Positions 1-64,000 of a stretch of 64,000 nt of DNA are shown here, piece after piece. Source of the DNA: Promicromonospora umidemergens (GTDB lineage Bacteria > Actinomycetota > Actinomycetes > Actinomycetales > Cellulomonadaceae); contig NZ_JAMTCT010000005.1 in the NCBI RefSeq assembly GCF_024171995.1, positions 248,001-312,000 on the forward strand, in the 5' to 3' direction. Under the pieces are notes generated by a model. That model did not search any database. It was given only the letters and a program-made list of their open reading frames with translations, and was not told the origin of the DNA. The first letter of the stretch is position 1. Every line of letters begins with the position of its first letter. The position numbers and the translations under genes are program-made.

Positions 1-1362
1 ATCGCGGGCGTCGACCCGCGGATCGGACTGTTCGCGTCGTTCACGATGGCCGTCACCATCTCGTTCCTCGGCGGTCGCCCGGCCATGATCTCCGCCGCGA
101 CGGGCGCGATCGCCCTGGTCATCGCCCCGGTGGTGCGCGAGCACGGGCTCGACTACCTGATCGCCACCGTCATCCTCGGCGGGATCATCCAGGTGGTCCT
201 CGGCCTGCTCGGCGTCGCGAAGATCATGCGGTTCATCCCGCGCTCGGTGATGGTCGGCTTCGTCAACGCGCTGGCCGTCCTCATCTTCCTGTCGCAGGTG
301 CCGCACCTGATCGACGTGCCGTGGATCGTCTACCCGCTGGCCGCCGTCGGCATCGTGATCATGGTGCTGCTGCCCCGCTGGACCAAGGTGGTCCCGGCCC
401 CGCTCGTCGCGATCGTCCTGCTGACCGCTGCCGTCGTCCTGGCGGGCATCAACGTGCCGACCGTCGGCGACGAGGGTGCGCTGCCCGACTCGCTGCCCAG
501 CCTGTTCTTCCCCGACGTGCCGCTGAACCTCGAGACGCTGCAGATCATCGCGCCGTACGCGCTGGCGATGGCGCTGGTCGGCATCCTGGAGTCGCTGCTC
601 ACCGCCAAGCTGGTCGACGACGTCACCGACACCCACTCGAACAAGACCCGCGAGGCCTGGGGTCAGGGCACCGCGAACATCGTGACCGGGTTCTTCGGTG
701 GCATGGGTGGCTGCGCGATGATCGGCCAGACCATGATCAACGTGAAGGCCTCGGGCGCACGCACCCGCCTGTCGACGTTCCTGGCCGGCGTGTTCCTGCT
801 GGTCCTCGTGGTCGGCCTCGGCGACGTCGTGGCGATCATGCCGATGGCGGCCCTGGTCGCGGTGATGATCATGGTGTCGGTCGGCACGTTCGACTGGCAC
901 TCGATCCGCCCGGCGACCCTGCGGCGCATGCCGAAGTCGGAGACCACGGTCATGGTCGCGACGGTGGTGGTGACCGTGGCTACCCACAACCTGGCCTACG
1001 GTGTGATCGTGGGGGTGCTGGTCGCGATGGTGCTGTTCGCCCAGCGGGTCGCGCACTTCACCTCCGTCAAGCGCCTGGACGCATCCGACGCTGACGACCA
1101 GCGGGTGTACGCGGTGGAGGGTGAGCTCTTCTTCGCCTCGTCCAACGACCTGGTCTACCAGTTCGACTACGCGGGCGACCCCGAGAACATCGTGATCGAC
1201 ATGACCAAGGCCCACATCTGGGACGCCTCGACCGTCGCGACGCTTGACGCGATCACGACCAAGTACGAGGCCAAGGGCAAGACCGTGACGATCATCGGCA
1301 TGAACGACGACTCCGCAGCGCGGCACGGGCGGCTCGCCGGCAACCTTGGCGCCGGCCACTGA
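1..1362 (+). CDS. SulP family anion transporter (5' end outside window)
   Basis: This is a membrane anion permease of the SulP (SLC26-like) family, which moves sulfate, bicarbonate or dicarboxylates across the cytoplasmic membrane. The reading frame is open from base 1, so the gene starts left of the window. The visible part carries many hydrophobic segments, including the conserved GGRPAMISAATGA loop, followed by a soluble C-terminal STAS domain over roughly the last 90 residues with the IVIDMTKAHIWDASTV core. The first ATG in view (base 46) lies inside the transmembrane domain and is not the start. The substrate cannot be told from sequence. A strong hairpin follows the stop. Confidence 0.9.
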   Translation: MAGVDPRIGLFASFTMAVTISFLGGRPAMISAATGAIALVIAPVVREHGLDYLIATVILGGIIQVVLGLLGVAKIMRFIPRSVMVGFVNALAVLIFLSQVPHLIDVPWIVYPLAAVGIVIMVLLPRWTKVVPAPLVAIVLLTAAVVLAGINVPTVGDEGALPDSLPSLFFPDVPLNLETLQIIAPYALAMALVGILESLLTAKLVDDVTDTHSNKTREAWGQGTANIVTGFFGGMGGCAMIGQTMINVKASGARTRLSTFLAGVFLLVLVVGLGDVVAIMPMAALVAVMIMVSVGTFDWHSIRPATLRRMPKSETTVMVATVVVTVATHNLAYGVIVGVLVAMVLFAQRVAHFTSVKRLDASDADDQRVYAVEGELFFASSNDLVYQFDYAGDPENIVIDMTKAHIWDASTVATLDAITTKYEAKGKTVTIIGMNDDSAARHGRLAGNLGAGH

Positions 1363-1433
1363 GCCACCGACCGACGCAGCGACACCTACGTACTCACAGC
1401 GCCGCACCCGCGGCGTGACACGCTGAGCTCCGA

Positions 1434-1466
1434 CCCCTCCTGGCGGCTGTCCCACGCCAGGAGGGG
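1434..1466 (+). terminator. Intrinsic terminator-like hairpin after SulP gene
   Basis: A perfect 12-bp stem (1434-1445 with 1455-1466, CCCCTCCTGGCG and its complement) encloses a 9-nt loop. It lies between the SulP stop and the RNase J ribosome binding site. Only a short T-run follows, as is common in GC-rich actinobacteria. Confidence 0.75.
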
Positions 1467-1504
1467 CCGGGCCTTTGCAGCTAACCTGTTCCGGAGGGAC
1501 ATCT

Positions 1505-3190
1505 ATGCATACCGCACCACGAGACCTCGCCCGCCCGCCCGCCGCCCCGCGGCAGGGCCTGCGCATCACCCCGCTCGGCGGCATCGGCGAGATCGGCCGA
1601 AACATGACCGTCTTCGAGCACGAGGGCAAGCTGCTCGTCGTCGACTGCGGGGTCCTCTTCCCTGAGGACACCCAGCCGGGGATCGACGTCATCCTGCCCG
1701 ACTTCACGAGCATCGAGGGCCGCCTCGACGACATCGAGGCCATCGTGCTCACGCACGGGCACGAGGACCACATCGGCGGGGTGCCCTACCTGCTCAAGCA
1801 GCGCCCGGACATCCCCGTCGTGGGGTCAGAGCTGACGCTGGCGTTCCTGTCCGCGAAGCTGGTCGAGCACGGCATCAAGCCAGTGCTCGCGCGGGTCGAG
1901 GCCGGCGACCGGCACACGACGGGTCCGTTCTCGCTCGAGTTCATCGCCGTCAACCACTCGATCCCCGACGGGCTCGCCGTCGCGATCCGGACCGCCGCAG
2001 GACTGGTGCTGCACACCGGCGACTTCCGGATGGACCAGTTCCCGCTCGACGGGCGCCTGACCGACCTGCGCGCCTTCGGCCGCCTGGGCGAGGAAGGCCT
2101 CGACCTGCTGCTGGTGGACTCCACCAACGCCGAGATCCCCGGCTTCAACATCTCCGAGACGGAGCTGACCTCGGCGATCGACCAGGTCTTCGCCACGACC
2201 CCGGGGCGGGTCATCGTCTCCAGCTTCGCCAGCCACGTCCACCGCATCCAGCAGACGCTCGACGCGTCGCACGCCCACGGGCGCAAGGTCGCGTTCGTCG
2301 GGCGGTCCATGGTGCGCAACATGCGCATCGCGCGTGAGCTCGGCTACCTCACCGTCCCGCGCGGGCTCGTGATCGACTACGCCAAGACGCGCAACCTCGC
2401 CCCGAACAAGGTGACGCTCATCTGCACCGGCTCCCAGGGCGAGCCCATGGCGGCGCTGGCCCGGATGGCCAACGAGACGCACGAGGTCCGCGTCAGCGAC
2501 GGCGACACCGTCCTGCTGGCCAGCTCCCTGATCCCGGGCAACGAGAGCGCGATCTACGGCATCATCAACAAGCTCACCGACCTGGGCGCCAACGTCGTGC
2601 ACAAGGGCAACGCGCGCGTCCACGTGTCCGGGCACGCCAGCGCCGGCGAGCTCGTCTACTGCTACAACATCCTGCGCCCGCGCAACGTCATGCCGGTCCA
2701 CGGCGAGCCCAAGCACCTGCGTGCCAACGGCGCCCTCGCCGAGCGCACCGGTGTCCCCGCGGACAACGTCCTGATCACCCGCGACGGCGTCGTGGTCGAC
2801 CTGGTCGACGGCGTCGCGCGCATCGTGGGACAGGTGGAGCACGACCTGGTCTTCGTCGACGGCCAGACCGTCGGCCACGTCACCGAGAACACCCTGGCCG
2901 ACCGGCGCCAGCTCAGCGCGGCCGGCGTCCTGACCGTGCTGGCCTTCCTCAAGTCGGGCACGGCAGAGCTCGCCGAGCCGCTCGAGTACCTCCACCGCGG
3001 CTCCGTGCACGGCCAGGACAGCCTCGACAACGCCTCGCGCGCAGTCGAGAAGGCGCTGGCCGACGCGACCCGGAACAAGACCACCTCGGGTGAGCAGCTC
3101 GAAGAGATCATCGCCAAGGCGGTCGCACGGTCGCTGGCCCGCAGCTCGCGACGGGAACCGATGGTCATCGCCGTCGTCCTCGACGCCTGA
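1505..3190 (+). CDS. rnj: Ribonuclease J
   Basis: RNase J is a metallo-beta-lactamase/beta-CASP nuclease with endo- and 5'-3' exonuclease activity, acting in mRNA turnover and rRNA maturation in the cytoplasm. The protein is 561 residues, the normal length. It has the zinc motif HGHEDH at residues 84-89, the HTGDFRMD motif, the beta-CASP region and the late HVSGHAS motif. The chosen start is ATG 1505, preceded by GGAGGGA; an in-frame TTG at 1475 lies further upstream with no better ribosome binding site. In many actinobacteria this gene follows dapA, but here it follows a SulP gene. All catalytic motifs are intact. Confidence 0.95.
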   Translation: MHTAPRDLARPPAAPRQGLRITPLGGIGEIGRNMTVFEHEGKLLVVDCGVLFPEDTQPGIDVILPDFTSIEGRLDDIEAIVLTHGHEDHIGGVPYLLKQRPDIPVVGSELTLAFLSAKLVEHGIKPVLARVEAGDRHTTGPFSLEFIAVNHSIPDGLAVAIRTAAGLVLHTGDFRMDQFPLDGRLTDLRAFGRLGEEGLDLLLVDSTNAEIPGFNISETELTSAIDQVFATTPGRVIVSSFASHVHRIQQTLDASHAHGRKVAFVGRSMVRNMRIARELGYLTVPRGLVIDYAKTRNLAPNKVTLICTGSQGEPMAALARMANETHEVRVSDGDTVLLASSLIPGNESAIYGIINKLTDLGANVVHKGNARVHVSGHASAGELVYCYNILRPRNVMPVHGEPKHLRANGALAERTGVPADNVLITRDGVVVDLVDGVARIVGQVEHDLVFVDGQTVGHVTENTLADRRQLSAAGVLTVLAFLKSGTAELAEPLEYLHRGSVHGQDSLDNASRAVEKALADATRNKTTSGEQLEEIIAKAVARSLARSSRREPMVIAVVLDA

Positions 3191-3198
3191 CGGTCTCC

Positions 3199-3234
3199 CG
3201 CCCGGGACGCGCGGTGCGACCGTCGTCCCGGGCG
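3199..3234 (+). terminator. Terminator-like hairpin after rnj
   Basis: An 11-bp perfect stem, CGCCCGGGACG (3199-3209) with its complement at 3224-3234, begins 9 bases after the RNase J stop. No T-run follows. Confidence 0.6.
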
Positions 3235-3334
3235 AGGAACAACCTCGGCCGCTCACCTGGTTGTCGACGGGTGAGACGTCCGGGGCCGTGGGTAGCGTGG
3301 TCCTGGTCGCGGCCCGCAACGAGAGGTGACCCAG

Positions 3335-4096
3335 ATGCCTGAGATCGTCGAGAACCCGTTCGTGATCCCGCCTGGCACGGCCAGGCTCGGCCAGACGAGG
3401 ATCCGTGCCTACAGTGCCGGCGAGCTCGTCGCAGACGCGGACGGTGCGCTGCTGGTCTGGGAGAACCCGTATTCTCCCCGGTACTTCTTCGCGCCAGGCG
3501 ACCTCGAGGCCGAGCTGCGTCCAGCCGGGCAGGGCCGACGGTCCAGGTCGCTCGGTCCCAGCGAGGTGTTCGATGTCGTCGTGGGCGGCCGCGTGCTGGA
3601 GGGCGCCGCCCGGCGCTACCGCGAGGCGCCCGCCGAGGCGATGCGCGACTCGTTCACCCTCACCTGGTCGGCCTTCGACACCTGGCTCGAGGAGGACGAG
3701 GTGCTCCACACCCACCCGCGCAGCCCGTACGTGCGGATCGACGCACTGCCGTCGAGCCGGCACGTGCGCGTGGTGGCAGGGGGAGAGGTGGTCGCCGAGT
3801 CGCACCGGCCGGTCGTGCTGACCGAGACAGGCCTGGGCCCGCGCTACTACCTGCCGCGCGCCGACGTCCGGATGGACCTGCTGACGCCCACCGACACCGT
3901 GAGCCACTGCCCGTACAAGGGTTCGGCCTCGTACTGGACCCTGAACGCCGGGGAGGTCGAGCTGACCGACGTGGTCTGGGGCTACGACACTCCGCTGCGC
4001 GAGGCGCTGCGGGTGGCGGGGCTGGTCTGCTTCTGGCCGGAGAAGAGCGCCGACCTGGAGTTCTACGTCGACGGGGAGCGGGTCGGCCGGCCGTAG
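3335..4096 (+). CDS. DUF427 family protein with two domain copies
   Basis: This 253-residue soluble protein belongs to the DUF427 family, whose biochemical role is not established. Two related segments are visible. The first has the LVWENPYSPRYFFAPGD region, and the second has VVLTETGLGPRYYLPRADV followed by the characteristic CPYKGSASYW motif and the VVWGYDTPLREA segment. The likely start is ATG 3335, with GAGAGG eight bases upstream; a GTG nine bases earlier is in frame but lies too close to that site. It stands alone between RNase J and a convergent MerR gene. Confidence 0.8.
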   Translation: MPEIVENPFVIPPGTARLGQTRIRAYSAGELVADADGALLVWENPYSPRYFFAPGDLEAELRPAGQGRRSRSLGPSEVFDVVVGGRVLEGAARRYREAPAEAMRDSFTLTWSAFDTWLEEDEVLHTHPRSPYVRIDALPSSRHVRVVAGGEVVAESHRPVVLTETGLGPRYYLPRADVRMDLLTPTDTVSHCPYKGSASYWTLNAGEVELTDVVWGYDTPLREALRVAGLVCFWPEKSADLEFYVDGERVGRP

Positions 4097-4107
4097 GTCT
4101 GGTCCGG

Positions 4108-4485
4108 CTACGGGTGGGTGCCGCTGATCTCGATGACCTCGTCGAGGCGGCCAAGGGCGGTCTGGAGGTCGTCGACCTTGGCCTGGATGCGGTCGCGCTC
4201 GGCGCGCAGCATGGCGCGCTGCTCGGCGTCGGTGTGCCCGGAGTCCCAGCACGGCATGAGCTCCGCGATGCTCCTGCTGTTCAGGCCTGCGGCGTACATC
4301 TGCTGGAAGAAGCGCACCCGCTCGATCGCCTCGTGCGCGTACAGGCGCTGGCCGGACGGGCTGCGCTCGGCCGCGAGCAGCCCCTGCTGCTCGTAGTACC
4401 GCACGGCGCGCACCGAGACGCCGGCGCCGCGGGCGACCTCGCCGATACGGATCAGCGGCTCGGTGGCCACCTCGGTGACGGGCAT
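4108..4485 (-). CDS. MerR family transcriptional regulator
   Basis: This 125-residue regulator has the MerR winged helix at its N-terminus (LIRIGEVARGAGVSVRAVRY) and a long C-terminal dimerisation helix rich in Arg and Glu. No metal-binding cysteine cluster is seen, so it probably belongs to the redox- or small-molecule-responsive branch, though it does contain one CWDSG motif. The start at 4485 has GGAG upstream. It is divergent from an SDR gene whose promoter has a MerR-type long spacer and dyad, so it probably controls that gene. Confidence 0.88.
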   Translation of the reverse strand: MPVTEVATEPLIRIGEVARGAGVSVRAVRYYEQQGLLAAERSPSGQRLYAHEAIERVRFFQQMYAAGLNSRSIAELMPCWDSGHTDAEQRAMLRAERDRIQAKVDDLQTALGRLDEVIEISGTHP

Positions 4486-4531
4486 GCGGGCTCCCTGGTT
4501 GCCGGCTGCTTGCCGGCTCGAAAACTGATAC

Positions 4532-4563
4532 TTGCCTCTGACGTCAGCGTCAGGTCTTAGCGT
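4532..4563 (+). promoter_or_regulatory. MerR-type promoter of the SDR gene, leaderless
   Basis: A -35 box TTGCCT (4532-4537) and a -10 box TAGCGT (4558-4563) are separated by 20 bp, the long spacing typical of MerR-controlled promoters. A dyad CTGACG-TCAG-CGTCAG (4538-4553) fills the spacer. The -10 ends 7 bases before the ATG, so transcription should start at or next to the start codon. Confidence 0.75.
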
Positions 4564-4570
4564 ACCGGAC

Positions 4571-5299
4571 ATGGACATCAACAACTCAGTTGCCCTTGTC
4601 ACCGGAGCCAACCGCGGGCTCGGTCGCGCCATCGCCCAGCGCCTGCTCGAACGGGGTGCGCGCAAGGTCTACGCGACGGCCCGCCGGCCCGAGGCCGTCG
4701 ATCTGGCAGGGGTGGAGGTGCTCGCCCTCGACATCACCGACCCCGCGTCGGTGCACGCGGCGGCCGAGGCGGCCCCCGACGTCTCGCTGCTCGTCAACAA
4801 CGCAGGCATCCAGACGGCGACCGACCTGGTGACCGGCTCGCTCGACCGCCTGCGCGACGAGCTGGAGACCAACCTGTTCGGTGGTCTGACGATGATCCGG
4901 GAGTTCGCCCCGGCCCTCGCCACGAACGGCGGAGGCGCGATCGTGAACGTCCTCTCCGCCATGTCGTGGTTCGGGACCCACGGCGGCACCAGCTATCACC
5001 TGACCAAGGGCGCGGCGTGGGCCATGACCAACGGCGTGCGCCTCGAGCTCGCCGAGCAGGGCACCCTCGTGACGGGCGTCCACCTGGGCCTCGCGGACAC
5101 CGACATGGCGGCAGGGTGGCCGGTCGCGAAGATCACGCCGACCGAGCTGGCCGACGCCGTGCTCGACGGCGTCGAGCACGGCGCCGCCGAGGTGCTCGCC
5201 GACCAGTGGAGCCGTGACGTCAAGGCGCGGCTGCCGCTCGCGCCGGAGGAGTTCAACGCGGCGATGGGCCGAGCGCTGGCGGCGCTGACGGCGGCGTGA
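4571..5299 (+). CDS. Short-chain dehydrogenase/reductase
   Basis: This NAD(P)-dependent oxidoreductase of 242 residues has the Rossmann motif TGANRGLG near residue 13, the NNAG motif, and a catalytic Ser followed by YHLTK (YxxxK). The natural substrate is not predictable. The start ATG 4571 lies 7 bases after the -10 box of a MerR-type promoter, so the message is probably leaderless; an upstream ATG at 4532 falls inside the operator and is rejected. It is expected to be induced by the divergent MerR protein. Confidence 0.9.
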   Translation: MDINNSVALVTGANRGLGRAIAQRLLERGARKVYATARRPEAVDLAGVEVLALDITDPASVHAAAEAAPDVSLLVNNAGIQTATDLVTGSLDRLRDELETNLFGGLTMIREFAPALATNGGGAIVNVLSAMSWFGTHGGTSYHLTKGAAWAMTNGVRLELAEQGTLVTGVHLGLADTDMAAGWPVAKITPTELADAVLDGVEHGAAEVLADQWSRDVKARLPLAPEEFNAAMGRALAALTAA

Positions 5300-5331
5300 G
5301 CCGACGTCGGCGGGCCCGGGGTGCCTGCCCG

Positions 5332-5943
5332 TTACCGTAGGCGCCTGGCGTGCAGGACGGTGTCGTGGACGTGGTGCGTGCCCTCGGGCGGAGCGGTGGT
5401 GCGGAGCCTGCTCTCGTTGACCTGGACGGTCCAGTCGTCGCCGAGGAGCTGCGCGATGTCGTCGGGCGCGTAGTAGTCGGCGGGGTCGAAGTCCGGGTGC
5501 CGGTACGTGGCCAGGTCGGACATGTCGTGGCTGCCGACGAGCAGGGTGCCGCCGGGCGCCACCACGTCCAGGAGCCGGTGCAGCGCCGCGCGGCCCGACC
5601 GGGTCGGGAGCGGGAAGTACTGGAGGGAGACCAGGTCGAAGGGGCCGTCGGGCGGCGGCGTGGCGGTCAGGTCGGCCTGCTGCCACGTCACCAGCCCGGC
5701 GAGTCCCGCTCCGGCGGCTGCGGCCGCGCCACGGTCCAGCGCGACCTGGGAGATGTCGGCAGCCGTCACCTGCCACCCCTGCCCGGCCAGCCAGAGCGTG
5801 TCGCCGCCCTCGCCACAGCCGACATCGAGAGCCCGCCCCGGCGGCAGGCCGGCCACCTCGGTGACGAGCACGCCGTTCGGGTTTCCGCTGAAGAGCCGGT
5901 CCCGGCTGCTGTACCGCTCGTCCCAGTGCTGTGCGTCGTTCAT
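5332..5943 (-). CDS. Class I SAM-dependent methyltransferase (TehB-like)
   Basis: This soluble methyltransferase of 203 residues binds S-adenosylmethionine through the motif LDVGCGEGGDTLWLA and resembles the TehB/thiopurine methyltransferase group by its opening HWDERY segment. The start chosen is the second ATG (5943), which sits closest to an AGGAC box; another ATG lies 18 bases upstream. It is convergent with the SDR gene and lies 71 bases downstream of a second methyltransferase in the same direction, so the two may be co-transcribed. The methyl acceptor is unknown. Confidence 0.85.
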   Translation of the reverse strand: MNDAQHWDERYSSRDRLFSGNPNGVLVTEVAGLPPGRALDVGCGEGGDTLWLAGQGWQVTAADISQVALDRGAAAAAGAGLAGLVTWQQADLTATPPPDGPFDLVSLQYFPLPTRSGRAALHRLLDVVAPGGTLLVGSHDMSDLATYRHPDFDPADYYAPDDIAQLLGDDWTVQVNESRLRTTAPPEGTHHVHDTVLHARRLR

Positions 5944-6014
5944 GTGTCCTCGTGTCCTCATCCCGTCGGGCTGTCGTGTGCCCCTTCAGGATGCGACTTC
6001 AGGTCGACATGAGG

Positions 6015-6638
6015 TCAACTCGGCTTGCGGGCCGCGAGACGCTCGACGATCCCCTTCGTGAACCGGTCGTGCCGCTCGATGTCGAGCCCTGCGGCCCGGA
6101 CGTGCTGGATCGGCCGACGGCGGAAGTGCTCGTTCTCGAACCGCACGCTGTACAGCTCTGCCGCGGCCTGCAGCATCCGGATCACCGGCGACGTGCTGAC
6201 CACGTGGTCGGCGAGCAGCAGCAGGCCGCCCGGCCGGAGCACGCGTACCATCTCGTCGACGGCGCCGCGGTCGTCGGGCACTGCGCACAGCCCGAAGGTG
6301 CAGACCACCGTGTCGAAGGAGGCCTCGGCGAACTCGAGCCGCTGGGCGTCGCCGACCCGGAGATCGACCTCGCGGCCGAGCTCGGCGGCACGTTCGCGCG
6401 CACCGGCGAGCATGGCGGGGCTCAGGTCCATGCCGGTCAGCGTGACGTCGGCGGGATACCGGCCGAGGTTCAGGCCCGTCCCGACCGCGACCTCCAGGAC
6501 CTGGCCGGTGGCCTGCCGGCACACCCAGTCGCGGGTGTCGCCGAACAGCCGCTCGGCGCGGTCCATCTTCTGGTCGTACCCCGCCGACTGCCGGTCCCAG
6601 TGCCGCCGCACCCGGTCGATGCTCGGCTGTCTCGCCAT
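6015..6638 (-). CDS. Class I SAM-dependent methyltransferase (UbiE/PEMT-like)
   Basis: This 207-residue methyltransferase has the SAM-binding motif VLEVAVGTGLNLGRYP, the acidic strand end LTGMDLSPAML, and the later VLRPGGLLLLADHV strand. The layout matches the UbiE and phosphatidylethanolamine N-methyltransferase-like group (Methyltransf_11). The substrate could be a lipid or quinone but is not determined. It runs in the same direction as the neighbouring TehB-like methyltransferase. Confidence 0.85.
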   Translation of the reverse strand: MARQPSIDRVRRHWDRQSAGYDQKMDRAERLFGDTRDWVCRQATGQVLEVAVGTGLNLGRYPADVTLTGMDLSPAMLAGARERAAELGREVDLRVGDAQRLEFAEASFDTVVCTFGLCAVPDDRGAVDEMVRVLRPGGLLLLADHVVSTSPVIRMLQAAAELYSVRFENEHFRRRPIQHVRAAGLDIERHDRFTKGIVERLAARKPS

Positions 6639-6707
6639 GCTTTCCGCCCGCCGCTCGTTGATGCCAATGGCGACACGGTATCGCCGACGACATGGTCCGG
6701 TGGGCAG

Positions 6708-7394
6708 CTACCAGGGCAGCGTGCCGTTCTCGTCCTGGAGAGTCCCGGTCGGGCCGTCCGCATCGAGCGTGGCCAGCCGCACGACGACGCGGGCGCTCTC
6801 CTCGGGTGCCCTGCCGATCCCGAAGGCCGCCGTCATGTCGGTGGCCGTGGTGCCGGGCTCGAGGGCGTTGAACCTGATGCCCGGCTGGGACTTCGCGTAC
6901 TGGACCGTCAGCATGGTGGCTGCCGCCTTGGACGCCGCGTAGAGCGCGAGCGGCATCTGGGACTCCGGCCGGCCGGGGTTGGTCACCGCCCAGAACGACC
7001 CGAGGCTGCTCGAGATGGTCACGACGTTGGGGTTCGAGGACTCGCGCAGCAGCGGGAGCGCCGCCTCCGTGACGCGCACGATGCCCACGGCGTTGGTGTC
7101 GAAGGCGTGCAGAGCCGCGGGGCCGTCCACGGCGCCGTTCGCCAGGATCCCCGCGTTGTGCACCAGCACGTCGAGCCGGCCCTCGGCGGAACCGATGGCC
7201 GCCAGCGCGCCGGTGACCGAGGCGTCGTCGGTCACGTCGAGCTGCACGAACCGCGCACCGAGCTCGGCCGCGGCCTTCTCGCCGCGCTCGATGTCGCGCG
7301 CGCCGAGGTAGACGACGTGCCCCAGTGCCAGAAGCTGCTTGGCCGTCTCGTAGCCGATGCCCTTGTTGGCCCCGGTGATCAGTGCGATGGTCAT
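6708..7394 (-). CDS. Short-chain dehydrogenase/reductase
   Basis: This 228-residue SDR has the cofactor motif TGANKGIG at residues 7-14, HNAG, the active-site serine region TISSSLG and YAASK (YxxxK). It resembles the carbonyl-reductase-like SDRs that work on small ketones. The start has AAGGAGAGAC upstream, a strong ribosome binding site. It is divergent from an MmyB-type XRE regulator across 140 bases, a pairing that suggests direct control by that regulator. Confidence 0.88.
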   Translation of the reverse strand: MTIALITGANKGIGYETAKQLLALGHVVYLGARDIERGEKAAAELGARFVQLDVTDDASVTGALAAIGSAEGRLDVLVHNAGILANGAVDGPAALHAFDTNAVGIVRVTEAALPLLRESSNPNVVTISSSLGSFWAVTNPGRPESQMPLALYAASKAAATMLTVQYAKSQPGIRFNALEPGTTATDMTAAFGIGRAPEESARVVVRLATLDADGPTGTLQDENGTLPW

Positions 7395-7534
7395 GTCTCT
7401 CCTTCACGAAATATGTGGCCCCAGCGAGCCGTTGCAGACGCTATGCGCGGCCACTTCTCCGGACCAGAGCCCTCTCGAGCCCGGGGTGTGACAGGGCCCC
7501 CTCTGTCCGCCTCGCAGAACGGCGGGCAGATCGC

Positions 7535-8425
7535 ATGAGCGGGTCGACCAACGCCCTTGGCACGTACCTGCGCGCTCGGCGCGAGCTGGTGACCCCTGCG
7601 CAGGCGGGCATCCCCGACGGCGGTGTGCGGCGGGTGCCAGGGCTGCGGCGCGAGGAGGTCGCCATGCTGGCCGGCATCAGCGCCGACTACTACCTCCGGC
7701 TGGAGCGGGGTCGCGACCGCAACCCGTCCGGGCAGGTCCTCGAGTCGCTCGCCCGCGTGCTCCAGCTCGACGACGCCCACGTGGCGCACCTGCAGACGCT
7801 GGTCGCAGAGGCGCCCCGGCAGCGCGGACGTCGACCGCGCGAGGAGACCCCACCGCCCGGGGCGCTCAAGCTGCTGGACTCCCTGGTCCAGCCCGCCATC
7901 ATCGAAGGGCCGTACTTCGACGTCCTGGCCTCGAACAGTCTCGCCCGAGCGCTCTCTCCTGGCCTCGCCGTAGGCGGCAACCAGCTGAGAGACCTGTTCC
8001 TGGACGAGGACCAGCAGAACCTCCACCCGGACTGGCGGGACGTCACCGAGTGCTTCGTGGCGAACCTGCGGCAGGTCGTGGGCAATGCCGTCGACGATCC
8101 TCGCCTCATCGAGCTCACCGAAGAGCTGTCCCTGGCCAGCCCACGATTTCGCCAGCTGTGGGCCCGCCATGAGGTGCGGGGGCAGCGCGGGACGCCGATC
8201 CGGTTCGACCACCCGCAGGTCGGGGAGCTCACCCTCAACCGGGAACGGCTGGAGATCGGTGGAGCCGAGGGGCTCATGCTCGTCGTGTTCCACCCTGACG
8301 CCGGGTCCAGCGACGCCGACAAGCTCGCTCTCCTGGCCTCGGCCGACCTGCCCACCTCGGACAGGGGCACGGTGGAAACCGGTGGCGCGGCCAAGAATCG
8401 GGTGGTCGCCCCCGGACTCGCGTGA
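7535..8425 (+). CDS. XRE family regulator with MmyB-like ligand-binding domain
   Basis: This 296-residue DNA-binding protein has an N-terminal helix-turn-helix (LGTYLRARRELVTP to the LRREEVAMLAGIS recognition helix) and a C-terminal MmyB-like PAS-type domain of about 180 residues that may bind a small ligand. The real start is ATG 7535; codons upstream in the frame do not look like this family. It is one of three members of this family in the window (with 29355-30251 and 31597-32490). The divergent SDR is the probable target. Confidence 0.87.
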   Translation: MSGSTNALGTYLRARRELVTPAQAGIPDGGVRRVPGLRREEVAMLAGISADYYLRLERGRDRNPSGQVLESLARVLQLDDAHVAHLQTLVAEAPRQRGRRPREETPPPGALKLLDSLVQPAIIEGPYFDVLASNSLARALSPGLAVGGNQLRDLFLDEDQQNLHPDWRDVTECFVANLRQVVGNAVDDPRLIELTEELSLASPRFRQLWARHEVRGQRGTPIRFDHPQVGELTLNRERLEIGGAEGLMLVVFHPDAGSSDADKLALLASADLPTSDRGTVETGGAAKNRVVAPGLA

Positions 8426-8514
8426 CGCACGGTTCGCACGGACGGCGGGGCCGCGCCGGGAACGGCTGAAAACTGGTGTCCCCACAGGCGACTTTCAGGG
8501 GCGATACTGGGTAG

Positions 8515-9078
8515 GTGACTACGTCCAGCGAGACCCCTGCGGTGGCAGGAGCGAAGATCCCGGTAGAACTACTCTTCCGGGTCCCCTACGGCAAGGTCCT
8601 GCACGGCAGGAACTGCACGCACCTGACCGCGGACCGCCTGGCTTCCCTGCAGCCCGCGACCGAGCTCGACAGGCAGAAGTTCAAGGTGTGCAAGACGTGC
8701 CTCGTGGCGCTCGCCGGCGCAGGCCCCGATGACTTCGACTCGTTCGAGGCCGCGCTCGAGGCGTTGCCGATCCCGCTGGCGCACCGGCCGGCCATGCGCG
8801 AGATCGCCGAGGGGCTCGACAAGAGCCGGATCTGGATCCCGTCGTCGCGCTCGTACGTCGCGGTGTCGCCCGGCGCGGGGCACGAGGTGACCGCCTACTT
8901 CAACAAGGGCTTCGTCGACGTCCATCAGGACGGCGGCGGGTACAAGCGCGTCCTGATGGCCGGGTTCTCGGGAACGCAGACCAACACCTTCGCGCATGCG
9001 CCCGACGCCGCTCCGGCGAGCTGCCCCGGCTGCTACATGCAGCTGCCCGCGACCGGTCGGTGCGACGCCTGCGACTGA
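8515..9078 (+). CDS. Hypothetical protein with two CxxC pairs
   Basis: I do not recognise this 187-residue protein. It has two separated cysteine clusters: GRNCTHL plus CKTC near residues 42-62, and CPGC plus CDAC at the extreme C-terminus. This is the layout of split zinc ribbons. Between them lie a proline- and acid-rich helix region and a strand region containing SSRSYVAVSP and TAYFNKGFVDV. The start is GTG 8515; GATACT ends 6 bases upstream, so the transcript may be leaderless. A textbook terminator follows, showing that it is a single-gene unit. Confidence 0.65.
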   Translation: MTTSSETPAVAGAKIPVELLFRVPYGKVLHGRNCTHLTADRLASLQPATELDRQKFKVCKTCLVALAGAGPDDFDSFEAALEALPIPLAHRPAMREIAEGLDKSRIWIPSSRSYVAVSPGAGHEVTAYFNKGFVDVHQDGGGYKRVLMAGFSGTQTNTFAHAPDAAPASCPGCYMQLPATGRCDACD

Positions 9079-9103
9079 CCGTCGCGAACGATGTCCTGAC
9101 CGA

Positions 9104-9142
9104 GCCGGTGGGCCCGCACAGTGTTCTGTGGGGCCCACCGGC
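9104..9142 (+). terminator. Strong intrinsic terminator
   Basis: A 12-bp stem GCCGGTGGGCCC (9104-9115) pairs with 9131-9142, then a one-base bulge, then a further 5-bp stem and a TGTT loop. TTTT follows directly. It terminates the two-CxxC gene and lies before the convergent flavoprotein gene. Confidence 0.85.
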
Positions 9143-9216
9143 TTTTGTCCGTCCGGTGTCGGGCCCGGTGGCGTCCGTCGGGCTCAGCCCGGTCGTACCG
9201 GCCCGGCCCGGTCAGG

Positions 9217-10203
9217 TCACGCCAGGGCCGCCGCGGTGTCGGCGGTGACCAGGTCGGCGTTGAGGTGGGCGCCGGCCAGTGCCCCTGCGGCCGCTGACGC
9301 GCCGACCTGGGCGGACGGGTCGCTGGCGTTGCCGGCCACCCACACGCCCGGCACGTCGGTGGTACCGGCCGTGCCCGTGGTGATGTGGCGGCCCATCCCG
9401 TGGGGCAGGTCCGCCGTCGGCAGCCCGAGGTCTTCCAGCCCTTCGGTGCGCGGCAGCATGGTGGTCGCTACCGTGAGCACCCGCCGGGCCACGAGCTGTC
9501 CGTCCGTGAGGCGCACGCCCGCGACGGCGCCGTCGTCGGTCGCCACGACCTGCTCGACGGCGGTCTCGACCACGCGGATGTCACGGGCGGCAAAGCGCGC
9601 CCGGGTGTCGTCGTCGAGCTGCGTGCCGCGCGTGAAGTAGACGAGGTCGTCGGTCAACTGGCGGAACAGCAGCGCCTGGTGCACCGAGGCCGGGCCAGTG
9701 GCGAGGATGCCGATCGGCTCGTCGCGCACCTCCCACCCGTGGCAGTAGGGGCAGTGCACCACGCTGCGCCCCCAGTGCTCGGCCAGGCCGGGCACGTCGG
9801 GCAGGACGTCGCGCAGGCCGGTGGCGACGAGGAGGCGGCGAGCGTGCAGCGTGGCGCCGTCGGCCAGGGTGACGGTGAAGCGCGGGTCGCCGGCCGCGGA
9901 CGGCTCGGCAGGGGCGGCCTTGATCACCTCACCGGTCATGACCGTGGCGCCGTACCGGCGGACCTCCGCGCGGCCCCGCTCCAGCAGCTCGGCCGGGGGA
10001 GTGCCGTCAAGGGCGAGCAGCCCGTGCACACCCTCGGCAGGGGCGTTGCGCGGGGTACCGCTGTCGATCACGACCACCGAGCGGCGCGAGCGGGCGAGCA
10101 TCAGCGTGCCGTTCAGACCGGCGGCGCCACCGCCGATCACCACGGCGTCGAGGGTCTCGGTCGGCAGTCCGCCGGTGGTGGACGCGGTGCTGGTCGCAGG
10201 CAT
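9217..10203 (-). CDS. Thioredoxin reductase-like FAD/NAD(P) oxidoreductase
   Basis: This 328-residue flavoprotein has the FAD motif GGGAAG at residues 24-29, an ATG motif, a second nucleotide-binding segment (GILATGPAS), and the redox dithiol CPYC at 151-154 where classical TrxR has CATC. Related enzymes of this group reduce disulfides or small thiols in the cytoplasm, and several serve natural-product pathways. ATG 10203 has GGAAAGGAAC upstream. It is divergent from an XRE-cupin regulator, its likely controller. A general TrxR role is less likely because no thioredoxin gene is adjacent. Confidence 0.87.
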   Translation of the reverse strand: MPATSTASTTGGLPTETLDAVVIGGGAAGLNGTLMLARSRRSVVVIDSGTPRNAPAEGVHGLLALDGTPPAELLERGRAEVRRYGATVMTGEVIKAAPAEPSAAGDPRFTVTLADGATLHARRLLVATGLRDVLPDVPGLAEHWGRSVVHCPYCHGWEVRDEPIGILATGPASVHQALLFRQLTDDLVYFTRGTQLDDDTRARFAARDIRVVETAVEQVVATDDGAVAGVRLTDGQLVARRVLTVATTMLPRTEGLEDLGLPTADLPHGMGRHITTGTAGTTDVPGVWVAGNASDPSAQVGASAAAGALAGAHLNADLVTADTAAALA

Positions 10204-10281
10204 GGGGTTGTTCCTTTCCGTGGCGGCCCCTGGTTGAGGGCCGGACACCGACGAGGCTAACCACGGCTTGCAGCGAGAGCA

Positions 10282-10305
10282 TAGTATCTTGCCTATGACG
10301 CAAGA
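10282..10305 (+). promoter_or_regulatory. -10 box and dyad at the XRE-cupin start
   Basis: TAGTAT (10282-10287) ends 7 bases before ATG 10295, giving a leaderless start. A 6-bp dyad TCTTGC/GCAAGA (10287-10292 and 10300-10305) straddles the start codon and may be an autoregulatory operator. The operator role is inference. Confidence 0.5.
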
Positions 10306-10885
10306 AGATGGCGAGCTGGACAGCCTGGTACGCAAACGCATCCGTGCGCTGCGCGTGGCGCAGGGCTGGTCCCTGGAGGAGCTGGCGACCCGCGCCCGGG
10401 TCAGCCAGTCCACGCTCAGCCGCATCGAGAACGGCCAGCGCCGCCTGGCGCTGGACCAGCTCGTCGTCCTGGCGCGTGCCCTCGACACGTCGCTGGACCA
10501 GCTGGTCGAGACCGCTGCCGACGACGTGATCTCCAACCCCACGATCGACGGGTCGCACGAGGTGATGCGCTGGCCGCTCAAGGCCGAGCCGGGAATGAGC
10601 GTGGTGCGGCAGCGCATGACCAGCCCGGTGCCCGACAGCCCGTCGCGCCTGCGGGCGCATCCCGGCCGAGAATGGCTGGTCGTCATCTCCGGTACCGCGA
10701 CCCTGCTCCTGGGCAACCGGCGCTTCCGGATCGAGACCAACCAGGCGGCGGAGTTCCCCACGATGCTCCCGCACGCGATCGGCGCCGAGGGCGGGCCGTG
10801 CGAGATCATCGGCATCTTCGACCGCGACGCACGCCGCGGCCACCAGCGTGGACAGGACGCGGAAAAAGCTGGTCGTCCGGACTGA
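10295..10885 (+). CDS. XRE family regulator with C-terminal cupin
   Basis: This 196-residue regulator combines an N-terminal helix-turn-helix (RIRALRVAQGWSLEELATRA, recognition helix SQSTLSRIENG) with a C-terminal cupin barrel containing HPGREWLVVISGTATLLLG. This architecture usually senses a small metabolite. The start is ATG 10295, preceded by TAGTAT at 7 bases; an earlier in-frame start lies upstream of the -10 box and is not used. It is divergent from the thioredoxin reductase-like gene, which it probably represses. Confidence 0.88.
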   Translation: MTQEDGELDSLVRKRIRALRVAQGWSLEELATRARVSQSTLSRIENGQRRLALDQLVVLARALDTSLDQLVETAADDVISNPTIDGSHEVMRWPLKAEPGMSVVRQRMTSPVPDSPSRLRAHPGREWLVVISGTATLLLGNRRFRIETNQAAEFPTMLPHAIGAEGGPCEIIGIFDRDARRGHQRGQDAEKAGRPD

Positions 10886-10931
10886 GCCGTACCTGGTACG
10901 GCGAGTCGGCCAGCCGGTGTCGCGCGCACCA

Positions 10932-10963
10932 CAGTGTCCGATATCCGCAGTGTCCGATATCCG
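10932..10963. repeat. Tandem 16-bp direct repeat upstream of MFS gene
   Basis: CAGTGTCCGATATCCG occurs twice back to back (10932-10947 and 10948-10963). It sits 38 bases before the MFS start and could be a double operator; each unit contains the palindrome GATATC. Confidence 0.8.
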
Positions 10964-11000
10964 CTTTCCGTACCCGGACCTCGCGGGCGAGGATCAGGCT

Positions 11001-12284
11001 GTGACATCCTCTCCACGCTCCGGCGCGCTCGGTTTCTGGTCGGAGCTGCCCCGTGACGGCCGCTGGCTGCTGTCCACCGTGGTGGTGCAGTTCTTCGGCC
11101 GCGGCCTGACGCTCCCGTTCACGATCATCTACCTGCACGAGGTGCGGGGCTTCTCCCTCGGGCTGTCCGGCACGCTCATGGGGCTCATCGCCGTGGTCGG
11201 CCTGCTCGTGACCGGTCCGGCCGGGGCGCTCGTCGACAGGTACGGGGCCCGGCGGATCATGCTCACCGGCCTGTTCTTCGCCGTCGCGGGGTACGCGGTG
11301 CTCGCGTTCGCCACCGTCCCGGCGATGGCCGCGCTCGGGCTGGCGCTCTTCGGCGTTCAGCTCGGCGTCGGGTGGCCGTCGGTCAACGCGCTCGTCGCAA
11401 CGGTCGTCGAGGGCGACCTGCGGCAGCGGTACTACGGCGTGAACTTCGCGCTGCTCAACCTCGGCGTCGGCGTGGGCGGCGTGGTGGGCGGGCTCGTGGT
11501 CGACGTCGAACGGCCCGGCACCTTCGTCATGGCGTTCCTGGTCAACGCGGCGACGTTCATCGTGCCCGTCTTCGTGCTCACGGGGCCGCTTCGACACCTG
11601 CACGGGCGGGTCGACCGGCCGGTGGACGACGGCGCCGCGGACGGCTACCTCGCCATCCTGCGCCGGCCCGAGGTGCTCTGGCTCTCCGCGCTCGGGCTGC
11701 TCGCGGCCTTCGTGGGCTACGGGCAGATGGAGGGCGGCTTCCCTGCCTTCGCCCGGCTGGTGGCCGAGGTGTCGACCCGCGCGATCGGCTTCGCGTTCGT
11801 GGTCAACACGGTGGTGATCGTGGCGCTGCAGTTCTGGGTGATGAACCGGGTCCGCGGCCGGCGTCGCACACGGGCGCTCGCGCTGATGGCTGTGGTGTGG
11901 GTGGTGGCGTGGCTCCTGCTGGGGCTCGCCGGCCTGGTGCCCGGCGGCACGGCGGCCGTCGTGATCGTCCTGGTGTTCCACGCCTTCTTCGGGCTGGGGG
12001 AGACCCTGATGCAGTCCGCCCTGCCCGCACTGACGAACGAGATGGCACCCGCGCACCTGCGCGGCCGCTACAACGCCATCGGCTCCGGTGCGTTCCAGGG
12101 CGGCACCATCGCCGGTCCCGTGGTCGCGGGCCTGCTGCTGGAGCGCGGATGGGCCGGCGGGTTCATCGGCGTGATGGTGGCCGGCTGCCTCGGGATCGTG
12201 GCCGTGGCGTTCGCCCTGGGGCGGCGGGTGACGCCCGTGGTCGACGGCGTGGAGCGCGTGCCGGTGGAGTCGACGCAGGCCTGA
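11001..12284 (+). CDS. MFS transporter
   Basis: This 427-residue integral membrane protein has about 12 hydrophobic segments and the MFS loop motif GALVDRYGARR between helices 2 and 3. It is most like drug- or metabolite-efflux MFS proteins. The probable start is GTG 11001 with GAGGA upstream; the frame extends back further but would include the tandem repeat. It follows the XRE-cupin gene in the same direction by 115 bases. Confidence 0.85.
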   Translation: MTSSPRSGALGFWSELPRDGRWLLSTVVVQFFGRGLTLPFTIIYLHEVRGFSLGLSGTLMGLIAVVGLLVTGPAGALVDRYGARRIMLTGLFFAVAGYAVLAFATVPAMAALGLALFGVQLGVGWPSVNALVATVVEGDLRQRYYGVNFALLNLGVGVGGVVGGLVVDVERPGTFVMAFLVNAATFIVPVFVLTGPLRHLHGRVDRPVDDGAADGYLAILRRPEVLWLSALGLLAAFVGYGQMEGGFPAFARLVAEVSTRAIGFAFVVNTVVIVALQFWVMNRVRGRRRTRALALMAVVWVVAWLLLGLAGLVPGGTAAVVIVLVFHAFFGLGETLMQSALPALTNEMAPAHLRGRYNAIGSGAFQGGTIAGPVVAGLLLERGWAGGFIGVMVAGCLGIVAVAFALGRRVTPVVDGVERVPVESTQA

Positions 12285-12319
12285 GGTGCGCGTGCCGTCT
12301 GCTCGTGGTCCGGTCGTTC

Positions 12320-12325
12320 TAGGCT
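12320..12325 (+). promoter_or_regulatory. -10 box (leaderless) of the histidine kinase gene
   Basis: TAGGCT ends 7 bases before ATG 12333, with no ribosome binding site between them, so the message is predicted to be leaderless. A clear -35 box is not seen. Confidence 0.6.
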
Positions 12326-12332
12326 CGGGGTG

Positions 12333-13508
12333 ATGAGCGGATCGACGGGCACCCGGGCGCGGCCACCGGGGCAGGCAGGGCGGGACCGGCTGGCCGACGG
12401 CGTCCTGATCCTGGTGGCGGCCTCGCTGGGGCTCGTGGCGGTGATCCTCCAGGTGAACGAGCCCTGGCCGGGACCCGCCTGGCTCCTGTTCGCGGACCGG
12501 TCCGCGGGAGTGCTCGGCTGCCTCGCGCTGTGGTGGCGGCGCCGGTTCCCGCTGGTGCTCGGCATCGCGCTGCCGGTCGCGAGCTCGTTCTCCGAGACCG
12601 TAGCGGGGGCGGCGATCGTCGCCCTGTTCACCGTGGCGGTGCATCGCTCGGCCCGGGCCACGGCCGTCGTGTGCGCCCTCAGCCTGGCGGCGCTCAGCAC
12701 GTACCAGCTGCTGTGGCCCGAGCCGTCGACCCCGCCGCTCACGGTGTTCACCATCATCGGCCTGGGGCACCTCGCCGTCGTCGCGTGGGGCATGTCCCTG
12801 CGCAACCGCAGGGCGCTGGTCACGTCGTTGCGGGAGCGGGCGGTCGCGGCCGAGGTCGAGGCGCGGCTGCGCGCCGAACGCTCTGAGCACGAGGCGCGTG
12901 AGGCTCTCGCGCGGGAGATGCATGACGTCCTCGGGCACCGGCTGTCGCTGCTCAGCGTCCACGCCGGCGCTCTCGCCTACTCCCGCGACGCGTCGGCCGC
13001 GGACAGGGCGCGGGCGGCCGAGGTGGTCCGCGAGAACGCGCACCGGGCCCTGCAGGATCTCCGCGAGGTGATCGGGGTGCTCCGGGCCCCCGTGGGGGAG
13101 CTGCCGCTGCCAGGCGTCGAGGACGTGCTCGAGCTGATCGACGAGGCGCGCCAGGCCGGGACGCCGGTCGAGCTGCGGGACGACGCCGGAGTCACCACCC
13201 GCGACCGGACCCTGCCGGACACGCAGGGCCGCACGCTCTACCGCGTCGTGCAGGAGTGCCTGACCAACGTGCGCAAGCACGCCCCGGGCGCGTCGGTCGT
13301 CGTGCGGATCGCGGGGCGACCGGGCGGCCACGTGACCGCCGAGGTGGTCAACGCGTCACCGACCGATCCGCCTGCGCATCCCCAGGGTTCCGGCGCGGGG
13401 CTGCGTGGGCTGGGGGAGCGAGCCCGGCTCGTCGGCGGGCAGCTCGACCACGGCCCGACGGGCTCGGGCGGCTGGCAGGTCCGGATACGTCTACCGTGGC
13501 CGCCGTGA
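12333..13508 (+). CDS. NarL-type sensor histidine kinase
   Basis: This 391-residue membrane kinase has four to five N-terminal hydrophobic segments, then a HisKA_3 dimerisation domain with the phospho-acceptor His197 in REMHDVLGHRLSLLS. The ATPase domain follows, with the N-box VVQECLTNVRKHAPG and a GAGLRGLGERARL G-box. The signal is unknown. The stop overlaps the response regulator GTG by 4 bases, so the two are translationally coupled. Confidence 0.92.
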   Translation: MSGSTGTRARPPGQAGRDRLADGVLILVAASLGLVAVILQVNEPWPGPAWLLFADRSAGVLGCLALWWRRRFPLVLGIALPVASSFSETVAGAAIVALFTVAVHRSARATAVVCALSLAALSTYQLLWPEPSTPPLTVFTIIGLGHLAVVAWGMSLRNRRALVTSLRERAVAAEVEARLRAERSEHEAREALAREMHDVLGHRLSLLSVHAGALAYSRDASAADRARAAEVVRENAHRALQDLREVIGVLRAPVGELPLPGVEDVLELIDEARQAGTPVELRDDAGVTTRDRTLPDTQGRTLYRVVQECLTNVRKHAPGASVVVRIAGRPGGHVTAEVVNASPTDPPAHPQGSGAGLRGLGERARLVGGQLDHGPTGSGGWQVRIRLPWPP

Positions 13509-14194
13509 CTCACCCCACGCCCGCCTTACCCACCGACGTCCTGCTCGCCGACGACGACCCGGTCGTCCGGTTCGGGCTGAAGATGATGCTGAGCGGCGCG
13601 GCCGACCTCCGGGTGGTGGCCGAGGCGAGCGACGGCGCCGAAGCGGTAGAGCTGGCCCGGCGCCACCACCCGGACGTCGTGCTGATGGACATCCGGATGC
13701 CCGGCACCGACGGGCTCACCGCCACCGAGACGCTGCGGAGCCGGACGCCCGCCCCGCAGGTCATCGTGCTCACCACCTTCGACGCCGACGCCCACGTGCT
13801 GCGCGCTCTCCGTGCCGGTGCGGCCGGGTTCCTCCTCAAGGACACCCCGCCTGACGAGCTCGTCGTAGCGATCCGGCACGCCGCCCAAGGCCGTCCCGTG
13901 CTCTCGCCCGAGGTGACCCGGAGGCTCATCGCCCGGGTAGCGGGCTCCGACCAGGACACCCGTCGGGTCGCAGCCCGCCGTCGGCTCGACGCGCTCGGCG
14001 ACCGGGAGCGGGCCGTCGCCGTGGAGATCGGGGCCGGGCGCTCCAACGCCGAGATCGCCGCCCGGCACCATCTCGGCCTGACCACGGTCAAGACCCATGT
14101 GTCGGCGATCCTGGCCAAGCTCGACCTCAACAACCGAGTGCAGGTGGCCCTGCTCGTGCACGACGCCGGGCTCGCCCAGCCCGACCAGGACTGA
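13505..14194 (+). CDS. NarL/LuxR family response regulator
   Basis: This 229-residue regulator has a receiver domain (acid pocket LADDDPVV, phospho-acceptor Asp62 in VVLMDIRMPGTDG, Lys in LLKDTPPDE) and a C-terminal LuxR helix-turn-helix with GRSNAEIAARHHLGLTTVKT. It starts at GTG 13505, overlapping the kinase stop. The neighbouring lipoprotein peptidase gene begins 80 bases downstream with its own -10 box and may be a target. Confidence 0.92.
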   Translation: MTHPTPALPTDVLLADDDPVVRFGLKMMLSGAADLRVVAEASDGAEAVELARRHHPDVVLMDIRMPGTDGLTATETLRSRTPAPQVIVLTTFDADAHVLRALRAGAAGFLLKDTPPDELVVAIRHAAQGRPVLSPEVTRRLIARVAGSDQDTRRVAARRRLDALGDRERAVAVEIGAGRSNAEIAARHHLGLTTVKTHVSAILAKLDLNNRVQVALLVHDAGLAQPDQD

Positions 14195-14261
14195 GCGACG
14201 CTCCGACTTTGGTCGGGAGGTCCGGACCCTTCGGCCGATCCGGCCCACCGGGCGGCCCGCA

Positions 14262-14267
14262 TAACGT
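14262..14267 (+). promoter_or_regulatory. -10 box (leaderless) of the lipoprotein hydrolase gene
   Basis: TAACGT ends exactly 7 bases before ATG 14275, with no ribosome binding site in between. Confidence 0.6.
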
Positions 14268-14274
14268 CGGCGGC

Positions 14275-15927
14275 ATGCCACTCTCACCCGGACAAGCCCG
14301 CCCGTCACCGATCCCCCTCCGGATCGCCGCAGTGCTGGCCGCCGCCGCGCTGGCCCTGACCGGATGCGCCGGCGGGGCAGGTGCCGCGGCGACGGCCGCG
14401 GCGGGCAGCCCCGCCGAGCCCCCGGTCCCGACCACGCATGTGCCCACCCCTGACCCCATCGAGTGGGAGGAGTGCGGGCAGGACCTCGACTGTGCCACCG
14501 TCGAGGTGCCGCTGGAGTACACCGACCCTGCCGGCGAGCAGATCCCGCTCGCCGTCACCCGCCACCGCGCGACCGGCCCGGAGCAGCGCATCGGCAGCCT
14601 GTTCATCAACCCGGGCGGTCCGGGTGTGCCGGCCACCGAGATGGTGCGGTCCATCGACCCGGACAGTGCCACCAGCCCGTTCTCGCCCGACGTCGTGGCC
14701 CGGTTCGACGTCGTCGGCATGGACCCGCGCGGTGTCGGTGAGTCGGGCGCCGTGCGCTGTCTCACCGACGAGCAGCGCGCGGAGCAGGCGGCCGAGGACC
14801 GCGACCCGAACATTCCCGGTGGGAAGCGGTTCGGGAAGCTGCTCGCCGACGCCAAGACCTTCACTGAGGGCTGCCTGGACCACCAGAGCCCCCAGTTCCT
14901 GGCGAGCTTGTCCACCGACAACGTCGCCCGCGACCTGGACCAGGTGCGCGCGGCCCTCGGTGAGGAGCAGATCACCTTCTACGGCGCCTCCTACGGCACG
15001 GTGGTCGGCCCGATGTACGCCACGCTGTTCCCCGAGCGGGTGCGACAGATGGTGATCGACGCCCCCGTCGACACCAGCCTGTGGCTCAACGACCCGCTCC
15101 GGCTCCTGGACGAGGTCGCCGTGTCCAACGAGGAGACGCTCGACGCGTGGTTCGAGACGTGCCGCGCCGAGGGTGTGGACGTGTGCCCGTTCGGCGACGG
15201 CGACCCGGAGGCCGCCTTCGACGCCCTGATCACCGAGCTAGAGGCGGAGCCGCTGCAGGTCCCGCCGACCGAGGGCCTCACACCGGGCGGCACGCTCGAC
15301 GGCGCCATGACGCTCGAGAGCGTGCGGGCCGCCGCGGGCAACCGCAACCTCTGGCCCCTGCTCACCGCGGGCCTGGCCGCCGCGCAGCAGGGCAACGGCA
15401 CGCCGCTGCACTACCTGGTCTCCATGGTCACGGTCGCGCCGTTCGGCGGTCCCTTCGCGACGCTCCAGGAACCGCACACCGGCGTCCGCTGCGCCGACTG
15501 GCCGGCACTGGACAAGCTGTCCGAGCACCATGCCGCGGCGAAGCGGATCACCGCGCGCGACGATCGCCTGGGGAGCCGTGCCGCCTACAGCGCGCTGAAC
15601 TGCGCGCTGTGGCCGGTCGAGAACGAGGACCGGTTCACCGGCGAGCTCACGGGCGCCGGCGCCCCGCCGATCCTGGTGGTCGGCGGCCGCCTGGACAACG
15701 TCTCCCCGTACCACTGGGCCCAGACCATGACCGAGCGCCTGGAGGACGCCGTGCTGCTCACCCGCGAGGGCGTGGCCCACACCTCCTACCGCACCAGCGG
15801 CCCGTGCATCGACGACGCGGTGGACGCGGCGCTGATCGACGGGGTGCTCCCCGCGGACGGCACGGTCTGCGACGTCGCGCCGGCCACCACCCGGCCGCCG
15901 TCCGCATCGGCGGGCGCCGGCGAGTAA
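14275..15927 (+). CDS. Lipoprotein alpha/beta hydrolase (TAP-like peptidase, S33)
   Basis: This 550-residue exported enzyme resembles the Streptomyces tripeptidyl aminopeptidases. It has a lipoprotein signal peptide whose lipobox LTGC places the lipidated cysteine at residue 31, so it should be anchored outside the membrane. The alpha/beta hydrolase core shows the oxyanion region INPGGPG and the nucleophile elbow GASYG. The C-terminal TAP-like domain carries the VGGRLDNVSPY acid loop and a late GVAHTSY histidine. It probably trims N-terminal peptides from exported proteins or scavenged peptides. Confidence 0.88.
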   Translation: MPLSPGQARPSPIPLRIAAVLAAAALALTGCAGGAGAAATAAAGSPAEPPVPTTHVPTPDPIEWEECGQDLDCATVEVPLEYTDPAGEQIPLAVTRHRATGPEQRIGSLFINPGGPGVPATEMVRSIDPDSATSPFSPDVVARFDVVGMDPRGVGESGAVRCLTDEQRAEQAAEDRDPNIPGGKRFGKLLADAKTFTEGCLDHQSPQFLASLSTDNVARDLDQVRAALGEEQITFYGASYGTVVGPMYATLFPERVRQMVIDAPVDTSLWLNDPLRLLDEVAVSNEETLDAWFETCRAEGVDVCPFGDGDPEAAFDALITELEAEPLQVPPTEGLTPGGTLDGAMTLESVRAAAGNRNLWPLLTAGLAAAQQGNGTPLHYLVSMVTVAPFGGPFATLQEPHTGVRCADWPALDKLSEHHAAAKRITARDDRLGSRAAYSALNCALWPVENEDRFTGELTGAGAPPILVVGGRLDNVSPYHWAQTMTERLEDAVLLTREGVAHTSYRTSGPCIDDAVDAALIDGVLPADGTVCDVAPATTRPPSASAGAGE

Positions 15928-15974
15928 CAGCCGACGGCCCGCGTGCTACCTGTCTCCCCGGCGCCGCAGGAGAC

Positions 15975-16868
15975 CTACCGCCCGCCGGAGATCCCGAACG
16001 CCGAGACCACCTCCTGCGTGACGCTGTTCCCGGCGTCGTCCCGGGCGCTCGCCCGGAGCGAGACCAGGTCGGCGCCGCGTGGCGGGATCCGCAGGCGTGC
16101 CTCCCAGCGCTCGTCGTCCTTGCGCAGCTTCACCGGCGACCAGGTGGCACCGCCGTCGTAGCTGACCTCCAGCGTCGCCCCGGCCACAGAGCCCGCGCGG
16201 GGTGCGCCGGGCACCGTGTACGGCGCCACCGAGAGCGGGACGACGGACCCGGCCCGAACGGTGCCGTCGAGCGCGGTGTCGACGTCGTAGTCGAGCTGGA
16301 CCAGCGGTAGCGGCGTGCCCGTGTGGCCGGGGACCGCTGCGTCTGCCTGGTCCGCCACGAACGTCTGGACGGCCTGGTCGATGTTCTCCCGGACCAGGGT
16401 GTCTCCCTGGTAGAGCCGGGAGGTCACCGGGGTCTCGCCCCAGGGGAAGGACCCGGTGAGGCCGTTCTGGCCGCCCGCCGCGGCGACGTTGACCGCGAAC
16501 CAGTCGCCACCGTGCCACGGGCCCCAGTAGCCGTCGCCCCGTCCGGGGCGCCGTGACCGGTGCGAACCAGTCACGCACCGTGGTGCTCCGGGGCTCGTAG
16601 GCCTGCTGGACACCGCGCTGCTCCCACCCGCTCTCGTGGGTCACACCCTCGTACCAGGTGACGTCGTCATAGGTGGAGACGTAGTCGGTCCGCTCCGTCA
16701 CGGTGCCCTGCAGGGTGGGCACCCCGAGGCTGGGCGGCCACTGGTAGTCGCGGCAGTCGGAGCGGTTCTCGACGGACCGAGCCGAGCACCGTGGACGCGA
16801 CGTGCGTTCCGTGGCCCTGGACGTCCCGGTCACGCGTTCGTCCGCCCGCCGGTGATCGTGACCTCCAG
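15975..16868 (-). pseudogene. Broken subtilisin-like (S8) protease
   Basis: Reading leftward from about 16868, the catalytic-His motif DRDVQGHGTHVASTV appears in one frame. It is followed in a second frame by the C-terminal part of a subtilase (TERTDYVSTYDDVTWYEG, then SWADSM-unrelated linker to WFAPVTAPR) and in a third frame by GYWGPWHGGDWFAVNVAAAG and a beta-rich tail ending at 15975. The Asp and Ser catalytic regions and the signal peptide are missing. At least two frameshifts and one internal deletion therefore inactivate it. Its 5' side ends abruptly where a plus-strand regulator fragment begins. Confidence 0.75.
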
Positions 16869-16872
16869 CTAG

Positions 16873-17290
16873 GAGACCTCCGCCGAGGACCAGGCCGCCG
16901 CACGGGGCGTGCAGTACCGCGTGGTCGTCGAGCGGGGCATGCTCGAGAGCCAGGCGGTGACGGTCGAGGAGGCCGTCGACGCCACGGAGGCGGGGGAGGA
17001 GGTGTGGTTCGTCCAGAGCGTCCCGCTCAAGCTCATCATCATCGACCGCCGCCTCGCCCTCATGCCCCTCACGTCGTCGGGCGACGTCGTCGGCGCCCTG
17101 CTGGTGCGGGAGAGCACCCTGCTCGACACCCTGCTCGCACTCTTCGAGAACCTGTGGGACCGGGCGACGCCGCTGCTCCTCGGCACATCCGGGCTGACCG
17201 GCGACGTCGCGCACCAGGTCGACGACGACGACAATGCGCGGGTCCTGGGCCTGATGCTCGCCGGTCTCACCGACCAGGCGGTGGCCACGC
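16873..17290 (+). pseudogene. 5'- and 3'-truncated TrmB/LuxR-type regulator
   Basis: The frame begins just after a TAG at 16870 and reads RGVQYRVVVERGMLESQAV, then GEEVWFVQSVPLKLIIIDRR and LFENLWDRATPLLL. This is the effector domain seen in actinobacterial regulators that pair a TrmB-like N-terminus with a LuxR helix-turn-helix. Only the first helices of the C-terminal DNA-binding domain (VLGLMLAGLTDQAVA) remain before the frame turns unrelated. The N-terminal domain is absent, so it cannot function. It lies head-to-head with the broken subtilase, so the pair probably formed one regulator-protease unit. Confidence 0.65.
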
Positions 17291-17393
17291 CGCGCTCAAC
17301 GGCTGGGTGCGTCCCCGGGCCGGGCGGGGCGAGCAGGATACTGCGGCGGCCGGCAGCCCGGAGCCGGTTCCGTCGCGGGCCTGACCCGTCGGC

Positions 17394-18317
17394 CTACGGG
17401 GCCCCGACCACGTGATGCCGTGCGCGGAACCCGAGCACCCGCTCGGCGGCCGTGAGGTCGTACGGCACCGCGCGTCCCTCGATCGGCCGGCGCACCGGGG
17501 TGCTCGGGTGGTACCGCCTCAGCAGGTCGAGGGTGGGCACGGGTACCAGCGTCTCGGGCGCGGCGACGTGGATGACGACGGCGCCGTCGGCGGGACACCC
17601 GAGCGCGAGCCACGCCGCCTCCGCCGCGTCCCGGGTCTCCAGGTACGCCCACAGGCTGCGCGCACCGAGGGCAGGGTCCCGGGCGACGGCGTCCGCGTGG
17701 TCGCGCAGCCGTTCGTCCATGCCGCCGACGAACGGGAACCGCAGCGCGACGACCGGCATCCCGTAGCGCCGGGCCATCGCGTCCGCAGTCAGCTCGTCCA
17801 CCCGTTTGGACAGCGCGTACGGGTCGGCGGCCTGGTCCGGGGTGTCGTCGTCGACCGGCACGTGGACCGGGTGCTGCTCGTGAGCCGCGAACGGGATGCC
17901 TGAAGCGGCCTGGCTGCTCGCGATCACCGCGCGGCGGACGCCGGCCCGCCCCGCCGCGTCGAGCACGGTGAAGGTCGACAGGGTGTTGGTCCCGAAGACG
18001 ACCTCCGGCGGGTCGTCGAGGGGCGTCGGGATGGCGGCGAGGTGGATGACGCCGTCGGCCCCCTCCATCGCCCGCGCCGCCACCTCCGGTGACCGGGCGT
18101 CGCCCACGACCACGCGGTCCGCGCCGAGATCGCCCGGGTCCTCCAGGACGAGCGCGGTGGCTGCCACCGACTCGCGGGCGAGCACGTCGAGGACCCCGCG
18201 GCCGATGCGCCCCGCGGCGCCGGTGACCAGTACTCGCTGATGACGGGTGATGAGGTCTCCCTGGGTCGCGGTCGAGGGTGCGTGGGGAGCGGCCGGCGCC
18301 GGCCGCTCCCCGAGCAT
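17394..18317 (-). CDS. NAD-dependent epimerase/dehydratase family protein
   Basis: This extended SDR of about 300 residues has the Rossmann motif VTGAAGRIGRGV, an aspartate-rich second strand, SSQAASG and the YALSK (YxxxK) active site. Sugar-nucleotide epimerases and uronate dehydrogenases share this form; the substrate is unknown. The start is uncertain: ATG 18317 would place the first 12 codons in the terminator hairpin of the upstream gene. No ATG, GTG or TTG follows before the Rossmann motif. The codon after the good GGGAG site is an ATC at 18251. Confidence 0.8.
   Translation of the reverse strand: MLGERPAPAAPHAPSTATQGDLITRHQRVLVTGAAGRIGRGVLDVLARESVAATALVLEDPGDLGADRVVVGDARSPEVAARAMEGADGVIHLAAIPTPLDDPPEVVFGTNTLSTFTVLDAAGRAGVRRAVIASSQAASGIPFAAHEQHPVHVPVDDDTPDQAADPYALSKRVDELTADAMARRYGMPVVALRFPFVGGMDERLRDHADAVARDPALGARSLWAYLETRDAAEAAWLALGCPADGAVVIHVAAPETLVPVPTLDLLRRYHPSTPVRRPIEGRAVPYDLTAAERVLGFRARHHVVGAP
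18284..18311 (-). terminator. Perfect palindromic hairpin between epimerase and reductase genes
   Basis: A 28-base perfect palindrome (14-bp arms, GGGGAGCGGCCGGC and its complement) starts 8 bases after the stop of the minus-strand deazaflavin-dependent reductase gene. It probably terminates that transcript. Confidence 0.75.
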
Positions 18318-18318
18318 G

Positions 18319-18729
18319 TCAGGCCGTCAGGCGGAAGATCGGGAAGGCGCGGCCCTCAGCGGTCTTCTCGTACTCGGCGAACCCGCTGGAGAACGCCTTG
18401 AAACGCTCCCACATGGCGTCGCGCTCGTTCCCGGTGAGCTCCTCGACCTTGGTCTGCACCTTCTTGACGGGCTCTCCCGGGATCTCGAGGTCCACCTGCT
18501 CGGTGCGGCGCAGGCCGTAGACCCAGGCGGGGTGCTTGGGCGAGCCGCCGGCCGAGCCGACGATGTGCCAGGCGCCGTCGTCGTGGATCGCGGCGAGGGG
18601 CGCGATTCGGATGGCGCCGTCCTTCTTCGGCACGTGCACGAGCACGAGCGACTTGCCGAACTGCATGGGCTCGTTGACCTCACCGGCGTTGGCCCGGAAG
18701 GTGTCGATGATCTGCTGATTGAAGTCCAT
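18319..18729 (-). CDS. Deazaflavin (F420)-dependent nitroreductase family protein
   Basis: This 136-residue beta-barrel protein is of the Ddn/DUF385 family, which uses reduced coenzyme F420 to reduce quinones, nitro compounds or enones. Family features visible are VLVHVPKKDG, RIAPLAAIHDDGAWHIVGS and GGSPKHPAWVYGLR. The start is the ATG at 18729 giving MDFNQQIIDTF; the frame upstream does not look coding. It supports an F420-producing actinobacterial host. A strong hairpin lies just downstream. Confidence 0.85.
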   Translation of the reverse strand: MDFNQQIIDTFRANAGEVNEPMQFGKSLVLVHVPKKDGAIRIAPLAAIHDDGAWHIVGSAGGSPKHPAWVYGLRRTEQVDLEIPGEPVKKVQTKVEELTGNERDAMWERFKAFSSGFAEYEKTAEGRAFPIFRLTA

Positions 18730-18923
18730 GTCCGGAGCAACACGGCAGGTGGCGTGCAGAATTCCGCAGTCCGGGAAGTGGACCAGCACCTGGCCCCCGC
18801 CCGGCGAGTCTTTGCCGACTTTCGTTGCACATTTCACCTACCCTCTCCCAGAGTGTGACCTGGCACACGCTCGTGGGCCAGTGGTCGTGCCCCGCACGGG
18901 GCGCTTGCACCTCGGAGGCAACA

Positions 18924-21900
18924 ATGCACAGTCGCATGCCACGTCGACGCGCTCCTATCGCTCTCGCAGCGGTCGGAGCGCTTCTGGCAACAGCGGTGAG
19001 CGGTACACCTGCGCTCGCGAGTACGCCAGCTCCAGCCGACACACCACCCGCCGTCACCACCGACGTCCCGGAGAACGCGGCGGACAAGATCACGCCCGCC
19101 GTGCAGACCCGGCTCGACGCCAAGGAGTCCGCCGACTTCTGGATCCGGTTCGCCGACATGCCCGACCTGGAGCCGGCCAAGGACATCGCTGACTGGGCCG
19201 AGCGTGGTCAGTACGTCTACGACGCGCTGACCAGCACGGCGAAGGCGGCACAGGCCGACGTCGTCGCCGACCTCGAGGCCGAGGGCGTTGACTACGAGTC
19301 CTACTGGATCAGCAACGCGGTCCTCGTCGAGGACGGCACGGCGGAGCTGGCGAAGCAGGTGGCCGCCAGCAGCGAAGTGAAGCAGGTCCACGAGCGGTTC
19401 TCCGCCCAGCCCATCGAGCCGGTCGAGCGCAAGGCACCGACCCGCAACGCGCCGCTCGCCACCGAGTGGGGCCTGGACGCCATCGGCGTCCCGGAGGTGT
19501 GGGACCAGGGGTACACGGGTGAGGGCATCACCGTGGCCAACATCGACTCCGGCGTCGACGTCGAGCACCCGGCGCTGCTGCAGCACTACCGCGGCTACCT
19601 GGGCTCCGACGGCCTGGACAACGACTACAACTGGTTCGACGCCAGCGGCGCCTGCGACGGAGCCCCCTGCGACGGCGACGCCCACGGCACGCACGTCATG
19701 GGCACCATGGTGGGCGACGACGGCGCGGGCAACCAGATCGGTGTCGCACCGGACGCCGACTGGATCGCGGCCAACGGCTGCGCCACCTGCTCCGACGCGG
19801 ACCTGCTCGCCTCCGGCCAGTGGATCCTCGCGCCGACCCGGGCCGACGGTTCGGACCCCGACCCGGCTCAGCGCCCGCACATCGTGAACAACTCGTGGGG
19901 CCAGCAGGCGCCCGGCGCGATCGACGACTTCATGTCCGACGAGATCGCGGCCTGGGAGGCGGCAGGCATCTTCGGCGCGTGGGCGGCGGGCAACGCGGGC
20001 GAGGCGGGCTGCCAGTCGACGTCGTCCCCCGGGGCGAACGTGGCCACCTACGCGGCCGGCGCGTTCGGGGAGAGCGGAGACATCGCGGTGTTCTCCTCGC
20101 GCGGACCTGGCGCGGACGGCGAGACCAAGCCGAACCTGGCCGCGCCCGGTGACGAGGTGCGGTCCTCCGTGCCCGGCGGCGACTACGCGGAGTTCAGCGG
20201 GACGTCCATGGCGTCCCCGCACCTCGCGGGCGCTGTCGCGCTCCTGTGGAGCGCCGCACCGGTCCTGGTCGGCGACATCGAGGCCACCGAGGAGCTCCTG
20301 AACCAGACCTCCGCCGACGTGGCCGACGACTCGTGCGGCGGCACCACCGCAGACAACAACGTGTGGGGCGAGGGCAAGCTTGACGTGCCCGCCCTGGTCG
20401 GGAACGCGCCGATCGACGGCTACGGCTTCCTCGCGGGCACGGTCACCGGACCGGACGGCGAGCCCGTCGCGGGCGCGCGCGTCACGGCAGGCGAGCGCTC
20501 CGACACCGCCGACGCCGAGGGCGCCTACCGCCTGGGTCTGGCGGAGGGCTCGCACGAGCTGACCGTCTCCGCCTTCGGCTTCCTCGACGCGGCCGCGCAG
20601 GCCGACATCGTCGAGGGCGAGACCACCACGCTGGACATCTCCCTGGAGGTCGCGCCGACCACGACCGTGAGCGGCACCGTCACCGACGGTTCCGGGCACG
20701 GCTGGCCGCTCGACGCCCACGTCACCGTGCAGGGCGCTCCGAGCAGCGTCTCGGCATGGACCGACCCGTTCACGGGTGAGTACTCGTTCGAGGTACCGCA
20801 GTCGGCCCCGCACACGCTGGTGGTCGATCCGTCGGTGCTCGGCTACGGGACGCTCACGCAGGTCGTCGAGGTGGGCGCCGGGCCGGCGAGCGCCGACGTC
20901 GCGCCGACGGCGCTCAACGAGTGCACGGCTCCCGGCTACGCCCTCGCCGGGGCGGGCGCGGGGGTCGAGGAGTTCGAGTCCGGTGGCGTGCCCGAGGGCT
21001 GGACCGTCGAGGACCTCGCGGGCACCGAGCAGGTCTGGACGTTCGACGACGGAGCGGGCGCGGGGAACCAGACCGGCGGTGAGGGGCTGTTCGCCGAGGT
21101 GAACAGCGACGCCTACGGTCCGGAGGGGACGCAGGACACGATCCTCACCTCACCTGCCTTCGACCTGAGCGACGTCGAGGCACCGCTCCTGACGTTCGAC
21201 CAGAGCTACGTCGCGCTGGCCGACTACGCCGACGTCGACCTCAGCCTCGACGGCGGGGAGACGTGGGAGACCGTGCTGCACCAGACCTCCGAGGCAGGGG
21301 GCCGCACGGTCGTCGCTCTCGCGGGTGCGGGCGGTCAGTCCGACGTACGGGTCCGGTTCCACTACGGCGACGGCGCGTGGGCCCTGTGGTGGCAGGTGGA
21401 CAACGTGTCCATCGGTGAGTGCCTGCCCGTCGACGGTGGCCTCGTGGCCGGGTTCGTGAACGACCTCAACACGGGCGACGGCGTGAACGGCGCGACGGCG
21501 ACCGTCGCTTCCGCGGAGAGCACCAGCTCCGCCGACCTGGAGAACCCCACGGTGGCCACCGGCTACTACTCGCTGTTCACTGCCCGCACGGGCGAGCAGC
21601 AGGTCGCCTACACGGCCAAGGACTACGCGGGCACCGAGGCGGCGGTGACCGTCGTCGCCGACGAGATCACCCGGCAGGACGCTGAGCTGGCGGCCCCGCT
21701 GCTCACCGTCTCCCCGGAGGACCTGTCGCGGCAGGTGCGGCTGGGCGGCACCAGGTCCGGCAGCTTCACCGTGACGAACGAGGGCACCGCGTCCGCGGAC
21801 GTCGAGGTGGCTCCCGCGTCGTCCGACTTCGAGATCCTCGGGTCGGCGTCCGGCAGCAGCGTCATCAAGGGCGCCACCGAGGACGTGACCGAGGTGAGCA

Positions 21901-22991
21901 CGGCGTCGTCGTCGGACGCCGAGGGTGCGCGCCGTACGGCCGCGGCGGACGACGGCGACGGCCTGGCCCGGAACGGGAAGCGTCCCGGGGAGACCGTGAC
22001 GCCGTCGGCCCCGCCGTCCCTCCTCGCGGAGGGGACCACGATCACCCACTCCTCGTCGCAGGACATCACCCTGGACAACTCGGTCGCCTGCGTCGGAAGC
22101 CAGACGCAGTGGCTGCGTACGTTCACGCTGGAGGACTTCGAGATCGAGGGCGAGCTCGCCGTGACGAACGTGTCCTTCGGCGTGGAGGTCGCCGGAGCGG
22201 ACACCGACGTGACCGTCAACCTGTACGAGCTCGACGGGGACTTCGTGTACGAGAACATGACCGAGATCGGCACGGCCGACGTGACCCTCGAGGCACAGGA
22301 GCTCACGATGGTGGACGTACCGGTCACCGGCACGGCATCGGGCACGCTCGTGGTCGAGGTCGTCAGCTCCGGCGACTTCTTCATCGGGTCCAACGCCGAG
22401 CCGGAGACGGCGCCGTCGTACCTCGCCTCCGAGGAGTGCGGAAACCCGGAGCCCACCGCCGTCGAGGAGCTCGGCTTCCCCGACATGCACACCGTGCTGA
22501 ACGTGACCGGCCAGACCACGGTCGACGTGCCGTGGCTCGACGTCCAGCCGCCGGCGTTCACGCTGGAGCCGGGCGAGTCCACGAAGGTGTACGTCGACAT
22601 GGACAGCAGCCGCGTGGACCAGCCGGGGACCTACACCTCGGCCGTCGTGGCCGACGGCAGCACGCCGTACGACGAGCCGCGGGCACAGGTGTCGCTGAAG
22701 GTCACCCCGCCCGCGAGCTGGGGCAAGATCGCCGGCACGGTGACGGGCGCTACCTGTGCCGACGAGACGGTCCCGCTCGAGGGTGCCTTCGTGGTCGTCG
22801 ACGGGTCTGAGTACGACGTCACGCTCGTGACCGGCCCAGAGGGTGGGTACGCCCGCTGGATGGGGGTCTCGAACAACCGGCTGACGCTGCTGAGCTCGGC
22901 CAACGGGTACCCGCCGGAGATGAGGTCCGCACGCATCATCAGGGGGCAGACGGTGGTGCACGACTTCGAGCTGAACGAGTTCTGCGGCTAA
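18924..22991 (+). CDS. Large secreted subtilisin-like (S8) protease with accessory domains
   Basis: This 1355-residue exported protease opens with a signal peptide to about residue 33 and an I9-like propeptide. The S8 catalytic domain follows, with Asp208 (NIDSGVD), His254 (HGTHVMG) and Ser428 (GTSMASPHLAG). Behind it come carboxypeptidase-regulatory-like beta-sandwiches (for example AGTVTGPDGEPVAGARVT), a jelly-roll/MAM-like region, a Ser/Asp-rich linker near 1000, and a final Ig-like domain (KIAGTVTGATC). No sortase motif or C-terminal membrane anchor is seen, so it is likely released. ATG 18924 has GGAGG upstream. It is intact, unlike the broken subtilase 2 kb away. Confidence 0.92.
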   Translation: MHSRMPRRRAPIALAAVGALLATAVSGTPALASTPAPADTPPAVTTDVPENAADKITPAVQTRLDAKESADFWIRFADMPDLEPAKDIADWAERGQYVYDALTSTAKAAQADVVADLEAEGVDYESYWISNAVLVEDGTAELAKQVAASSEVKQVHERFSAQPIEPVERKAPTRNAPLATEWGLDAIGVPEVWDQGYTGEGITVANIDSGVDVEHPALLQHYRGYLGSDGLDNDYNWFDASGACDGAPCDGDAHGTHVMGTMVGDDGAGNQIGVAPDADWIAANGCATCSDADLLASGQWILAPTRADGSDPDPAQRPHIVNNSWGQQAPGAIDDFMSDEIAAWEAAGIFGAWAAGNAGEAGCQSTSSPGANVATYAAGAFGESGDIAVFSSRGPGADGETKPNLAAPGDEVRSSVPGGDYAEFSGTSMASPHLAGAVALLWSAAPVLVGDIEATEELLNQTSADVADDSCGGTTADNNVWGEGKLDVPALVGNAPIDGYGFLAGTVTGPDGEPVAGARVTAGERSDTADAEGAYRLGLAEGSHELTVSAFGFLDAAAQADIVEGETTTLDISLEVAPTTTVSGTVTDGSGHGWPLDAHVTVQGAPSSVSAWTDPFTGEYSFEVPQSAPHTLVVDPSVLGYGTLTQVVEVGAGPASADVAPTALNECTAPGYALAGAGAGVEEFESGGVPEGWTVEDLAGTEQVWTFDDGAGAGNQTGGEGLFAEVNSDAYGPEGTQDTILTSPAFDLSDVEAPLLTFDQSYVALADYADVDLSLDGGETWETVLHQTSEAGGRTVVALAGAGGQSDVRVRFHYGDGAWALWWQVDNVSIGECLPVDGGLVAGFVNDLNTGDGVNGATATVASAESTSSADLENPTVATGYYSLFTARTGEQQVAYTAKDYAGTEAAVTVVADEITRQDAELAAPLLTVSPEDLSRQVRLGGTRSGSFTVTNEGTASADVEVAPASSDFEILGSASGSSVIKGATEDVTEVSTASSSDAEGARRTAAADDGDGLARNGKRPGETVTPSAPPSLLAEGTTITHSSSQDITLDNSVACVGSQTQWLRTFTLEDFEIEGELAVTNVSFGVEVAGADTDVTVNLYELDGDFVYENMTEIGTADVTLEAQELTMVDVPVTGTASGTLVVEVVSSGDFFIGSNAEPETAPSYLASEECGNPEPTAVEELGFPDMHTVLNVTGQTTVDVPWLDVQPPAFTLEPGESTKVYVDMDSSRVDQPGTYTSAVVADGSTPYDEPRAQVSLKVTPPASWGKIAGTVTGATCADETVPLEGAFVVVDGSEYDVTLVTGPEGGYARWMGVSNNRLTLLSSANGYPPEMRSARIIRGQTVVHDFELNEFCG

Positions 22992-23003
22992 AGCGTGTTT
23001 CAG

Positions 23004-23078
23004 AAGTCGTACGACTTGTGGAACACCGCCCTTCTCGGGCGTCCAACCCTCAGACCGCGGGTGCGGTCTGAGGGTTGG
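23004..23078 (-). mobile_element. Possible 3' end hairpins of an IS200/IS605-type element
   Basis: Two strong structures lie 3' of the TnpB relic: a 14-bp perfect palindrome AAGTCGTACGACTT (23004-23017) and a 16-bp perfect stem with a GGGT loop (23043-23058 with 23063-23078). IS200/IS605 elements carry such hairpins near their right end, where the guide RNA of TnpB is also encoded. An alternative is a transcription terminator for the subtilase gene that ends 12 bases before. Confidence 0.5.
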
Positions 23079-23139
23079 TTCCCACGTCGTCCAGTCCCCC
23101 GCCGCCACGCCCCGGTGGGGTGTGGCGGGTGGGGGTGTC

Positions 23140-24058
23140 CTGTCGGTAGGCTTTCGGTTCTTCGATCCCTTCCTCTTCCGTGACACCGCTTTGGAGAGGC
23201 GCCGTAGACGCGGCAGGCCACGCCGTAGAGCGCATGGGTTGTCCAGCCGGAGCACCTCGATGCCGTTGGAAGTACCGGCGACGGCCAGGGCGTGCAGGCC
23301 ACGATCCACACCTACCCAGGCCTGCTCGTCGTGCTCCGGGTCGTGTGTTGTTCCGTCCGACTGCGTGGCCCGGTCGCCCGGCTGGGGTGTGTGCCGTGCC
23401 GCGGGGTGCAGGTCAGCGGCCTCGACGATGATGGAGATCCACCACCGGTTCGCGCCCCGGGACACCGTGACGAACACAATCCGGGCGCGGTCCTTGGCGA
23501 TCATCCGGCGTAACCGCCGCGTGTCCTCCCGCAGCCGCAACGTCCCGATCTTCGGCAGGCTCACCGACCTGACGTGCTCCCCATCGCCGACCCGGATACT
23601 CGACCGGCCCTTGCTGGCCTTGTTCCGGATGCGGAACGATCCTCCGGTCGGGCTCTTTTTCTTGAAGCGGGGGAACCCGACGCGTGGCCCTTTCCGGGCA
23701 CCAGCGAGAGATTCAGTGGCCGCATTCAGTCCTCGGCCGAGGTCCACGGCGGCTTCCTCGAACACCTGCGCCAGCACCTCATCACGCCAGACCAGACCCG
23801 TCACGTGGACCTGTGTCTGCCCAGCGGCGTCGACCAGGAACCGGCGCCCGGCGGCCTCGGACCGCTTCCACGCGTTGAACGCGTTGATCAGATCAAACCC
23901 CGACCACGGCACCCGAACACCCGTGTCCCCGCCGGTCCCCGCCGGTCCCCGGCTGCTCAGCGTCAGGCCCCATCCCTGTCGTTCCTGGCAGCCCGGGGTA
24001 GGCCGCCGAGTGTGCGTCCTTGTGCAGGCGCAGGGCTTGATTGAACGCGAACCTCGAG
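23140..24058 (-). pseudogene. Truncated, frameshifted TnpB (IS200/IS605 or IS607 type)
   Basis: Reading leftward, the remnant begins inside the N-terminal domain (RFAFNQALRLHKDAHSA) and shifts frame near 23975. It continues with FDLINAFNAWKR, FEEAAVDLGRGLNAA, GFPRFKKK, the beta-barrel region SVSLPKIGTLRLREDTRR, and the first RuvC motif WVGVDRGLHALAV, then RRLSKAVSRKRKGSKNR. The later RuvC glutamate and aspartate and the zinc finger are missing. So the guide-RNA nuclease is inactive. It sits directly behind the large subtilase. No TnpA is visible. Confidence 0.8.
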
Positions 24059-24088
24059 CACCGACGACTTCCGAAGCCCCCACCGCGC

Positions 24089-24817
24089 TCAGACCCGTTC
24101 CCACGGGACGGCCGCGAGGCGCTCGACGAGGCCGGCGAGGAGCGGTCCGGCGTCGGGCAGCCTGACGTGGTCGATCGACGCGACGGCGACGACGCCCAGC
24201 GAGCTGACCAGGAAGGCGCCGGCGAATCCCGTGACGTCGTCCGCGCGGACCGGTCGACGGATCGACGGTGTCGTGGCCTCGACCAGCTGCATCGCCGTGC
24301 CGTGCAGGTGGGGTGCGTCCGGCCAGACGACGGCGCCGTCGGGCGCGAAGAACCCGAGGTTCGCGGTCGACGACTCGGCGACGGCGCCGTCGGGTGCGGT
24401 GAGCAGGGCGTCGTCGTACCCGTCGAGCCGTACCCGGCGAGCCCACTCGAGCTGTGCGAACCCGCCCAGGTGCTTGAGGTGGGCGAACGGGCGCAGGTAG
24501 GGGACCGAACGGAGCCGCTGCGGAGTGGCGGGTGGGTAGTGCGGATCGTCGACGGACACGACGATCCGCTCGGCGTCGCGGAGCATCACCCGCACGGAGG
24601 CGTCGGCCGTCCCGGCCAGGGCGTGCCGCACCAGGTCGCGCACCCGGTCGCCCGGGAGCGGCCGTCCGAACAGCTCGCGGTGCGCGGCGTCGAGCCGGTC
24701 GAGGTGGTTCGTCAGTCCCTGCACCCCGGCGCTGCGCACCTGCATGGCGGTGAAGTGGCCGTAGGTGCTGAACAGCTCAGGCGCCGCTGCTGGGCGGCCG
24801 TCGGTCTCGATACGCAC
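24089..24817 (-). CDS. Fold-type IV PLP enzyme (aminodeoxychorismate lyase-like)
   Basis: This 242-residue enzyme of the class IV aminotransferase group is closest in layout to 4-amino-4-deoxychorismate lyase (PabC), which releases 4-aminobenzoate for folate synthesis. The PLP-binding lysine is Lys115 in AHLKHLGGF, and the cofactor-anchoring glutamate is Glu148 in AVAESSTANLGFF. The start is GTG 24817, six bases after a TAGGGT box, so it is probably leaderless. A branched-chain or D-amino-acid aminotransferase is possible but less likely, because no pab genes are adjacent to settle it. Confidence 0.75.
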   Translation of the reverse strand: MRIETDGRPAAAPELFSTYGHFTAMQVRSAGVQGLTNHLDRLDAAHRELFGRPLPGDRVRDLVRHALAGTADASVRVMLRDAERIVVSVDDPHYPPATPQRLRSVPYLRPFAHLKHLGGFAQLEWARRVRLDGYDDALLTAPDGAVAESSTANLGFFAPDGAVVWPDAPHLHGTAMQLVEATTPSIRRPVRADDVTGFAGAFLVSSLGVVAVASIDHVRLPDAGPLLAGLVERLAAVPWERV

Positions 24818-24823
24818 CCTGGG

Positions 24824-24829
24824 ACCCTA
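24824..24829 (-). promoter_or_regulatory. -10 box (leaderless) of the class IV PLP enzyme gene
   Basis: Reading leftward, TAGGGT is followed by 6 bases and then GTG 24817. Confidence 0.55.
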
Positions 24830-24912
24830 GTGAACAGCCGCCGGTGTCGCTGACCGGGCCGCCGACCGGGCCGGTCTGCGCAAGATCACCCCGCTCTCGG
24901 GCACCGTTCGTG

Positions 24913-25944
24913 ATGAGATGTGATGTGAGCCGGTACAACGATGAAGCAGGCCCCGTCACGATCTATGACGTCGCGCGCCGCGCGAACGTGTCCGTGGCCT
25001 CCGTATCCAACTTCCTCAACTGGCCCGAACGAGTCTCCGTGGCGATGAAGGGCCGCATCGGGGAGGCCGTCAGCGAGCTCGGTTTTGTGCCCAGCCTGGC
25101 CGCGCGACAGCTGCGGGGCCGGCGGAGCGGGATCGTGGGTGCCTCCTTCGTCAACGCGTCCAATCCCTACTTCGCGGGCATCACCACGGCGGTCGAGAAG
25201 CTCACGGCGAACAATGGGCTCGCGGTGGTGGTGGGCAGCTCGCACGAGTCGGCGGCCCACCAGAAGCGTCTTCTCGACCTCTTCGAGCAGCTTCGGTTCG
25301 ACGGCGTGGTCGTGGCACCGTCCGACGACGACCTCGAGCCGCTGCGCCGGCGGCGCGACCACGGCACCCCGATCGTCCTCGTGGACCACGAGGACCCGGA
25401 GCACCGGTTGTCGTCCGTGTCGCTCGAGCACCGGGAGGGTGGCCGGCTCGCCGCACAGCACGTGCTCGACGCCGGACGACGGCGCCTGCTCTTCGCCGCC
25501 GGACCCGAGGGGGTGCGGCAGGTCGAGCGCCGCATCGACGGCTGCCGGGACGCCGTGGGGCAGGCGGAGGGCATCTCGCTGGAGGTCGTCCGCGCACCCG
25601 ACCTCGACGTCGCCGACGGCACCGCCGTGGGACGCCGGATCGCCGAGCTCCCGCCCGCCGAGCGGCCCGACGCCGTCCTGGCGGGCAACGACCTGCACGC
25701 GATAGGCATCGTCGCGGCGTTGATGACCGCGGGCGTCCGTGTACCCGACGACGTCGCGGTCGTCGGGTACGACGACATCCCGTTCGCGGCCGTCGCCGCC
25801 GTGCCGCTGACGACCGTGCGCCAGCCGATCGCGGAGATCGGGACCGCCGCGGCGCAGCTCCTGGTGGACGAGATCGCGCAGGCGGGCAGGGCGCCCCGCG
25901 AGGTCGTCCTGGCGCCCGAGCTGGTGGTGCGCGCCAGCGCCTGA
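24913..25944 (+). CDS. LacI family transcriptional regulator
   Basis: This 343-residue repressor has the LacI helix-turn-helix and hinge at its N-terminus (TIYDVARRANVSVASVSNFL, then RQLRGRRSGIVG) and a periplasmic-binding-protein-like effector domain that usually binds a sugar. The effector domain includes GVVVAPSDDD and DAVLAGNDLHAIGI. The start is ATG 24913 or GTG 24925; neither has a clear ribosome binding site. No sugar transport or hydrolase operon is next to it, so its target is not visible here. Confidence 0.87.
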   Translation: MRCDVSRYNDEAGPVTIYDVARRANVSVASVSNFLNWPERVSVAMKGRIGEAVSELGFVPSLAARQLRGRRSGIVGASFVNASNPYFAGITTAVEKLTANNGLAVVVGSSHESAAHQKRLLDLFEQLRFDGVVVAPSDDDLEPLRRRRDHGTPIVLVDHEDPEHRLSSVSLEHREGGRLAAQHVLDAGRRRLLFAAGPEGVRQVERRIDGCRDAVGQAEGISLEVVRAPDLDVADGTAVGRRIAELPPAERPDAVLAGNDLHAIGIVAALMTAGVRVPDDVAVVGYDDIPFAAVAAVPLTTVRQPIAEIGTAAAQLLVDEIAQAGRAPREVVLAPELVVRASA

Positions 25945-25974
25945 CCGGTCGGGCGATCCGGCACCGACGTGTCC

Positions 25975-26619
25975 TCAACCGAGGATCCCCAGCCGGAGCG
26001 CGCGGAGCACGGCGTTGGTGCGGTCCCGGGCCGAGAGCTTGAGCAGGATGGTCGAGACGTGGTTCTTCACCGTGCCCTCGACCAGGGACAGCGCGCGGGA
26101 GATCTCGCGGTTCGTGTAGCCCTCCGCCATGAGCCGGAGCACCTCGAGCTCGCGCCCGGTCAGGTCCTGGACGGGTGGCGCGTCGTCACCGGCCGTGGCC
26201 GGGAGCGAGCGGATGGCGCGCAGCATCCGGTCGGTGATCGACGGGGCGACCAGCGTCCCGCCGTCGGCCAGGGTGCGCACCGCGCGGGTCAGCTGCTCGA
26301 CCGTCACGTCCTTGAGGAGGTACCCGCGCGCGCCGGCGCGCAGGGCGTCGAGCACGAGGGTGTCGTCGTCGAAGGTGGTGAGCACGAGAACGGGGATGTC
26401 GATGCCGTGCTCGCCGAGCCGGCGGAGGGTCCACAGGCCGTCGTAACGGGGCATCCGGAGGTCGAGCAGGATCACGTCGGGCCGCGTGGCCGTGACGACC
26501 TCGAGCGCGGCCTGCCCGTCGTCGGCCTCCCCGACGACGTCGACGGCGGCGATCTCCAGCAGCGTGCGGATGCCGTGCCGCACCAGCGTCTGGTCGTCGA
26601 CGATGACTACCCGGGTCAT
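25975..26619 (-). CDS. NarL/LuxR family response regulator
   Basis: This 214-residue regulator has a receiver domain (VIVDDQ acid pocket, phospho-acceptor Asp53 in ILLDLRMP, LLKD lysine) and a LuxR helix-turn-helix with LTGRELEVLRLMAEGYTNRE. The ATG at 26619 overlaps the kinase stop by 4 bases. With the upstream kinase it forms a two-component system of the kind that commonly controls the adjacent ABC exporter. Confidence 0.92.
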   Translation of the reverse strand: MTRVVIVDDQTLVRHGIRTLLEIAAVDVVGEADDGQAALEVVTATRPDVILLDLRMPRYDGLWTLRRLGEHGIDIPVLVLTTFDDDTLVLDALRAGARGYLLKDVTVEQLTRAVRTLADGGTLVAPSITDRMLRAIRSLPATAGDDAPPVQDLTGRELEVLRLMAEGYTNREISRALSLVEGTVKNHVSTILLKLSARDRTNAVLRALRLGILG

Positions 26620-27716
26620 GCCGGAACCCTCGCCGTGACCCGGAACCCGTCGCCGCCGTCGAACTCCACGCCGCCGCCGAGCGCCTCGAAACGTTCGGCG
26701 AGCCCGCGCAGCCCGTTGCCCGGCACCAGCTCGCGGTACCCGCGGCCGTCGTCGACGGCGGTCAGGACGACGCCGTGCGGGCGTGCGGCCACCTCGATCC
26801 ACAGCGCCTTGGCGTCGGCGTGCCGCATGGTGTTGGTGGCGATCTCCTGCACCGCCCGCACGAGAGCCGCCGCCTGCTCCTCGTCGACCTGGACGTCGGG
26901 CTCGACGTCGACGGTCACTTCAAGGTCGGGCAGGTCGCGCACCACCTGACGGAGGGTCTCGCTCAGGTCCGACGACGCCGTCCGCAGCTCGCTCACCGTC
27001 AGGCGCACGTCGGCGAGGAGGTCACGGGCCACCCGGTTCGCACGCTCCACGTGCTCGCGCGCCTGTTCGCCCTCGCGGTGCCTTGCTGCCTCCAGCTCCA
27101 GCGTGAGCACGGTGAGCTGGTGGCCGATCAGGTCGTGCAGGTCCCGCGAGATCCGCAGGCGCTCGGCGGTGCGGGCCGACTCGGACAGGAGCGCCGACGC
27201 CGCGCGCAGGTCGATGTGCGCCTGGCTCAGCTCCCGGCGCAGCCGCTGCTCGCGGATGAGGGCTGCCGAGCTCAGCATGCTCGCCACCTGGATCAGCAGG
27301 TAGAAGCCGAGGGTGATCAGGGCGTCGAGGGGATCTCGGGGCGAGAAGGCCATGACGATCGCGAGGACCGCGGTGTTGAGGCCGACGACGACGAACCCTG
27401 CCCAGAGCGGTACGACGTAGACGCTCACGGCAGCGACGATGACGAGCAGGACCGGCAGGAGGCCCAGGTGCGGGGTGGTCAGCACCGCTGCCCAGGAGGC
27501 CACGACCGCCGTGGCGTACAGGCAGTTCCGGAGCAGGTCCGCCCGTTCGCGGACGATGGCGAGCAGCAGGGTCACGAACAGGACCACGAACAGCGCGACC
27601 CACCAGGGCCGCGGGATGGTCGGGTCCACCGGGCCGAACAGCACTGGTCCGCCCACCGCGACCGCCACGGCCAGCATCACCAGCCCCGACCACTCGTCCG
27701 TCCCCAGCCGCCGCAT
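26616..27716 (-). CDS. NarL-type sensor histidine kinase
   Basis: This 366-residue kinase has five to six membrane segments (residues 10-150), then a HisKA_3 domain with phospho-acceptor His194 in RISRDLHDLIGHQLTVL, and an ATPase domain ending in GNGLRGLAERFEALGG. It starts at ATG 27716; an earlier in-frame ATG would run through the -10 box. The short multi-membrane sensor without a large external loop is typical of kinases that sense envelope stress or antibiotics. It is divergent from the ABC exporter operon. Confidence 0.92.
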   Translation of the reverse strand: MRRLGTDEWSGLVMLAVAVAVGGPVLFGPVDPTIPRPWWVALFVVLFVTLLLAIVRERADLLRNCLYATAVVASWAAVLTTPHLGLLPVLLVIVAAVSVYVVPLWAGFVVVGLNTAVLAIVMAFSPRDPLDALITLGFYLLIQVASMLSSAALIREQRLRRELSQAHIDLRAASALLSESARTAERLRISRDLHDLIGHQLTVLTLELEAARHREGEQAREHVERANRVARDLLADVRLTVSELRTASSDLSETLRQVVRDLPDLEVTVDVEPDVQVDEEQAAALVRAVQEIATNTMRHADAKALWIEVAARPHGVVLTAVDDGRGYRELVPGNGLRGLAERFEALGGGVEFDGGDGFRVTARVPA

Positions 27717-27723
27717 GCGAACC

Positions 27724-27729
27724 ACCCTA
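27724..27729 (-). promoter_or_regulatory. -10 box (leaderless) of the kinase/regulator operon
   Basis: Reading leftward, TAGGGT is followed by 7 bases and ATG 27716. It forms one side of a divergent promoter region of about 110 bases shared with the ABC operon. Confidence 0.6.
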
Positions 27730-27816
27730 TGGGCCCGGTGCAGGCCCTGGCCGGTGCCGAAAGTCATGGATCACATCCCTGACCATCGGCACGCGCGGTC
27801 GCTGGGACCGCCCGCC

Positions 27817-27822
27817 TAGCGT
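27817..27822 (+). promoter_or_regulatory. -10 box (leaderless) of the ABC exporter operon
   Basis: TAGCGT ends 7 bases before ATG 27830 with no ribosome binding site in between. It mirrors the divergent kinase promoter. Confidence 0.6.
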
Positions 27823-27829
27823 CGTCGCC

Positions 27830-28567
27830 ATGACCACTGAAGAGCCGGCGATCCACGCCGAGCACCTGCACAAACGCTATGGCGACAAGATAGCGGTCGA
27901 CGACGTGAGCCTGCGGATCGACCCCGGCGAGGTTTTCGGCATCCTCGGCACCAACGGTGCGGGCAAGACCACCACCGTCGAGATGATCGCGGGGCTGCGC
28001 AAGCCCGACGGCGGGCGCGTCACGCTCCTGGGCCTCGACCCGCGGCACGACCGCGGCAAGGTGCGCCAGGTGCTGGGCGTCCAGCTGCAGCAGGCCTACC
28101 TGCACGGCGCGCTCACGGTGGCGGAGCTCATGGGTCTCTACCGCAGCTTCTACCCGGACCCCCGCTCGTCCGGTGAGCTCCTCGAGCTGGTCGGCCTGGA
28201 GGAGAAGCGCGGTGTGCGCTTCGAGAAGCTGTCCGGCGGCCAGCAGCAGCGGCTCTCGATCGCCCTGGCCCTCGCCGGGCGTCCCCGCGTGCTGATCCTG
28301 GACGAGCTCACCACGGGCCTCGATCCCCGGGCCCGGCGGCAGATGTGGGCGACGATCGAGCACCTCCGCGACGAGGGCGTCACCATCGTGCTCGTCAGCC
28401 ACGCGATGGAGGAGGTCGAGCGGCTCTGCGACCGCGTGGCGCTGCTCGACGCCGGGCGCGTGCTCGCCGTCGAACCACCGGCCGGCCTGGTCGCGCTGGC
28501 GGGCGCGCAGAACCTCGACGACGCGTTCGTCGCCCTCACCGGAAAGCAGCTGGAGGAAGCCGAATGA
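27830..28567 (+). CDS. ABC transporter ATP-binding protein
   Basis: This 245-residue ATPase subunit has Walker A GTNGAGKTT (40-48), a Q-loop in GVQLQQ, the signature LSGGQQQR (134-141), Walker B VLILDE (154-159) and an H-loop in LVSHAMEE. It belongs to the DrrA/CcmA-like exporter group. The stop overlaps the permease ATG by 4 bases, so both form one exporter. The divergent two-component system is the likely regulator. The substrate, perhaps a drug or lipid, is unknown. Confidence 0.93.
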   Translation: MTTEEPAIHAEHLHKRYGDKIAVDDVSLRIDPGEVFGILGTNGAGKTTTVEMIAGLRKPDGGRVTLLGLDPRHDRGKVRQVLGVQLQQAYLHGALTVAELMGLYRSFYPDPRSSGELLELVGLEEKRGVRFEKLSGGQQQRLSIALALAGRPRVLILDELTTGLDPRARRQMWATIEHLRDEGVTIVLVSHAMEEVERLCDRVALLDAGRVLAVEPPAGLVALAGAQNLDDAFVALTGKQLEEAE

Positions 28568-29331
28568 GCACCGTGATCGAAACCCGCCGACCGGGCGTCA
28601 ACGCCTGGCTGACCCTCGTCGTGTGCGAGGCCAAGATGGTCGTGCGGGACACGTCCGGGCTGGTGGTTCCGATCCTCCTGCCCCTATTGATCCTCGTGAT
28701 GAGTGCACCGTCGGCCGGCGACCAGGTGGTGGACGGAGGCCTCACCGCCCTCGAGGTCTACGTCCTGCCGCTGGTGCTGACCATGGTCCTGGCCAGCATC
28801 GGCGTCATCAACATGCCCAGCTTCCTCGCCTACTACCGGCGTACCGGCATCCTGCGCCGGCTCGCGGTCACCCCGGCCTCGCCTGCCATGGTCCTGGTCG
28901 CCCAGGTCGTCGTGAGCGTGCTGCAGGCCCTCGTCGGGCTCGCGGTAGCGCTGGCCGTGGCGTTCCTTGCCTTCGGCGCGCGTCCCCCGACGGACCTCGG
29001 GGCGGCCTTTGCGGTCTACGCGCTCGCGATGGCGGCGATGTACGCCGTCGGGATGATCGTCGCCGCAGTCGCGCCGACGCCGAACTCCGCGGTGGCGATC
29101 GGGCTCATCACCTTCTTCGCCCTCGGCGCCCTCGGCGGTATGTTCGGCGGCTCCGGCAGCCTGCCCGACGCCGTCGCGGCGGTCGGCGAACGGCTGCCCT
29201 TCGGAGCCGCGGTCGCGGCGCTGTCCGCCGCCTGGGTCGGCGCCGCGGTCGATCCGGCCCACCTCATCAGCCTCGGTGTCGCGACCGTCATCGGAGTCGC
29301 GACGGCGGCCCTGCTGTTCCGCTGGGACTGA
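28564..29331 (+). CDS. ABC-2 type transporter permease
   Basis: This 255-residue integral membrane subunit has six hydrophobic segments and the ABC-2 layout. It includes the cytoplasmic coupling segment YRRTGILRRLAVTPASPAMV between helices 2 and 3. It pairs with the preceding ATPase, with which it overlaps by ATGA. A bidirectional hairpin lies at its end, before the convergent XRE gene. Confidence 0.92.
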   Translation: MSTVIETRRPGVNAWLTLVVCEAKMVVRDTSGLVVPILLPLLILVMSAPSAGDQVVDGGLTALEVYVLPLVLTMVLASIGVINMPSFLAYYRRTGILRRLAVTPASPAMVLVAQVVVSVLQALVGLAVALAVAFLAFGARPPTDLGAAFAVYALAMAAMYAVGMIVAAVAPTPNSAVAIGLITFFALGALGGMFGGSGSLPDAVAAVGERLPFGAAVAALSAAWVGAAVDPAHLISLGVATVIGVATAALLFRWD

Positions 29332-29358
29332 CCGACGCTCAGCGTCCACAACGGTCAG
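29328..29358. terminator. Bidirectional hairpin between convergent genes
   Basis: CTGACCG (29328-29334) pairs with 29352-29358, and an inner GACGCT/AGCGTC stem lies inside (29334-29339 with 29341-29346). It overlaps both stop codons of the convergent permease and XRE genes. Confidence 0.55.
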
Positions 29359-30251
29359 CCGTGCACGGGGTCGACGACGCGGGAGCGCTCGGCCCCCTGG
29401 GTGGCGGTCTCCTGCGTGGCGGCCCAGCTCGCGAGCAGTGCGAACTTCTCGGCGGAGTCGGTGTTCGGGGGAGGGCTGTAGGTGACGATCTGCAGCCCTG
29501 CCTCACCGGGCATCGCGAAGACGTCGAAGGCGACCGTGATCCGGCCGACCTCGGGGTGGCGGAACGACTTGACCCCCGTGCGGTGCTCGTGGACGTCGTG
29601 CCCCGCCCAGTCCGCACGGAACTGCGGGCTGCGGGTGGACAGCTCGCCGATCAGGGCGGTGAGCTCCCGGTTGAGCGGGTCGCGCCCGGCCTCCAGCCGC
29701 ATGATCGCCGCGGCGGTGCGCCGGGCCGTGGCCCAGTCGACGTAGTAGTCCTCGGCGCGGTGGTCGAGAAAGATGAACCGGGCGACGTTCGGCGTGCCGT
29801 CGGTGTCGAAGTGCGGCGCGTACAGGGCCCGGCCCATGAGGTTCGCGGCAATGAGGTCCTGGTTCGAGCTGTGCACGATCGCGGGGATCGTCAGGTTGTC
29901 CAGCACGCGCTGCACCGAGGTGCGTACGGACTGCGCGACGGGCTTGCGGTCACGGGCCGCCGCCGTCGCGGGCGCGGTGCGGGCCAGGTCGAAGAGGTAC
30001 TCGCGTTCAGCGTCGTTCAGCTGGAGGGCCCGCGCGATGGCGCTCAGCACGCTCTCGGACGCCCCGCGGATGTTCCCGCGCTCCAGCCTGGTGTAGTAGT
30101 CGGGGCTGACGCCCGCGAGCATCGCGACCTCCTCGCGGCGCAGCCCGGGCACGCGCCGCTCCCCGCCGAAGTCGGGGATGCCCGCCTGCCGCGGGGTGAC
30201 GTTCGCGCGGCGGGAGACCAGGAACTCCCGCACCTCGTCCTTGGTGCTCAT
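29355..30251 (-). CDS. XRE family regulator with MmyB-like domain
   Basis: This 298-residue regulator has an N-terminal helix-turn-helix with the family signature RRVPGLRREEVAMLAGVSPDY and a C-terminal MmyB-like domain (YAPHFDTDG, ARFIFLDHRAEDYYVDW). Its ATG overlaps the stop of the upstream MFS gene by 4 bases, so the pump and regulator are co-expressed. It therefore probably senses a compound related to the pump substrate. It is similar to, but not identical with, the regulator at 31597. Confidence 0.88.
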   Translation of the reverse strand: MSTKDEVREFLVSRRANVTPRQAGIPDFGGERRVPGLRREEVAMLAGVSPDYYTRLERGNIRGASESVLSAIARALQLNDAEREYLFDLARTAPATAAARDRKPVAQSVRTSVQRVLDNLTIPAIVHSSNQDLIAANLMGRALYAPHFDTDGTPNVARFIFLDHRAEDYYVDWATARRTAAAIMRLEAGRDPLNRELTALIGELSTRSPQFRADWAGHDVHEHRTGVKSFRHPEVGRITVAFDVFAMPGEAGLQIVTYSPPPNTDSAEKFALLASWAATQETATQGAERSRVVDPVHG

Positions 30252-31495
30252 GGATTCCACCGTATGGGTGACCTCGCCGGCGTGGGAGGTTCTGACAGGG
30301 GACCCCGGGCGGCCAGCGCGAGGTAGGCCACCGCGGCGAGCACTATCGATGCGGTGGTCACGATGCCGAGGGGGAGGATCGTCGCCGCGCCGGCGACGCC
30401 GACCAGTGGCGCGGTGACGCCGCCGAACCCGAACCTGACCATGCCCAGCAGCGACGAGGCGGTGCCGGCCAGGTGCGGGTACTCGACCAGCGCGAGCGTC
30501 GTCGCCGGGGGCGAGGTGATCGCGACGCCGCTGGCCAGCGCCAGGAGCGACACGATCACGACCCACAGCGGCATGGTGGTCAGGCCGGCCGCGAGCAGGC
30601 CGAGGGCGCCAAGACCCGCCACGACGATGCCGAGCGTGAGCGTCCCGGCCAGGCTCCACCGCTCGGCGGCGCGGCCTGCGAGGTATCCGAAGAGCATGAA
30701 ACCGGCCGAGTTGAGGCCGAACGCGAGGGCGTAGCCCTGCGGGGAGAGCCCGTAGACGCCCTGCAGCACGAAGGTCGAACCCGAGAGGTACGCGAACAGT
30801 GCCGCGTACATGAAGCCCTGGCTCAGCACCGCGCCCAGGAACACGCGGTCGGCCAGCAGCACCCGGAAGTCCCGCCCGGTCTGCGCGAACCCGCCCGTGG
30901 TGCGGCGCTCGACGGGCAGGGTCTCGGGGAACGCCATGGCTGCGGTCATCAGGAGCACGGCCCCCACGACGGCGAGGAAGACGAACAGGCCGCGCCAGTC
31001 GGTGAACGTGTTCAGCTGGCCACCCAGCAGCGGGCCGACGACGGCGGCGAGCCCGCCGACCACGGTCAGCCGTCCGTAGAACCAGATCAGCGCACTGCCG
31101 GAGAAGACGTCCCGCCCGGCGGCCTGGGCGATGACGATCCCGACCCCGCCGGCGAGGCCCTGCACCAGCCGCGCGACGATCAGCAGGTCCACGGTGGGGC
31201 TGACGGCGCACAGGGCCGACGTCGCGACGTATGCGGCGACGCCGACCAGGAGGATCCCGCGTCGCCCGAACCGGTCGGACAACGGCCCGGCGACCAGCTG
31301 CCCGACCGCGAGACCGACGAGGCAGGCGGTCACGGTCAGCTGCGCGACCGACGTCGCCGCGCCGAGCTCGGCGGTCAGCGCAGGGAGCGCCGGCAGGTAC
31401 AGGTCCATGGAGATCGGCCCGAACACGGTCAGCAGCAACAGCAGGGTGGGCAGGAAGCGGCTGAACCGGGTTCGCGTCGAGGGGGTATCAAGCAT
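30248..31495 (-). CDS. MFS multidrug transporter, Bcr/CflA type
   Basis: This 415-residue, 12-helix transporter has the MFS loop GPLSDRFGRRGILLVG and the drug:H+ antiporter opening DLYLPALPALTAELGA typical of Bcr/CflA. The chosen start is ATG 31495 with GGAGG nine bases upstream; an earlier ATG lies outside the ribosome-binding context. It is divergent from the XRE gene at 31597 and coupled to the XRE gene downstream, so it is flanked by two regulators of one family. Confidence 0.88.
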   Translation of the reverse strand: MLDTPSTRTRFSRFLPTLLLLLTVFGPISMDLYLPALPALTAELGAATSVAQLTVTACLVGLAVGQLVAGPLSDRFGRRGILLVGVAAYVATSALCAVSPTVDLLIVARLVQGLAGGVGIVIAQAAGRDVFSGSALIWFYGRLTVVGGLAAVVGPLLGGQLNTFTDWRGLFVFLAVVGAVLLMTAAMAFPETLPVERRTTGGFAQTGRDFRVLLADRVFLGAVLSQGFMYAALFAYLSGSTFVLQGVYGLSPQGYALAFGLNSAGFMLFGYLAGRAAERWSLAGTLTLGIVVAGLGALGLLAAGLTTMPLWVVIVSLLALASGVAITSPPATTLALVEYPHLAGTASSLLGMVRFGFGGVTAPLVGVAGAATILPLGIVTTASIVLAAVAYLALAARGPLSEPPTPARSPIRWNP

Positions 31496-31584
31496 GGTTC
31501 CGAGCCTCCACGACCGCGCCGGGCGGCGGGAGTCCCCGACGAGGGGTGTACCGCCAGGGCACCTCTCGTCGCGATGGCGCGGCA

Positions 31585-31590
31585 TAGCCT
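31585..31590 (+). promoter_or_regulatory. -10 box (leaderless) of the XRE gene
   Basis: TAGCCT ends 6 bases before ATG 31597, with no ribosome binding site between. Confidence 0.55.
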
Positions 31591-31596
31591 GGCTGG

Positions 31597-32490
31597 ATGG
31601 ACAACCGAGCCGAGGTGCGTGAGTTCCTCATGTCGCGCCGTGCGAAGGTCACGCCGGAGGCGGCGGGTCTGCCGGCGGGGTTGAGCACTCGCCGGGTGCC
31701 GGGGCTGCGGCGTAGCGAGGTCGCGATGCTCGCCGGGGTGAGCGTCGAGTACTACGCGAAGCTGGAGCGGGGCGCGATCGGCGGGGCGTCCGCGTCGGTG
31801 CTGGACGCGGTGGCGAACGCGCTGGCGCTCGACGACGCGGAGCGGGCTCACCTGCTGGACCTGGCGCGTGCCGCGGACGGCATCCCCACCTCTGGCCGGG
31901 GCCGTGGCCGTCCGGCCAGGCCGTCGGCACCCAGGGTGAGCCTGGAGTGGGTGATGACGGCGATCACGGGCGCTGTCGCGGTCGTCCGGGACCCGCGACA
32001 GAACCTCCTGGCCTTCAATGCGTTGGGCCGGGCGTTCTACTCGCCCTTGATCGGCGATGGTGGCCGGACCCCGAACTTCGCCAGGTTCCAGTTCCTCGAT
32101 CCGGCGGCCGAGGACTTCTATCCGGACTGGGACGTGTTCGCGAACATGTGCGTGGCGGTCATGCGTGCCGAGGCCGGGCGCAACCCGCACGACAGGGGTC
32201 TGCAGGACCTGGTCGGTGAGCTGTCCACGCGGAGCGACGTCTTCCGCACCCTGTGGGCGGGGCACGACGTCCGTACCCATGGGGCGGGCACCAAGCGCTT
32301 CCGGCACCCCGTCGTCGGTGAGGTGGTGCTCTCCTACGAAGAGCTCGCGATCACGGCCGAGCCGGGGAACGTGCTGCTGGTCTACACCGCGGAACCCGGG
32401 TCGCCGTCGGCCGAGCGGCTGGGGCTCCTGGCGTCGTGGAGCGCCGATGCCGCTGCCGATGCCGTCGCTGCCGACGGCCGACGGCGGTGA
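31597..32490 (+). CDS. XRE family regulator with MmyB-like domain
   Basis: This 297-residue regulator opens with an N-terminal helix-turn-helix (VPGLRRSEVAMLAGVSVEYYAKLERG). A low-complexity Gly/Arg linker (SGRGRGRPARPSAP) leads to an MmyB-like domain with FLDPAAEDFYPDWDVF. It is divergent from the Bcr/CflA-like pump and shares that promoter region. It and the regulator coupled to the pump may respond to the same compound. Confidence 0.88.
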   Translation: MDNRAEVREFLMSRRAKVTPEAAGLPAGLSTRRVPGLRRSEVAMLAGVSVEYYAKLERGAIGGASASVLDAVANALALDDAERAHLLDLARAADGIPTSGRGRGRPARPSAPRVSLEWVMTAITGAVAVVRDPRQNLLAFNALGRAFYSPLIGDGGRTPNFARFQFLDPAAEDFYPDWDVFANMCVAVMRAEAGRNPHDRGLQDLVGELSTRSDVFRTLWAGHDVRTHGAGTKRFRHPVVGEVVLSYEELAITAEPGNVLLVYTAEPGSPSAERLGLLASWSADAAADAVAADGRRR

Positions 32491-32542
32491 GACCCGCTCC
32501 CCGCCGTCGGCCGGATGGCTCGAGCGCGTTCCGGGCGGGGCC

Positions 32543-33565
32543 TCAGAGAGTGAGCAACACCTTCGTCGCGCGGCGCTCGTCCATCGCCCGGTATCCCTCG
32601 GCCGCCTCGTCGAGCGGCAGGGTGAGGTCGAAGACCTTCCCCGGGTCGATGGTGCGGTCCCAGATGAGCTGGATCAGCTCGGGCAGGAACCGGCGCACCG
32701 GCGCGGGGCCGCCGTGCAGGTGCACGCTCGTGAAGAACAGGTCTAGCCCGTTGAGCTCCACGCCGTGCGTGACGCCGACGTAGCCGACATAACCGCCGGG
32801 CCGGGCCGAGTGGATGGCCTGCCACATCGACTCCTGCGTGCCCACCGCCTCGACGACGCCGTGGGCGCCGTACCCGCCGGTGAGCTCCTTGACCTTCGCC
32901 GCGCCGGCGTCACCGCGCTCCTCGATGATGTCGGTCGCGCCGAACTCGCGGGCCAGGGCCTGCCGCTCGGGGTGGCGGCTGAACGCGATGATGCGCTCCG
33001 CGCCGAGCTGCTTCGCGGCCAGCACTGCCGAGAGGCCCACGGCGCCGTCACCGACCACCGCGATGGTCTTGCCGGGACCGGCCTCGGCGGCCACGGCGGC
33101 GAACCAGCCGGTGCCCAGCACGTCGGAGGCGGCCAGCAGCGACGGGACGAGGTCGGCGTCGGGCGGGCCGGGCGTGGCGACGAGGGTGCCGTCGGCCAGC
33201 GGGATGCGGGCGAGCTCGGCCTGAGTGCCCACCGATCCCATCATCACGTTGTGGATGCAGCGGGACTGGTAGCCCGCCTGGCAGATCTCGCAGGTGTTGT
33301 CCGAGGCCACGAACGAGCCGACGACGTAGTCGCCGACCTTGATGTTCCGCACCTCGTCACCGACCCGCTCGACGATGCCGATGTACTCGTGGCCCATCGG
33401 GGTGGGGCCGGTCAGGGCTTCGATCCCGCGGTAGGGCCACAGGTCGGACCCGCAGATGCAGGCGGCGGTCACCCGGATCACCGCGTCGGTCGGCTCGATG
33501 ATCTTCGCGTCCTCGCGCTCCTCGACGCGAACGTCGCCGGGCGCGTACATGACAACTCCACGCAT
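32543..33565 (-). CDS. Zinc-dependent alcohol dehydrogenase family protein
   Basis: This 340-residue MDR oxidoreductase has the catalytic zinc ligands in CGSDLW (Cys38) and GHEYIG (His59), a short cysteine-containing lobe (CEICQAGYQSRC), and a Rossmann motif IAVVGDGAVGLSAV. The substrate is likely an alcohol or aldehyde. The start has GGAGAGA upstream. It is convergent with the XRE gene and about 180 bases from the divergent sulfotransferase-like gene. Confidence 0.9.
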   Translation of the reverse strand: MRGVVMYAPGDVRVEEREDAKIIEPTDAVIRVTAACICGSDLWPYRGIEALTGPTPMGHEYIGIVERVGDEVRNIKVGDYVVGSFVASDNTCEICQAGYQSRCIHNVMMGSVGTQAELARIPLADGTLVATPGPPDADLVPSLLAASDVLGTGWFAAVAAEAGPGKTIAVVGDGAVGLSAVLAAKQLGAERIIAFSRHPERQALAREFGATDIIEERGDAGAAKVKELTGGYGAHGVVEAVGTQESMWQAIHSARPGGYVGYVGVTHGVELNGLDLFFTSVHLHGGPAPVRRFLPELIQLIWDRTIDPGKVFDLTLPLDEAAEGYRAMDERRATKVLLTL

Positions 33566-33744
33566 GGGTGTCTCTCCTTGCTTCGTGCCAGTGCCGAGCA
33601 GTACGACACGGGCTCAGTGCTCCTATCGGAACCCATCCAACGCCCGCCCGCCTCCGGGGTGGGAGGCCCGGCCAGTACCCCTCAGTGCATAGGATCCAGG
33701 CGATCGACTCGGTGAAAGACCACGACGAATCGGGAGCCTCACGT

Positions 33745-34449
33745 ATGAAGATCATCGGCGCCGGCCTGCCCCGCACGGGTACGAGCTCGCTCAAGTCAGC
33801 GTTGGAACGACTCGGCTTCGGGCCCACGTACCACATGTTCGAGCTGATGCAGAATCCCGAGCACGCCGAGCGATGGCGTCCGGTGCTGAGCGGCGAGCCC
33901 GCGGACTGGGACCACGTCTTCGCCGGGTACGACTCGGCGGTGGACTTTCCCGCCTCCGTCTACTGGCGGGAGCTGGCCGAGTCCTATCCCGAGGCCAAGG
34001 TCATCCTCACGGTGCGTGATCCACGCCGCTGGCACGCGAGCATCAGCAGCATGGCGCAGCCCGACGACGCCACCGGCGAAACCAGGTTGCCAGTCCTCGA
34101 ACGGATGCCGGAACGGATGCGGAAGGTCTTCGAGGTGATGCCGCTGATGGACGAGGCAGCCCAGCGGATGCTCGGGGACGGCTTCTCCATCGGCAGCCCG
34201 ATGGAGGAGGAGACGGCGGTCGAGATCTTCGAGCGGCACATCGCGACCGTGCGCTCGGCCCTGCCCGCGGAACGGCTCCTGGTCTTCCAGGCCAGCGACG
34301 GCTGGGGCCCGCTGTGCGAGTTCCTCGGCGTCGAGGCTCCGCTCGACGAGCCCTACCCGCACCTGAACGACGCCGAGACGCTCAAGCGGATGTTCTCGAC
34401 TCTGCTTGAGTCGGACGAGCTGGTCACGCCGTTCGAAGCCAGGAGCTAG
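33745..34449 (+). CDS. Sulfotransferase family protein
   Basis: This 234-residue protein carries the PAPS-binding 5'-phosphosulfate loop near its start (GLPRTGTSSLKSALERLG) and a 3'-phosphate-binding region (VILTVRDPRRWHASI). It is a cytoplasmic P-loop sulfotransferase-like protein of the kind common in actinobacteria; its acceptor is unknown. ATG 33745 has GGGAG upstream. The long frame upstream of it is not sulfotransferase-like and is left out. Confidence 0.82.
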   Translation: MKIIGAGLPRTGTSSLKSALERLGFGPTYHMFELMQNPEHAERWRPVLSGEPADWDHVFAGYDSAVDFPASVYWRELAESYPEAKVILTVRDPRRWHASISSMAQPDDATGETRLPVLERMPERMRKVFEVMPLMDEAAQRMLGDGFSIGSPMEEETAVEIFERHIATVRSALPAERLLVFQASDGWGPLCEFLGVEAPLDEPYPHLNDAETLKRMFSTLLESDELVTPFEARS

Positions 34450-34490
34450 GCCTCGACCCGGACGCTGGACCCTGCGGTGCGCTCCTGGGA

Positions 34491-34832
34491 CTACCAGGCG
34501 GTGCGCACCGCGGGGAGGGTGTCGAATGCGGGGTCCCTGGTCACGAGGACCACGTTCTCGACGACTGCCTGGGCGGCGAGCAATCGATCGAACGGATCTC
34601 GATGGGCCCACTCCCATGCGGCGAGCTCCTCGTCGTCGATCGGCTCGAAGAAGAACCCGTCCGGGATGGCGACCGGCACGGTGCCGAACGTGCGCTGAGC
34701 AACGGGCTCCACCGGGACCAGGCGGACAGCGGGCTTGCCGGAGCGTGCGACGACGATTTCTTCGCCGTGCTGGGCGCGGGAGATCAGCCGGGAGAGGTGC
34801 GTTTTTGCTTCCTGGACGTTCACGACGGTCAT
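34491..34832 (-). pseudogene. Antitoxin-PIN toxin chimera (Phd/YefM joined to VapC-type C-terminus)
   Basis: The first 75 or so residues are a Phd/YefM-type antitoxin (MTVVNVQEAKTHLSRLISRA, then KPAVRLVPVEP) complete to its DDEELAAWE tail. The frame then runs directly into HRDPFDRLLAAQAVVEN and VTRDPAFDTLPAV, the C-terminal third of a PIN-domain RNase. The catalytic acidic residues of the toxin N-terminus are missing. The simplest explanation is an in-frame deletion of the toxin front that joined the two genes. The product could still bind DNA at the upstream palindrome and act as a solo repressor. Confidence 0.75.
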
Positions 34833-34855
34833 AGGTTCATGGTCGCCTGGATACC

Positions 34856-34880
34856 TGGTCTGGTCACGATGACCAGACCA
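34856..34880 (-). promoter_or_regulatory. Toxin-antitoxin operator (perfect 11-bp dyad)
   Basis: TGGTCTGGTCA (34856-34866) and its exact complement (34870-34880) are separated by CGA. The dyad ends 24 bases upstream of the antitoxin start, the position of autoregulatory operators in Phd/YefM and VapB systems. That it still binds the chimera is inference. Confidence 0.65.
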
Positions 34881-34899
34881 ACCGCCGGGGCTGGTCGGG

Positions 34900-35190
34900 C
34901 GGAGCTCCGGGGTGGGCCGACGGCGGCCGCCTCGGCGGCGACGGTGAGCGCGAGCTCGCAGAACATCGAGTCGGCCCACGAGAACCACGGGCGCGAGAAC
35001 GTGGTGGGGTCCGACGCGTCGAACGCCTCGACCGCGAGCGCGATCGGCCAGACGCGGCCAGGCAGGGTGTGCGGGCTGCCGATGCCGCTCGCCGCCGTGC
35101 CGCTGAAGTAGTACGGGTTGGCGGGGCTCAGCACGACGTCGCGGGTCTTGCGCCACACGGCCTCGTCGAACACGTCGGGCGCGATGAGCG
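34900..35190 (-). pseudogene. GH125 alpha-mannosidase C-terminal fragment with internal deletion
   Basis: Reading leftward, the C-terminal hallmarks of metal-independent GH125 exo-alpha-1,6-mannosidases are visible: TRDVVLSPANPYYFSGTAA, GIGSPHTLPGRVWPIALA and FSRPWFSWADSMFCELAL. The roughly 300 N-terminal residues are absent. The segment between the last two motifs is also about 30 residues shorter than in the family. It cannot fold as an enzyme. It overlaps the regulatory side of the toxin-antitoxin relic and abuts the D-aminoacylase fragment. Confidence 0.7.
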
Positions 35191-35254
35191 GGCGCGGAGA
35201 AGCGGGGCCGGATCGCGCACCAGGTCGAGGCGGACGGCAGCGACGGCGGCGGCC

Positions 35255-35627
35255 GCCGGCCGAGGTCTTCTTCGACCTGCTGGTCGCCGACCGGCTCCGC
35301 ACGAGCATCCTGCAGCACGTCGGCGACGAGCAGAACGTCCGCGAGGAGGGCGTGCTGTCCCTCGCGGAGATGATCGTCCACCTCGCTGCGCGGCCTGCCG
35401 CACGGCTCGGCCTGCACGACAGGGGCCGAATCGTCGAGGGCTTCGTGGCCGACGTCGTCGTCTTCGATCCCGCGACCGTCGCCGACCGCGCGACGCCGGA
35501 CGAGCCGCGGCTGACGGCCGCGGGCATCCCGTGGGTCCTGGTGGGCGGGACCCCCATGATCGAGGACGGCGAGCGCACCGGCTCGCGGCCCGGCAGGGCG
35601 CTGCGGCACGGCTCGCGGTCGCGCTGA
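35255..35627 (+). pseudogene. N-acyl-D-amino-acid deacylase C-terminal fragment with internal deletion
   Basis: The frame reads VFFDLLVADRLRTSILQHVGDEQNVRE, then GVLSLAEMIVHLAARPAARL, then GRIVEGFVADVVVFDPATV and GTPMIEDGERTG. This is the C-terminal third of N-acyl-D-amino-acid deacylase-type amidohydrolases. The family normally has about 40 more residues between the NVR and GVLSL segments (the zinc-proximal loop), so there is an internal in-frame deletion as well as loss of the N-terminus. Confidence 0.7.
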
Positions 35628-35764
35628 CAGGGCGGCTGGTTCGTTGGGCTCCGCGGTGGTCGTGGTGACGGGGGCGGCGTGGTTCGTTGGGCTTCGCGGT
35701 GATCGCGCTGACTGGGACGGCGCCATTGGCTGGGCCTCGCCGCGGTCGACCGACGCCTGTGGCG

Positions 35765-35883
35765 GGTGCCAGCTGGGCTGAACTTCGTTCACGTGGGCCC
35801 CGCATGGTTCACGTCTGCTGAATTGTTCGGCACAGCACGCATCGGCAGGGCTGAGATGAACGAAGTTCAGCCCAGCCGGCACC
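35765..35883. repeat. 27-bp inverted repeat with 65-bp interior
   Basis: A 27-base arm (35765-35791, containing GGGCTGAACTTCGTTCA) pairs with 35857-35883 with one mismatch. The interior has no coding potential. It lies in the 379-base non-coding stretch between the D-aminoacylase fragment and the GntR gene, and could be a small non-autonomous element or a structured RNA. Nothing else is seen in that stretch. Confidence 0.8.
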
Positions 35884-36006
35884 TCGCCAAGGGTCGTGGT
35901 GCACTCGGGCGCTCGGTCCGTGCATGGACCTGTCCATGTCAGAACGCGGCACCCTTGTCGGTGCTCTGCCTTGCCAGAGCACGGCAGGTCATATGTAATA
36001 TATCGC

Positions 36007-36693
36007 ATGCCCATCCCCGCGAACGCGTCCCCGATCGGCCGCCGTCTGCTGCGTGACGACGTCTACGCCCGCCTCCGCGACGCCATCGTCGACGGCAGCT
36101 TGGCGCCGGGCGAGCAGCTGCGCGACGGCGACCTCGCGGCCTGGCTCGGTGTGAGCCGCACGCCGGTGCGCGAGGCGCTGCTGCGCCTGGCCGAGGCCGG
36201 ACTGGTCGTCGCGCGCCCCGGCAGCTCGACGACCGTGAGCTCGCTGGACCTGCGGGACGTGCGCGGCGCGCGCGACGTCGTCGCCGCGATGCACGAGGTC
36301 GCCGTACGGGAGGCGGTGCGGAGCCTCACGGAGGCCGACCTCGAGGCGATGCGTGCGGCCAACCGCGAGTTCCGCGCGGCGATCGAGGCGGGCGACGTCG
36401 AGGCGGCGCTCCGTGCCGACGACGCGCTGCACGACGTGCCGGTGGCCGTGGCGGCGAACCGGGCCCTGGCGTCCGTGCTCGACCAGTTCACACCGGTGCT
36501 GCGCCGCGCGGAACGTCTGCGGTTCTCCTCGCTGGGCGGTCGCGCGTCGTTCGCCCGGCACGACGAGCTGATCCGGCTGTGTGCCGCCGGGGACGCGGAC
36601 AGGGCGGCGGCCGTCGCCTTCGACACCTGGTACACCCTGCCCACCGACGAGCCCACCGACCCGCCCGCCGACATGCCCGCCGACGAGGAGTAA
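36007..36693 (+). CDS. GntR family regulator (FCD domain)
   Basis: This 228-residue regulator has an N-terminal winged helix ([20 protein letters not shown], recognition helix [17 protein letters not shown]) and a C-terminal all-helical FCD ligand domain. The start is ATG 36007, immediately after an AT-rich stretch (CATATGTAATATATCGC) that holds the likely -10 box TAATAT and possibly the operator. It is followed by the ACC deaminase gene with only 2 bases between, so they form an operon with probable feedback by an amino acid or keto acid. Confidence 0.88.
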
Positions 36694-36695
36694 CC

Positions 36696-37730
36696 ATGGC
36701 CCTGTCCGACTTCCCCCGCTACCCGCTGACCTTCGGGCCGAGCCCGGTCCACCCGCTGCCGCGGCTCACCGCCCACCTCGGCGGTGCCGCGGTCTGGGCC
36801 AAGCGCGAGGACTGCAACGCGGGCCTCGCCTACGGCGGCAACAAGACCCGCAAGCTGGAGTACATCGTCCCCGACGCCCTCGCGCAGGGCGCCGACACGC
36901 TCGTGTCGATCGGCGGGTACCAGTCCAACCACACGCGCCAGGTCGCCGCCGTCGCCGCGTCGCTGGGCCTGAAGGCGGTGCTGGTGCAGGAGAACTGGGT
37001 CGACTGGCCGGACTCCGTCGCCGACCGCGTCGGCAACATCATGCTCAGCCGGATCATGGGCGCCGAGGTGCGGCTCGACCCGGCCGGCTTCGGCATCGGG
37101 TTCAAGGACTCCTGGACGCGCGCGATCGACGAGGTCAAGGAGCGTGGCGGTACGCCGTATGCGATCCCGGCGGGCGCGTCCGACCACCGCCTCGGCGGGC
37201 TCGGGTTCGCCCACTGGGCGTACGAGGTCCAGCAGCAGGAGCGCGAGCTGGGCGTCTTCTTCGACACGATCGTCGTCTGCGCGGTCACCGGGTCTACCCA
37301 CGCGGGCATGATCGCCGGGTTCGCCGCGCTGGAGGAGGCCGGTGGCCGGCCGCGCCGAGTGATCGGGATCGACGCGAGCGCGAAGCTGGACGAGACGCGC
37401 GACCAGGTGGCCCGGATCGCGCGTGCAACGGCCGAGCTCATCGGCGTCGAGCGGCTGCTGCGCGACGACGAGATCACCGTGCTGCCCGGCTGGGCCGGGG
37501 ACAAGTACGGGATTCCGGTGGAGTCGACGCTCGACGCGATCCGGCTCACCGGCCGGCTCGAGGGCGTCATCATCGACCCGGTCTACGAGGGCAAGTCGAT
37601 GGCTGGCCTGATCGACCTCGTCACCAGCGGTGAGATCCCCGCCGACGCCCAGGTGCTCTACGCGCACCTGGGCGGCCAACCGGCCCTGAACGCCTACAGC
37701 GGCCTGTTCACGGAGACCTGGGCCGGCTGA
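36696..37730 (+). CDS. acdS: 1-Aminocyclopropane-1-carboxylate deaminase
   Basis: This PLP enzyme opens the cyclopropane ring of ACC to give 2-oxobutyrate and ammonia. The 344-residue length fits. The PLP lysine is Lys50 in [11 protein letters not shown], preceded by the [13 protein letters not shown] signature. The ACC-deaminase marks, rather than those of D-cysteine desulfhydrase, are the YEGKS motif (Tyr297-Glu298) and the LGG leucine at 325. GAGGAG at the end of the GntR gene serves as its ribosome binding site. This activity lowers plant ethylene and suggests plant association. Confidence 0.9.
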
Positions 37731-37751
37731 TGCTCCTGGGCCGACCTCGGG

Positions 37752-38741
37752 TCACGCCCTCGCGATGATGCGGCCGGCGACCTCCGCCGCGCGGTCGATC
37801 GGCACGGCGAACCCGATCCCGATGTTCCCCGAGTCGCCGACCGTCGCGATGGCGGTGTTGATGCCGACCACCTGACCGCGCAGGTCGACCAACGGCCCGC
37901 CCGAGTTGCCCTGGTTGATCGACGCGTCGGTCTGGATCATCGGCCCGGGGTAGTCGCCGGAGCTGCGGTCGACGGCGCTGACGACGCCCGCCGTGACGCT
38001 GCCAGTCAGCCCGAGCGGCGAGCCGACGGCGATGACCGGCTGGCCGATCCGCAGCGCGGAGCTGCGGCCAAGGGCCGCGGCCGGAGTGTTGCCGAGGTCG
38101 GCCTCGATCACGGCGATGTCGTTGCGCTCGTCGGCGCCGAGCACGCGCCCGGTGACCGAGCGCCCGTCATCGAGCAGCAGCTCGACCGTCGAGGCGCCGA
38201 CGACGACGTGCCCGTTGGTCACCACGTGGCTGCCGTCGATGATCACGCCCGACCCACCTCGGGACCCGGCCCGGACCTGCACGACGCTCGGCAGGGCACG
38301 CTGGGCGGCGCTCGCCGTCGTCGTGCCAGTGCCCTGGCCTACGGCTGCCGGTGGCGCGTGGGCCTGCTCCGGGGCGGTAGCCAGGCCGGTGACAAGGCCC
38401 GTCGTGGCCGATCCGAGCAGCGCACCCAGGGCCAGGGCGGTGGCCATGGTCAGCAGAGGCCGCGGACGGCGCAGCCGAACGGCGTCGCGCGGGGGCACGG
38501 GATCGGGCGGCAGGCCGAGCGGGTGGACCGGGCCGGACGCAGCAGCGGGCGGGAGCAGCCGGCTGCGGACCGGCTCCGGCTCGGGCGGCCGCGGAGCGAC
38601 GGGTTCGCCGAGGACGAAGTGGCGCGGCCCGGCGGGCCGACCCAGGTCGACCGGAGCACGGTTGCCGCTCAGGGCACCACGGTCGGCCGGAGAGCCGACG
38701 CCGGTCGGGTAGCCGTTGAGGTGGGGGTCGGGGTTCGACAA
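37752..38741 (-). CDS. HtrA-like trypsin-fold serine protease without PDZ domain
   Basis: This 329-residue protein has a proline-rich cytoplasmic N-terminus, one transmembrane helix at about 96-123, and an extracytoplasmic S1C protease domain with His178 (TNGHVVV), Asp208 (RNDIAVIE) and Ser280 (QGNSGGPL). Most HtrA proteins end in a PDZ domain; this one stops directly after the protease fold. The start is TTG 38741 with AAGGAG seven bases upstream. It runs in the same direction as the VWA operon. Confidence 0.9.
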   Translation of the reverse strand: MSNPDPHLNGYPTGVGSPADRGALSGNRAPVDLGRPAGPRHFVLGEPVAPRPPEPEPVRSRLLPPAAASGPVHPLGLPPDPVPPRDAVRLRRPRPLLTMATALALGALLGSATTGLVTGLATAPEQAHAPPAAVGQGTGTTTASAAQRALPSVVQVRAGSRGGSGVIIDGSHVVTNGHVVVGASTVELLLDDGRSVTGRVLGADERNDIAVIEADLGNTPAAALGRSSALRIGQPVIAVGSPLGLTGSVTAGVVSAVDRSSGDYPGPMIQTDASINQGNSGGPLVDLRGQVVGINTAIATVGDSGNIGIGFAVPIDRAAEVAGRIIARA

Positions 38742-38762
38742 GGGAACACTCCTTCGAACGGT

Positions 38763-39782
38763 TCAGACCAGCCGGGAGAACCAACGCAGGGACAGTGCGG
38801 TGGCGGTGATCGCGAGCGCGAGGCCGAGCAGGACCAGGGGCGTGGTGACCAGCGTGGTCTCGGTGCGCCAGCCGATCGCGGAGCCGATGTCCTCGTAGAC
38901 CTGGTCCAGCTCGGCCCCGCTCTCGGCGCTGTAGAAGTGGCCGCCGGTCTCCTCGGCGATCAGGCGCAGGGAGTCGTCGTCGGCGGGTGCGGACTGGGTA
39001 CGGAAGCCGTTGCCGATGACGCCGTCGGGCGTGCCGTACGCGATGGTGGAGACCGGCATCTGGGCGTCGAGCGCCGCCGGCACGGAGTCGGCGGGGCTGC
39101 GTCCGACCGTGTTGAACCCGTCGGAGAGCAGGACCAGCCGGGCCGGGATCAGCTCGTCGGGCCGGGTGTCGCCCCCGTCGTCGCCAGGTGCGCTGCTGCC
39201 GCCGTCCGACGGATCGCGGTCCGACGACTCGCTGTTCGCGGCCGCCTGCCGCACCACCTCCTCGGCGGAGGCAAACACGGCCTCGCCGATGGCGGTGCCG
39301 CCCCCGGCCTCCAGGCCTTCGATGGCGTTCTCGACGAGCACGCGGTCCGCGGTGACCGGGGCGACCAGCTCGGCCTCCTCGGCGAACGCGACGACGCCCA
39401 CCTGGACCGTCTCGGGGAGCTCGCGGACGAACCGCACGGCGGCCCCCTTGGCGGCGGTCAGCCGGTCGGGCGGGACGTCCTGCGCCTCCATCGAGCCGGA
39501 CACGTCGATGGCGACGATGACCGTCGCGCGCTCGTACGGCACGCGGAGCCGCATCTCCGGCCCGGCCGCCGCGGTGGCGAACGCCCCGAGCGCGAGCAGC
39601 ACGAGGCCCGTCGCGAGGTGCCGTCGCCAGCGTGGGCGGGCGGGGGCGACCCGGTCGAGCATCGGCAGGGTCGCGAAGCGGACGGCGTAGCGGGTGCGGC
39701 GCCGCTGCAGCAGGACGTACGCCAGCGCGAGCGCGGCGACGGGCACGAGGGCGAGCAGGATCAGGGGATCGGTGAAGGTCAC
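38763..39782 (-). CDS. VWA domain membrane protein (BatA-like)
   Basis: This 339-residue protein has an N-terminal double-helix anchor (residues 8-25 and 58-74), a von Willebrand A domain with the metal-ion site DVSGSM (93-98), and a final transmembrane helix. BatA-like proteins act with MoxR ATPases and DUF58 proteins in envelope stress or metal-insertion roles that are still poorly defined. A Ser/Asp/Gly-rich insert near residue 190 is unusual. It overlaps the DUF58 stop by 4 bases. Confidence 0.88.
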   Translation of the reverse strand: MTFTDPLILLALVPVAALALAYVLLQRRRTRYAVRFATLPMLDRVAPARPRWRRHLATGLVLLALGAFATAAAGPEMRLRVPYERATVIVAIDVSGSMEAQDVPPDRLTAAKGAAVRFVRELPETVQVGVVAFAEEAELVAPVTADRVLVENAIEGLEAGGGTAIGEAVFASAEEVVRQAAANSESSDRDPSDGGSSAPGDDGGDTRPDELIPARLVLLSDGFNTVGRSPADSVPAALDAQMPVSTIAYGTPDGVIGNGFRTQSAPADDDSLRLIAEETGGHFYSAESGAELDQVYEDIGSAIGWRTETTLVTTPLVLLGLALAITATALSLRWFSRLV

Positions 39783-40756
39783 GGTGTCCTCCGGTGACGG
39801 CGGGCGGGGGCGCGACGGCGGTCCTTGACGAACCGGGCGAGCGCTGCCGCCCAGTCGTCGGCGGTGCTCACGCGCAGGTGTTCGGCGCGGGCGGCGCGTA
39901 CCGCCGCTGCTGTCTCGTCGCGATGCAGGGCGGCGACCGTCGCGTAGGCGAGGCGCAGCTCCGGGTCGGAGGTGGAGACCTCGCGCTGCACGCCCGTCTC
40001 GGGGTCGAGGAGCACTACCTCGCCGACGTCGGGCAGCTCGCGCTCACGCGGGTCGTCGACCTCGACGACTATCACGTCGTGCCTCGCGGTCAGCCGCCGG
40101 AGCGGCCCCTCCCACTCGAAGGGCCGCTCGATCGCGCCGTCGGGCGCCACCAGGTCGGTGACGACCACGCACAGCCCGCGGCGTCGGGCCCGGGCGCCGA
40201 GCCCGCGCAGGGCGTCCGACAGGGAGAGCGCCGGGCTGCCCTGGCGGACTGCCGCGTCGAGCCGGGTGAGCGCTGCCGCGGCGGCGCGCCCGGGGCGCGG
40301 CGAGATCCAGCGCAGGCCTGCCTCGTCGATCAGGCCGATGCCCACGCGGTTGCCCGGCCCGGTCGTGAGCAGGCCGACGGCGGCGGCCACCTGCTCGGCG
40401 ACGTCCACCTTCTCGGTCCGGGCGGTGCCGAAGGTCATGCTGGGGCTGCGGTCCACGAGGAGCCAGGTGTCCAGCTCGTGCTGGGCGCGGGTGCGCCACA
40501 GGTGCGGGTCGCCGGTGCGGGCGGTGACGTTCCAGTCGATCCGCCGCACGTCCTGCCCCGGCTGGTACCGGGTCAGCTCCTCCGGCTCGGAGCCGGGACC
40601 GAGCGCGTGCCCGTCGACGTCGCCCTGCAGCAGCCCGTCGACCCGGCGTCGGACGGTGAGCTCGAGCCTGCTGAACCTGCCCGCTGAGTCGTTCCGCGCA
40701 GAGTCGTTGCGCGCAGAGTCGTTGCGCGCAGAGTCGTTGCGTGGCGGGGCGGTCAT
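39779..40756 (-). CDS. DUF58 family protein
   Basis: This 325-residue protein has the DUF58 signature YQPGQDVRRIDWNVTARTG and a VWA-like fold including LLVDRSPSM. DUF58 proteins partner with MoxR ATPases. The N-terminus carries four copies of RNDSA from a 15-bp tandem repeat, so copy number may vary. It overlaps the MoxR remnant and the BatA-like gene by 4 bases each, so all three are coupled. Confidence 0.88.
   Translation of the reverse strand: MTAPPRNDSARNDSARNDSARNDSAGRFSRLELTVRRRVDGLLQGDVDGHALGPGSEPEELTRYQPGQDVRRIDWNVTARTGDPHLWRTRAQHELDTWLLVDRSPSMTFGTARTEKVDVAEQVAAAVGLLTTGPGNRVGIGLIDEAGLRWISPRPGRAAAAALTRLDAAVRQGSPALSLSDALRGLGARARRRGLCVVVTDLVAPDGAIERPFEWEGPLRRLTARHDVIVVEVDDPRERELPDVGEVVLLDPETGVQREVSTSDPELRLAYATVAALHRDETAAAVRAARAEHLRVSTADDWAAALARFVKDRRRAPARRHRRTP
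40683..40742 (-). repeat. Four tandem 15-bp repeats at the DUF58 start
   Basis: Units at 40683, 40698, 40713 and 40728 (GCAGAGTCGTTGCGC; the first and last differ by one or two bases) encode RNDSA repeats. In-frame expansion or loss would not shift the frame. Confidence 0.9.
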
Positions 40757-41583
40757 CGCACGACCACCTCCTCCTCGGCGGGCGCCACGCGCGGCTGCGG
40801 TACGGCGGCCAGGACGGCGTCGACCACCGTGCGCGGGTCGACGCCGTCGGCAGCCGCGTCGAACGTGAGCACGAGCCGGTGGGCGAGGGTGTCGCCCGCG
40901 AGGTCGACGAGGTCCGCCGGCAGCACGTAGTCGCGCCCGCGCATGAGGGCCAGCGACCGCCCGGCGGCGATCAGGCCGAGGCTGCCGCGCGCGCTGACGC
41001 CGTACTCCAGCACGCCGTCGAGGTTGTGCAGGCCGTACTGGTGGGGCTTACGGGTGGCCATCACGACCGCCACCGCATACTGCGCGACGGCGTGGTGCAC
41101 GAACACCTGGTCCGCCTCGCGCTGGAGCTGGCGGACCGTCGCGGGGTCGAGCAGCGGTTCCGCGCGCGGGGGTGCGGCGCTCATGCGCTGCACGATCGTC
41201 AGCTCCTCCAGCTCGTCGGCATGGTCGACGTCGACCTTGAGCAGGAACCGGTCGCGCTGCGCCTCCGGCAGGGCGTAGACGCCGTCGCTCTCGATCGGGT
41301 TCTGGGTGGCCAGGACGAGGAAGGGGTCCGGCAGCGCATAGGTGCGTCCGCCGATGCTGACCTGGCCCTCCGCCATCGCCTCCAGCAGGGCCGACTGCAC
41401 CTTGGCGGGGGCGCGGTTGATCTCGTCGGCGAGGACGAGGTTGGCGAACACCGGGCCGAGCTCGACGTCGAACTCCTCCCGCGACGGCTTCCAGACACGG
41501 GTGCCGACGATGTCGGACGGCATCAGGTCCGGCGTGAACTGCAGGCGGGCGAACGAGCCCCCTGCCACGGTCGCCAGCGTGGG
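40753..41583 (-). pseudogene. MoxR-type AAA+ ATPase lacking its P-loop
   Basis: The open frame (271 codons from GTG 41568, homology from about 41583) starts in the middle of the AAA+ core: TLATVAGGSFARLQFTPDLM, then the Walker B region LADEINRAP, sensor 1 (LATQNPIE) and the C-terminal lid. The roughly 90 N-terminal residues with the Walker A P-loop and lysine are missing, so ATP hydrolysis is not expected. The break falls within a few bases of the 5' break of the divergent kinase, pointing to one deletion. The rest is undamaged and still coupled to DUF58. Confidence 0.75.
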
Positions 41584-41585
41584 CG

Positions 41586-42838
41586 CGCACCGTACGGATG
41601 CGCCTGGCCCTGACCTACTCGGCGACGCTCTTCGGGATCACCGCCCTCATCCTCGCCGGGATCTACTTCGCGCTGTCCCAGAGCATCGTCGCGGCGCCCC
41701 TCGACCCCGTCACCGTCAAACGGTTCGAGAAGAAGTCCGACGGCAGCATCGCCTACAAGGCCGGCGAGCAGTTCCAGGCGGCAGACCTCGACACCGTGCA
41801 GCAGGCCGTGAACTACAGCGCGCTGCAGACCCTCCGGGACTACTCCGCGGTGGCGCTCGCGGTGATGTTCCTGCTCAGCGTCGCCGTGGGCTGGTGGGTC
41901 TCCGGACGCGCGCTGCGGCCCGTCGAGGCCATCACGCGCACCGCCCAGGAGATCGGGGCGACCGACCTGTCCCGGCGGATCGGCGCGACCGGCCCGCGCG
42001 ACGAGCTGCGCACCCTCGCCGACACGATCGACGGGATGCTCGACCGCTTGGACCGGGCCTTTACCGCCGAGCGGCGGCTCATCGAGGACGTGTCCCACGA
42101 GCTGCGCAACCCCGTGATGGTGGTGCAGGCGAACGTCGAGGCGGTGCTCGGCAACGAGCAGGCCGACCGGGCGCAGCGGGCGGAGGCGACCGCCGTCGTG
42201 CTGGGCGCGACCAGCCGGATGTCCCGCCTCCTGGAGGATCTGCTCGCGACGGCGCGGTTCCGATCGGAGGCGTTTGCGGACCGGGAGGTGACCTCGCCGC
42301 GTTGGCGGAGTCCGCCGTCCGCGAGAACCGGGCGGTCGCCGAGCGGCGGGGGGTGTCGATCGTCGAACGGAGCCATCCCGGCCCGGTCGCCTACGGCGAC
42401 GCGAACGCGCTGGGCCGTGCTGTCGACAACCTGCTGTCCAACGCGGTGCGGCTCGCGCCGGTGGGCAGCGCGATCACCGTGGGTGTGGGCAGCAGGCTGG
42501 GCTGGGCCTGGATCGCCGTGGCGGACGAGGGGCCGGGGGTGCCGGCCGAGGCGCGGGACCGGATCTTCGACCGGTTCTACCGCGGGGAGGACGGGAACGG
42601 GGCTGCTGCCGGGCCGGCCGACGGCGCTGCGCCGGCCGGCCAGGCGGAGCGGCCGGACGGCTCCGGCCTGGGGCTGGCGATCGCCCGCCAGGTCGCCGAG
42701 AGCCACGACGGCCACCTGCTGCACACGGACCACGGCACGAGCGGCAGCACGTTCACGGTCTGGCTCCCCGACCGGACGCTGGACCGTGCGACCGAACGCG
42801 GTGACACGCCGCCGAGCGGAGACCCGCTCGGTTCGTGA
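41586..42838 (+). pseudogene. Sensor histidine kinase with one-base frameshift and lost 5' end
   Basis: The first frame (ATG 41598) encodes two membrane helices, a HAMP domain (SGRALRPVEAITRTAQEIG) and the HisKA domain with phospho-acceptor His in IEDVSHELRNPV. Near 42283 the coding shifts by one base; the second frame reads DLAALAESAVRENRAVA, the N-box VDNLLSNAVRLAPV, and the ATPase G-boxes to the stop at 42838. One missing base at GAGGTGACCTC explains it. Upstream codons still look kinase-like (WARTVRM), so the 5' end is cut at the junction with MoxR. Its response regulator is absent. Confidence 0.75.
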
Positions 42839-42883
42839 CCGCCGGCCCAGGGTGCCGTTCGGCGCGCGGCGACCGGACGGTCA

Positions 42884-43840
42884 TCAGCCGACGACCTCTC
42901 GGCCCACCGCCCGCAGCGCGTCCAGCACCGTCCTGACCGCGAGCCGTTCGGCCCGGTCGGGCCGCAGGATCGCGACGATCCACCGCGCGGCGTCCATGCC
43001 GTGCACCGGTCGCAGGACGATCCCCGCGCCGGGCGTGGTGCTGTACCGGGGAAGCACGGCGACACGGTCGCCGGCAGCGACGAGCGCCTCGACCAGCCGG
43101 TTGTCGCGGATCCGCTGGACCACCCGGACCGGGGTGCCGGTCGCTGTCTCGACGGCGATGCGCAGGTCGTCGAACGGGTAGCCGAGCGGCACGCCGTACC
43201 ACTCGTGGAGCACGACGTCCCGGGCCGTGACCCGCGCCTTGGTCGCCAGCACGTGATCTGCCCGCATGGCGATGTCGAGCGGCTCGCGGAGCAGGGCCGC
43301 GGTGACCAGGTGTTCCGCTCCGGCGGGCACAGGCCCGGTAAAGCTGTGCCCGACGACGACGTCGTGGTCGGCGACCATCCCGGGATACTCCGACTCGGCG
43401 ATGTCGACGTCGGTGCACTCGAGACCGACCGCCGTGTCCGCGAGCCGGCTCAGGACCTCGGGCAGCAGGACCGCCGCCGCGCTCGGCAGCGCCGCCAGAC
43501 GCACGGTGCCGGACGCCGACCCCAGGTACGCATCCCATCTGGCCTGCACCTGGGCGATCGTCCGCGCGAGGTCGCGACCGCCGTCGGCCAAGAGCCTGCC
43601 CGCCTCGGTGAGCCGCACACCTCGGCCGTGCGGCTCCACCAGCGGGATCCCACCCAGCTCACGCTGCGCCGTGCGGAGCTGCTGCGACACGGCCGACGGC
43701 GTCCGATGGGTCGCCTCAGCGACCGCCGTCACGGAGTGCCGGTCGGCGAGCTCGCGGAGCAGGTCGAGGTGACGAGGGTCCATCCGGGACAGGTCGTGAC
43801 CGCGCCGCCGGGGCTCTGCGTCCATGAAGGCAGCATCCAT
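42884..43840 (-). CDS. LysR family transcriptional regulator
   Basis: This regulator of up to 318 residues has the LysR winged helix (MDPRHLDLLRELADRHSVTA to SAVSQQLRTAQRELG) and a substrate-binding co-inducer domain (GTVRLAALPSAAAVLLPEVL). The outer ATG 43840 lies 6 bases after TAGGTT and would give a leaderless mRNA; ATG 43783 gives the usual LysR N-terminus, so the true start is not settled. It is divergent from the DMT transporter, with dyads in between. Confidence 0.87.
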   Translation of the reverse strand: MDAAFMDAEPRRRGHDLSRMDPRHLDLLRELADRHSVTAVAEATHRTPSAVSQQLRTAQRELGGIPLVEPHGRGVRLTEAGRLLADGGRDLARTIAQVQARWDAYLGSASGTVRLAALPSAAAVLLPEVLSRLADTAVGLECTDVDIAESEYPGMVADHDVVVGHSFTGPVPAGAEHLVTAALLREPLDIAMRADHVLATKARVTARDVVLHEWYGVPLGYPFDDLRIAVETATGTPVRVVQRIRDNRLVEALVAAGDRVAVLPRYSTTPGAGIVLRPVHGMDAARWIVAILRPDRAERLAVRTVLDALRAVGREVVG

Positions 43841-43846
43841 GAAGGC

Positions 43847-43886
43847 AACCTACAAGGACCTGTAGAAACTTTCGCTTGTCCTACAG
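43847..43886. promoter_or_regulatory. LysR operator and -10 box in divergent promoter
   Basis: TAGGTT on the minus strand (43847-43852) is the LysR -10 box. A CTACA-6-TGTAG dyad (43850-43865) and a second CTGTAG/CTACAG pair (43860-43865 and 43881-43886) fit LysR-type binding sites shared by both genes. Confidence 0.6.
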
Positions 43887-43911
43887 AACCGCCGCCGCAC
43901 AGACTCAGGCC

Positions 43912-44835
43912 ATGCCGATCTCGCACCGCCTGCTCGCCGTGTCCGTCGCGGCCATGTGGGGTCTCAACTTCATCGCCATCGACGCCTCGCTCGGCCAGTT
44001 CCCGCCGTTCCTGCTCGTGGCGCTCCGGTTCGCGATCATCGCCGTACCGACCCTGCTCCTCGTACCGCGTCCGCGGGTGCCGGTGCGCTGGCTGCTCGGG
44101 TACGGCATCGGCTTCGGCACCCTGCAGTTCCTGTTCCTGTACTGGGGCATGGCCGTCGGCATGCCGACCGGGCTGGCGTCGCTGGTGCTGCAGTCGTCGG
44201 CGCCGTTCACCGTGCTGCTCGGCGCGGTCGCGTTCCGGGACCGGGTGCCCGCACGGCAGCTGGTGGGGCTGGGCGTGGCGACGCTGGGACTGGCAGTGGT
44301 GGGCTGGTCCCAGGCGCAGGCCGCCGCGTTCGCACCGTTCCTGCTGGTGCTGGCCGGCGGCTTCGGGTGGGCGATCGGCAACGTGTCCAACGCGCGGGCC
44401 AGGGCGGCGAACCCGCTGCACCTCACACTGTGGATGTCGGTGGTGCCGCCCGTGCCGATGTTCGCGCTGTCCCTGGCAGTGGAGGGTCCGGACGCGATCG
44501 CCGCGGCGTTCGTCCCCGGACCGCACATGGTCTCGGCACTGGTCGGGCTGGCCTACACGGTGCTGATCGGGACGCTCGTCGGATCCGGGATCTGGACCTG
44601 GCTGATGGCCCGGCACCCAGCAGGCGTCGTCGCGCCGTTCTCGATGCTGGTCCCCGTGGTGGGACTCAGCGCTTCGGCGGTGCTGCTGGGCGAGGACATC
44701 GAGGCGGCGACCGCGCTCGGCGCCGCGCTGGTGATCGGTGGGGTGCTCTGGGGCGCGTTGCGCAAGGCCAACGCTCCGACCCCGGTCGGAGCGGAGGGTC
44801 CTCCTGCCTCGACGCGCGAGAGAGTCGGGTCCTAA
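43912..44835 (+). CDS. EamA family (DMT) transporter
   Basis: This 307-residue membrane protein has ten hydrophobic segments forming two EamA repeats (AMWGLNFIAIDASLG opening; GSGIWTWLMARHPAGVVAPF in the second). Such proteins export amino acids or other small metabolites. The start is ATG 43912. Expression is probably controlled by the divergent LysR regulator. It is followed by a small two-helix protein gene with its own ribosome binding site. Confidence 0.88.
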   Translation: MPISHRLLAVSVAAMWGLNFIAIDASLGQFPPFLLVALRFAIIAVPTLLLVPRPRVPVRWLLGYGIGFGTLQFLFLYWGMAVGMPTGLASLVLQSSAPFTVLLGAVAFRDRVPARQLVGLGVATLGLAVVGWSQAQAAAFAPFLLVLAGGFGWAIGNVSNARARAANPLHLTLWMSVVPPVPMFALSLAVEGPDAIAAAFVPGPHMVSALVGLAYTVLIGTLVGSGIWTWLMARHPAGVVAPFSMLVPVVGLSASAVLLGEDIEAATALGAALVIGGVLWGALRKANAPTPVGAEGPPASTRERVGS

Positions 44836-44883
44836 GGTGTCGACGAAGAATGAGCGACAGTGCGTCCCCGACTGGAGGAAATC

Positions 44884-45084
44884 GTGAAGTCAGGTCTGAT
44901 CGTGCTCGGCGTCGTCCTCGTCCTGATGGGCGCCGTCTTCACCTTCCAGGGGCTCGGCTACCTCGCCGGCAGCGCGATGACGGGCGTGACGCTGTGGGCG
45001 GTCGTCGGGCCGATCCTCGCCGTCGTCGGGATCGTACTGATCGTCTGGGCCGCCCGAGCGGGCAGGTCCGGCGACGCCGGCTGA
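44884..45084 (+). CDS. Small two-helix membrane protein
   Basis: This 66-residue protein is not assigned to a family. It has two clear transmembrane segments (GLIVLGVVLVLMGAVFTF and VVGPILAVVGIVLIVWA) joined by a short glycine-rich loop and a basic C-terminus. The start is GTG 44884 with a strong GGAGGAAA site. It lies 48 bases after the DMT transporter and may be co-transcribed. Three direct 8-bp repeats (45092-45115) follow it. Confidence 0.75.
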   Translation: MKSGLIVLGVVLVLMGAVFTFQGLGYLAGSAMTGVTLWAVVGPILAVVGIVLIVWAARAGRSGDAG

Positions 45085-45190
45085 CCTGGTCGTCTCCGGG
45101 TCTCCGGGTCTCCGGGCACGGCGCCTGTGCCGCGGGACGCGGGTCGTAGCACGTCGTCGAGAAACCGCGCGCGGCGTCCGAGCAAGGAGC

Positions 45191-46435
45191 TCAAGCCGCG
45201 TCGGCGTCGTCGAGATCCTCCGGGTTGGGCAGCCCCGCCAGGAACCGGAACGACACGAGCGCGATCAGCGTCGCGAGGCAGCCGGCCACCAGGAACGGCG
45301 CTCGCAGGTCGATCCGGCCCAGCAGCCCGCCCAGCAACGAGCCGAGCGGCATCGTGCCCCAGAGCAGCGTGCGCCAGGTGCCGTGGACCCGGCCGAGCAG
45401 GCGGCTCGGGATCGCGGCCTGGCGCAGCGACATGACGAGGATGTTCCACGCCGTCGTGCCGCCGGCTGACAGGAAGTAGCCGAACGCGACCACGCCGAGC
45501 ACGGGAACCGCTCCCATCAGCACGAGCGCCGCCAGCGACAGGGTTTGTGCCACCGCCATCACGGGCCCCGCGCCGAACCGCACCTTGAGCCGGTCGGCGA
45601 GCGCCGCGGCACCGAGCGAACCGACGGCTCCGGCCAGGATGAACGCGCCGTACCAGGCCTCCGGCAGCCCGAGCCGGTTCAGCACGTAGAGCACGATCGT
45701 CGCCGTGGCGGCAGAGAAGCACAGGGCGATCGCCACGCTGATGATCCAGAGCCTGCGCAGCATGGGGTTGCTCATGATGTAGCGGAAGCCGTCGGTGAGC
45801 TGCCGGTACCAGGCGATGTGTGGTTCGCCGGTCGGGTCGGTGCGGTGGGCACCGGCGGCGGCGTGGGGGAGGAACACGGCCATGACGCCGGCGACCGCGT
45901 ACGTCAGCACGTTGATCCCGAGCGGCACCACGACCGAGACCGCGAACAGGGCCGAGGTGAGCGGACCGGACAGGAACCGCTCGACGACGATCTCCCCGGC
46001 CTCGACCCGCGAGTTCGCCCGTGGCAGGTCGGGCCGGTCGACGATCGAGGGCAGGACGGCGCGGAGCGCGCCGTCGTAGATGGTCTCGAACGCCCCGTAG
46101 GCGAACATGACGACGTAGAGCCACCAGATGGTCAGGGTGTCCGTGGCGAACAGCGCCAGCAGCAGGGCCGCGAGCAGCGTCCGGACCCCGTTGGCGAGGG
46201 TCATGGCGCGTCGTCGGTCGATCCGGTCCAGCAGGATCCCGGCCGGGATGGAGAAGATCAGCCACGGCAGCATCGAGACCGCTGCGACGCCGGAGACGAG
46301 CAGCGGGTCGTCGGTCAGTCGCGCGGCCAGCAGCGGAGCCGCTACCTTCGCGATGCCGTCGCCGAGGCTCGAGCTGACGTTGGCCACGATGACGTTCCTC
46401 AGCGCCCGCCCGAGCGGCTGCCTGTTCCTCACCAC
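45191..46435 (-). CDS. MFS transporter
   Basis: This 414-residue, 12-helix transporter has the loop GILLDRIDRRRAM and the second-half motif AALADRLKVRFG. It is related to macrolide-efflux and enterobactin-exporter-like MFS proteins. The start is GTG 46435 or the next GTG; TAGGCT lies 6 bases upstream, so it is leaderless. A palindromic repeat fills the space on its 5' side. Confidence 0.87.
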   Translation of the reverse strand: MVRNRQPLGRALRNVIVANVSSSLGDGIAKVAAPLLAARLTDDPLLVSGVAAVSMLPWLIFSIPAGILLDRIDRRRAMTLANGVRTLLAALLLALFATDTLTIWWLYVVMFAYGAFETIYDGALRAVLPSIVDRPDLPRANSRVEAGEIVVERFLSGPLTSALFAVSVVVPLGINVLTYAVAGVMAVFLPHAAAGAHRTDPTGEPHIAWYRQLTDGFRYIMSNPMLRRLWIISVAIALCFSAATATIVLYVLNRLGLPEAWYGAFILAGAVGSLGAAALADRLKVRFGAGPVMAVAQTLSLAALVLMGAVPVLGVVAFGYFLSAGGTTAWNILVMSLRQAAIPSRLLGRVHGTWRTLLWGTMPLGSLLGGLLGRIDLRAPFLVAGCLATLIALVSFRFLAGLPNPEDLDDADAA

Positions 46436-46441
46436 ACGCGG

Positions 46442-46447
46442 AGCCTA
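46442..46447 (-). promoter_or_regulatory. -10 box (leaderless) of the MFS gene
   Basis: Reading leftward, TAGGCT is followed by 6 bases and GTG 46435. Confidence 0.5.
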
Positions 46448-46551
46448 TGGGGCGTCTGTGGCCGGGCCTGCGGCAACGACGTCAAGATACGCCGGCGCCC
46501 GGCGCCCGACGACCCGCGCCCTGCGCCCTGTCCTGGCCCATGACCCGCCGC

Positions 46552-46638
46552 CGAACGTAGGCTCCGTCGCTCTACTCGTCGAACGTAGGCATCGTCGCGG
46601 CATGAGGGCTGATAGAGCGACCAGCCCTACGTTCGACG
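46552..46638. repeat. Interspersed palindromic repeat, copy B
   Basis: CGTCGAACGTAGG (46577-46589) pairs perfectly with 46626-46638. An outer copy of the left arm (46552-46574, ending GTCGCTCTA) pairs with TAGAGCGAC (46613-46621). It shares the core TAGAGCGACCAG and CCTACGT with the hairpin at 52251-52306. The left arm appears partly duplicated. No gene is seen in the surrounding 46436-46679 stretch. Confidence 0.8.
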
Positions 46639-46679
46639 CCGGGCGCGGGGCGCCGGAGGGGGCCGGGCGCCCGGGGGCG

Positions 46680-47150
46680 TCAGGTTGGCGGTTCCTTCGT
46701 TAGGCGGGCGGTGATCGTGGCCGTGATGTCGGCGAGCACGTCGAGCTGTTCCGGTGTGAGCGCGTCGATCACCAACCGCCGCGCCGTCGCGATATGCCCG
46801 GGGACGGAGTGGATCAGCTCGCGGCGGCCGTCGCCTGTCAGGCGCACGTTGGTGGCGCGGCGGTCCTCGGGGCAGGAGGAACGCTCGATGAGCCCGCGCT
46901 TCTCCAGCCGGCCGCAGACGTGGGACAGGCGCGGCAGGGTAGCGACGGTGGCCTCGGCGAGCGCCGTCATGCGCATCGTCGGCTCCTCGCTGAGCTGGAG
47001 CCTGGACAGCACGACGAACTCGAAGTGCGTCAGGCCCGAGTCGCGCTGGAGCTGCCGGTCCAACGCGGCCGGCAGGAGCTGGAAGACCGTCGTCAGGCCG
47101 AGCCAGGCCGCCGACTCCTGGTCGTTCATCCGGGGAACACGTCGCTTCAC
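46680..47150 (-). CDS. MarR family transcriptional regulator
   Basis: This 156-residue regulator has a MarR winged helix (LTHFEFVVLSRLQLSEEPTM, recognition region TVATLPRLSHVCGRLEKRGL, wing PEDRRATNVRLTGDG). The start is GTG 47150, six bases after TAGGAT. It is divergent from the NAD(P) oxidoreductase-VOC pair, with two GTTG...CAAC dyads in between, so it probably represses both itself and those genes and responds to a phenolic or electrophile. Confidence 0.88.
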   Translation of the reverse strand: MKRRVPRMNDQESAAWLGLTTVFQLLPAALDRQLQRDSGLTHFEFVVLSRLQLSEEPTMRMTALAEATVATLPRLSHVCGRLEKRGLIERSSCPEDRRATNVRLTGDGRRELIHSVPGHIATARRLVIDALTPEQLDVLADITATITARLTKEPPT

Positions 47151-47156
47151 GAGCCC

Positions 47157-47162
47157 ATCCTA
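47157..47162 (-). promoter_or_regulatory. -10 box (leaderless) of the marR-type gene
   Basis: Reading leftward, TAGGAT is followed by 6 bases and GTG 47150. Confidence 0.6.
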
Positions 47163-47169
47163 CCGTTTG

Positions 47170-47223
47170 GTTGACGCAACAAGTAAACGGTGCCACACTC
47201 GGGATGTTGGTTGTAGGAACAAC
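47170..47223. promoter_or_regulatory. Two candidate MarR operators
   Basis: GTTG-ACG-CAAC (47170-47180) and GTTGT-AGGA-ACAAC (47210-47223) are similar dyads about 40 bases apart. One is next to the marR-type -10 box, and the other lies 17 bases before the divergent oxidoreductase start. Binding is inferred from position and symmetry. Confidence 0.6.
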
Positions 47224-47239
47224 TATCTGGGGAGTGCGC

Positions 47240-47863
47240 ATGACCACGGTCACCGTCATCGGTGCAGGAAACTTCGGCAGTGTCGTCGCGGGCGTCGCGG
47301 CGAAGGGCGGTACGGGCATCCAGGTGCTTGCCCGTGACCCCGAGAAGGCGCGCGCTGTCGCCGGCCCCCACGGCGGCACGGCAGGCACGGTCGGCGACGA
47401 GGTGACGGGCGACGTCGTCGTGCTCGCCGTCCCCTACGGGGCCGTGACGGACGTGCTGGACGCCTACCCGGACCGGTTCGACGGCAAGATCGTTGTGGAC
47501 GTCACCAACCCCGTCGACTTCAGCACCTTCGACGACCTCATGGTCCCCGCCGACTCGTCGGCCGCGAAGCTGCTGCAGGACGCAGCGCCCGGGGCGAAGG
47601 TCGTCAAGGCGTTCAACACCAACTTCGGTGGCACCCTCGCCACCGGCGAGATCGGCGCCGTGCCGACGACGGTGCTCGTCGCCGGCGACGACGCGGCCGC
47701 CAAGCAGACCCTCGTCGACCTCGTGACCGCGGCCGGGCTGCGCGGGGTCGACGCCGGCTCGCTCAAGCGGGCGCGGGAGCTGGAGGCGGTCGGGTTCCTG
47801 CAGCTGACTCTCGCCGGCGCCGAGAAGATCTCCTGGGCCGGCGGCCTCGCGCTGGTGTCCTGA
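47240..47863 (+). CDS. NADPH-dependent F420 reductase-like oxidoreductase
   Basis: This 207-residue protein is of the F420-dependent NADP oxidoreductase fold, with GAGNFGSVVAGVAAKGG binding NADP, then VVLAVPYGAVTDVL and VVKAFNTNFGGTLA. Family members transfer hydride between NADP and F420, while others use different partners. ATG 47240 has GGGGAG upstream. The stop overlaps the VOC gene start by 1 base, so both are coupled and regulated by the divergent MarR. Confidence 0.82.
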   Translation: MTTVTVIGAGNFGSVVAGVAAKGGTGIQVLARDPEKARAVAGPHGGTAGTVGDEVTGDVVVLAVPYGAVTDVLDAYPDRFDGKIVVDVTNPVDFSTFDDLMVPADSSAAKLLQDAAPGAKVVKAFNTNFGGTLATGEIGAVPTTVLVAGDDAAAKQTLVDLVTAAGLRGVDAGSLKRARELEAVGFLQLTLAGAEKISWAGGLALVS

Positions 47864-48774
47864 TGGGCGAGCAGCGGACCGTGCCGACGTGGCGGCAGGA
47901 CAGTGTCGCAACGAAGGGGCTGGCGCCCGACGGCACCCGGATGAACACCGTCGAGCTGCTCGTGCGCGACCTCGACGTGATGACCGACTACTACCAGCAG
48001 GCGGTCACGCTCGACGTCCTCGACCACGCAGGCGCCACGACGACGCTGGGCCGCGGTGGGGTGCCGATCATGGTGCTGCGCCAGGAGCGGGACCTGCCGG
48101 GCGCCGACCCTCGCGGCGCCGGGCTCTACCACACGGCCATCCTCTTCGAGGACGAGCGGCGGCTGGCCGCGTCGCTGGCGTCCATGGCGCAGCGCGTGCC
48201 GCAGTCCTTCACCGGCAGCGCCGACCACCTGGTCAGCGAGGCGTTCTACTTCACCGACCCCGAGGGCAACGGTGTGGAGCTGTACCGCGACCGCCCCCGT
48301 GAGGAGTGGACCGTCCACCCGGACGGGACGGTGGCGATGGCCAGCGAGTACCTCGACCCGAACCAGTTCCTGCGGCGCTGGCACGACCCGGAGGTGCCCG
48401 ACGCCGGCGCCTCCGCCGCGATCGGGCACGTCCACCTCCAGGTGGGCGACCTCGCCTCAGCGCGCCAGTTCTACGTCGACACGCTCGGGTTCGACGTCAC
48501 CGCGCAGCTGGGGGACTCCGCCCTGTTCGTCTCGGCCGGCGGCTACCACCACCACATCGGCATGAACACCTGGCGCAGCGCCGGCGCCGCACCGCGCGCC
48601 GCGTCCCTCGGGCTGGGCGACGTGCGGATCCTCCTCCCCACCCGGACCGACGTCGAGGCCCTCGCCGACCGGCTCCGGTCCCACCGCATCCCGACCGCCG
48701 ACGACGGGGAGACGCTCCGGTTCGCGGACCCGTGGAACACGCGGCTCGCCGTATCGCCGGAGAGCGAGGGCTGA
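47863..48774 (+). CDS. VOC family dioxygenase/glyoxalase-like protein
   Basis: This 303-residue protein has two vicinal-oxygen-chelate modules, NTVELLVRDLDVMTDYYQQ and IGHVHLQVGDLASARQFYVD, with histidine and glutamate metal ligands visible in GHVHLQ and in GVELYRDR. It resembles the extradiol dioxygenases and related catechol-type enzymes. It is co-transcribed with the oxidoreductase. A phenolic substrate would match the MarR control. Confidence 0.83.
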   Translation: MGEQRTVPTWRQDSVATKGLAPDGTRMNTVELLVRDLDVMTDYYQQAVTLDVLDHAGATTTLGRGGVPIMVLRQERDLPGADPRGAGLYHTAILFEDERRLAASLASMAQRVPQSFTGSADHLVSEAFYFTDPEGNGVELYRDRPREEWTVHPDGTVAMASEYLDPNQFLRRWHDPEVPDAGASAAIGHVHLQVGDLASARQFYVDTLGFDVTAQLGDSALFVSAGGYHHHIGMNTWRSAGAAPRAASLGLGDVRILLPTRTDVEALADRLRSHRIPTADDGETLRFADPWNTRLAVSPESEG

Positions 48775-48840
48775 CGCCCCCGAGCGGCCGGGTCGCGCCG
48801 GCTGGGCCCGCGCGACCCGGCCCGCGCGGGCCGGCCGCGG

Positions 48841-49626
48841 TCACTGATGGGGGACCCGCACCCCGGCTGCGCGCAGCCTCGCCTCGACGAGCGCGGTCAG
48901 CCGGGCCGACGTCGGCCACTCCTCCTGCCCGTGGGTGTTGACCATCCCGTACCGCGTAGCGGTGTCGGGCTGGGCCCGGAACCCAGCAGGCATCGCGAGC
49001 AGCTCGGGCTTGGCCAGCAGGTTGTCGGCAAGTGCGGACGCCAGCTCTTCGACCCGCGGATCGTCCGGGTCCCAGGACAGCGCGTCCCAGCTGCGCTTGG
49101 TCAGGTCGACGAACTCCGGGTCGTCCAGCCGGTGCTCCAGCTGGGTCACGAAGCTGTCGAAACCCGCGGACACCAGCGCCCGGAACAGCACCAGGGCCTC
49201 GCGCTGGCCGGCGACGTAGTCGGGGCTGAAGCCGAGCCCGCGCATCCGGTCGAGGACCGCGCACGCGCGGTCGGGGAGCAGCGCCCGGTCGTCGGCGAGC
49301 CGGTGCAGCGTGTCGCGGCGGGCGATCAGGTCCTCGATCCGGTCGGTGAGCTGCTGCTCGACGTCGGTGAGCGCCACGGCGAACCGCTCGGCGTCGGCGT
49401 CGAGCAGCGTGCCGATGTCGGCGAGCTGGACGCCGGCGGCGGCCAGCGTCCGGACCTGGACCAGCCGCAGCAGGTCGTCCGACCCGTACCGGCGGTACCC
49501 GGAGCTGTCCCGGTCCGGCTCCTCGACCAGGCCGAGCTTGTGATAGTGCCGCACGGTCTTGATGGTGACCCCGGCGAACGCCGCCGCCTGGCCGATGGTG
49601 ATGCCACCCGTCGTCCGTCCGCTCAT
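48841..49626 (-). CDS. MerR family regulator with long C-terminal domain
   Basis: This 261-residue regulator has the MerR winged helix (TIGQAAAFAGVTIKTVRHYHKLGL) and then about 150 residues of helices, longer than metal-type MerR proteins and like effector-binding (TipA-type) forms. The ATG at 49626 overlaps the stop of the upstream hydrolase by 4 bases, so the regulator is the second gene of its own operon. The operator upstream of the hydrolase fits it. Confidence 0.87.
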   Translation of the reverse strand: MSGRTTGGITIGQAAAFAGVTIKTVRHYHKLGLVEEPDRDSSGYRRYGSDDLLRLVQVRTLAAAGVQLADIGTLLDADAERFAVALTDVEQQLTDRIEDLIARRDTLHRLADDRALLPDRACAVLDRMRGLGFSPDYVAGQREALVLFRALVSAGFDSFVTQLEHRLDDPEFVDLTKRSWDALSWDPDDPRVEELASALADNLLAKPELLAMPAGFRAQPDTATRYGMVNTHGQEEWPTSARLTALVEARLRAAGVRVPHQ

Positions 49627-50453
49627 CGCCCCAGTCTGCCCTGCGCTCGCGGTGCGGCGGCGAGCTCGCGCACGGCATCGGCGACGGCGGGGGAGTCCTT
49701 GCGCAGGATGCTGCCGTGGTTGCTGGAGACCTTCGCGCTGACCCGCAGGTTCGGGTTGTCGGCCAGCAGCGGGTCGAGGGCTTTGCGCATCTGCTCCTGC
49801 AGGTCGTCGCGGCTGCCCACCGCCTCCCCGGAGGCGACGACGTACCGCGTCGGGACGGTCAGGCCCGCCAGGGTCGGGCCGAGGGCGGCGTGCAGGTGGT
49901 GGGACTCGATGGCGAGCTCTGCGTGCAGCTCGGCCGAGAACCGCCCGGCCAGGCCGAGCAGGCGGGCCAGCGGCATCATCGGCTTCATCCGGCCGAACAC
50001 CTTGCGGATCTCGGCGTGCCCGGCCTCGTCGGTCCAGCCGACCGGGTACGGACCGTCGACCCCCACGACGCCCAGGGTGCGCTCCGGGTTGCGGCTCGCC
50101 CAGTGCACCGCGAGCAGCGCACCGTAGGACCAGCCCACGAGCAGGGCGCTCTCGACGCCCCGGGCCGCGAGGACCGCGTCGATGTCGCGGACGCACACCT
50201 CGAACGAGTAGTCCGCCGACTGCTTCGACCGGCCGCGGCCGCGCTCGTCGAAGGTGATGTGCCGGTAGCCGCCGGCGAGGTCGGCGACCACGCGCCGCCA
50301 GTGCCGCTGCGAGGCGTAGGCACCGTTGAGGTAGACGACGGGGATGCCGGGGCCGCCGGAGTCGGTGACGGCCAGCGCCGTGTCGTCGACGGGGACCATG
50401 CCGGTCCAGGAGGCGCTGTTCGGACGGGGCGGGCTTGCGTCGAGGTTGCTCAT
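49623..50453 (-). CDS. Alpha/beta hydrolase
   Basis: This 276-residue serine hydrolase has a cap-less or small-cap core, with the oxyanion region LNGAYASQRHW, the nucleophile elbow GWSYGA, and a late SSNHGS histidine. The substrate is unknown. The start is ATG 50453 with GGAGG nine bases upstream. It is co-transcribed with a MerR regulator and preceded by a MerR-like dyad. Confidence 0.85.
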   Translation of the reverse strand: MSNLDASPPRPNSASWTGMVPVDDTALAVTDSGGPGIPVVYLNGAYASQRHWRRVVADLAGGYRHITFDERGRGRSKQSADYSFEVCVRDIDAVLAARGVESALLVGWSYGALLAVHWASRNPERTLGVVGVDGPYPVGWTDEAGHAEIRKVFGRMKPMMPLARLLGLAGRFSAELHAELAIESHHLHAALGPTLAGLTVPTRYVVASGEAVGSRDDLQEQMRKALDPLLADNPNLRVSAKVSSNHGSILRKDSPAVADAVRELAAAPRAQGRLGR

Positions 50454-50466
50454 GCGATGAGCCTCC

Positions 50467-50487
50467 ACCTTGACCTCGGGTCAAGGT
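50467..50487 (-). promoter_or_regulatory. MerR-type operator of the hydrolase-MerR operon
   Basis: ACCTTGACC-TCG-GGTCAAGGT is a perfect 9-bp dyad starting 14 bases upstream of the hydrolase ATG. TTGACC within it may double as the -35 box, as in MerR promoters; the -10 box is not clear. Confidence 0.6.
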
Positions 50488-50520
50488 CAAGGCCCGGATC
50501 GGCGGCCGTTCCTGAGGCCT

Positions 50521-50581
50521 GTTCAGCAGGCTCTGGTGTGCCGGAACCACCGGGCTGGTGGTCGCCCAGAGCCTGTTGAAC
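50521..50581 (-). terminator. Hairpin after tetR-type gene
   Basis: A 16-bp arm GTTCAGCAGGCTCTGG (50521-50536) pairs with 50566-50581 with one mismatch. An inner ACCACC/GGTGGT stem gives a cruciform form. It lies 6 bases after the TetR stop. Confidence 0.65.
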
Positions 50582-50586
50582 GGGAG

Positions 50587-51222
50587 TCAGCTCCGGACCT
50601 CGTCAGTCGCCGACGGCGACGGCGGCCGAGCGGGCGGCTGCCAGTGGGCGCCGCGCCGGTCCAGCTCAGCGGCCAGGTCCTCGAACGCAGCCCGGACGCG
50701 CTCCTCGTCGGCGGTGACCAGGAGGTCGACGAGCAGCCCGCGCAGCGTCGAGAGCAGCGACGTCGCCAGCGCGGTGGCCTCCGGTTCCGGGCAGCCGTGC
50801 CGCACCAGTCCCGCGGCCAGCAGAGCCGTCCGCTGCCGCATCGACCGGGCCACGGCGTCGCGCAGCCTCGGGTTGTCGTGCATGGCATGGCCGGTGATCG
50901 CGGTGAACAGCCGGATGTAGCGGCGTCCCGTGTCCGACGTCGCCCGCTGCCAGATCGTCTCCAGCGGTTCCGGGTCGTCGTCGGCCAGGTCTGGCAGCGC
51001 GAGCGACCGGGCAAGGACCAGGTCCACGATCTCGGCGACCAGCTCGTCCTTGGTCGAGAAGTGGTGCACCAGCGTCGCGTGGCTGACGCCGACCGTCTGG
51101 GCTACCTTGCGAAGCGACAGGCCGGCCAGGCCGTGGTCGAGGGCATGCTCGGTCGCGGCGCGCAGCACCTCGGCGCGGCGGTGCTCGAAGCGCAGCTTGC
51201 GGCCGTCCACGTGTTCGTTCAC
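50587..51222 (-). CDS. TetR family transcriptional regulator
   Basis: This 211-residue regulator has the N-terminal helix-turn-helix of TetR proteins (GLAGLSLRKVAQTVGVSHAT, LVHHFSTKDELVAEIV) and a C-terminal ligand domain. It starts at GTG 51222, six bases after TAGGGT, so it is leaderless. It is divergent from the secreted cutinase, separated by 117 bases containing the cutinase promoter, and could control it. Confidence 0.88.
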   Translation of the reverse strand: MNEHVDGRKLRFEHRRAEVLRAATEHALDHGLAGLSLRKVAQTVGVSHATLVHHFSTKDELVAEIVDLVLARSLALPDLADDDPEPLETIWQRATSDTGRRYIRLFTAITGHAMHDNPRLRDAVARSMRQRTALLAAGLVRHGCPEPEATALATSLLSTLRGLLVDLLVTADEERVRAAFEDLAAELDRRGAHWQPPARPPSPSATDEVRS

Positions 51223-51228
51223 GGTACG

Positions 51229-51234
51229 ACCCTA
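51229..51234 (-). promoter_or_regulatory. -10 box (leaderless) of the tetR-type gene
   Basis: Reading leftward, TAGGGT is followed by 6 bases and GTG 51222. Confidence 0.6.
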
Positions 51235-51266
51235 ATCAGTGGGAGTGCATCAATCTCCGGAATGTC

Positions 51267-51295
51267 TTGACCACTTGGTAGAGCTACTTTATCGT
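51267..51295 (+). promoter_or_regulatory. Promoter of the cutinase gene
   Basis: TTGACC (51267-51272) and TATCGT (51290-51295) have an ideal 17-bp spacer. The leader then carries AAGGGG before ATG 51340, so this is a normal leadered transcript, unlike many neighbours. Confidence 0.7.
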
Positions 51296-51339
51296 CGGTC
51301 CCGTCAGTTGTTGTCTCACCGAACTCAAAGGGGCGATTC

Positions 51340-52215
51340 ATGAGGCATCTGATCCGCAAGGCCGGTGCAGCGCTCGTGTCCGGGCTGCTGCTCGCCGGTA
51401 CCGCCGTCGTCGGCATGCCGGTCGCGTCCGCCGCCGACAACCCGTACGAACGTGGTCCCGATCCGACCGAGGCGAGCATCGAGGCTCGCCTCGGTTCGTT
51501 CGATGTCGCGGAACGCAGCGTTTCGCGCTTGGCGGTCACCGGATTCGGTGGCGGCACCATCTACTACCCGACCAGCACGGCCGAGGGCACGTTCGGAGCG
51601 GTGGCGGTCGCCCCCGGCTACACCGCGTCGCAGTCCAGCATGGCCTGGCTCGGGCCGCGTCTGGCCTCGCAGGGGTTCGTCGTCTTCACCATCGACACGA
51701 ACACCACCTCGGACCAGCCGTCCTCCCGTGGTGACCAGCTGCGGAGCGCGCTGGACTACCTGACGGCGCGCAGCGTGGTCAGCGGCCGGATCGACGCCGA
51801 CCGGCTGGCCGTCATGGGCCACTCGATGGGCGGCGGGGGAGCGCTGGAGGCGGCGAAGGACGACTCGTCGTTGCAGGCGGCCATCCCGCTGACGCCGTGG
51901 AACACGGACAAGACGTGGCCAGAGGTGAGCACGCCGACCCTCATCGTCGGTGCGCAGGACGACTCGATCGCCTCGGTCCGCTTGCATGCGGAGCCCTTCT
52001 ACGAGTCCCTGCCCGGTTCTGCCGACAAGGCTTACCTGGAGCTCCGCGGCGCCAGCCACTTCGCGCCGAGCACGAACAACACGACCATCGCCAAGTACAG
52101 CATCTCCTGGCTCAAGCGCTTCGTCGACGACGACCTGCGCTACGACCAGTTCCTGTGCCCGGCACCGTCCACGAGCACGACGATCAGCGAGTACCGCAGC
52201 ACCTGCCCGTACTAG
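51340..52215 (+). CDS. Secreted cutinase, PET-hydrolase-like polyesterase
   Basis: This 291-residue secreted alpha/beta hydrolase is of the actinobacterial cutinase (polyester hydrolase) family. The signal peptide ends near residue 31 (ASAAD). The oxyanion tyrosine is in PGYTASQSS, the nucleophile is Ser162 in GHSMGGGG, the substrate-clamping tryptophan is Trp187 in LTPWN, the acid is Asp208, and the base is His240 in GASHFAP. Cys273 and Cys289 make the single C-terminal disulfide. The [14 protein letters not shown] segment is shared by known PET-degrading cutinases. Natural substrates are probably plant cutin or other polyesters. Confidence 0.9.
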
Positions 52216-52250
52216 ACCCGGTGGCTCGCCCTGGACGGGGGCGGGATCCG

Positions 52251-52306
52251 TCGAACGTAGGCCTGGTCGCTCTATGAACCCTCATAGAGCGACCAGGCCT
52301 ACGTCG
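52251..52306. repeat. Interspersed palindromic repeat, copy A
   Basis: A perfect 23-bp stem (52255-52277 with 52282-52304) and a 4-base ACCC loop begin 35 bases after the cutinase stop. The left arm reads ACGTAGGCCTGGTCGCTCTA. It may also act as a terminator; no T-run follows. The same core occurs at 46552-46638. Confidence 0.85.
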
Positions 52307-52372
52307 CGGTCCGGGGGGTGAAGAGCCGCGTCCCGCACGACGACGCGATCCGCGCAGCGGGCCGGGGCTGCC

Positions 52373-52789
52373 TCAGCCGTGGTTCCACGGGAAGTCGGCG
52401 TGCCACCAGCGGTGGTAGTGGTCGAGCCGGGCGGGGAACGTCGAGAGGATGCGCTCGTCGATCGCCCGGACAAGGCGCCGCAGCTCTTGAGCAGAACGTC
52501 GCGGCAGGCGATGGATCGCTTGCTCGAGGATGTCGCGGTCGTCGCGTGGGGCTCCGCAGCATCCGGAGATATCGCAGCCGTTGGATGGTCGGATCCAGGG
52601 ATTGGTTCTGCGGGCTTCGCGTTCCCAATTCTGGAGCGAGTCATGGATCTGTCCGGGCCAGTCTTCGACGCGCGCGATGGCGGCGCTGGTCGAACCGGAG
52701 AGTCGGCCATCCCTGATCGGCGCCACGCGGAGATAGTGGCGCCGTGCGGCTGCGGATCGTCGCAGCGTGGAGGGACGCCTACGCGGCAT
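52373..52789 (-). CDS. Hypothetical protein with CDISGCC motif
   Basis: This 138-residue protein was not assigned to a known family. The N-terminus is basic, followed by ARVEDWPGQIHDSLQNWE and the motif GCDISGCC with clustered cysteines. A helical stretch, LEQAIHRLPRRSAQELRRLV, and a Trp-rich end (WWHADFPWNHG) complete it. The pattern of charged helices and conserved aromatic residues makes it look like a real gene rather than a shadow. The cysteines might bind a metal. No operon partner is seen. Confidence 0.55.
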   Translation of the reverse strand: MPRRRPSTLRRSAAARRHYLRVAPIRDGRLSGSTSAAIARVEDWPGQIHDSLQNWEREARRTNPWIRPSNGCDISGCCGAPRDDRDILEQAIHRLPRRSAQELRRLVRAIDERILSTFPARLDHYHRWWHADFPWNHG

Positions 52790-53023
52790 GCCCCTTCGTC
52801 GTTATCTGCATGGCGCACATCCTGACACACCGGACGGTGGACCGGGGCCTGGCTCGTCCAAGACTGATCCGCCCGAGGAACCGGAGCCCGGGCCCCAGCC
52901 CGGTTCCGGTTCCTACCCGAGTCCAGGCCCAGCCCCGGATCCGGGTCCCGGCCTGAGTCAGAACCCAGGCCTCTACCCTGACCGGAGCCTACGTCGGAGG
53001 CCGAGATCTTGGCCTGTCCGGAG

Positions 53024-53065
53024 CAGGTGAAGTCCGGATCAGCCCAGGTGAAGTCCGGATCGGCC
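53024..53065. repeat. Tandem 21-bp direct repeat
   Basis: Two units (53024-53044 and 53045-53065, starting CAGGTGAAGTCCGGATC) differ by one base. They abut the 3' end of the hypothetical gene 53066-53317. The preceding 52790-53023 region is proline-codon-rich low complexity with no supported gene. Confidence 0.8.
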
Positions 53066-53317
53066 TCAGGGGACGCGCAGCGTCGGGCCGTCCACGTCCA
53101 CCGGCCCGTGGGCGACCGGGTGCTCGATCTGCAGGTTGACGGTGCTGCGCGACGTCGGGATCACGGCGAGCTGGACCTCGTTGCCGCTGGTGTCGATGGC
53201 GCGCACGTGCAGGTGCCCGTCCTTGAGGCGGAGCGCGAACTGGTCGGCCCCGGCGACGAAGCGCACCTCGCTGTCGTCGGTGATCACGGTGGGGCTCGAG
53301 GGCAAGGTCTTCGGCAT
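53066..53317 (-). CDS. Small hypothetical protein
   Basis: This 83-residue protein is predicted to be mostly strand, with ITDDSEVRFVAGADQFALRL, LHVRAIDTSGNEVQL and STVNLQIEHPVAHGP. I do not recognise a family. The alternation of polar and hydrophobic residues and the regular codon pattern support coding, but no ribosome binding site is clear. A 21-bp tandem repeat lies at its end. Confidence 0.45.
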   Translation of the reverse strand: MPKTLPSSPTVITDDSEVRFVAGADQFALRLKDGHLHVRAIDTSGNEVQLAVIPTSRSTVNLQIEHPVAHGPVDVDGPTLRVP

Positions 53318-53410
53318 GCGTACAGCATGCCTGGCGTCGGGAGGAGCGCCCGTCGACGCCCACCGTCTGACACGAGCGCCCGACGGTCTTTTTGCGGCAG
53401 GCAGCTTGGA

Positions 53411-53944
53411 CTACATGCTCGCGGGCGGGAGCGTGTCGAGGATCCCCTCCCACGGAAAGTCGTCCGCTGCGTCATCGCCCGACTCGTGCGGCTCGTTCGG
53501 GCCGATCACGACGTTCACGCCCCACTCCTTGAGGGTGGCCAGACTTCCCTGGTAGGTCGGGTGGTTGGCGAACCTGGCGTTGATGTAGGGCCCGACGGTG
53601 ATGGGAATGTTGCGGCCGACCTGTTCGGCCAGGCGGGTCAGGACATAGGTGTCGGCGATGCCCAGGGCCCACTTCGTGACCGTGTTGTAGGTGGCCGGAG
53701 CCACGATCACGGCGTCAGGGTCCGGGAGCGAGTACCCGACCGTGGTGTGGAAGTCGGTCCGTACCGGACGGCCTAGGACCACAGCGATCTGCGCCACCGC
53801 CTCGGGGAAGTTGCGCGCCGCCTGATCGGTAGCGAGGACATACACGTCCCAGCCTCGCTCGAGAGCCAGTGGTACAAGCCGCGACGGTACGTGCCGGACC
53901 GCGCCGGCACCGGCTACGACGACGTACAGCACACCGGGGCTCAT
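53411..53944 (-). CDS. Flavoprotein of the HFCD family
   Basis: This 177-residue FMN-binding protein resembles the homo-oligomeric flavin-containing cysteine decarboxylases (phosphopantothenoylcysteine decarboxylase, EpiD). It has an opening glycine-rich strand (VLYVVVAGAGAVRHVPS) and the family segment VAPATYNTVTKWALGIADTY. The exact substrate is not known; it is a single-domain form without the CoaB part. The ATG at 53944 is 7 bases after TATCCT, so it is leaderless. Confidence 0.8.
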   Translation of the reverse strand: MSPGVLYVVVAGAGAVRHVPSRLVPLALERGWDVYVLATDQAARNFPEAVAQIAVVLGRPVRTDFHTTVGYSLPDPDAVIVAPATYNTVTKWALGIADTYVLTRLAEQVGRNIPITVGPYINARFANHPTYQGSLATLKEWGVNVVIGPNEPHESGDDAADDFPWEGILDTLPPASM

Positions 53945-53951
53945 GGTCCGG

Positions 53952-53957
53952 AGGATA
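53952..53957 (-). promoter_or_regulatory. -10 box (leaderless) of the flavoprotein gene
   Basis: Reading leftward, TATCCT is followed by 7 bases and ATG 53944. Confidence 0.55.
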
Positions 53958-54210
53958 CTTTGCCCGACGTCGTGGCCCGGCCCGGCGTGCCAAGTGCGAC
54001 TCAGCGCCCCGCGATCGACCCGCCTCTGTCTGTCGCCAGAGCGACGTAGGACTCATTGATACTGTTCGTCCGGATGGGTAGATCGTTTCGCTAGGCCGAA
54101 CAAGGAAGGTCCTTGCAGTGCGAGACTGACGATGGGTTCGGCATGGGCATGTACGGGATTGGTCGTCTCTCAGCCCGAAACAGCGGAGCGCACTTCTAAA
54201 GGCTGGTTCG

Positions 54211-54633
54211 ATGAGCAACTCACCTGGTCGTGGCGACCGGTGCCGAATGATAGATCGGATTGATCGCGGGGATACGGTCGTCGCAACGAACTCTCTGCTC
54301 GAGCTGACTTATTTCGAGACGGATGTCGCGTGGCTGGAGGAATTCTTATCGCGTCAGGCGAGGGAGAATTCTGATGGAAACGTTCGTCAGCTTGCGGTCA
54401 CGTGCATCGGGCATTCTGCGCGTATCAATAGGACCGTTTCGAGCGACTCGGTGTATCGCTCGCTGCGTGGCTTTATCATGGACCCGCAACTATGTGAGCG
54501 CGCGTTGAATGCGTTAAGTGACATCGATGTATTCACCGGGCGACACTGGGCGTCGGCCCAATGGATAATGCTCCAGGTCGCAGCTATGACGGTGCGGTTG
54601 AGAGCGGGCGACACAAGGTTCTGGATGAGTTGA
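54211..54633 (+). CDS. Immunity-like protein (helical repeat type)
   Basis: This protein of up to 140 residues has a helical core: IDRGDTVVATNSLLELTYFE, DVAWLEEFL, then VRQLAVTCIGHSARINR and LCERALNALSDIDVF. Proteins of this layout are often encoded beside polymorphic or contact-dependent toxins as immunity proteins or orphans. The family call is from memory and moderate. The start may be ATG 54211 or ATG 54247. Its base composition is clearly more AT-rich than its neighbours, suggesting transfer. No toxin gene is in the window. Confidence 0.6.
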   Translation: MSNSPGRGDRCRMIDRIDRGDTVVATNSLLELTYFETDVAWLEEFLSRQARENSDGNVRQLAVTCIGHSARINRTVSSDSVYRSLRGFIMDPQLCERALNALSDIDVFTGRHWASAQWIMLQVAAMTVRLRAGDTRFWMS

Positions 54634-54735
54634 ACCTGCCGGGCATCGGAACTTCGGAAAGGTCGCCGGGGGCTCACTGCCGGTTCGGGGGCGGGCTGGT
54701 GATCGTGGTATTGGAAACGACGTTGCGAGGTTTGG

Positions 54736-55293
54736 ATGAGTTTGATTGATCACTTTGAACAGCGCCTCGGGAGAATTTCCGGTGGAGTTCGTAAGATGGA
54801 TGGGCTTCAGATCGCTCATTACGAGAACGGTCGGTTCCATGATGTCGAGTCATGGTCCACCCTCGGGATGAGCCGCCACATTCTCACTGTTCGGGGAACC
54901 GGCAATCGCTACGTGCTCGAGGCGTTCCTCGCAGTGCGCAAGATCCCAGAAGAGCTCACCGCTGACATGGGCCGGTGTGTCGAGTGGATTGCGAACGAGA
55001 TGGTCGGCCGACATGAGGCACGCATCCGGGGCGATGTGCAGCAACTCCCCGGGGTCATCCACCCGCTTTCGGTGCTCGACAGCATATATTTTGCTAATCC
55101 AGTCTATTATGATGAAGAGTTCTACAGTGTTGAGCTAGAGCCCAACGGGCAGTCAGCCGGGATTGTTTGGCTGATTCCCGTTGGCCCTCGTGAGGCGAGA
55201 TATGTTCGCGAACATGGCTGGCAGCGCTTCGAGGAGCAACTGGAACGATCCGACCCTGACCTTCTCGACGTAACGAGAAACGAGATAGTCTAG
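54736..55293 (+). CDS. Suppressor-of-fused (SUFU)-like immunity protein
   Basis: This 185-residue protein resembles bacterial SUFU-domain proteins, which often serve as immunity factors. It has an N-terminal helix (LIDHFEQRLGRIS) and a strand core (GMSRHILTVRGTGNRY). Further on come WIANEMVGRHE, a LPGVIHPLSVLDS loop, and the typical GIVWLIPVGPREARYVREHG end. It sits 102 bases after the other immunity-like gene in the same direction and has the same lower GC content. Confidence 0.65.
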   Translation: MSLIDHFEQRLGRISGGVRKMDGLQIAHYENGRFHDVESWSTLGMSRHILTVRGTGNRYVLEAFLAVRKIPEELTADMGRCVEWIANEMVGRHEARIRGDVQQLPGVIHPLSVLDSIYFANPVYYDEEFYSVELEPNGQSAGIVWLIPVGPREARYVREHGWQRFEEQLERSDPDLLDVTRNEIV

Positions 55294-55882
55294 TTCCTGC
55301 GACGTCTTGCTTGGTGAACGGGTTCTTCATGGCCCGGTGGAGGCGAGGGCTGTCCCAATCTTCAAGGGTCCCGCCAGCCCCGTGGTCGACGAACGCGCAG
55401 GGGTTTGGAACGCAGGCACGTTGCATAGCCGATTATCCGGTCGGGGTTTCTGAACTGGCTGCCTTCCACGATCTCACCTGCGGGACGCGGCGAAGTCCGT
55501 ACGGCCGAGCAGCGGGGGAGCGGATGGGGACGGCCAAGAACTGCGCGCAGTACGGCAACGAAGCCGGCGCGCCGGCGAGCTCGCCGCCTACCTGAAGAAG
55601 CGCCGCCGGTAGGGCAGCAGGGGCACGCGGTCGGCTGCGCCGAGATCGCGGCACCGTCGTACCGCCAATCGTCATCGGATCGTTCGGATCGTGTCATGAC
55701 AAGGTAATGAGCGTCCAAGAATTGGCGTTCATGCCCCGGCGACCCGCTAGTGTGCCGCCATTGCCAGTTAGTGACCACACTCACAGGTCGCTTGCTGCCA
55801 AGATGCCAGTTGCGCGGTGCTACCGCGGACGCGCTGGTCACCGCTGGTGCGCTTGTCCGAATATTCCTACCCTGGAGTGACT
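55294..55882. other. Non-coding stretch before the symporter
   Basis: No convincing gene is seen in these 589 bases. A short plus-strand piece near 55575-55610 reads AGELAAYLKKRRR then stop, like the tail of an unidentified gene. It marks the boundary between AT-richer sequence and normal GC-rich sequence, so this may be an insertion scar. Confidence 0.4.
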
Positions 55883-57436
55883 ATGAGCTTCGCCGATCGC
55901 ATCGGCACCGCGAACGAGCTGATCTGGTCGATCCCGCTGATCGCCCTCTGCCTCCTCGCCGGTCTGTACTTCTCCGTCCGCACCGGTTTCCTCCAGGTCC
56001 GACACATCCCTGACATGCTCAACCAGCTCAAGAAGGGCGAGAAGTCGGAGGACGGTACTTCCTCCTTCCAGTCGCTGATGATGTCGCTGGCCGGCCGTGT
56101 GGGAATGGGCAACATCGGCGGCGTCGCCACGGCGATCGCCTTCGGCGGACCCGGCGCCGTGTTCTGGATGTGGACCTCCGCGTTCCTCGGCGCCGCCACC
56201 TCGTTCATCGAGTGCACCCTCGGCCAGATCTACAAGGAGAAGGACCCGGACACCGGTGAGTACCGCGGTGGCCCGGCCTACTACTTCGAGAAGGCGTACA
56301 AGCACAAGGCCCGTGGCCTGTCGCTGGCCTACGGGATCCTCTTCGCGATCGTCACCATCATCGCGATGAGCTTCTTCCTGCCGGGCGTGCAGGCCAACGG
56401 CATGGCCTCGGCGATCGACAACGCCTGGGGCATCCCCACCTGGGTCACCGCCATCGGCCTGGTGATCCTGCTGGGCTTCATCGTCATCGGCGGGGTCAAG
56501 CGCATCGCGCACTTCGCGGTGATCGTCGTCCCCGCGATGGCCCTGCTCTACGTCCTCATCGCGGTCATCGTCTTCTTCGTGAACTTCACCGAGATCCCCC
56601 GCGTGTTCGGGCTGATCTTCGGCAGCGCCTTCGGCGTCCAGCCGGTGTTCGGAGCGATCCTCGGCCTCGCCGTCAAGTGGGGCGTGCAGCGCGGCATCTA
56701 CTCCAACGAGGCCGGCCAGGGCACCGGGCCGCACGCCGCTGCCGCCGCCGAGGTCTCGCACCCGGCCAAGCAAGGCTTCGCGCAGTCCTTCGCGGTGTAC
56801 ATCGACACCCTGTTCGTCTGCTCCGCGACCGCGTTCATCATCATCTCGACCGGCATGTTCAACACCTTCTCCGGGGAGGCCTGGCCGGGCGAGGCGATCT
56901 ACGAGGGCAACGGCGGCCTGAGCACCGACGTCGAGCCCGGCCCGGGCTTCGTGCAGCAGGGTCTGGACTCGGTGTTCCCCGGGGCCGGCCCGACGTTCAT
57001 CGCTATCGTCCTCTCGTTCTTCGTGTTCACCACGATCGTGGCGTACTACTACATGGCCGAGACCAACCTGAACTACCTCACCCGCAAGATGGAGAACCGT
57101 CTCGCGGCGCGGGCCATGCAGCGGGCGCTGCAGGCGCTGGTGCTGGTCTCGGTGGCCTACGGCGCCGTCACCACCGCCGGCGCAGCCTGGGGGCTCGGCG
57201 ACATCGGTGTGGGCTCGATGGCCTGGCTGAACATCATCGGCATCCTGTTCCTCCAGGGCCCCGCTCTGAAGGCGCTCAAGGACTACCGCCAGCAGAAGCG
57301 GCAGGGCGTGGACCCGCAGTTCGACCCGCGCAAGCTCGGCATCGAGAACGCGACGTTCTGGGAGGTGCGCGCGGACAAGCAGCTCCAGGGCGGGACCGGC
57401 GGGGAGCCGTCCGCGAAGCAGCTCGACCGCGACTGA
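55883..57436 (+). CDS. AGCS family sodium:alanine symporter
   Basis: This 517-residue membrane protein imports alanine or glycine with sodium. The family features are GRVGMGNIGGVATAIAFGGP, the loop GGPAYYFEKAY, and the GIYSNEAGQGTGPHAAAAAE signature. About ten membrane segments are visible. The start is ATG 55883 with CTGGAG upstream; codons upstream are not membrane-like. A strong hairpin follows the stop, so it is a single-gene unit. Confidence 0.93.
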   Translation: MSFADRIGTANELIWSIPLIALCLLAGLYFSVRTGFLQVRHIPDMLNQLKKGEKSEDGTSSFQSLMMSLAGRVGMGNIGGVATAIAFGGPGAVFWMWTSAFLGAATSFIECTLGQIYKEKDPDTGEYRGGPAYYFEKAYKHKARGLSLAYGILFAIVTIIAMSFFLPGVQANGMASAIDNAWGIPTWVTAIGLVILLGFIVIGGVKRIAHFAVIVVPAMALLYVLIAVIVFFVNFTEIPRVFGLIFGSAFGVQPVFGAILGLAVKWGVQRGIYSNEAGQGTGPHAAAAAEVSHPAKQGFAQSFAVYIDTLFVCSATAFIIISTGMFNTFSGEAWPGEAIYEGNGGLSTDVEPGPGFVQQGLDSVFPGAGPTFIAIVLSFFVFTTIVAYYYMAETNLNYLTRKMENRLAARAMQRALQALVLVSVAYGAVTTAGAAWGLGDIGVGSMAWLNIIGILFLQGPALKALKDYRQQKRQGVDPQFDPRKLGIENATFWEVRADKQLQGGTGGEPSAKQLDRD

Positions 57437-57442
57437 CCCGCC

Positions 57443-57478
57443 CGTCCGACCACCACGCCGCGGAGTGGTGGTCGGACG
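57443..57478 (+). terminator. Terminator hairpin after symporter gene
   Basis: A 14-bp perfect stem, CGTCCGACCACCAC (57443-57456) with its complement at 57465-57478, has an 8-base loop and lies 7 bases after the symporter stop. Confidence 0.75.
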
Positions 57479-57869
57479 TCGGCGGTGCGGGACCCGTCGA
57501 GCTCGGGTGAGCGGTGTCTCAGAGTTCGGGGGCTCTGCGTCGTCTGGCGACAGAGGCCCGCGCGATTCGCTCAACGGGACCCTCCAGGCCCATACCCACA
57601 GAGACAAGGGCACGGAACCCGTCCGGCGGCACGAGCGCTCCAACATGTCGCAACCGGTGCTCGGTGCCCCTGCGGTGCTTCTTCGTCACGACGTCGGAGC
57701 GTAGCCCTGGACGGTGGCGTGCCGGAGTGGATCTACCTCGCGCTGCGGCGCGGCGGGTTTCGCCGTGGTGTGATGACCACGTTCGGCAGCTCCGGTGCCG
57801 GGAGGCCTGGGAGCCGACGTCGCACGGGCTGCCGAAGTGCCCGGTCCGCGGCAGCTCGAAGGGGGCTGC
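57479..57869. other. Region without a supported gene
   Basis: No gene can be supported here. A minus-strand frame near 57519-57700 reads some protein-like sequence (DGFRALVSVGMGLEGPVERI), but it continues into the antisense of the next gene and has no start signal. It may be a gene remnant. Confidence 0.35.
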
Positions 57870-58364
57870 GTGCGCGCCGCGTACGAAGCGATCGCGGCCG
57901 CGGGAGAGCGCGCCGATGCACCGGACGACGCGACGTCCGTCTCGCTTCGCGACGGTGCCGGTGCTGCCGCCGTCGCGGCTCGCGTCGCCGACGAGATCGG
58001 GGCAGGGGCGGGCGGAGCTCTGCGCGCCGCTGCCCGAGCGTGGTACCCGTACGCCGTCGAGAGCGAGAGCACCTCGTGGGAAGCCGGCCTGAAGGCCTTC
58101 AGCGAGACGTGCGAGAGCAACCACCAGGCCGACCAGGATCTCGTCGTGCGGGCCGTCGAGGCGGCGGGTAAGGCAGCGGGACACGACGACACCGCGACGG
58201 GGCGCGCGATACGCGCCTTCTCCGATGAGCTGAAGCGCAGGACCTCGCTCGGAGAGGACCTGCCGACGGCGTGGAGCGGCGCCGTTCGCCACACGGCCGA
58301 GGCAGCGCCCGACCCGGTCTTCCATACCGTGGCCGATGCGGTGCGGGGTGTGCTGAGGCCGTAG
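57870..58364 (+). CDS. Hypothetical helical protein
   Basis: This 164-residue protein is mostly alpha-helical by composition: AAYEAIAAAGERADAPDD, DGAGAAAVAARVADEIGA, TSWEAGLKAFSETCESNHQA, AIRAFSDELKRRTS. I do not recognise a family. The start is GTG 57870 with AAGGGGG upstream; an earlier GTG at 57795 has no such site. It is convergent with the defence-like operon that follows. Confidence 0.5.
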   Translation: MRAAYEAIAAAGERADAPDDATSVSLRDGAGAAAVAARVADEIGAGAGGALRAAARAWYPYAVESESTSWEAGLKAFSETCESNHQADQDLVVRAVEAAGKAAGHDDTATGRAIRAFSDELKRRTSLGEDLPTAWSGAVRHTAEAAPDPVFHTVADAVRGVLRP

Positions 58365-58448
58365 GACCGGCCCGACGGCGGCTCGGCTCCAGAATGGACG
58401 AAGCCCAGGTCGGAAACACCTTCTGACCCGTGCACGAGTTCCCGGTCC

Positions 58449-58832
58449 TTATGAGTCCCGGCCCCGCTGCGCCGTGAACTGCACGACTCCGACCACCGTG
58501 CCTGCCAGGTCCCGAACCTCGCTCAGGGTGGGGGACAGCTCGTAGGCGTGGTGGTGCACGGCACGGGAAAGTCGGGTCCATGCGGACTCCGCGTCGTCGG
58601 CGAGGTTCGGCGCGGTCTCGTCGTACAGCGCGCGCAGACAGATGAGGGCTGCCCTGTTGGAGGCGCTGCCGAGGTCCGCACCCTGTGCACCTACGAGTTC
58701 GCGGTACGTCTGCTCCAGCACGGACCGCAGCAACCAGCACACCATGCGCAGCGACTGATGGCCTACGGGCCCAGAGCCCTCCATCAGGCGCTGGGCCTGA
58801 GCGAGCTCCGCCACCCAAGGATCCGGGCTCAT
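58449..58832 (-). CDS. Small HEPN-like protein, partner of the ATPase
   Basis: This 127-residue protein is predicted all-helical and overlaps the ATPase stop by 4 bases (ATGA), so the two are translationally coupled. It has an opening LRMVCWLLRSVLEQTYRELV helix and the segment RLSRAVHHHAYELSPT. The latter contains an R-x4-H pattern like that of HEPN RNases and DUF4145-type proteins. Whether it is an active RNase or a structural subunit is not known. The coupling suggests a toxin or effector role with the ATPase as sensor. Confidence 0.6.
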   Translation of the reverse strand: MSPDPWVAELAQAQRLMEGSGPVGHQSLRMVCWLLRSVLEQTYRELVGAQGADLGSASNRAALICLRALYDETAPNLADDAESAWTRLSRAVHHHAYELSPTLSEVRDLAGTVVGVVQFTAQRGRDS

Positions 58833-61240
58833 CGAGTGGCTCCGACGAGGTCCTCGATCGTCTTGCGGACGGCCTCCAGTGCGCTTGCCGGAGGGCCTTG
58901 CAAGCCGTCGTGCACGCCGGATCCCGCCACGCCGAGCGCCGCTCTGCGGTAGCTGTGTCCCGGCTCCTGGGACCAGGCCGTCGCGTCACCGCCGATGGCG
59001 AGCCCGACGCGCTCCCGGGTGCGGTGTGTCTGCTCCCAGGCTCGTTCGACGACAGTGTGCGGGACCCCGCCGGCGAGCGCGGCGGCAAAGTATCTGTCCC
59101 GAGCAGCCGCCTCGACCGCCATGCGCAGCAACCCCGGCAGGACCTTGCGAAGTGTCGCATCGGGAAGGCCCTGGTCCCTGCAGAGAGCCTTTGCGTCCTG
59201 GAGGAACCGCCTGGACGGCGTATAGGTGTTGACCACCTCCACGGCAGACGACGTACCGCGCGTCACCTCCAGGACGGTTGCCCGGATCGATGACCGGCGC
59301 ACGGCCGCGGCCAACCGGTCGTCATGGGAGAAGACGACGACCTGGCGGGTCTCTGCGATCTCGGCCAGCACCTCGACCAGCCCGTCTACCTTCGCGGGGT
59401 CCATCGCCTGGACCGGGTCGTCCAGCACGACGAAGCGGAAGGGGCTGACGTCCATGGTCGCCCGCGGCAGGAAGAGAGCCAAGGACAGAGCGTGCAGCTC
59501 GCCCTGGCTGAGCACGGCGATCCCGGAGGCGTCCTCGCCGTCGACGGTGGCCTCGATCATCACACGCCGGCGAGTCGCGGTGCCGGACAGGGACAGCCCG
59601 GCGATCTCGACGTTGCTCTCCTGTCGCAGTCGTTCCCAGATGCGCGCAGCATGCTCGCTGATCGGGGCGAGCCGCTCGTTCTTCAGCGTCTGGTCATTCG
59701 CCTTGAGCCAGCTGAGGGCGGCCTTGGCGTTGTCGGCGTCGGGCTTGGCAGCGGCGACGTCGTCGGCCAGGTCGGCGAGGCTCCCGAGCCTGCTGGCCAG
59801 GGGAGCCCATGAGTCGTCGCGTGCGGTCAGGGCCGATGCAGCTGCTGCGCGCAGGTGAGCGACGGCGGTAGCGAGCCGTGGCAGGTGAGCTGTGATGTGG
59901 TCGGCCAGCGCCAGGTCGTCGCGGGGGGAGTCGGCCCACTCATCCCAGGCGCGGAGCGCGACGACTCGCTTGCTCTCGATGGCTGGGTCCGATGGCGAGG
60001 ACAGCGCGACCGGCACACGCCGGATCACGGCACCGGCCGCATTGCGGGCCCGCTCGAGCCGCGCCGTCGCCGCGGCCAGTCTGCCGAGGGCAGCGTCGGC
60101 GGTGTCGGCCTCGGCGCGTAGGACCGAGGCACGGCCTGCGTCGAGGCTTCCGGTCCCGCACACCGGGCAGGCCATGTCGCCGTCGTGCTGGTGCGCCGTG
60201 AGCGCGGCGCGGATCACCGTGAGGCGGCGCTGCAGGGCGACCGAGGCCCCGTCAGCGATCCGTGCGCACGATGCCACGGCGGCGCGCAGCTCGGTCGCGG
60301 CCGCTTCAGCTGCGGCAGCGTCGAGACCGTTCAGGGTCGCGAGTGTGCGAAGGATGGTGATGCCTGCCTCGGGCGTGGCCTCCGTGCCGGTCGCCAAGGT
60401 GCGGAGGGCGGCAGTGTCAGGGGCGGTGCGCTTCAGCAGGGCGACAGCCTGGGCGATGCGCTGGTCGGCGCCGTCGTCGTGGGTGCGCAGGACGGTGAGC
60501 AGGTCGCTGCGAGCCTGCTTCAACGCGCGGGCCGGCTCCTCGAGAGCCTTGCGCTCGGCGTCGAGGCGCTTGATCGCCTCTGCGAGCTGACCGAGGCCCA
60601 GGACGGTGGACAGGGCGTCGTAGAGCTCGCTCGGCCGGGCGGCAAGGACCTGGCCGAGCTCCTCGTAGGTCAGCAGCGGGCGGAAGGTCCCCAGCGCGGA
60701 CTCCCAGAGAGGGCTTCCGATGCCGATGTCGCCGGTCAGGGTCTGGCGCCGTGACTCGAAGTCGTCGTCGGCCCACTCGTTGACGAGTCGCGCCCTGTCA
60801 CCGCCGTCGACCTGGAGCTGGACCTCGACCCGGGGTGGGGCGGCGCAGTGCAGGTTGCGCCACGGGCCCTGCCATTGGGCACTGCGGTTCCGCCAGCGGT
60901 AGGTGGTGCCGGTGAGCGCCACCTCCAGCGCTTCGGCGAACGAGGACTTCCCCGAGCCGTTGCGTCCCGAGACCACCGTCAAGCCGGGCCCGACGGGAAT
61001 CTTGAGGTGGGTCTCCCTGCCGATGCCGCGGAAGGACCGGACCGTGATCCGGTCGAGGTAGACCCCGCCCGTCGTGTCTGTGCCCGCATCGCCGCCCGCC
61101 GACAGGCCGGCGCCGCTCGATGGTTCGCCCATCGGGTCGTCGACGGCGTCCAGCGCCTCCCGGACGCTCGAACGCACGGGTTCGTGCAGGTTGCCGTCCG
61201 CATCGAGGCGGCGGGCGACGAGTTCGGTCAGTTCGCTCAT
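58829..61240 (-). CDS. Rad50/SMC-like ATPase (probable defence protein)
   Basis: This 803-residue protein is a cytoplasmic ATPase of the Rad50/RecF type. It has Walker A GRNGSGKSS (92-100), a long region of helices with a zinc-hook-like CPVC at 358-361, an ABC signature LSQGELHALS (577-586), Walker B FVVLDDP (603-609) and an H-loop SHDD (638-641). About 150 C-terminal helical residues form an extra domain. Such ATPases are the sensing arm of several antiphage systems (Septu, RloC and relatives). ATG 61240 has GAGGAAGG upstream. It is coupled to the HEPN-like gene and lies near type I restriction genes. Confidence 0.85.
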   Translation of the reverse strand: MSELTELVARRLDADGNLHEPVRSSVREALDAVDDPMGEPSSGAGLSAGGDAGTDTTGGVYLDRITVRSFRGIGRETHLKIPVGPGLTVVSGRNGSGKSSFAEALEVALTGTTYRWRNRSAQWQGPWRNLHCAAPPRVEVQLQVDGGDRARLVNEWADDDFESRRQTLTGDIGIGSPLWESALGTFRPLLTYEELGQVLAARPSELYDALSTVLGLGQLAEAIKRLDAERKALEEPARALKQARSDLLTVLRTHDDGADQRIAQAVALLKRTAPDTAALRTLATGTEATPEAGITILRTLATLNGLDAAAAEAAATELRAAVASCARIADGASVALQRRLTVIRAALTAHQHDGDMACPVCGTGSLDAGRASVLRAEADTADAALGRLAAATARLERARNAAGAVIRRVPVALSSPSDPAIESKRVVALRAWDEWADSPRDDLALADHITAHLPRLATAVAHLRAAAASALTARDDSWAPLASRLGSLADLADDVAAAKPDADNAKAALSWLKANDQTLKNERLAPISEHAARIWERLRQESNVEIAGLSLSGTATRRRVMIEATVDGEDASGIAVLSQGELHALSLALFLPRATMDVSPFRFVVLDDPVQAMDPAKVDGLVEVLAEIAETRQVVVFSHDDRLAAAVRRSSIRATVLEVTRGTSSAVEVVNTYTPSRRFLQDAKALCRDQGLPDATLRKVLPGLLRMAVEAAARDRYFAAALAGGVPHTVVERAWEQTHRTRERVGLAIGGDATAWSQEPGHSYRRAALGVAGSGVHDGLQGPPASALEAVRKTIEDLVGATR

Positions 61241-61390
61241 GGTGGTGCCTTCCTCTGCCGTGGCCGACCGGTGTCGGCTCCTGGGGCTCATGGAACCGGC
61301 GGGTGAAGCGCTTGGCGCGGACGAGCGGGAGAACCGGGGTTATCAGCCGACACCTCGTCATCTGTCGCGCATGTCGATTCGATGAGCGAG

Positions 61391-61422
61391 TTCGCACCAC
61401 ACCGAATTCGCACCACACCGAA
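61391..61422. repeat. Tandem 16-bp direct repeat upstream of DUF4352-like gene
   Basis: TTCGCACCACACCGAA occurs twice in immediate succession (61391-61406 and 61407-61422). It lies just before the ribosome binding site of the next gene. Confidence 0.85.
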
Positions 61423-61435
61423 GAGGAGCGCCACC

Positions 61436-62323
61436 ATGTCCATCCCACCCGCATCCGAGCCTCAGGGGCCAGAACCCGTCACCAGGGCCCCCGGCCAGTG
61501 GCCCGCCGACCTCGCGTCGACCGCACCGTCGGCCTACCCCGCGCCGGCGTACCCGACCGCAACCGTGCAGCCGACGAACGGAGCGGCGACGGCGAGCCTC
61601 GTGCTCGGCATCGTCTCGATCGTCACGAGCCTGCTGTTCCTCCCCGCGATCATCGGCCTGGTCCTGGGCATAGTGGGCGTCGGCCGGTCCCGCCGCTCCA
61701 GGCCGCAGGTCGGGAGAGGCAAGGCGATCGCCGGGATCGTGCTGTCCACGATTGGCCTGCTCACAGGGATAGGGATCGTCAGCGCGCTCACGAGCGGCGA
61801 CGACTCAGGGACGGGCAGCGCGCAGGCTCCCATCGTGCAGCCGCAGGAATCCGAGGACGGCAAGACGGAGGGCGGCGAAGCCACCGAGCCCACGGCAGCG
61901 GCAGAGGAACCCGTAGCGGAACCCGAGCTGCCCGGCGTCGGCGACGCCGTCCGCGACGGCAAGTTCGAGTTCACTGTCACCAAGGTCGAGCCCGGGGTGA
62001 AGGAGATCGGTGACGAGTTCCTCAGCCAGGAAGCGCAGGGGCAGTTCGTGCTCGTGCACCTCACGGTGGAGAACATCGGCGACGAGTCGCAGTACTTCGA
62101 TGGCAACAACGTCACGGGCTACGACGCGAAGAACCGGGAGTTCGCGGCAGACACCGAGGCGGCGATCTACCTCGATGACTCCAACTCCTTCCTCAACGAG
62201 ATCAACCCTGGGAACTCGGTGATGGGAGTCGTGGTCTTCGACGTACCTGCCGACGTCAAGCTGAGCCAGCTGGAGCTGCACGACTCGGCCTTCTCCGGCG
62301 GCGTCGAGGTGGCGCTGGGCTGA
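61436..62323 (+). CDS. Membrane protein with DUF4190 helices and DUF4352-like exterior domain
   Basis: This 295-residue protein has a proline-rich cytoplasmic start, then two transmembrane helices of DUF4190 type (ATASLVLGIVSIVTSLLFLP, AIAGIVLSTIGLLTGIG). An acidic linker leads to an extracytoplasmic beta-sandwich of the DUF4352 kind (KFEFTVTKVEPGVKEIG, FVLVHLTVENIGDESQYF, VMGVVVFDVPAD). The role of such proteins is unknown. The start has AGGAG upstream. It lies between the ATPase and HsdR, but nothing shows that it belongs to either. Confidence 0.8.
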   Translation: MSIPPASEPQGPEPVTRAPGQWPADLASTAPSAYPAPAYPTATVQPTNGAATASLVLGIVSIVTSLLFLPAIIGLVLGIVGVGRSRRSRPQVGRGKAIAGIVLSTIGLLTGIGIVSALTSGDDSGTGSAQAPIVQPQESEDGKTEGGEATEPTAAAEEPVAEPELPGVGDAVRDGKFEFTVTKVEPGVKEIGDEFLSQEAQGQFVLVHLTVENIGDESQYFDGNNVTGYDAKNREFAADTEAAIYLDDSNSFLNEINPGNSVMGVVVFDVPADVKLSQLELHDSAFSGGVEVALG

Positions 62324-62667
62324 CGCCCATGACGGCGCGGCCTGAGAGCTGGCGGTCCGTCGAACCGGCCGAGGCTGGTGCGGCGGACCGGCCGCTGGTG
62401 TGCGATTCACCCGGGTGACATTGCGTCAGCAGCGACGATATCGGATTTGAGCACCTGGACCAGATACCAGGATGAGCGGCGACGAGCTGCTGAACGGTCT
62501 GGGACTGGACGCCCGCCCGACGCCCGACCCAGCCGACCAAGAGGGCTGATAACCCGGGTTCACGAGGTCGCGCTCCTGCCCGCGTGGCTTCGGCCGCATC
62601 CTGGACGAGTCACACCGCACGGTACGCAACTAGGCTCACTGACCAGCACCTTCGTAGGGGAGGCACC
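62324..62667. other. Intergenic region before hsdR
   Basis: No gene is supported in these 344 bases. A TAGGCT box near 62630 could be the -10 of the hsdR promoter, with a leader carrying the ribosome binding site. No clear terminator was found. Confidence 0.4.
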
Positions 62668-64000
62668 ATGCACGGCACGGAGTCCGAGTGGGAGCACCGC
62701 GCGCTGGAGTACCTCGGCACCTCCCTCATGTGGGAGCGTCTGCACGGTACGGAGATCGCGCCGGGCGCCACGTCCACGAAGGGCCACCCGCTGTTTGCGG
62801 CGTCGGGCGCCGCACTGCCGCAGCGTGAGTCGTGGGACGAGGTGGCGATCCCGTCGCGGCTGCGCGCCGCGATGGGCCGGCTGAACCCCGGCGTGCCCGC
62901 GCGGTTCCTCGACCAGGCGCTGCTGGAGATCCTCCGCCCGACGTCGCAGGACGCGATCACCGAGAACCAGCGGATCCACGACATCCTGACCAACGGGTAC
63001 CCGCTGACGTACATCGAGGACGGGCGCGAGCGCACGCCGTCGGTCCGGCTGATCTCCGACGACGTGTCCGCGAACGAGTACCTCGCGGTGAACCAGGTGA
63101 CGGTACGGGTCGGGGACGTGGAGCGCCGGTTCGACGTGGTGCTGTACGTGAACGGCATGCCGGTGGTCGTGATCGAGCTGAAGAACGCCGGCGACGAGCA
63201 CGCAACCGTCGCGACGGCGCACGCCCAGGTCGCCGGGTACGTGCGCGCACTGCCCATAGCGTTCCGGTTCTGCGTGCTCACGCTCGTGTCCGACGGCGTG
63301 GACGCTCGCTACGGCACGCCCTTCACGCCCCTGAACCACTTCTCGCCCTGGAACGTGGACGACGACGGCGCGGAGGTCGCGTTCGGCGCGCAGGTGCGCC
63401 AGGTCTCGGGCGGGCTGGGCGTTGTGGACGACGACCAGCCGCTGTCCGCGCTGGAGGTGGCGCTGGAAGGCCTGTTCAACCAGCAGCGGTTCGGGCAGCT
63501 GCTGCACGGTTTCGTCGCCTTCTCGACCGGGGACGACGGCCTGGTCAAGCGCATCGCCAAGCCCCACCAGTACTTCGCGGTCACCAAGGCGGTCGGCGCC
63601 ACCGTGCAGGCGGTCGGCGACGACGGCCGGGCCGGCGTCGTCTGGCACACCCAGGGCTCGGGCAAGTCGATGGAGATGGAGCTGTACGCCAACCAGGTGG
63701 CGCGGCACCCGGAGCTGCTGAACCCGACGATCGTCGTGGTCACCGACCGGTCCGAGCTCGACGGCCAGCTGCACCAGACGTTCGAGTCCTCCGCGCTGCT
63801 CCCCGAGGTCCCGCGCCGCGTGCTGCGACGTGCCGAGCTGCGCCAGGAGCTCGGCGACCGCGCGTCGGGCGGCATCTACTTCACGACCCTGCAGAAGTTC
63901 AGCCTCACCGCGGACGAGAAGCGGGCCGGGCACGCGCACCCCGTCCTGTCGGCACGACGCAACATCGTGCTGATCGTCGACGAGGCGCACCGCAGCCACT
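62668..64000 (+). CDS. hsdR: Type I restriction endonuclease R subunit (3' end outside window)
   Basis: This is the motor-nuclease subunit of a type I restriction-modification system, which translocates and cuts unmodified DNA together with HsdM and HsdS. The 444 visible residues include the PD-(D/E)xK nuclease (RRFDVVLYVNG with Asp156 and VVIELKN with Glu170 and Lys172), the helicase Walker A WHTQGSGKS (326-334), and the DEAH box IVDEAHRSH at the window edge. ATG 62668 has AGGGGAGG upstream. HsdM and HsdS are expected to the right but are not visible. Confidence 0.93.
   Translation, partial: MHGTESEWEHRALEYLGTSLMWERLHGTEIAPGATSTKGHPLFAASGAALPQRESWDEVAIPSRLRAAMGRLNPGVPARFLDQALLEILRPTSQDAITENQRIHDILTNGYPLTYIEDGRERTPSVRLISDDVSANEYLAVNQVTVRVGDVERRFDVVLYVNGMPVVVIELKNAGDEHATVATAHAQVAGYVRALPIAFRFCVLTLVSDGVDARYGTPFTPLNHFSPWNVDDDGAEVAFGAQVRQVSGGLGVVDDDQPLSALEVALEGLFNQQRFGQLLHGFVAFSTGDDGLVKRIAKPHQYFAVTKAVGATVQAVGDDGRAGVVWHTQGSGKSMEMELYANQVARHPELLNPTIVVVTDRSELDGQLHQTFESSALLPEVPRRVLRRAELRQELGDRASGGIYFTTLQKFSLTADEKRAGHAHPVLSARRNIVLIVDEAHRSH

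Follow-up and report, generated by a model that had tools for sequence, protein, structure and literature searches.

The window, which is the whole stretch of 64,000 nucleotides that was analysed, carries a gene for a probably secreted hydrolase of 291 amino acids and, divergent to it, a gene for a TetR-family regulator. A promoter and a proposed operator precede the hydrolase gene and a hairpin follows it (Table 1).

Table 1. Features of the cutinase locus, in positions of the window
Feature	Position	Strand	Basis
TetR-family regulator, divergent to cutinase	50587..51222	-	PF00440 6.7e-11; model pLDDT 85.4; TetR folds Z up to 17.1
Cutinase promoter: -35 TTGACC 51267-51272, 17-base spacer, -10 TATCGT 51290-51295	51267..51295	+	Pattern scan; TANNNT in 21/22 TetR loci
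Proposed TetR operator TTGACCACTTGGTAGA, over -35 and spacer	51267..51282	+	Box in 22/22 TetR loci
Probable ribosome-binding site AAAGGGG	51327..51333	+	Read from sequence
PF12740 polyester hydrolase (cutinase/lipase), type I	51340..52215	+	PF12740 E 6.1e-121; 1JFR 74%
Sec-type signal peptide, probable cleavage after residue 31	51340..51432	+	By eye; 1JFR alignment starts at query residue 33
Nucleophile Ser162 codon (GHSMGG)	51823..51825	+	Ser in 110/110 family rows
Catalytic Asp208 codon	51961..51963	+	Asp in 110/110 family rows
Catalytic His240 codon	52057..52059	+	His in 110/110 family rows
Perfect inverted repeat, 23-base arms, 4-base loop, about 40 bases past the stop; probable terminator	52255..52304	+	Repeat found in sequence; conserved in P. 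iranensis

Residues 31-290 of the hydrolase match the Pfam profile PF12740 (PETase) with 403.2 bits against a gathering cut-off of 28, and positions 2-263 of the 263 in the profile are covered, which places the protein in this family. Among solved structures the Streptomyces exfoliatus lipase 1JFR is closest in sequence (3.6e-128), with 74% identity across 259 aligned positions; the figure is 56% for LCC and 51% for the Ideonella PETase (IsPETase). The likeness to 1JFR and to Streptomyces lipA extends to the stretch LT(G/P)WNTDKTWPE, the C-terminal cysteine pair and the triad Ser162-Asp208-His240, which is complete in the alignment. A previous interpretation of this DNA, the sequence-only reading, had proposed an actinobacterial polyesterase resembling cutinases, with a signal peptide and a single C-terminal disulfide. 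This assignment is borne out by the profile match. All the motifs that were quoted are present in the open reading frame, including Ser162, LTPWN (Trp187) and GASHF (His240), the end of the signal peptide (...VASA) is visible by eye, and the only two cysteines from residue 30 onward align with C273 and C289 of IsPETase. A single-sequence structure model of the cutinase reached a pLDDT of 37.6 and is too poor for use.

The window's own genome has one full copy of the cutinase gene. Among the best 80 of 555 relatives, the closest genes are those of two P. iranensis strains (91% and 88% identical), and this cutinase type is present in 3 of 13 genomes of Promicromonospora, the genus of the host, at 88% identity or more. 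A quick tree of 75 rows, with 61 Streptomyces rows thinned to a third and IsPETase set as outgroup, has long branches and several weak forks; in it the window cutinase groups with actinobacterial lipases, beside P. iranensis, and LCC, the T. fusca cutinase and the outgroup fall outside. A recent mobile element was considered as the source of the gene and rejected, as plasmid relatives are few (7 records, best 73%) and the two P. iranensis genomes keep the gene in the company of relatives of three window genes: the MarR gene, the one at 47171-47863 and the glyoxalase-like one. The window has in addition a MerR regulator and an alpha/beta hydrolase (48841-50468) between the glyoxalase-like gene and the TetR gene; the P. 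iranensis loci gave no relatives of these two at 1e-10 and have the flanking genes almost side by side. Cellulomonas cellasea (L005) carries two PF12740 genes about 5 kb apart on the same strand (G115:C16:147873-154441), 75% and 77% identical to that of the window, and its genome gave no match to the window TetR at 1e-20.

The locus is best explained as a secreted type I cutinase or lipase of the S. exfoliatus lipase branch of PF12740 whose expression is probably controlled by the divergent TetR, and confidence in this explanation is high. What would the enzyme act on? It is expected to cut ester bonds through Ser162-Asp208-His240, and in nature it probably acts on polyesters of plants (cutin, suberin) or on acylglycerols, while synthetic aliphatic polyesters would be side substrates. 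In the available part of PMC7851449, the lipase AML of Amycolatopsis mediterranei cleaves polycaprolactone and polybutylene succinate at 30 C, but not PET; a Streptomyces enzyme named as a PET hydrolase cut one ester bond of BHET, according to the accessible portion of PMC11485624. From the behaviour of these two enzymes, the natural role of the window enzyme is best read as that of a cutinase or lipase. It may also be a plain triacylglycerol lipase or esterase, with a lipid as natural substrate and only incidental cleavage of polyesters, and this alternative carries real, though lesser, weight: 1JFR was deposited as a lipase, and lipA of Streptomyces is described as a lipase gene in the part of PMC12134079 that is available. 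Against this, AML is a characterised relative that acts as a cutinase on the two polyesters named above, and the sequence itself does not decide between lipid and polyester.

The regulator scores 42.2 bits with PF00440 (cut-off 24), and its model is helical, with 2g3b as the top solved TetR fold (Z 17.1, rmsd 3.2 over 177 residues). The fold neighbours, which include multidrug, EthR2, GusR and DesT regulators, have close Z values, and thus no ligand class can be read from them. How constant is the pairing with the cutinase? In a survey from the cutinase side, which covered 79 loci from the best 80 of 555 relatives, some of them ending at contig ends, at least 7 loci hold a similar TetR (E 1e-10 or lower, 45-90% identical over the aligned part), and in all 7 it is divergent to the cutinase. 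They come from P. iranensis (twice), Kineococcus, Kineosporia, Sciscionella, Nocardioides and an actinomycete MAG; with the window, the divergent pair is thus found at eight loci (the others being L003, L004, L015, L023, L033, L036 and L069). Larger searches with the TetR alone scored 7 or 8 candidates per genome, so that the match counts are lower bounds. At class level (1e-30) at least 2 of 394 genomes match, the window's own and one with a 40% match, which has no cutinase in the surrounding 3.6 kb. In the family of Sciscionella, the Pseudonocardiaceae, the TetR was matched in at least 15 of 346 genomes (8 candidates scored per genome); regulators at least 64% identical are divergent and beside a PF12740 cutinase in nine cases out of nine, those at 35-39% in none of six. 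The Kineococcus family has the TetR in at least 7 of 12 genomes, five times beside a cutinase, once at a contig edge (L124) and once without a cutinase (L141), and within Promicromonospora the three genomes (of 13) that have it are also the three with this cutinase type. Distinct divergent pairs of this TetR and a PF12740 cutinase number 20, from at least four actinobacterial families, and the helix-turn-helix core HA(T/A)L(V/L)HHF, with the core of the recognition helix, is present in all 22 TetR rows of this type. No incongruence between the TetR and cutinase trees is claimed, because support for the deep fork in the cutinase tree is low (26/55).

The promoter is the sole promoter-like site between 50400 and 52400 (shuffles gave a mean of 0.0). 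That the cutinase has its own promoter and a divergent TetR had been noticed in the sequence-only reading; both are now better supported than its author could know, as distant relatives retain them. The first eight loci have TTGACC(A/G)NN(C/T)GGT in common in their upstream regions, most often as TTGACCAnnTGGT, and with 14 loci added later the box is found in 22 of 22 TetR loci, reading away from the TetR and into the cutinase where there is one. A -10 of the form TANNNT follows TTGACC after 17-18 bases in 21 of these, the exception being L141. Box and spacing together suggest that the candidate operator extends over the -35 hexamer into the first part of the spacer. The perfect dyad TTGACCAnnTGGTCAA occurs only in L023 and L069; the candidate operator of the window is an imperfect palindrome, its right arm differing from GGTCAA at two positions. 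A 16-base pattern, TTGACCRNNYGGTMRR, is matched exactly by 20 of the 22 loci and with one mismatch by the other two, as may be expected of a pattern drawn from these same loci. The control is the fairer gauge: among 102 cutinase upstream regions without this TetR, none came within one mismatch of it and two came within two mismatches (330 bases each, + strand; one row shorter than 200 bases was dropped, and L094, a duplicate of L005, was left out). A scan of the window's own genome at up to one mismatch gave 183 matches to the pattern (6 exact) and 92 to a reversed control; a motif this short is therefore not specific on its own. The sequence GTAGAGCTAC was tried as operator core and superseded by the TTGACC dyad, since L015, L023, L033 and L069 lack it. 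Among the papers listed by a search of the open-access literature for the operator letters, none looked relevant.

A TetR dimer is envisaged to sit on the partly palindromic TTGACCRnnYGGTNRR, over the -35 hexamer and the first bases of the spacer, where it would block RNA polymerase at the cutinase promoter; a ligand would free it from the operator and cutinase transcription would follow, the transcript ending at the 23-base hairpin. Could the ligand be a product of the enzyme? If a monomer or oligomer released by the cutinase, e.g. a hydroxy fatty acid, were to lift repression, the TetR would be a dedicated sensor of polyester products and the pair a self-amplifying circuit present in several actinobacterial families. 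This is a speculative extension, more doubtful than probable; were it true, a biosensor for the breakdown of polyesters could be built on this TetR. The presence of the box is no pointer to polyester in itself, since six Pseudonocardiaceae sister regulators, 35-39% identical to that of the window, have the same operator (five exactly, one with one mismatch, and with a -10 present) before a divergent glyoxalase-like gene (L135-L140; PF13468 was found in both of the two tested, and the frame at L138 is short, 119 aa). In two other distant TetRs, L120 and L126, the best operator match has 3 and 4 mismatches. The box therefore appears to mark a wider TetR group, of which one branch is linked to cutinases, and an operator exclusive to cutinase-linked regulators is ruled out by the same six loci. 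The dyad begins 36-37 bases ahead of the ATG of the glyoxalase-like gene in L135-L140, and the transcript of that gene is thus probably leaderless or nearly so.

Divergent TetRs often regulate their own gene. The TetR might then mainly control itself or other genes, with the conserved box being the cutinase promoter only, as the presence of a -35 within the box would allow. This is unlikely, because a -35 element alone would conserve TTGACC but not the GGT arm, which falls within the spacer and is conserved at all 22 TetR loci; because none of the 102 cutinase upstream regions without this TetR comes within one mismatch of the pattern; and because the orphan L141 retains the operator while it has no -10. 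That locus (G973) has a TetR of the cutinase-linked type, no cutinase in 3.6 kb, and a methyltransferase gene upstream on the same strand.

Control of the cutinase by the divergent TetR, the reading preferred here, sets the locus apart from the Streptomyces system. There, according to the available part of PMC12134079, lipA is followed by LipR, a LuxR-type activator of lipA, and this lipAR pair is the only in-host regulation of a PF12740 gene that was found described; in the window the probable regulator is instead a divergent TetR, its proposed operator lying across the -35. A limited search of the open-access literature found no description of a TetR-cutinase module, and titles and the beginnings of abstracts gave no cutinase, polyester or polyethylene terephthalate enzyme from Promicromonospora. 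The new part of the locus is its regulation, a TetR and a candidate operator kept across several actinobacterial families. A conserved, small and self-contained TetR-operator-cutinase unit offers a direct route to the natural inducer and hence to the natural substrate, and is itself a candidate sensor for polyester breakdown products.

PF12740 enzymes are much studied for PET recycling. Does the window enzyme stand near those that degrade PET? The sequence-only reading had credited it with PET-hydrolase features and had seen parts of it as intermediate between thermophilic cutinases and the Ideonella enzyme. Type II enzymes have Trp159, Ser or Tyr at 238, a C203-C239 disulfide and a three-residue loop extension, all of which are present in the alignment row of IsPETase. 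The alignment consisted of the window, 110 relatives and four PDB chains; L001, which is the window itself, had been removed from the relatives, as had the duplicates L082, L083 and L094. At the IsPETase positions the window has H159, H214, F218 and F238, all of type I and checked by position, and it has neither the Cys pair 203/239 nor the loop insertion, again the type I state; in its own numbering His161, Phe241 and Ala205/Ala242 stand there, with a gap at the loop, and the IsPETase-like marks are absent. With its Ser-Asp-His triad, His before Ser, Phe at 238, no extra disulfide and no loop extension, it is a further member of a known family and one more type I enzyme. Section 3.5 of PMC7851449 also sorts such enzymes into type I and type II.

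The stretch taken as intermediate recurs with its exact ten letters in one row alone among the 110 relatives, P. iranensis L003. Its DQPSSR occurs in 16 of these 110 actinobacterial relatives, Ser at the position of Leu117 in 20, and Asn after the Trp in 95. Tyr94, which aligns with IsPETase Tyr87, has a Tyr counterpart in 62. With the NCBIfam model NF051441, bis(hydroxyethyl) terephthalate hydrolase BdeA, the window scores 518 bits, 2 below the curated cut-off of 520; its P. iranensis orthologue L003 (541.5) and Kineococcus L015 (523.4) are both above it. The window resembles IsPETase (PDB 9M8H) in family, triad and the stretch TIDTN-(T/S)T-x-DQPSSR, but it lacks Trp159, Ser214, Ile218, Ser238, the C203-C239 pair and the loop insertion. 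With the type I PET hydrolases T. fusca cutinase and LCC (PDB 5ZOA, 4EB0) it shares the triad, Tyr94, Trp187 and the lack of a second disulfide; unlike them it has Asn188 where they have His, and it is little more than half identical to LCC (see above). The pocket of AML is likewise of type I, the two switch positions being His and Phe, but AML carries Phe110 in subsite I, where the window has Tyr94 (PMC7851449, available part).

That the enzyme is a PET hydrolase part-way from type I to type II, the type of the Ideonella enzyme, is very unlikely: DQPSSR is common to the window and IsPETase, Tyr94 stands where the PET-inactive AML has a Phe to which its authors point, PET-active enzymes having Tyr (available part of PMC7851449), and the terephthalate hydrolase model does give 518 bits, but that score is under the cut-off, DQPSSR is already found in 16 of 110 relatives, and a type I residue at each diagnostic position checked, with 51% identity to IsPETase against 74% to 1JFR, speaks against an intermediate type. 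The label of PET-hydrolase features can be kept as a family label and does not carry further, as the type I Amycolatopsis relative left PET film intact in the available part of PMC7851449. Tyr94, as in PET-active enzymes, would still allow some PET activity. The window enzyme is no special PET candidate.

A second PF12740 type, 62-67% identical to that of the window, is present in 10 of 13 Promicromonospora genomes and absent from the window's own (rows L084-L093). At the position of IsPETase residue 238 each of the ten rows carries Ser or Asp. Three of them, L086, L092 and L093, share Ile218 with IsPETase as well, yet keep His159 and have no Cys203. Judged by these residues, the second paralogues of the L086, L092 and L093 kind may suit the label of intermediate better than the gene of the window.

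The hairpin downstream of the cutinase has no T run and was not flagged by a terminator scan. The same hairpin is found in P. iranensis L003 and L004, where the changed bases still pair (one as U-G). Near copies with 2-3 mismatches are present elsewhere in the window's own genome, a second pair at G000:C1:222280-222323 and single arms on C5 and C24, as if they were a family of repeated terminators. LipR is a large LuxR-type protein, and an arrangement of the lipAR type is not seen here, as no listed open reading frame longer than 255 aa lies from 52216 to the transporter at 55817; the frame directly downstream of the cutinase (52373-52789, - strand) has no Pfam match. Between the cutinase region and the next genes, positions 52870-52995 hold imperfect GC-rich repeats that are rich in CCGG and GGCCC.
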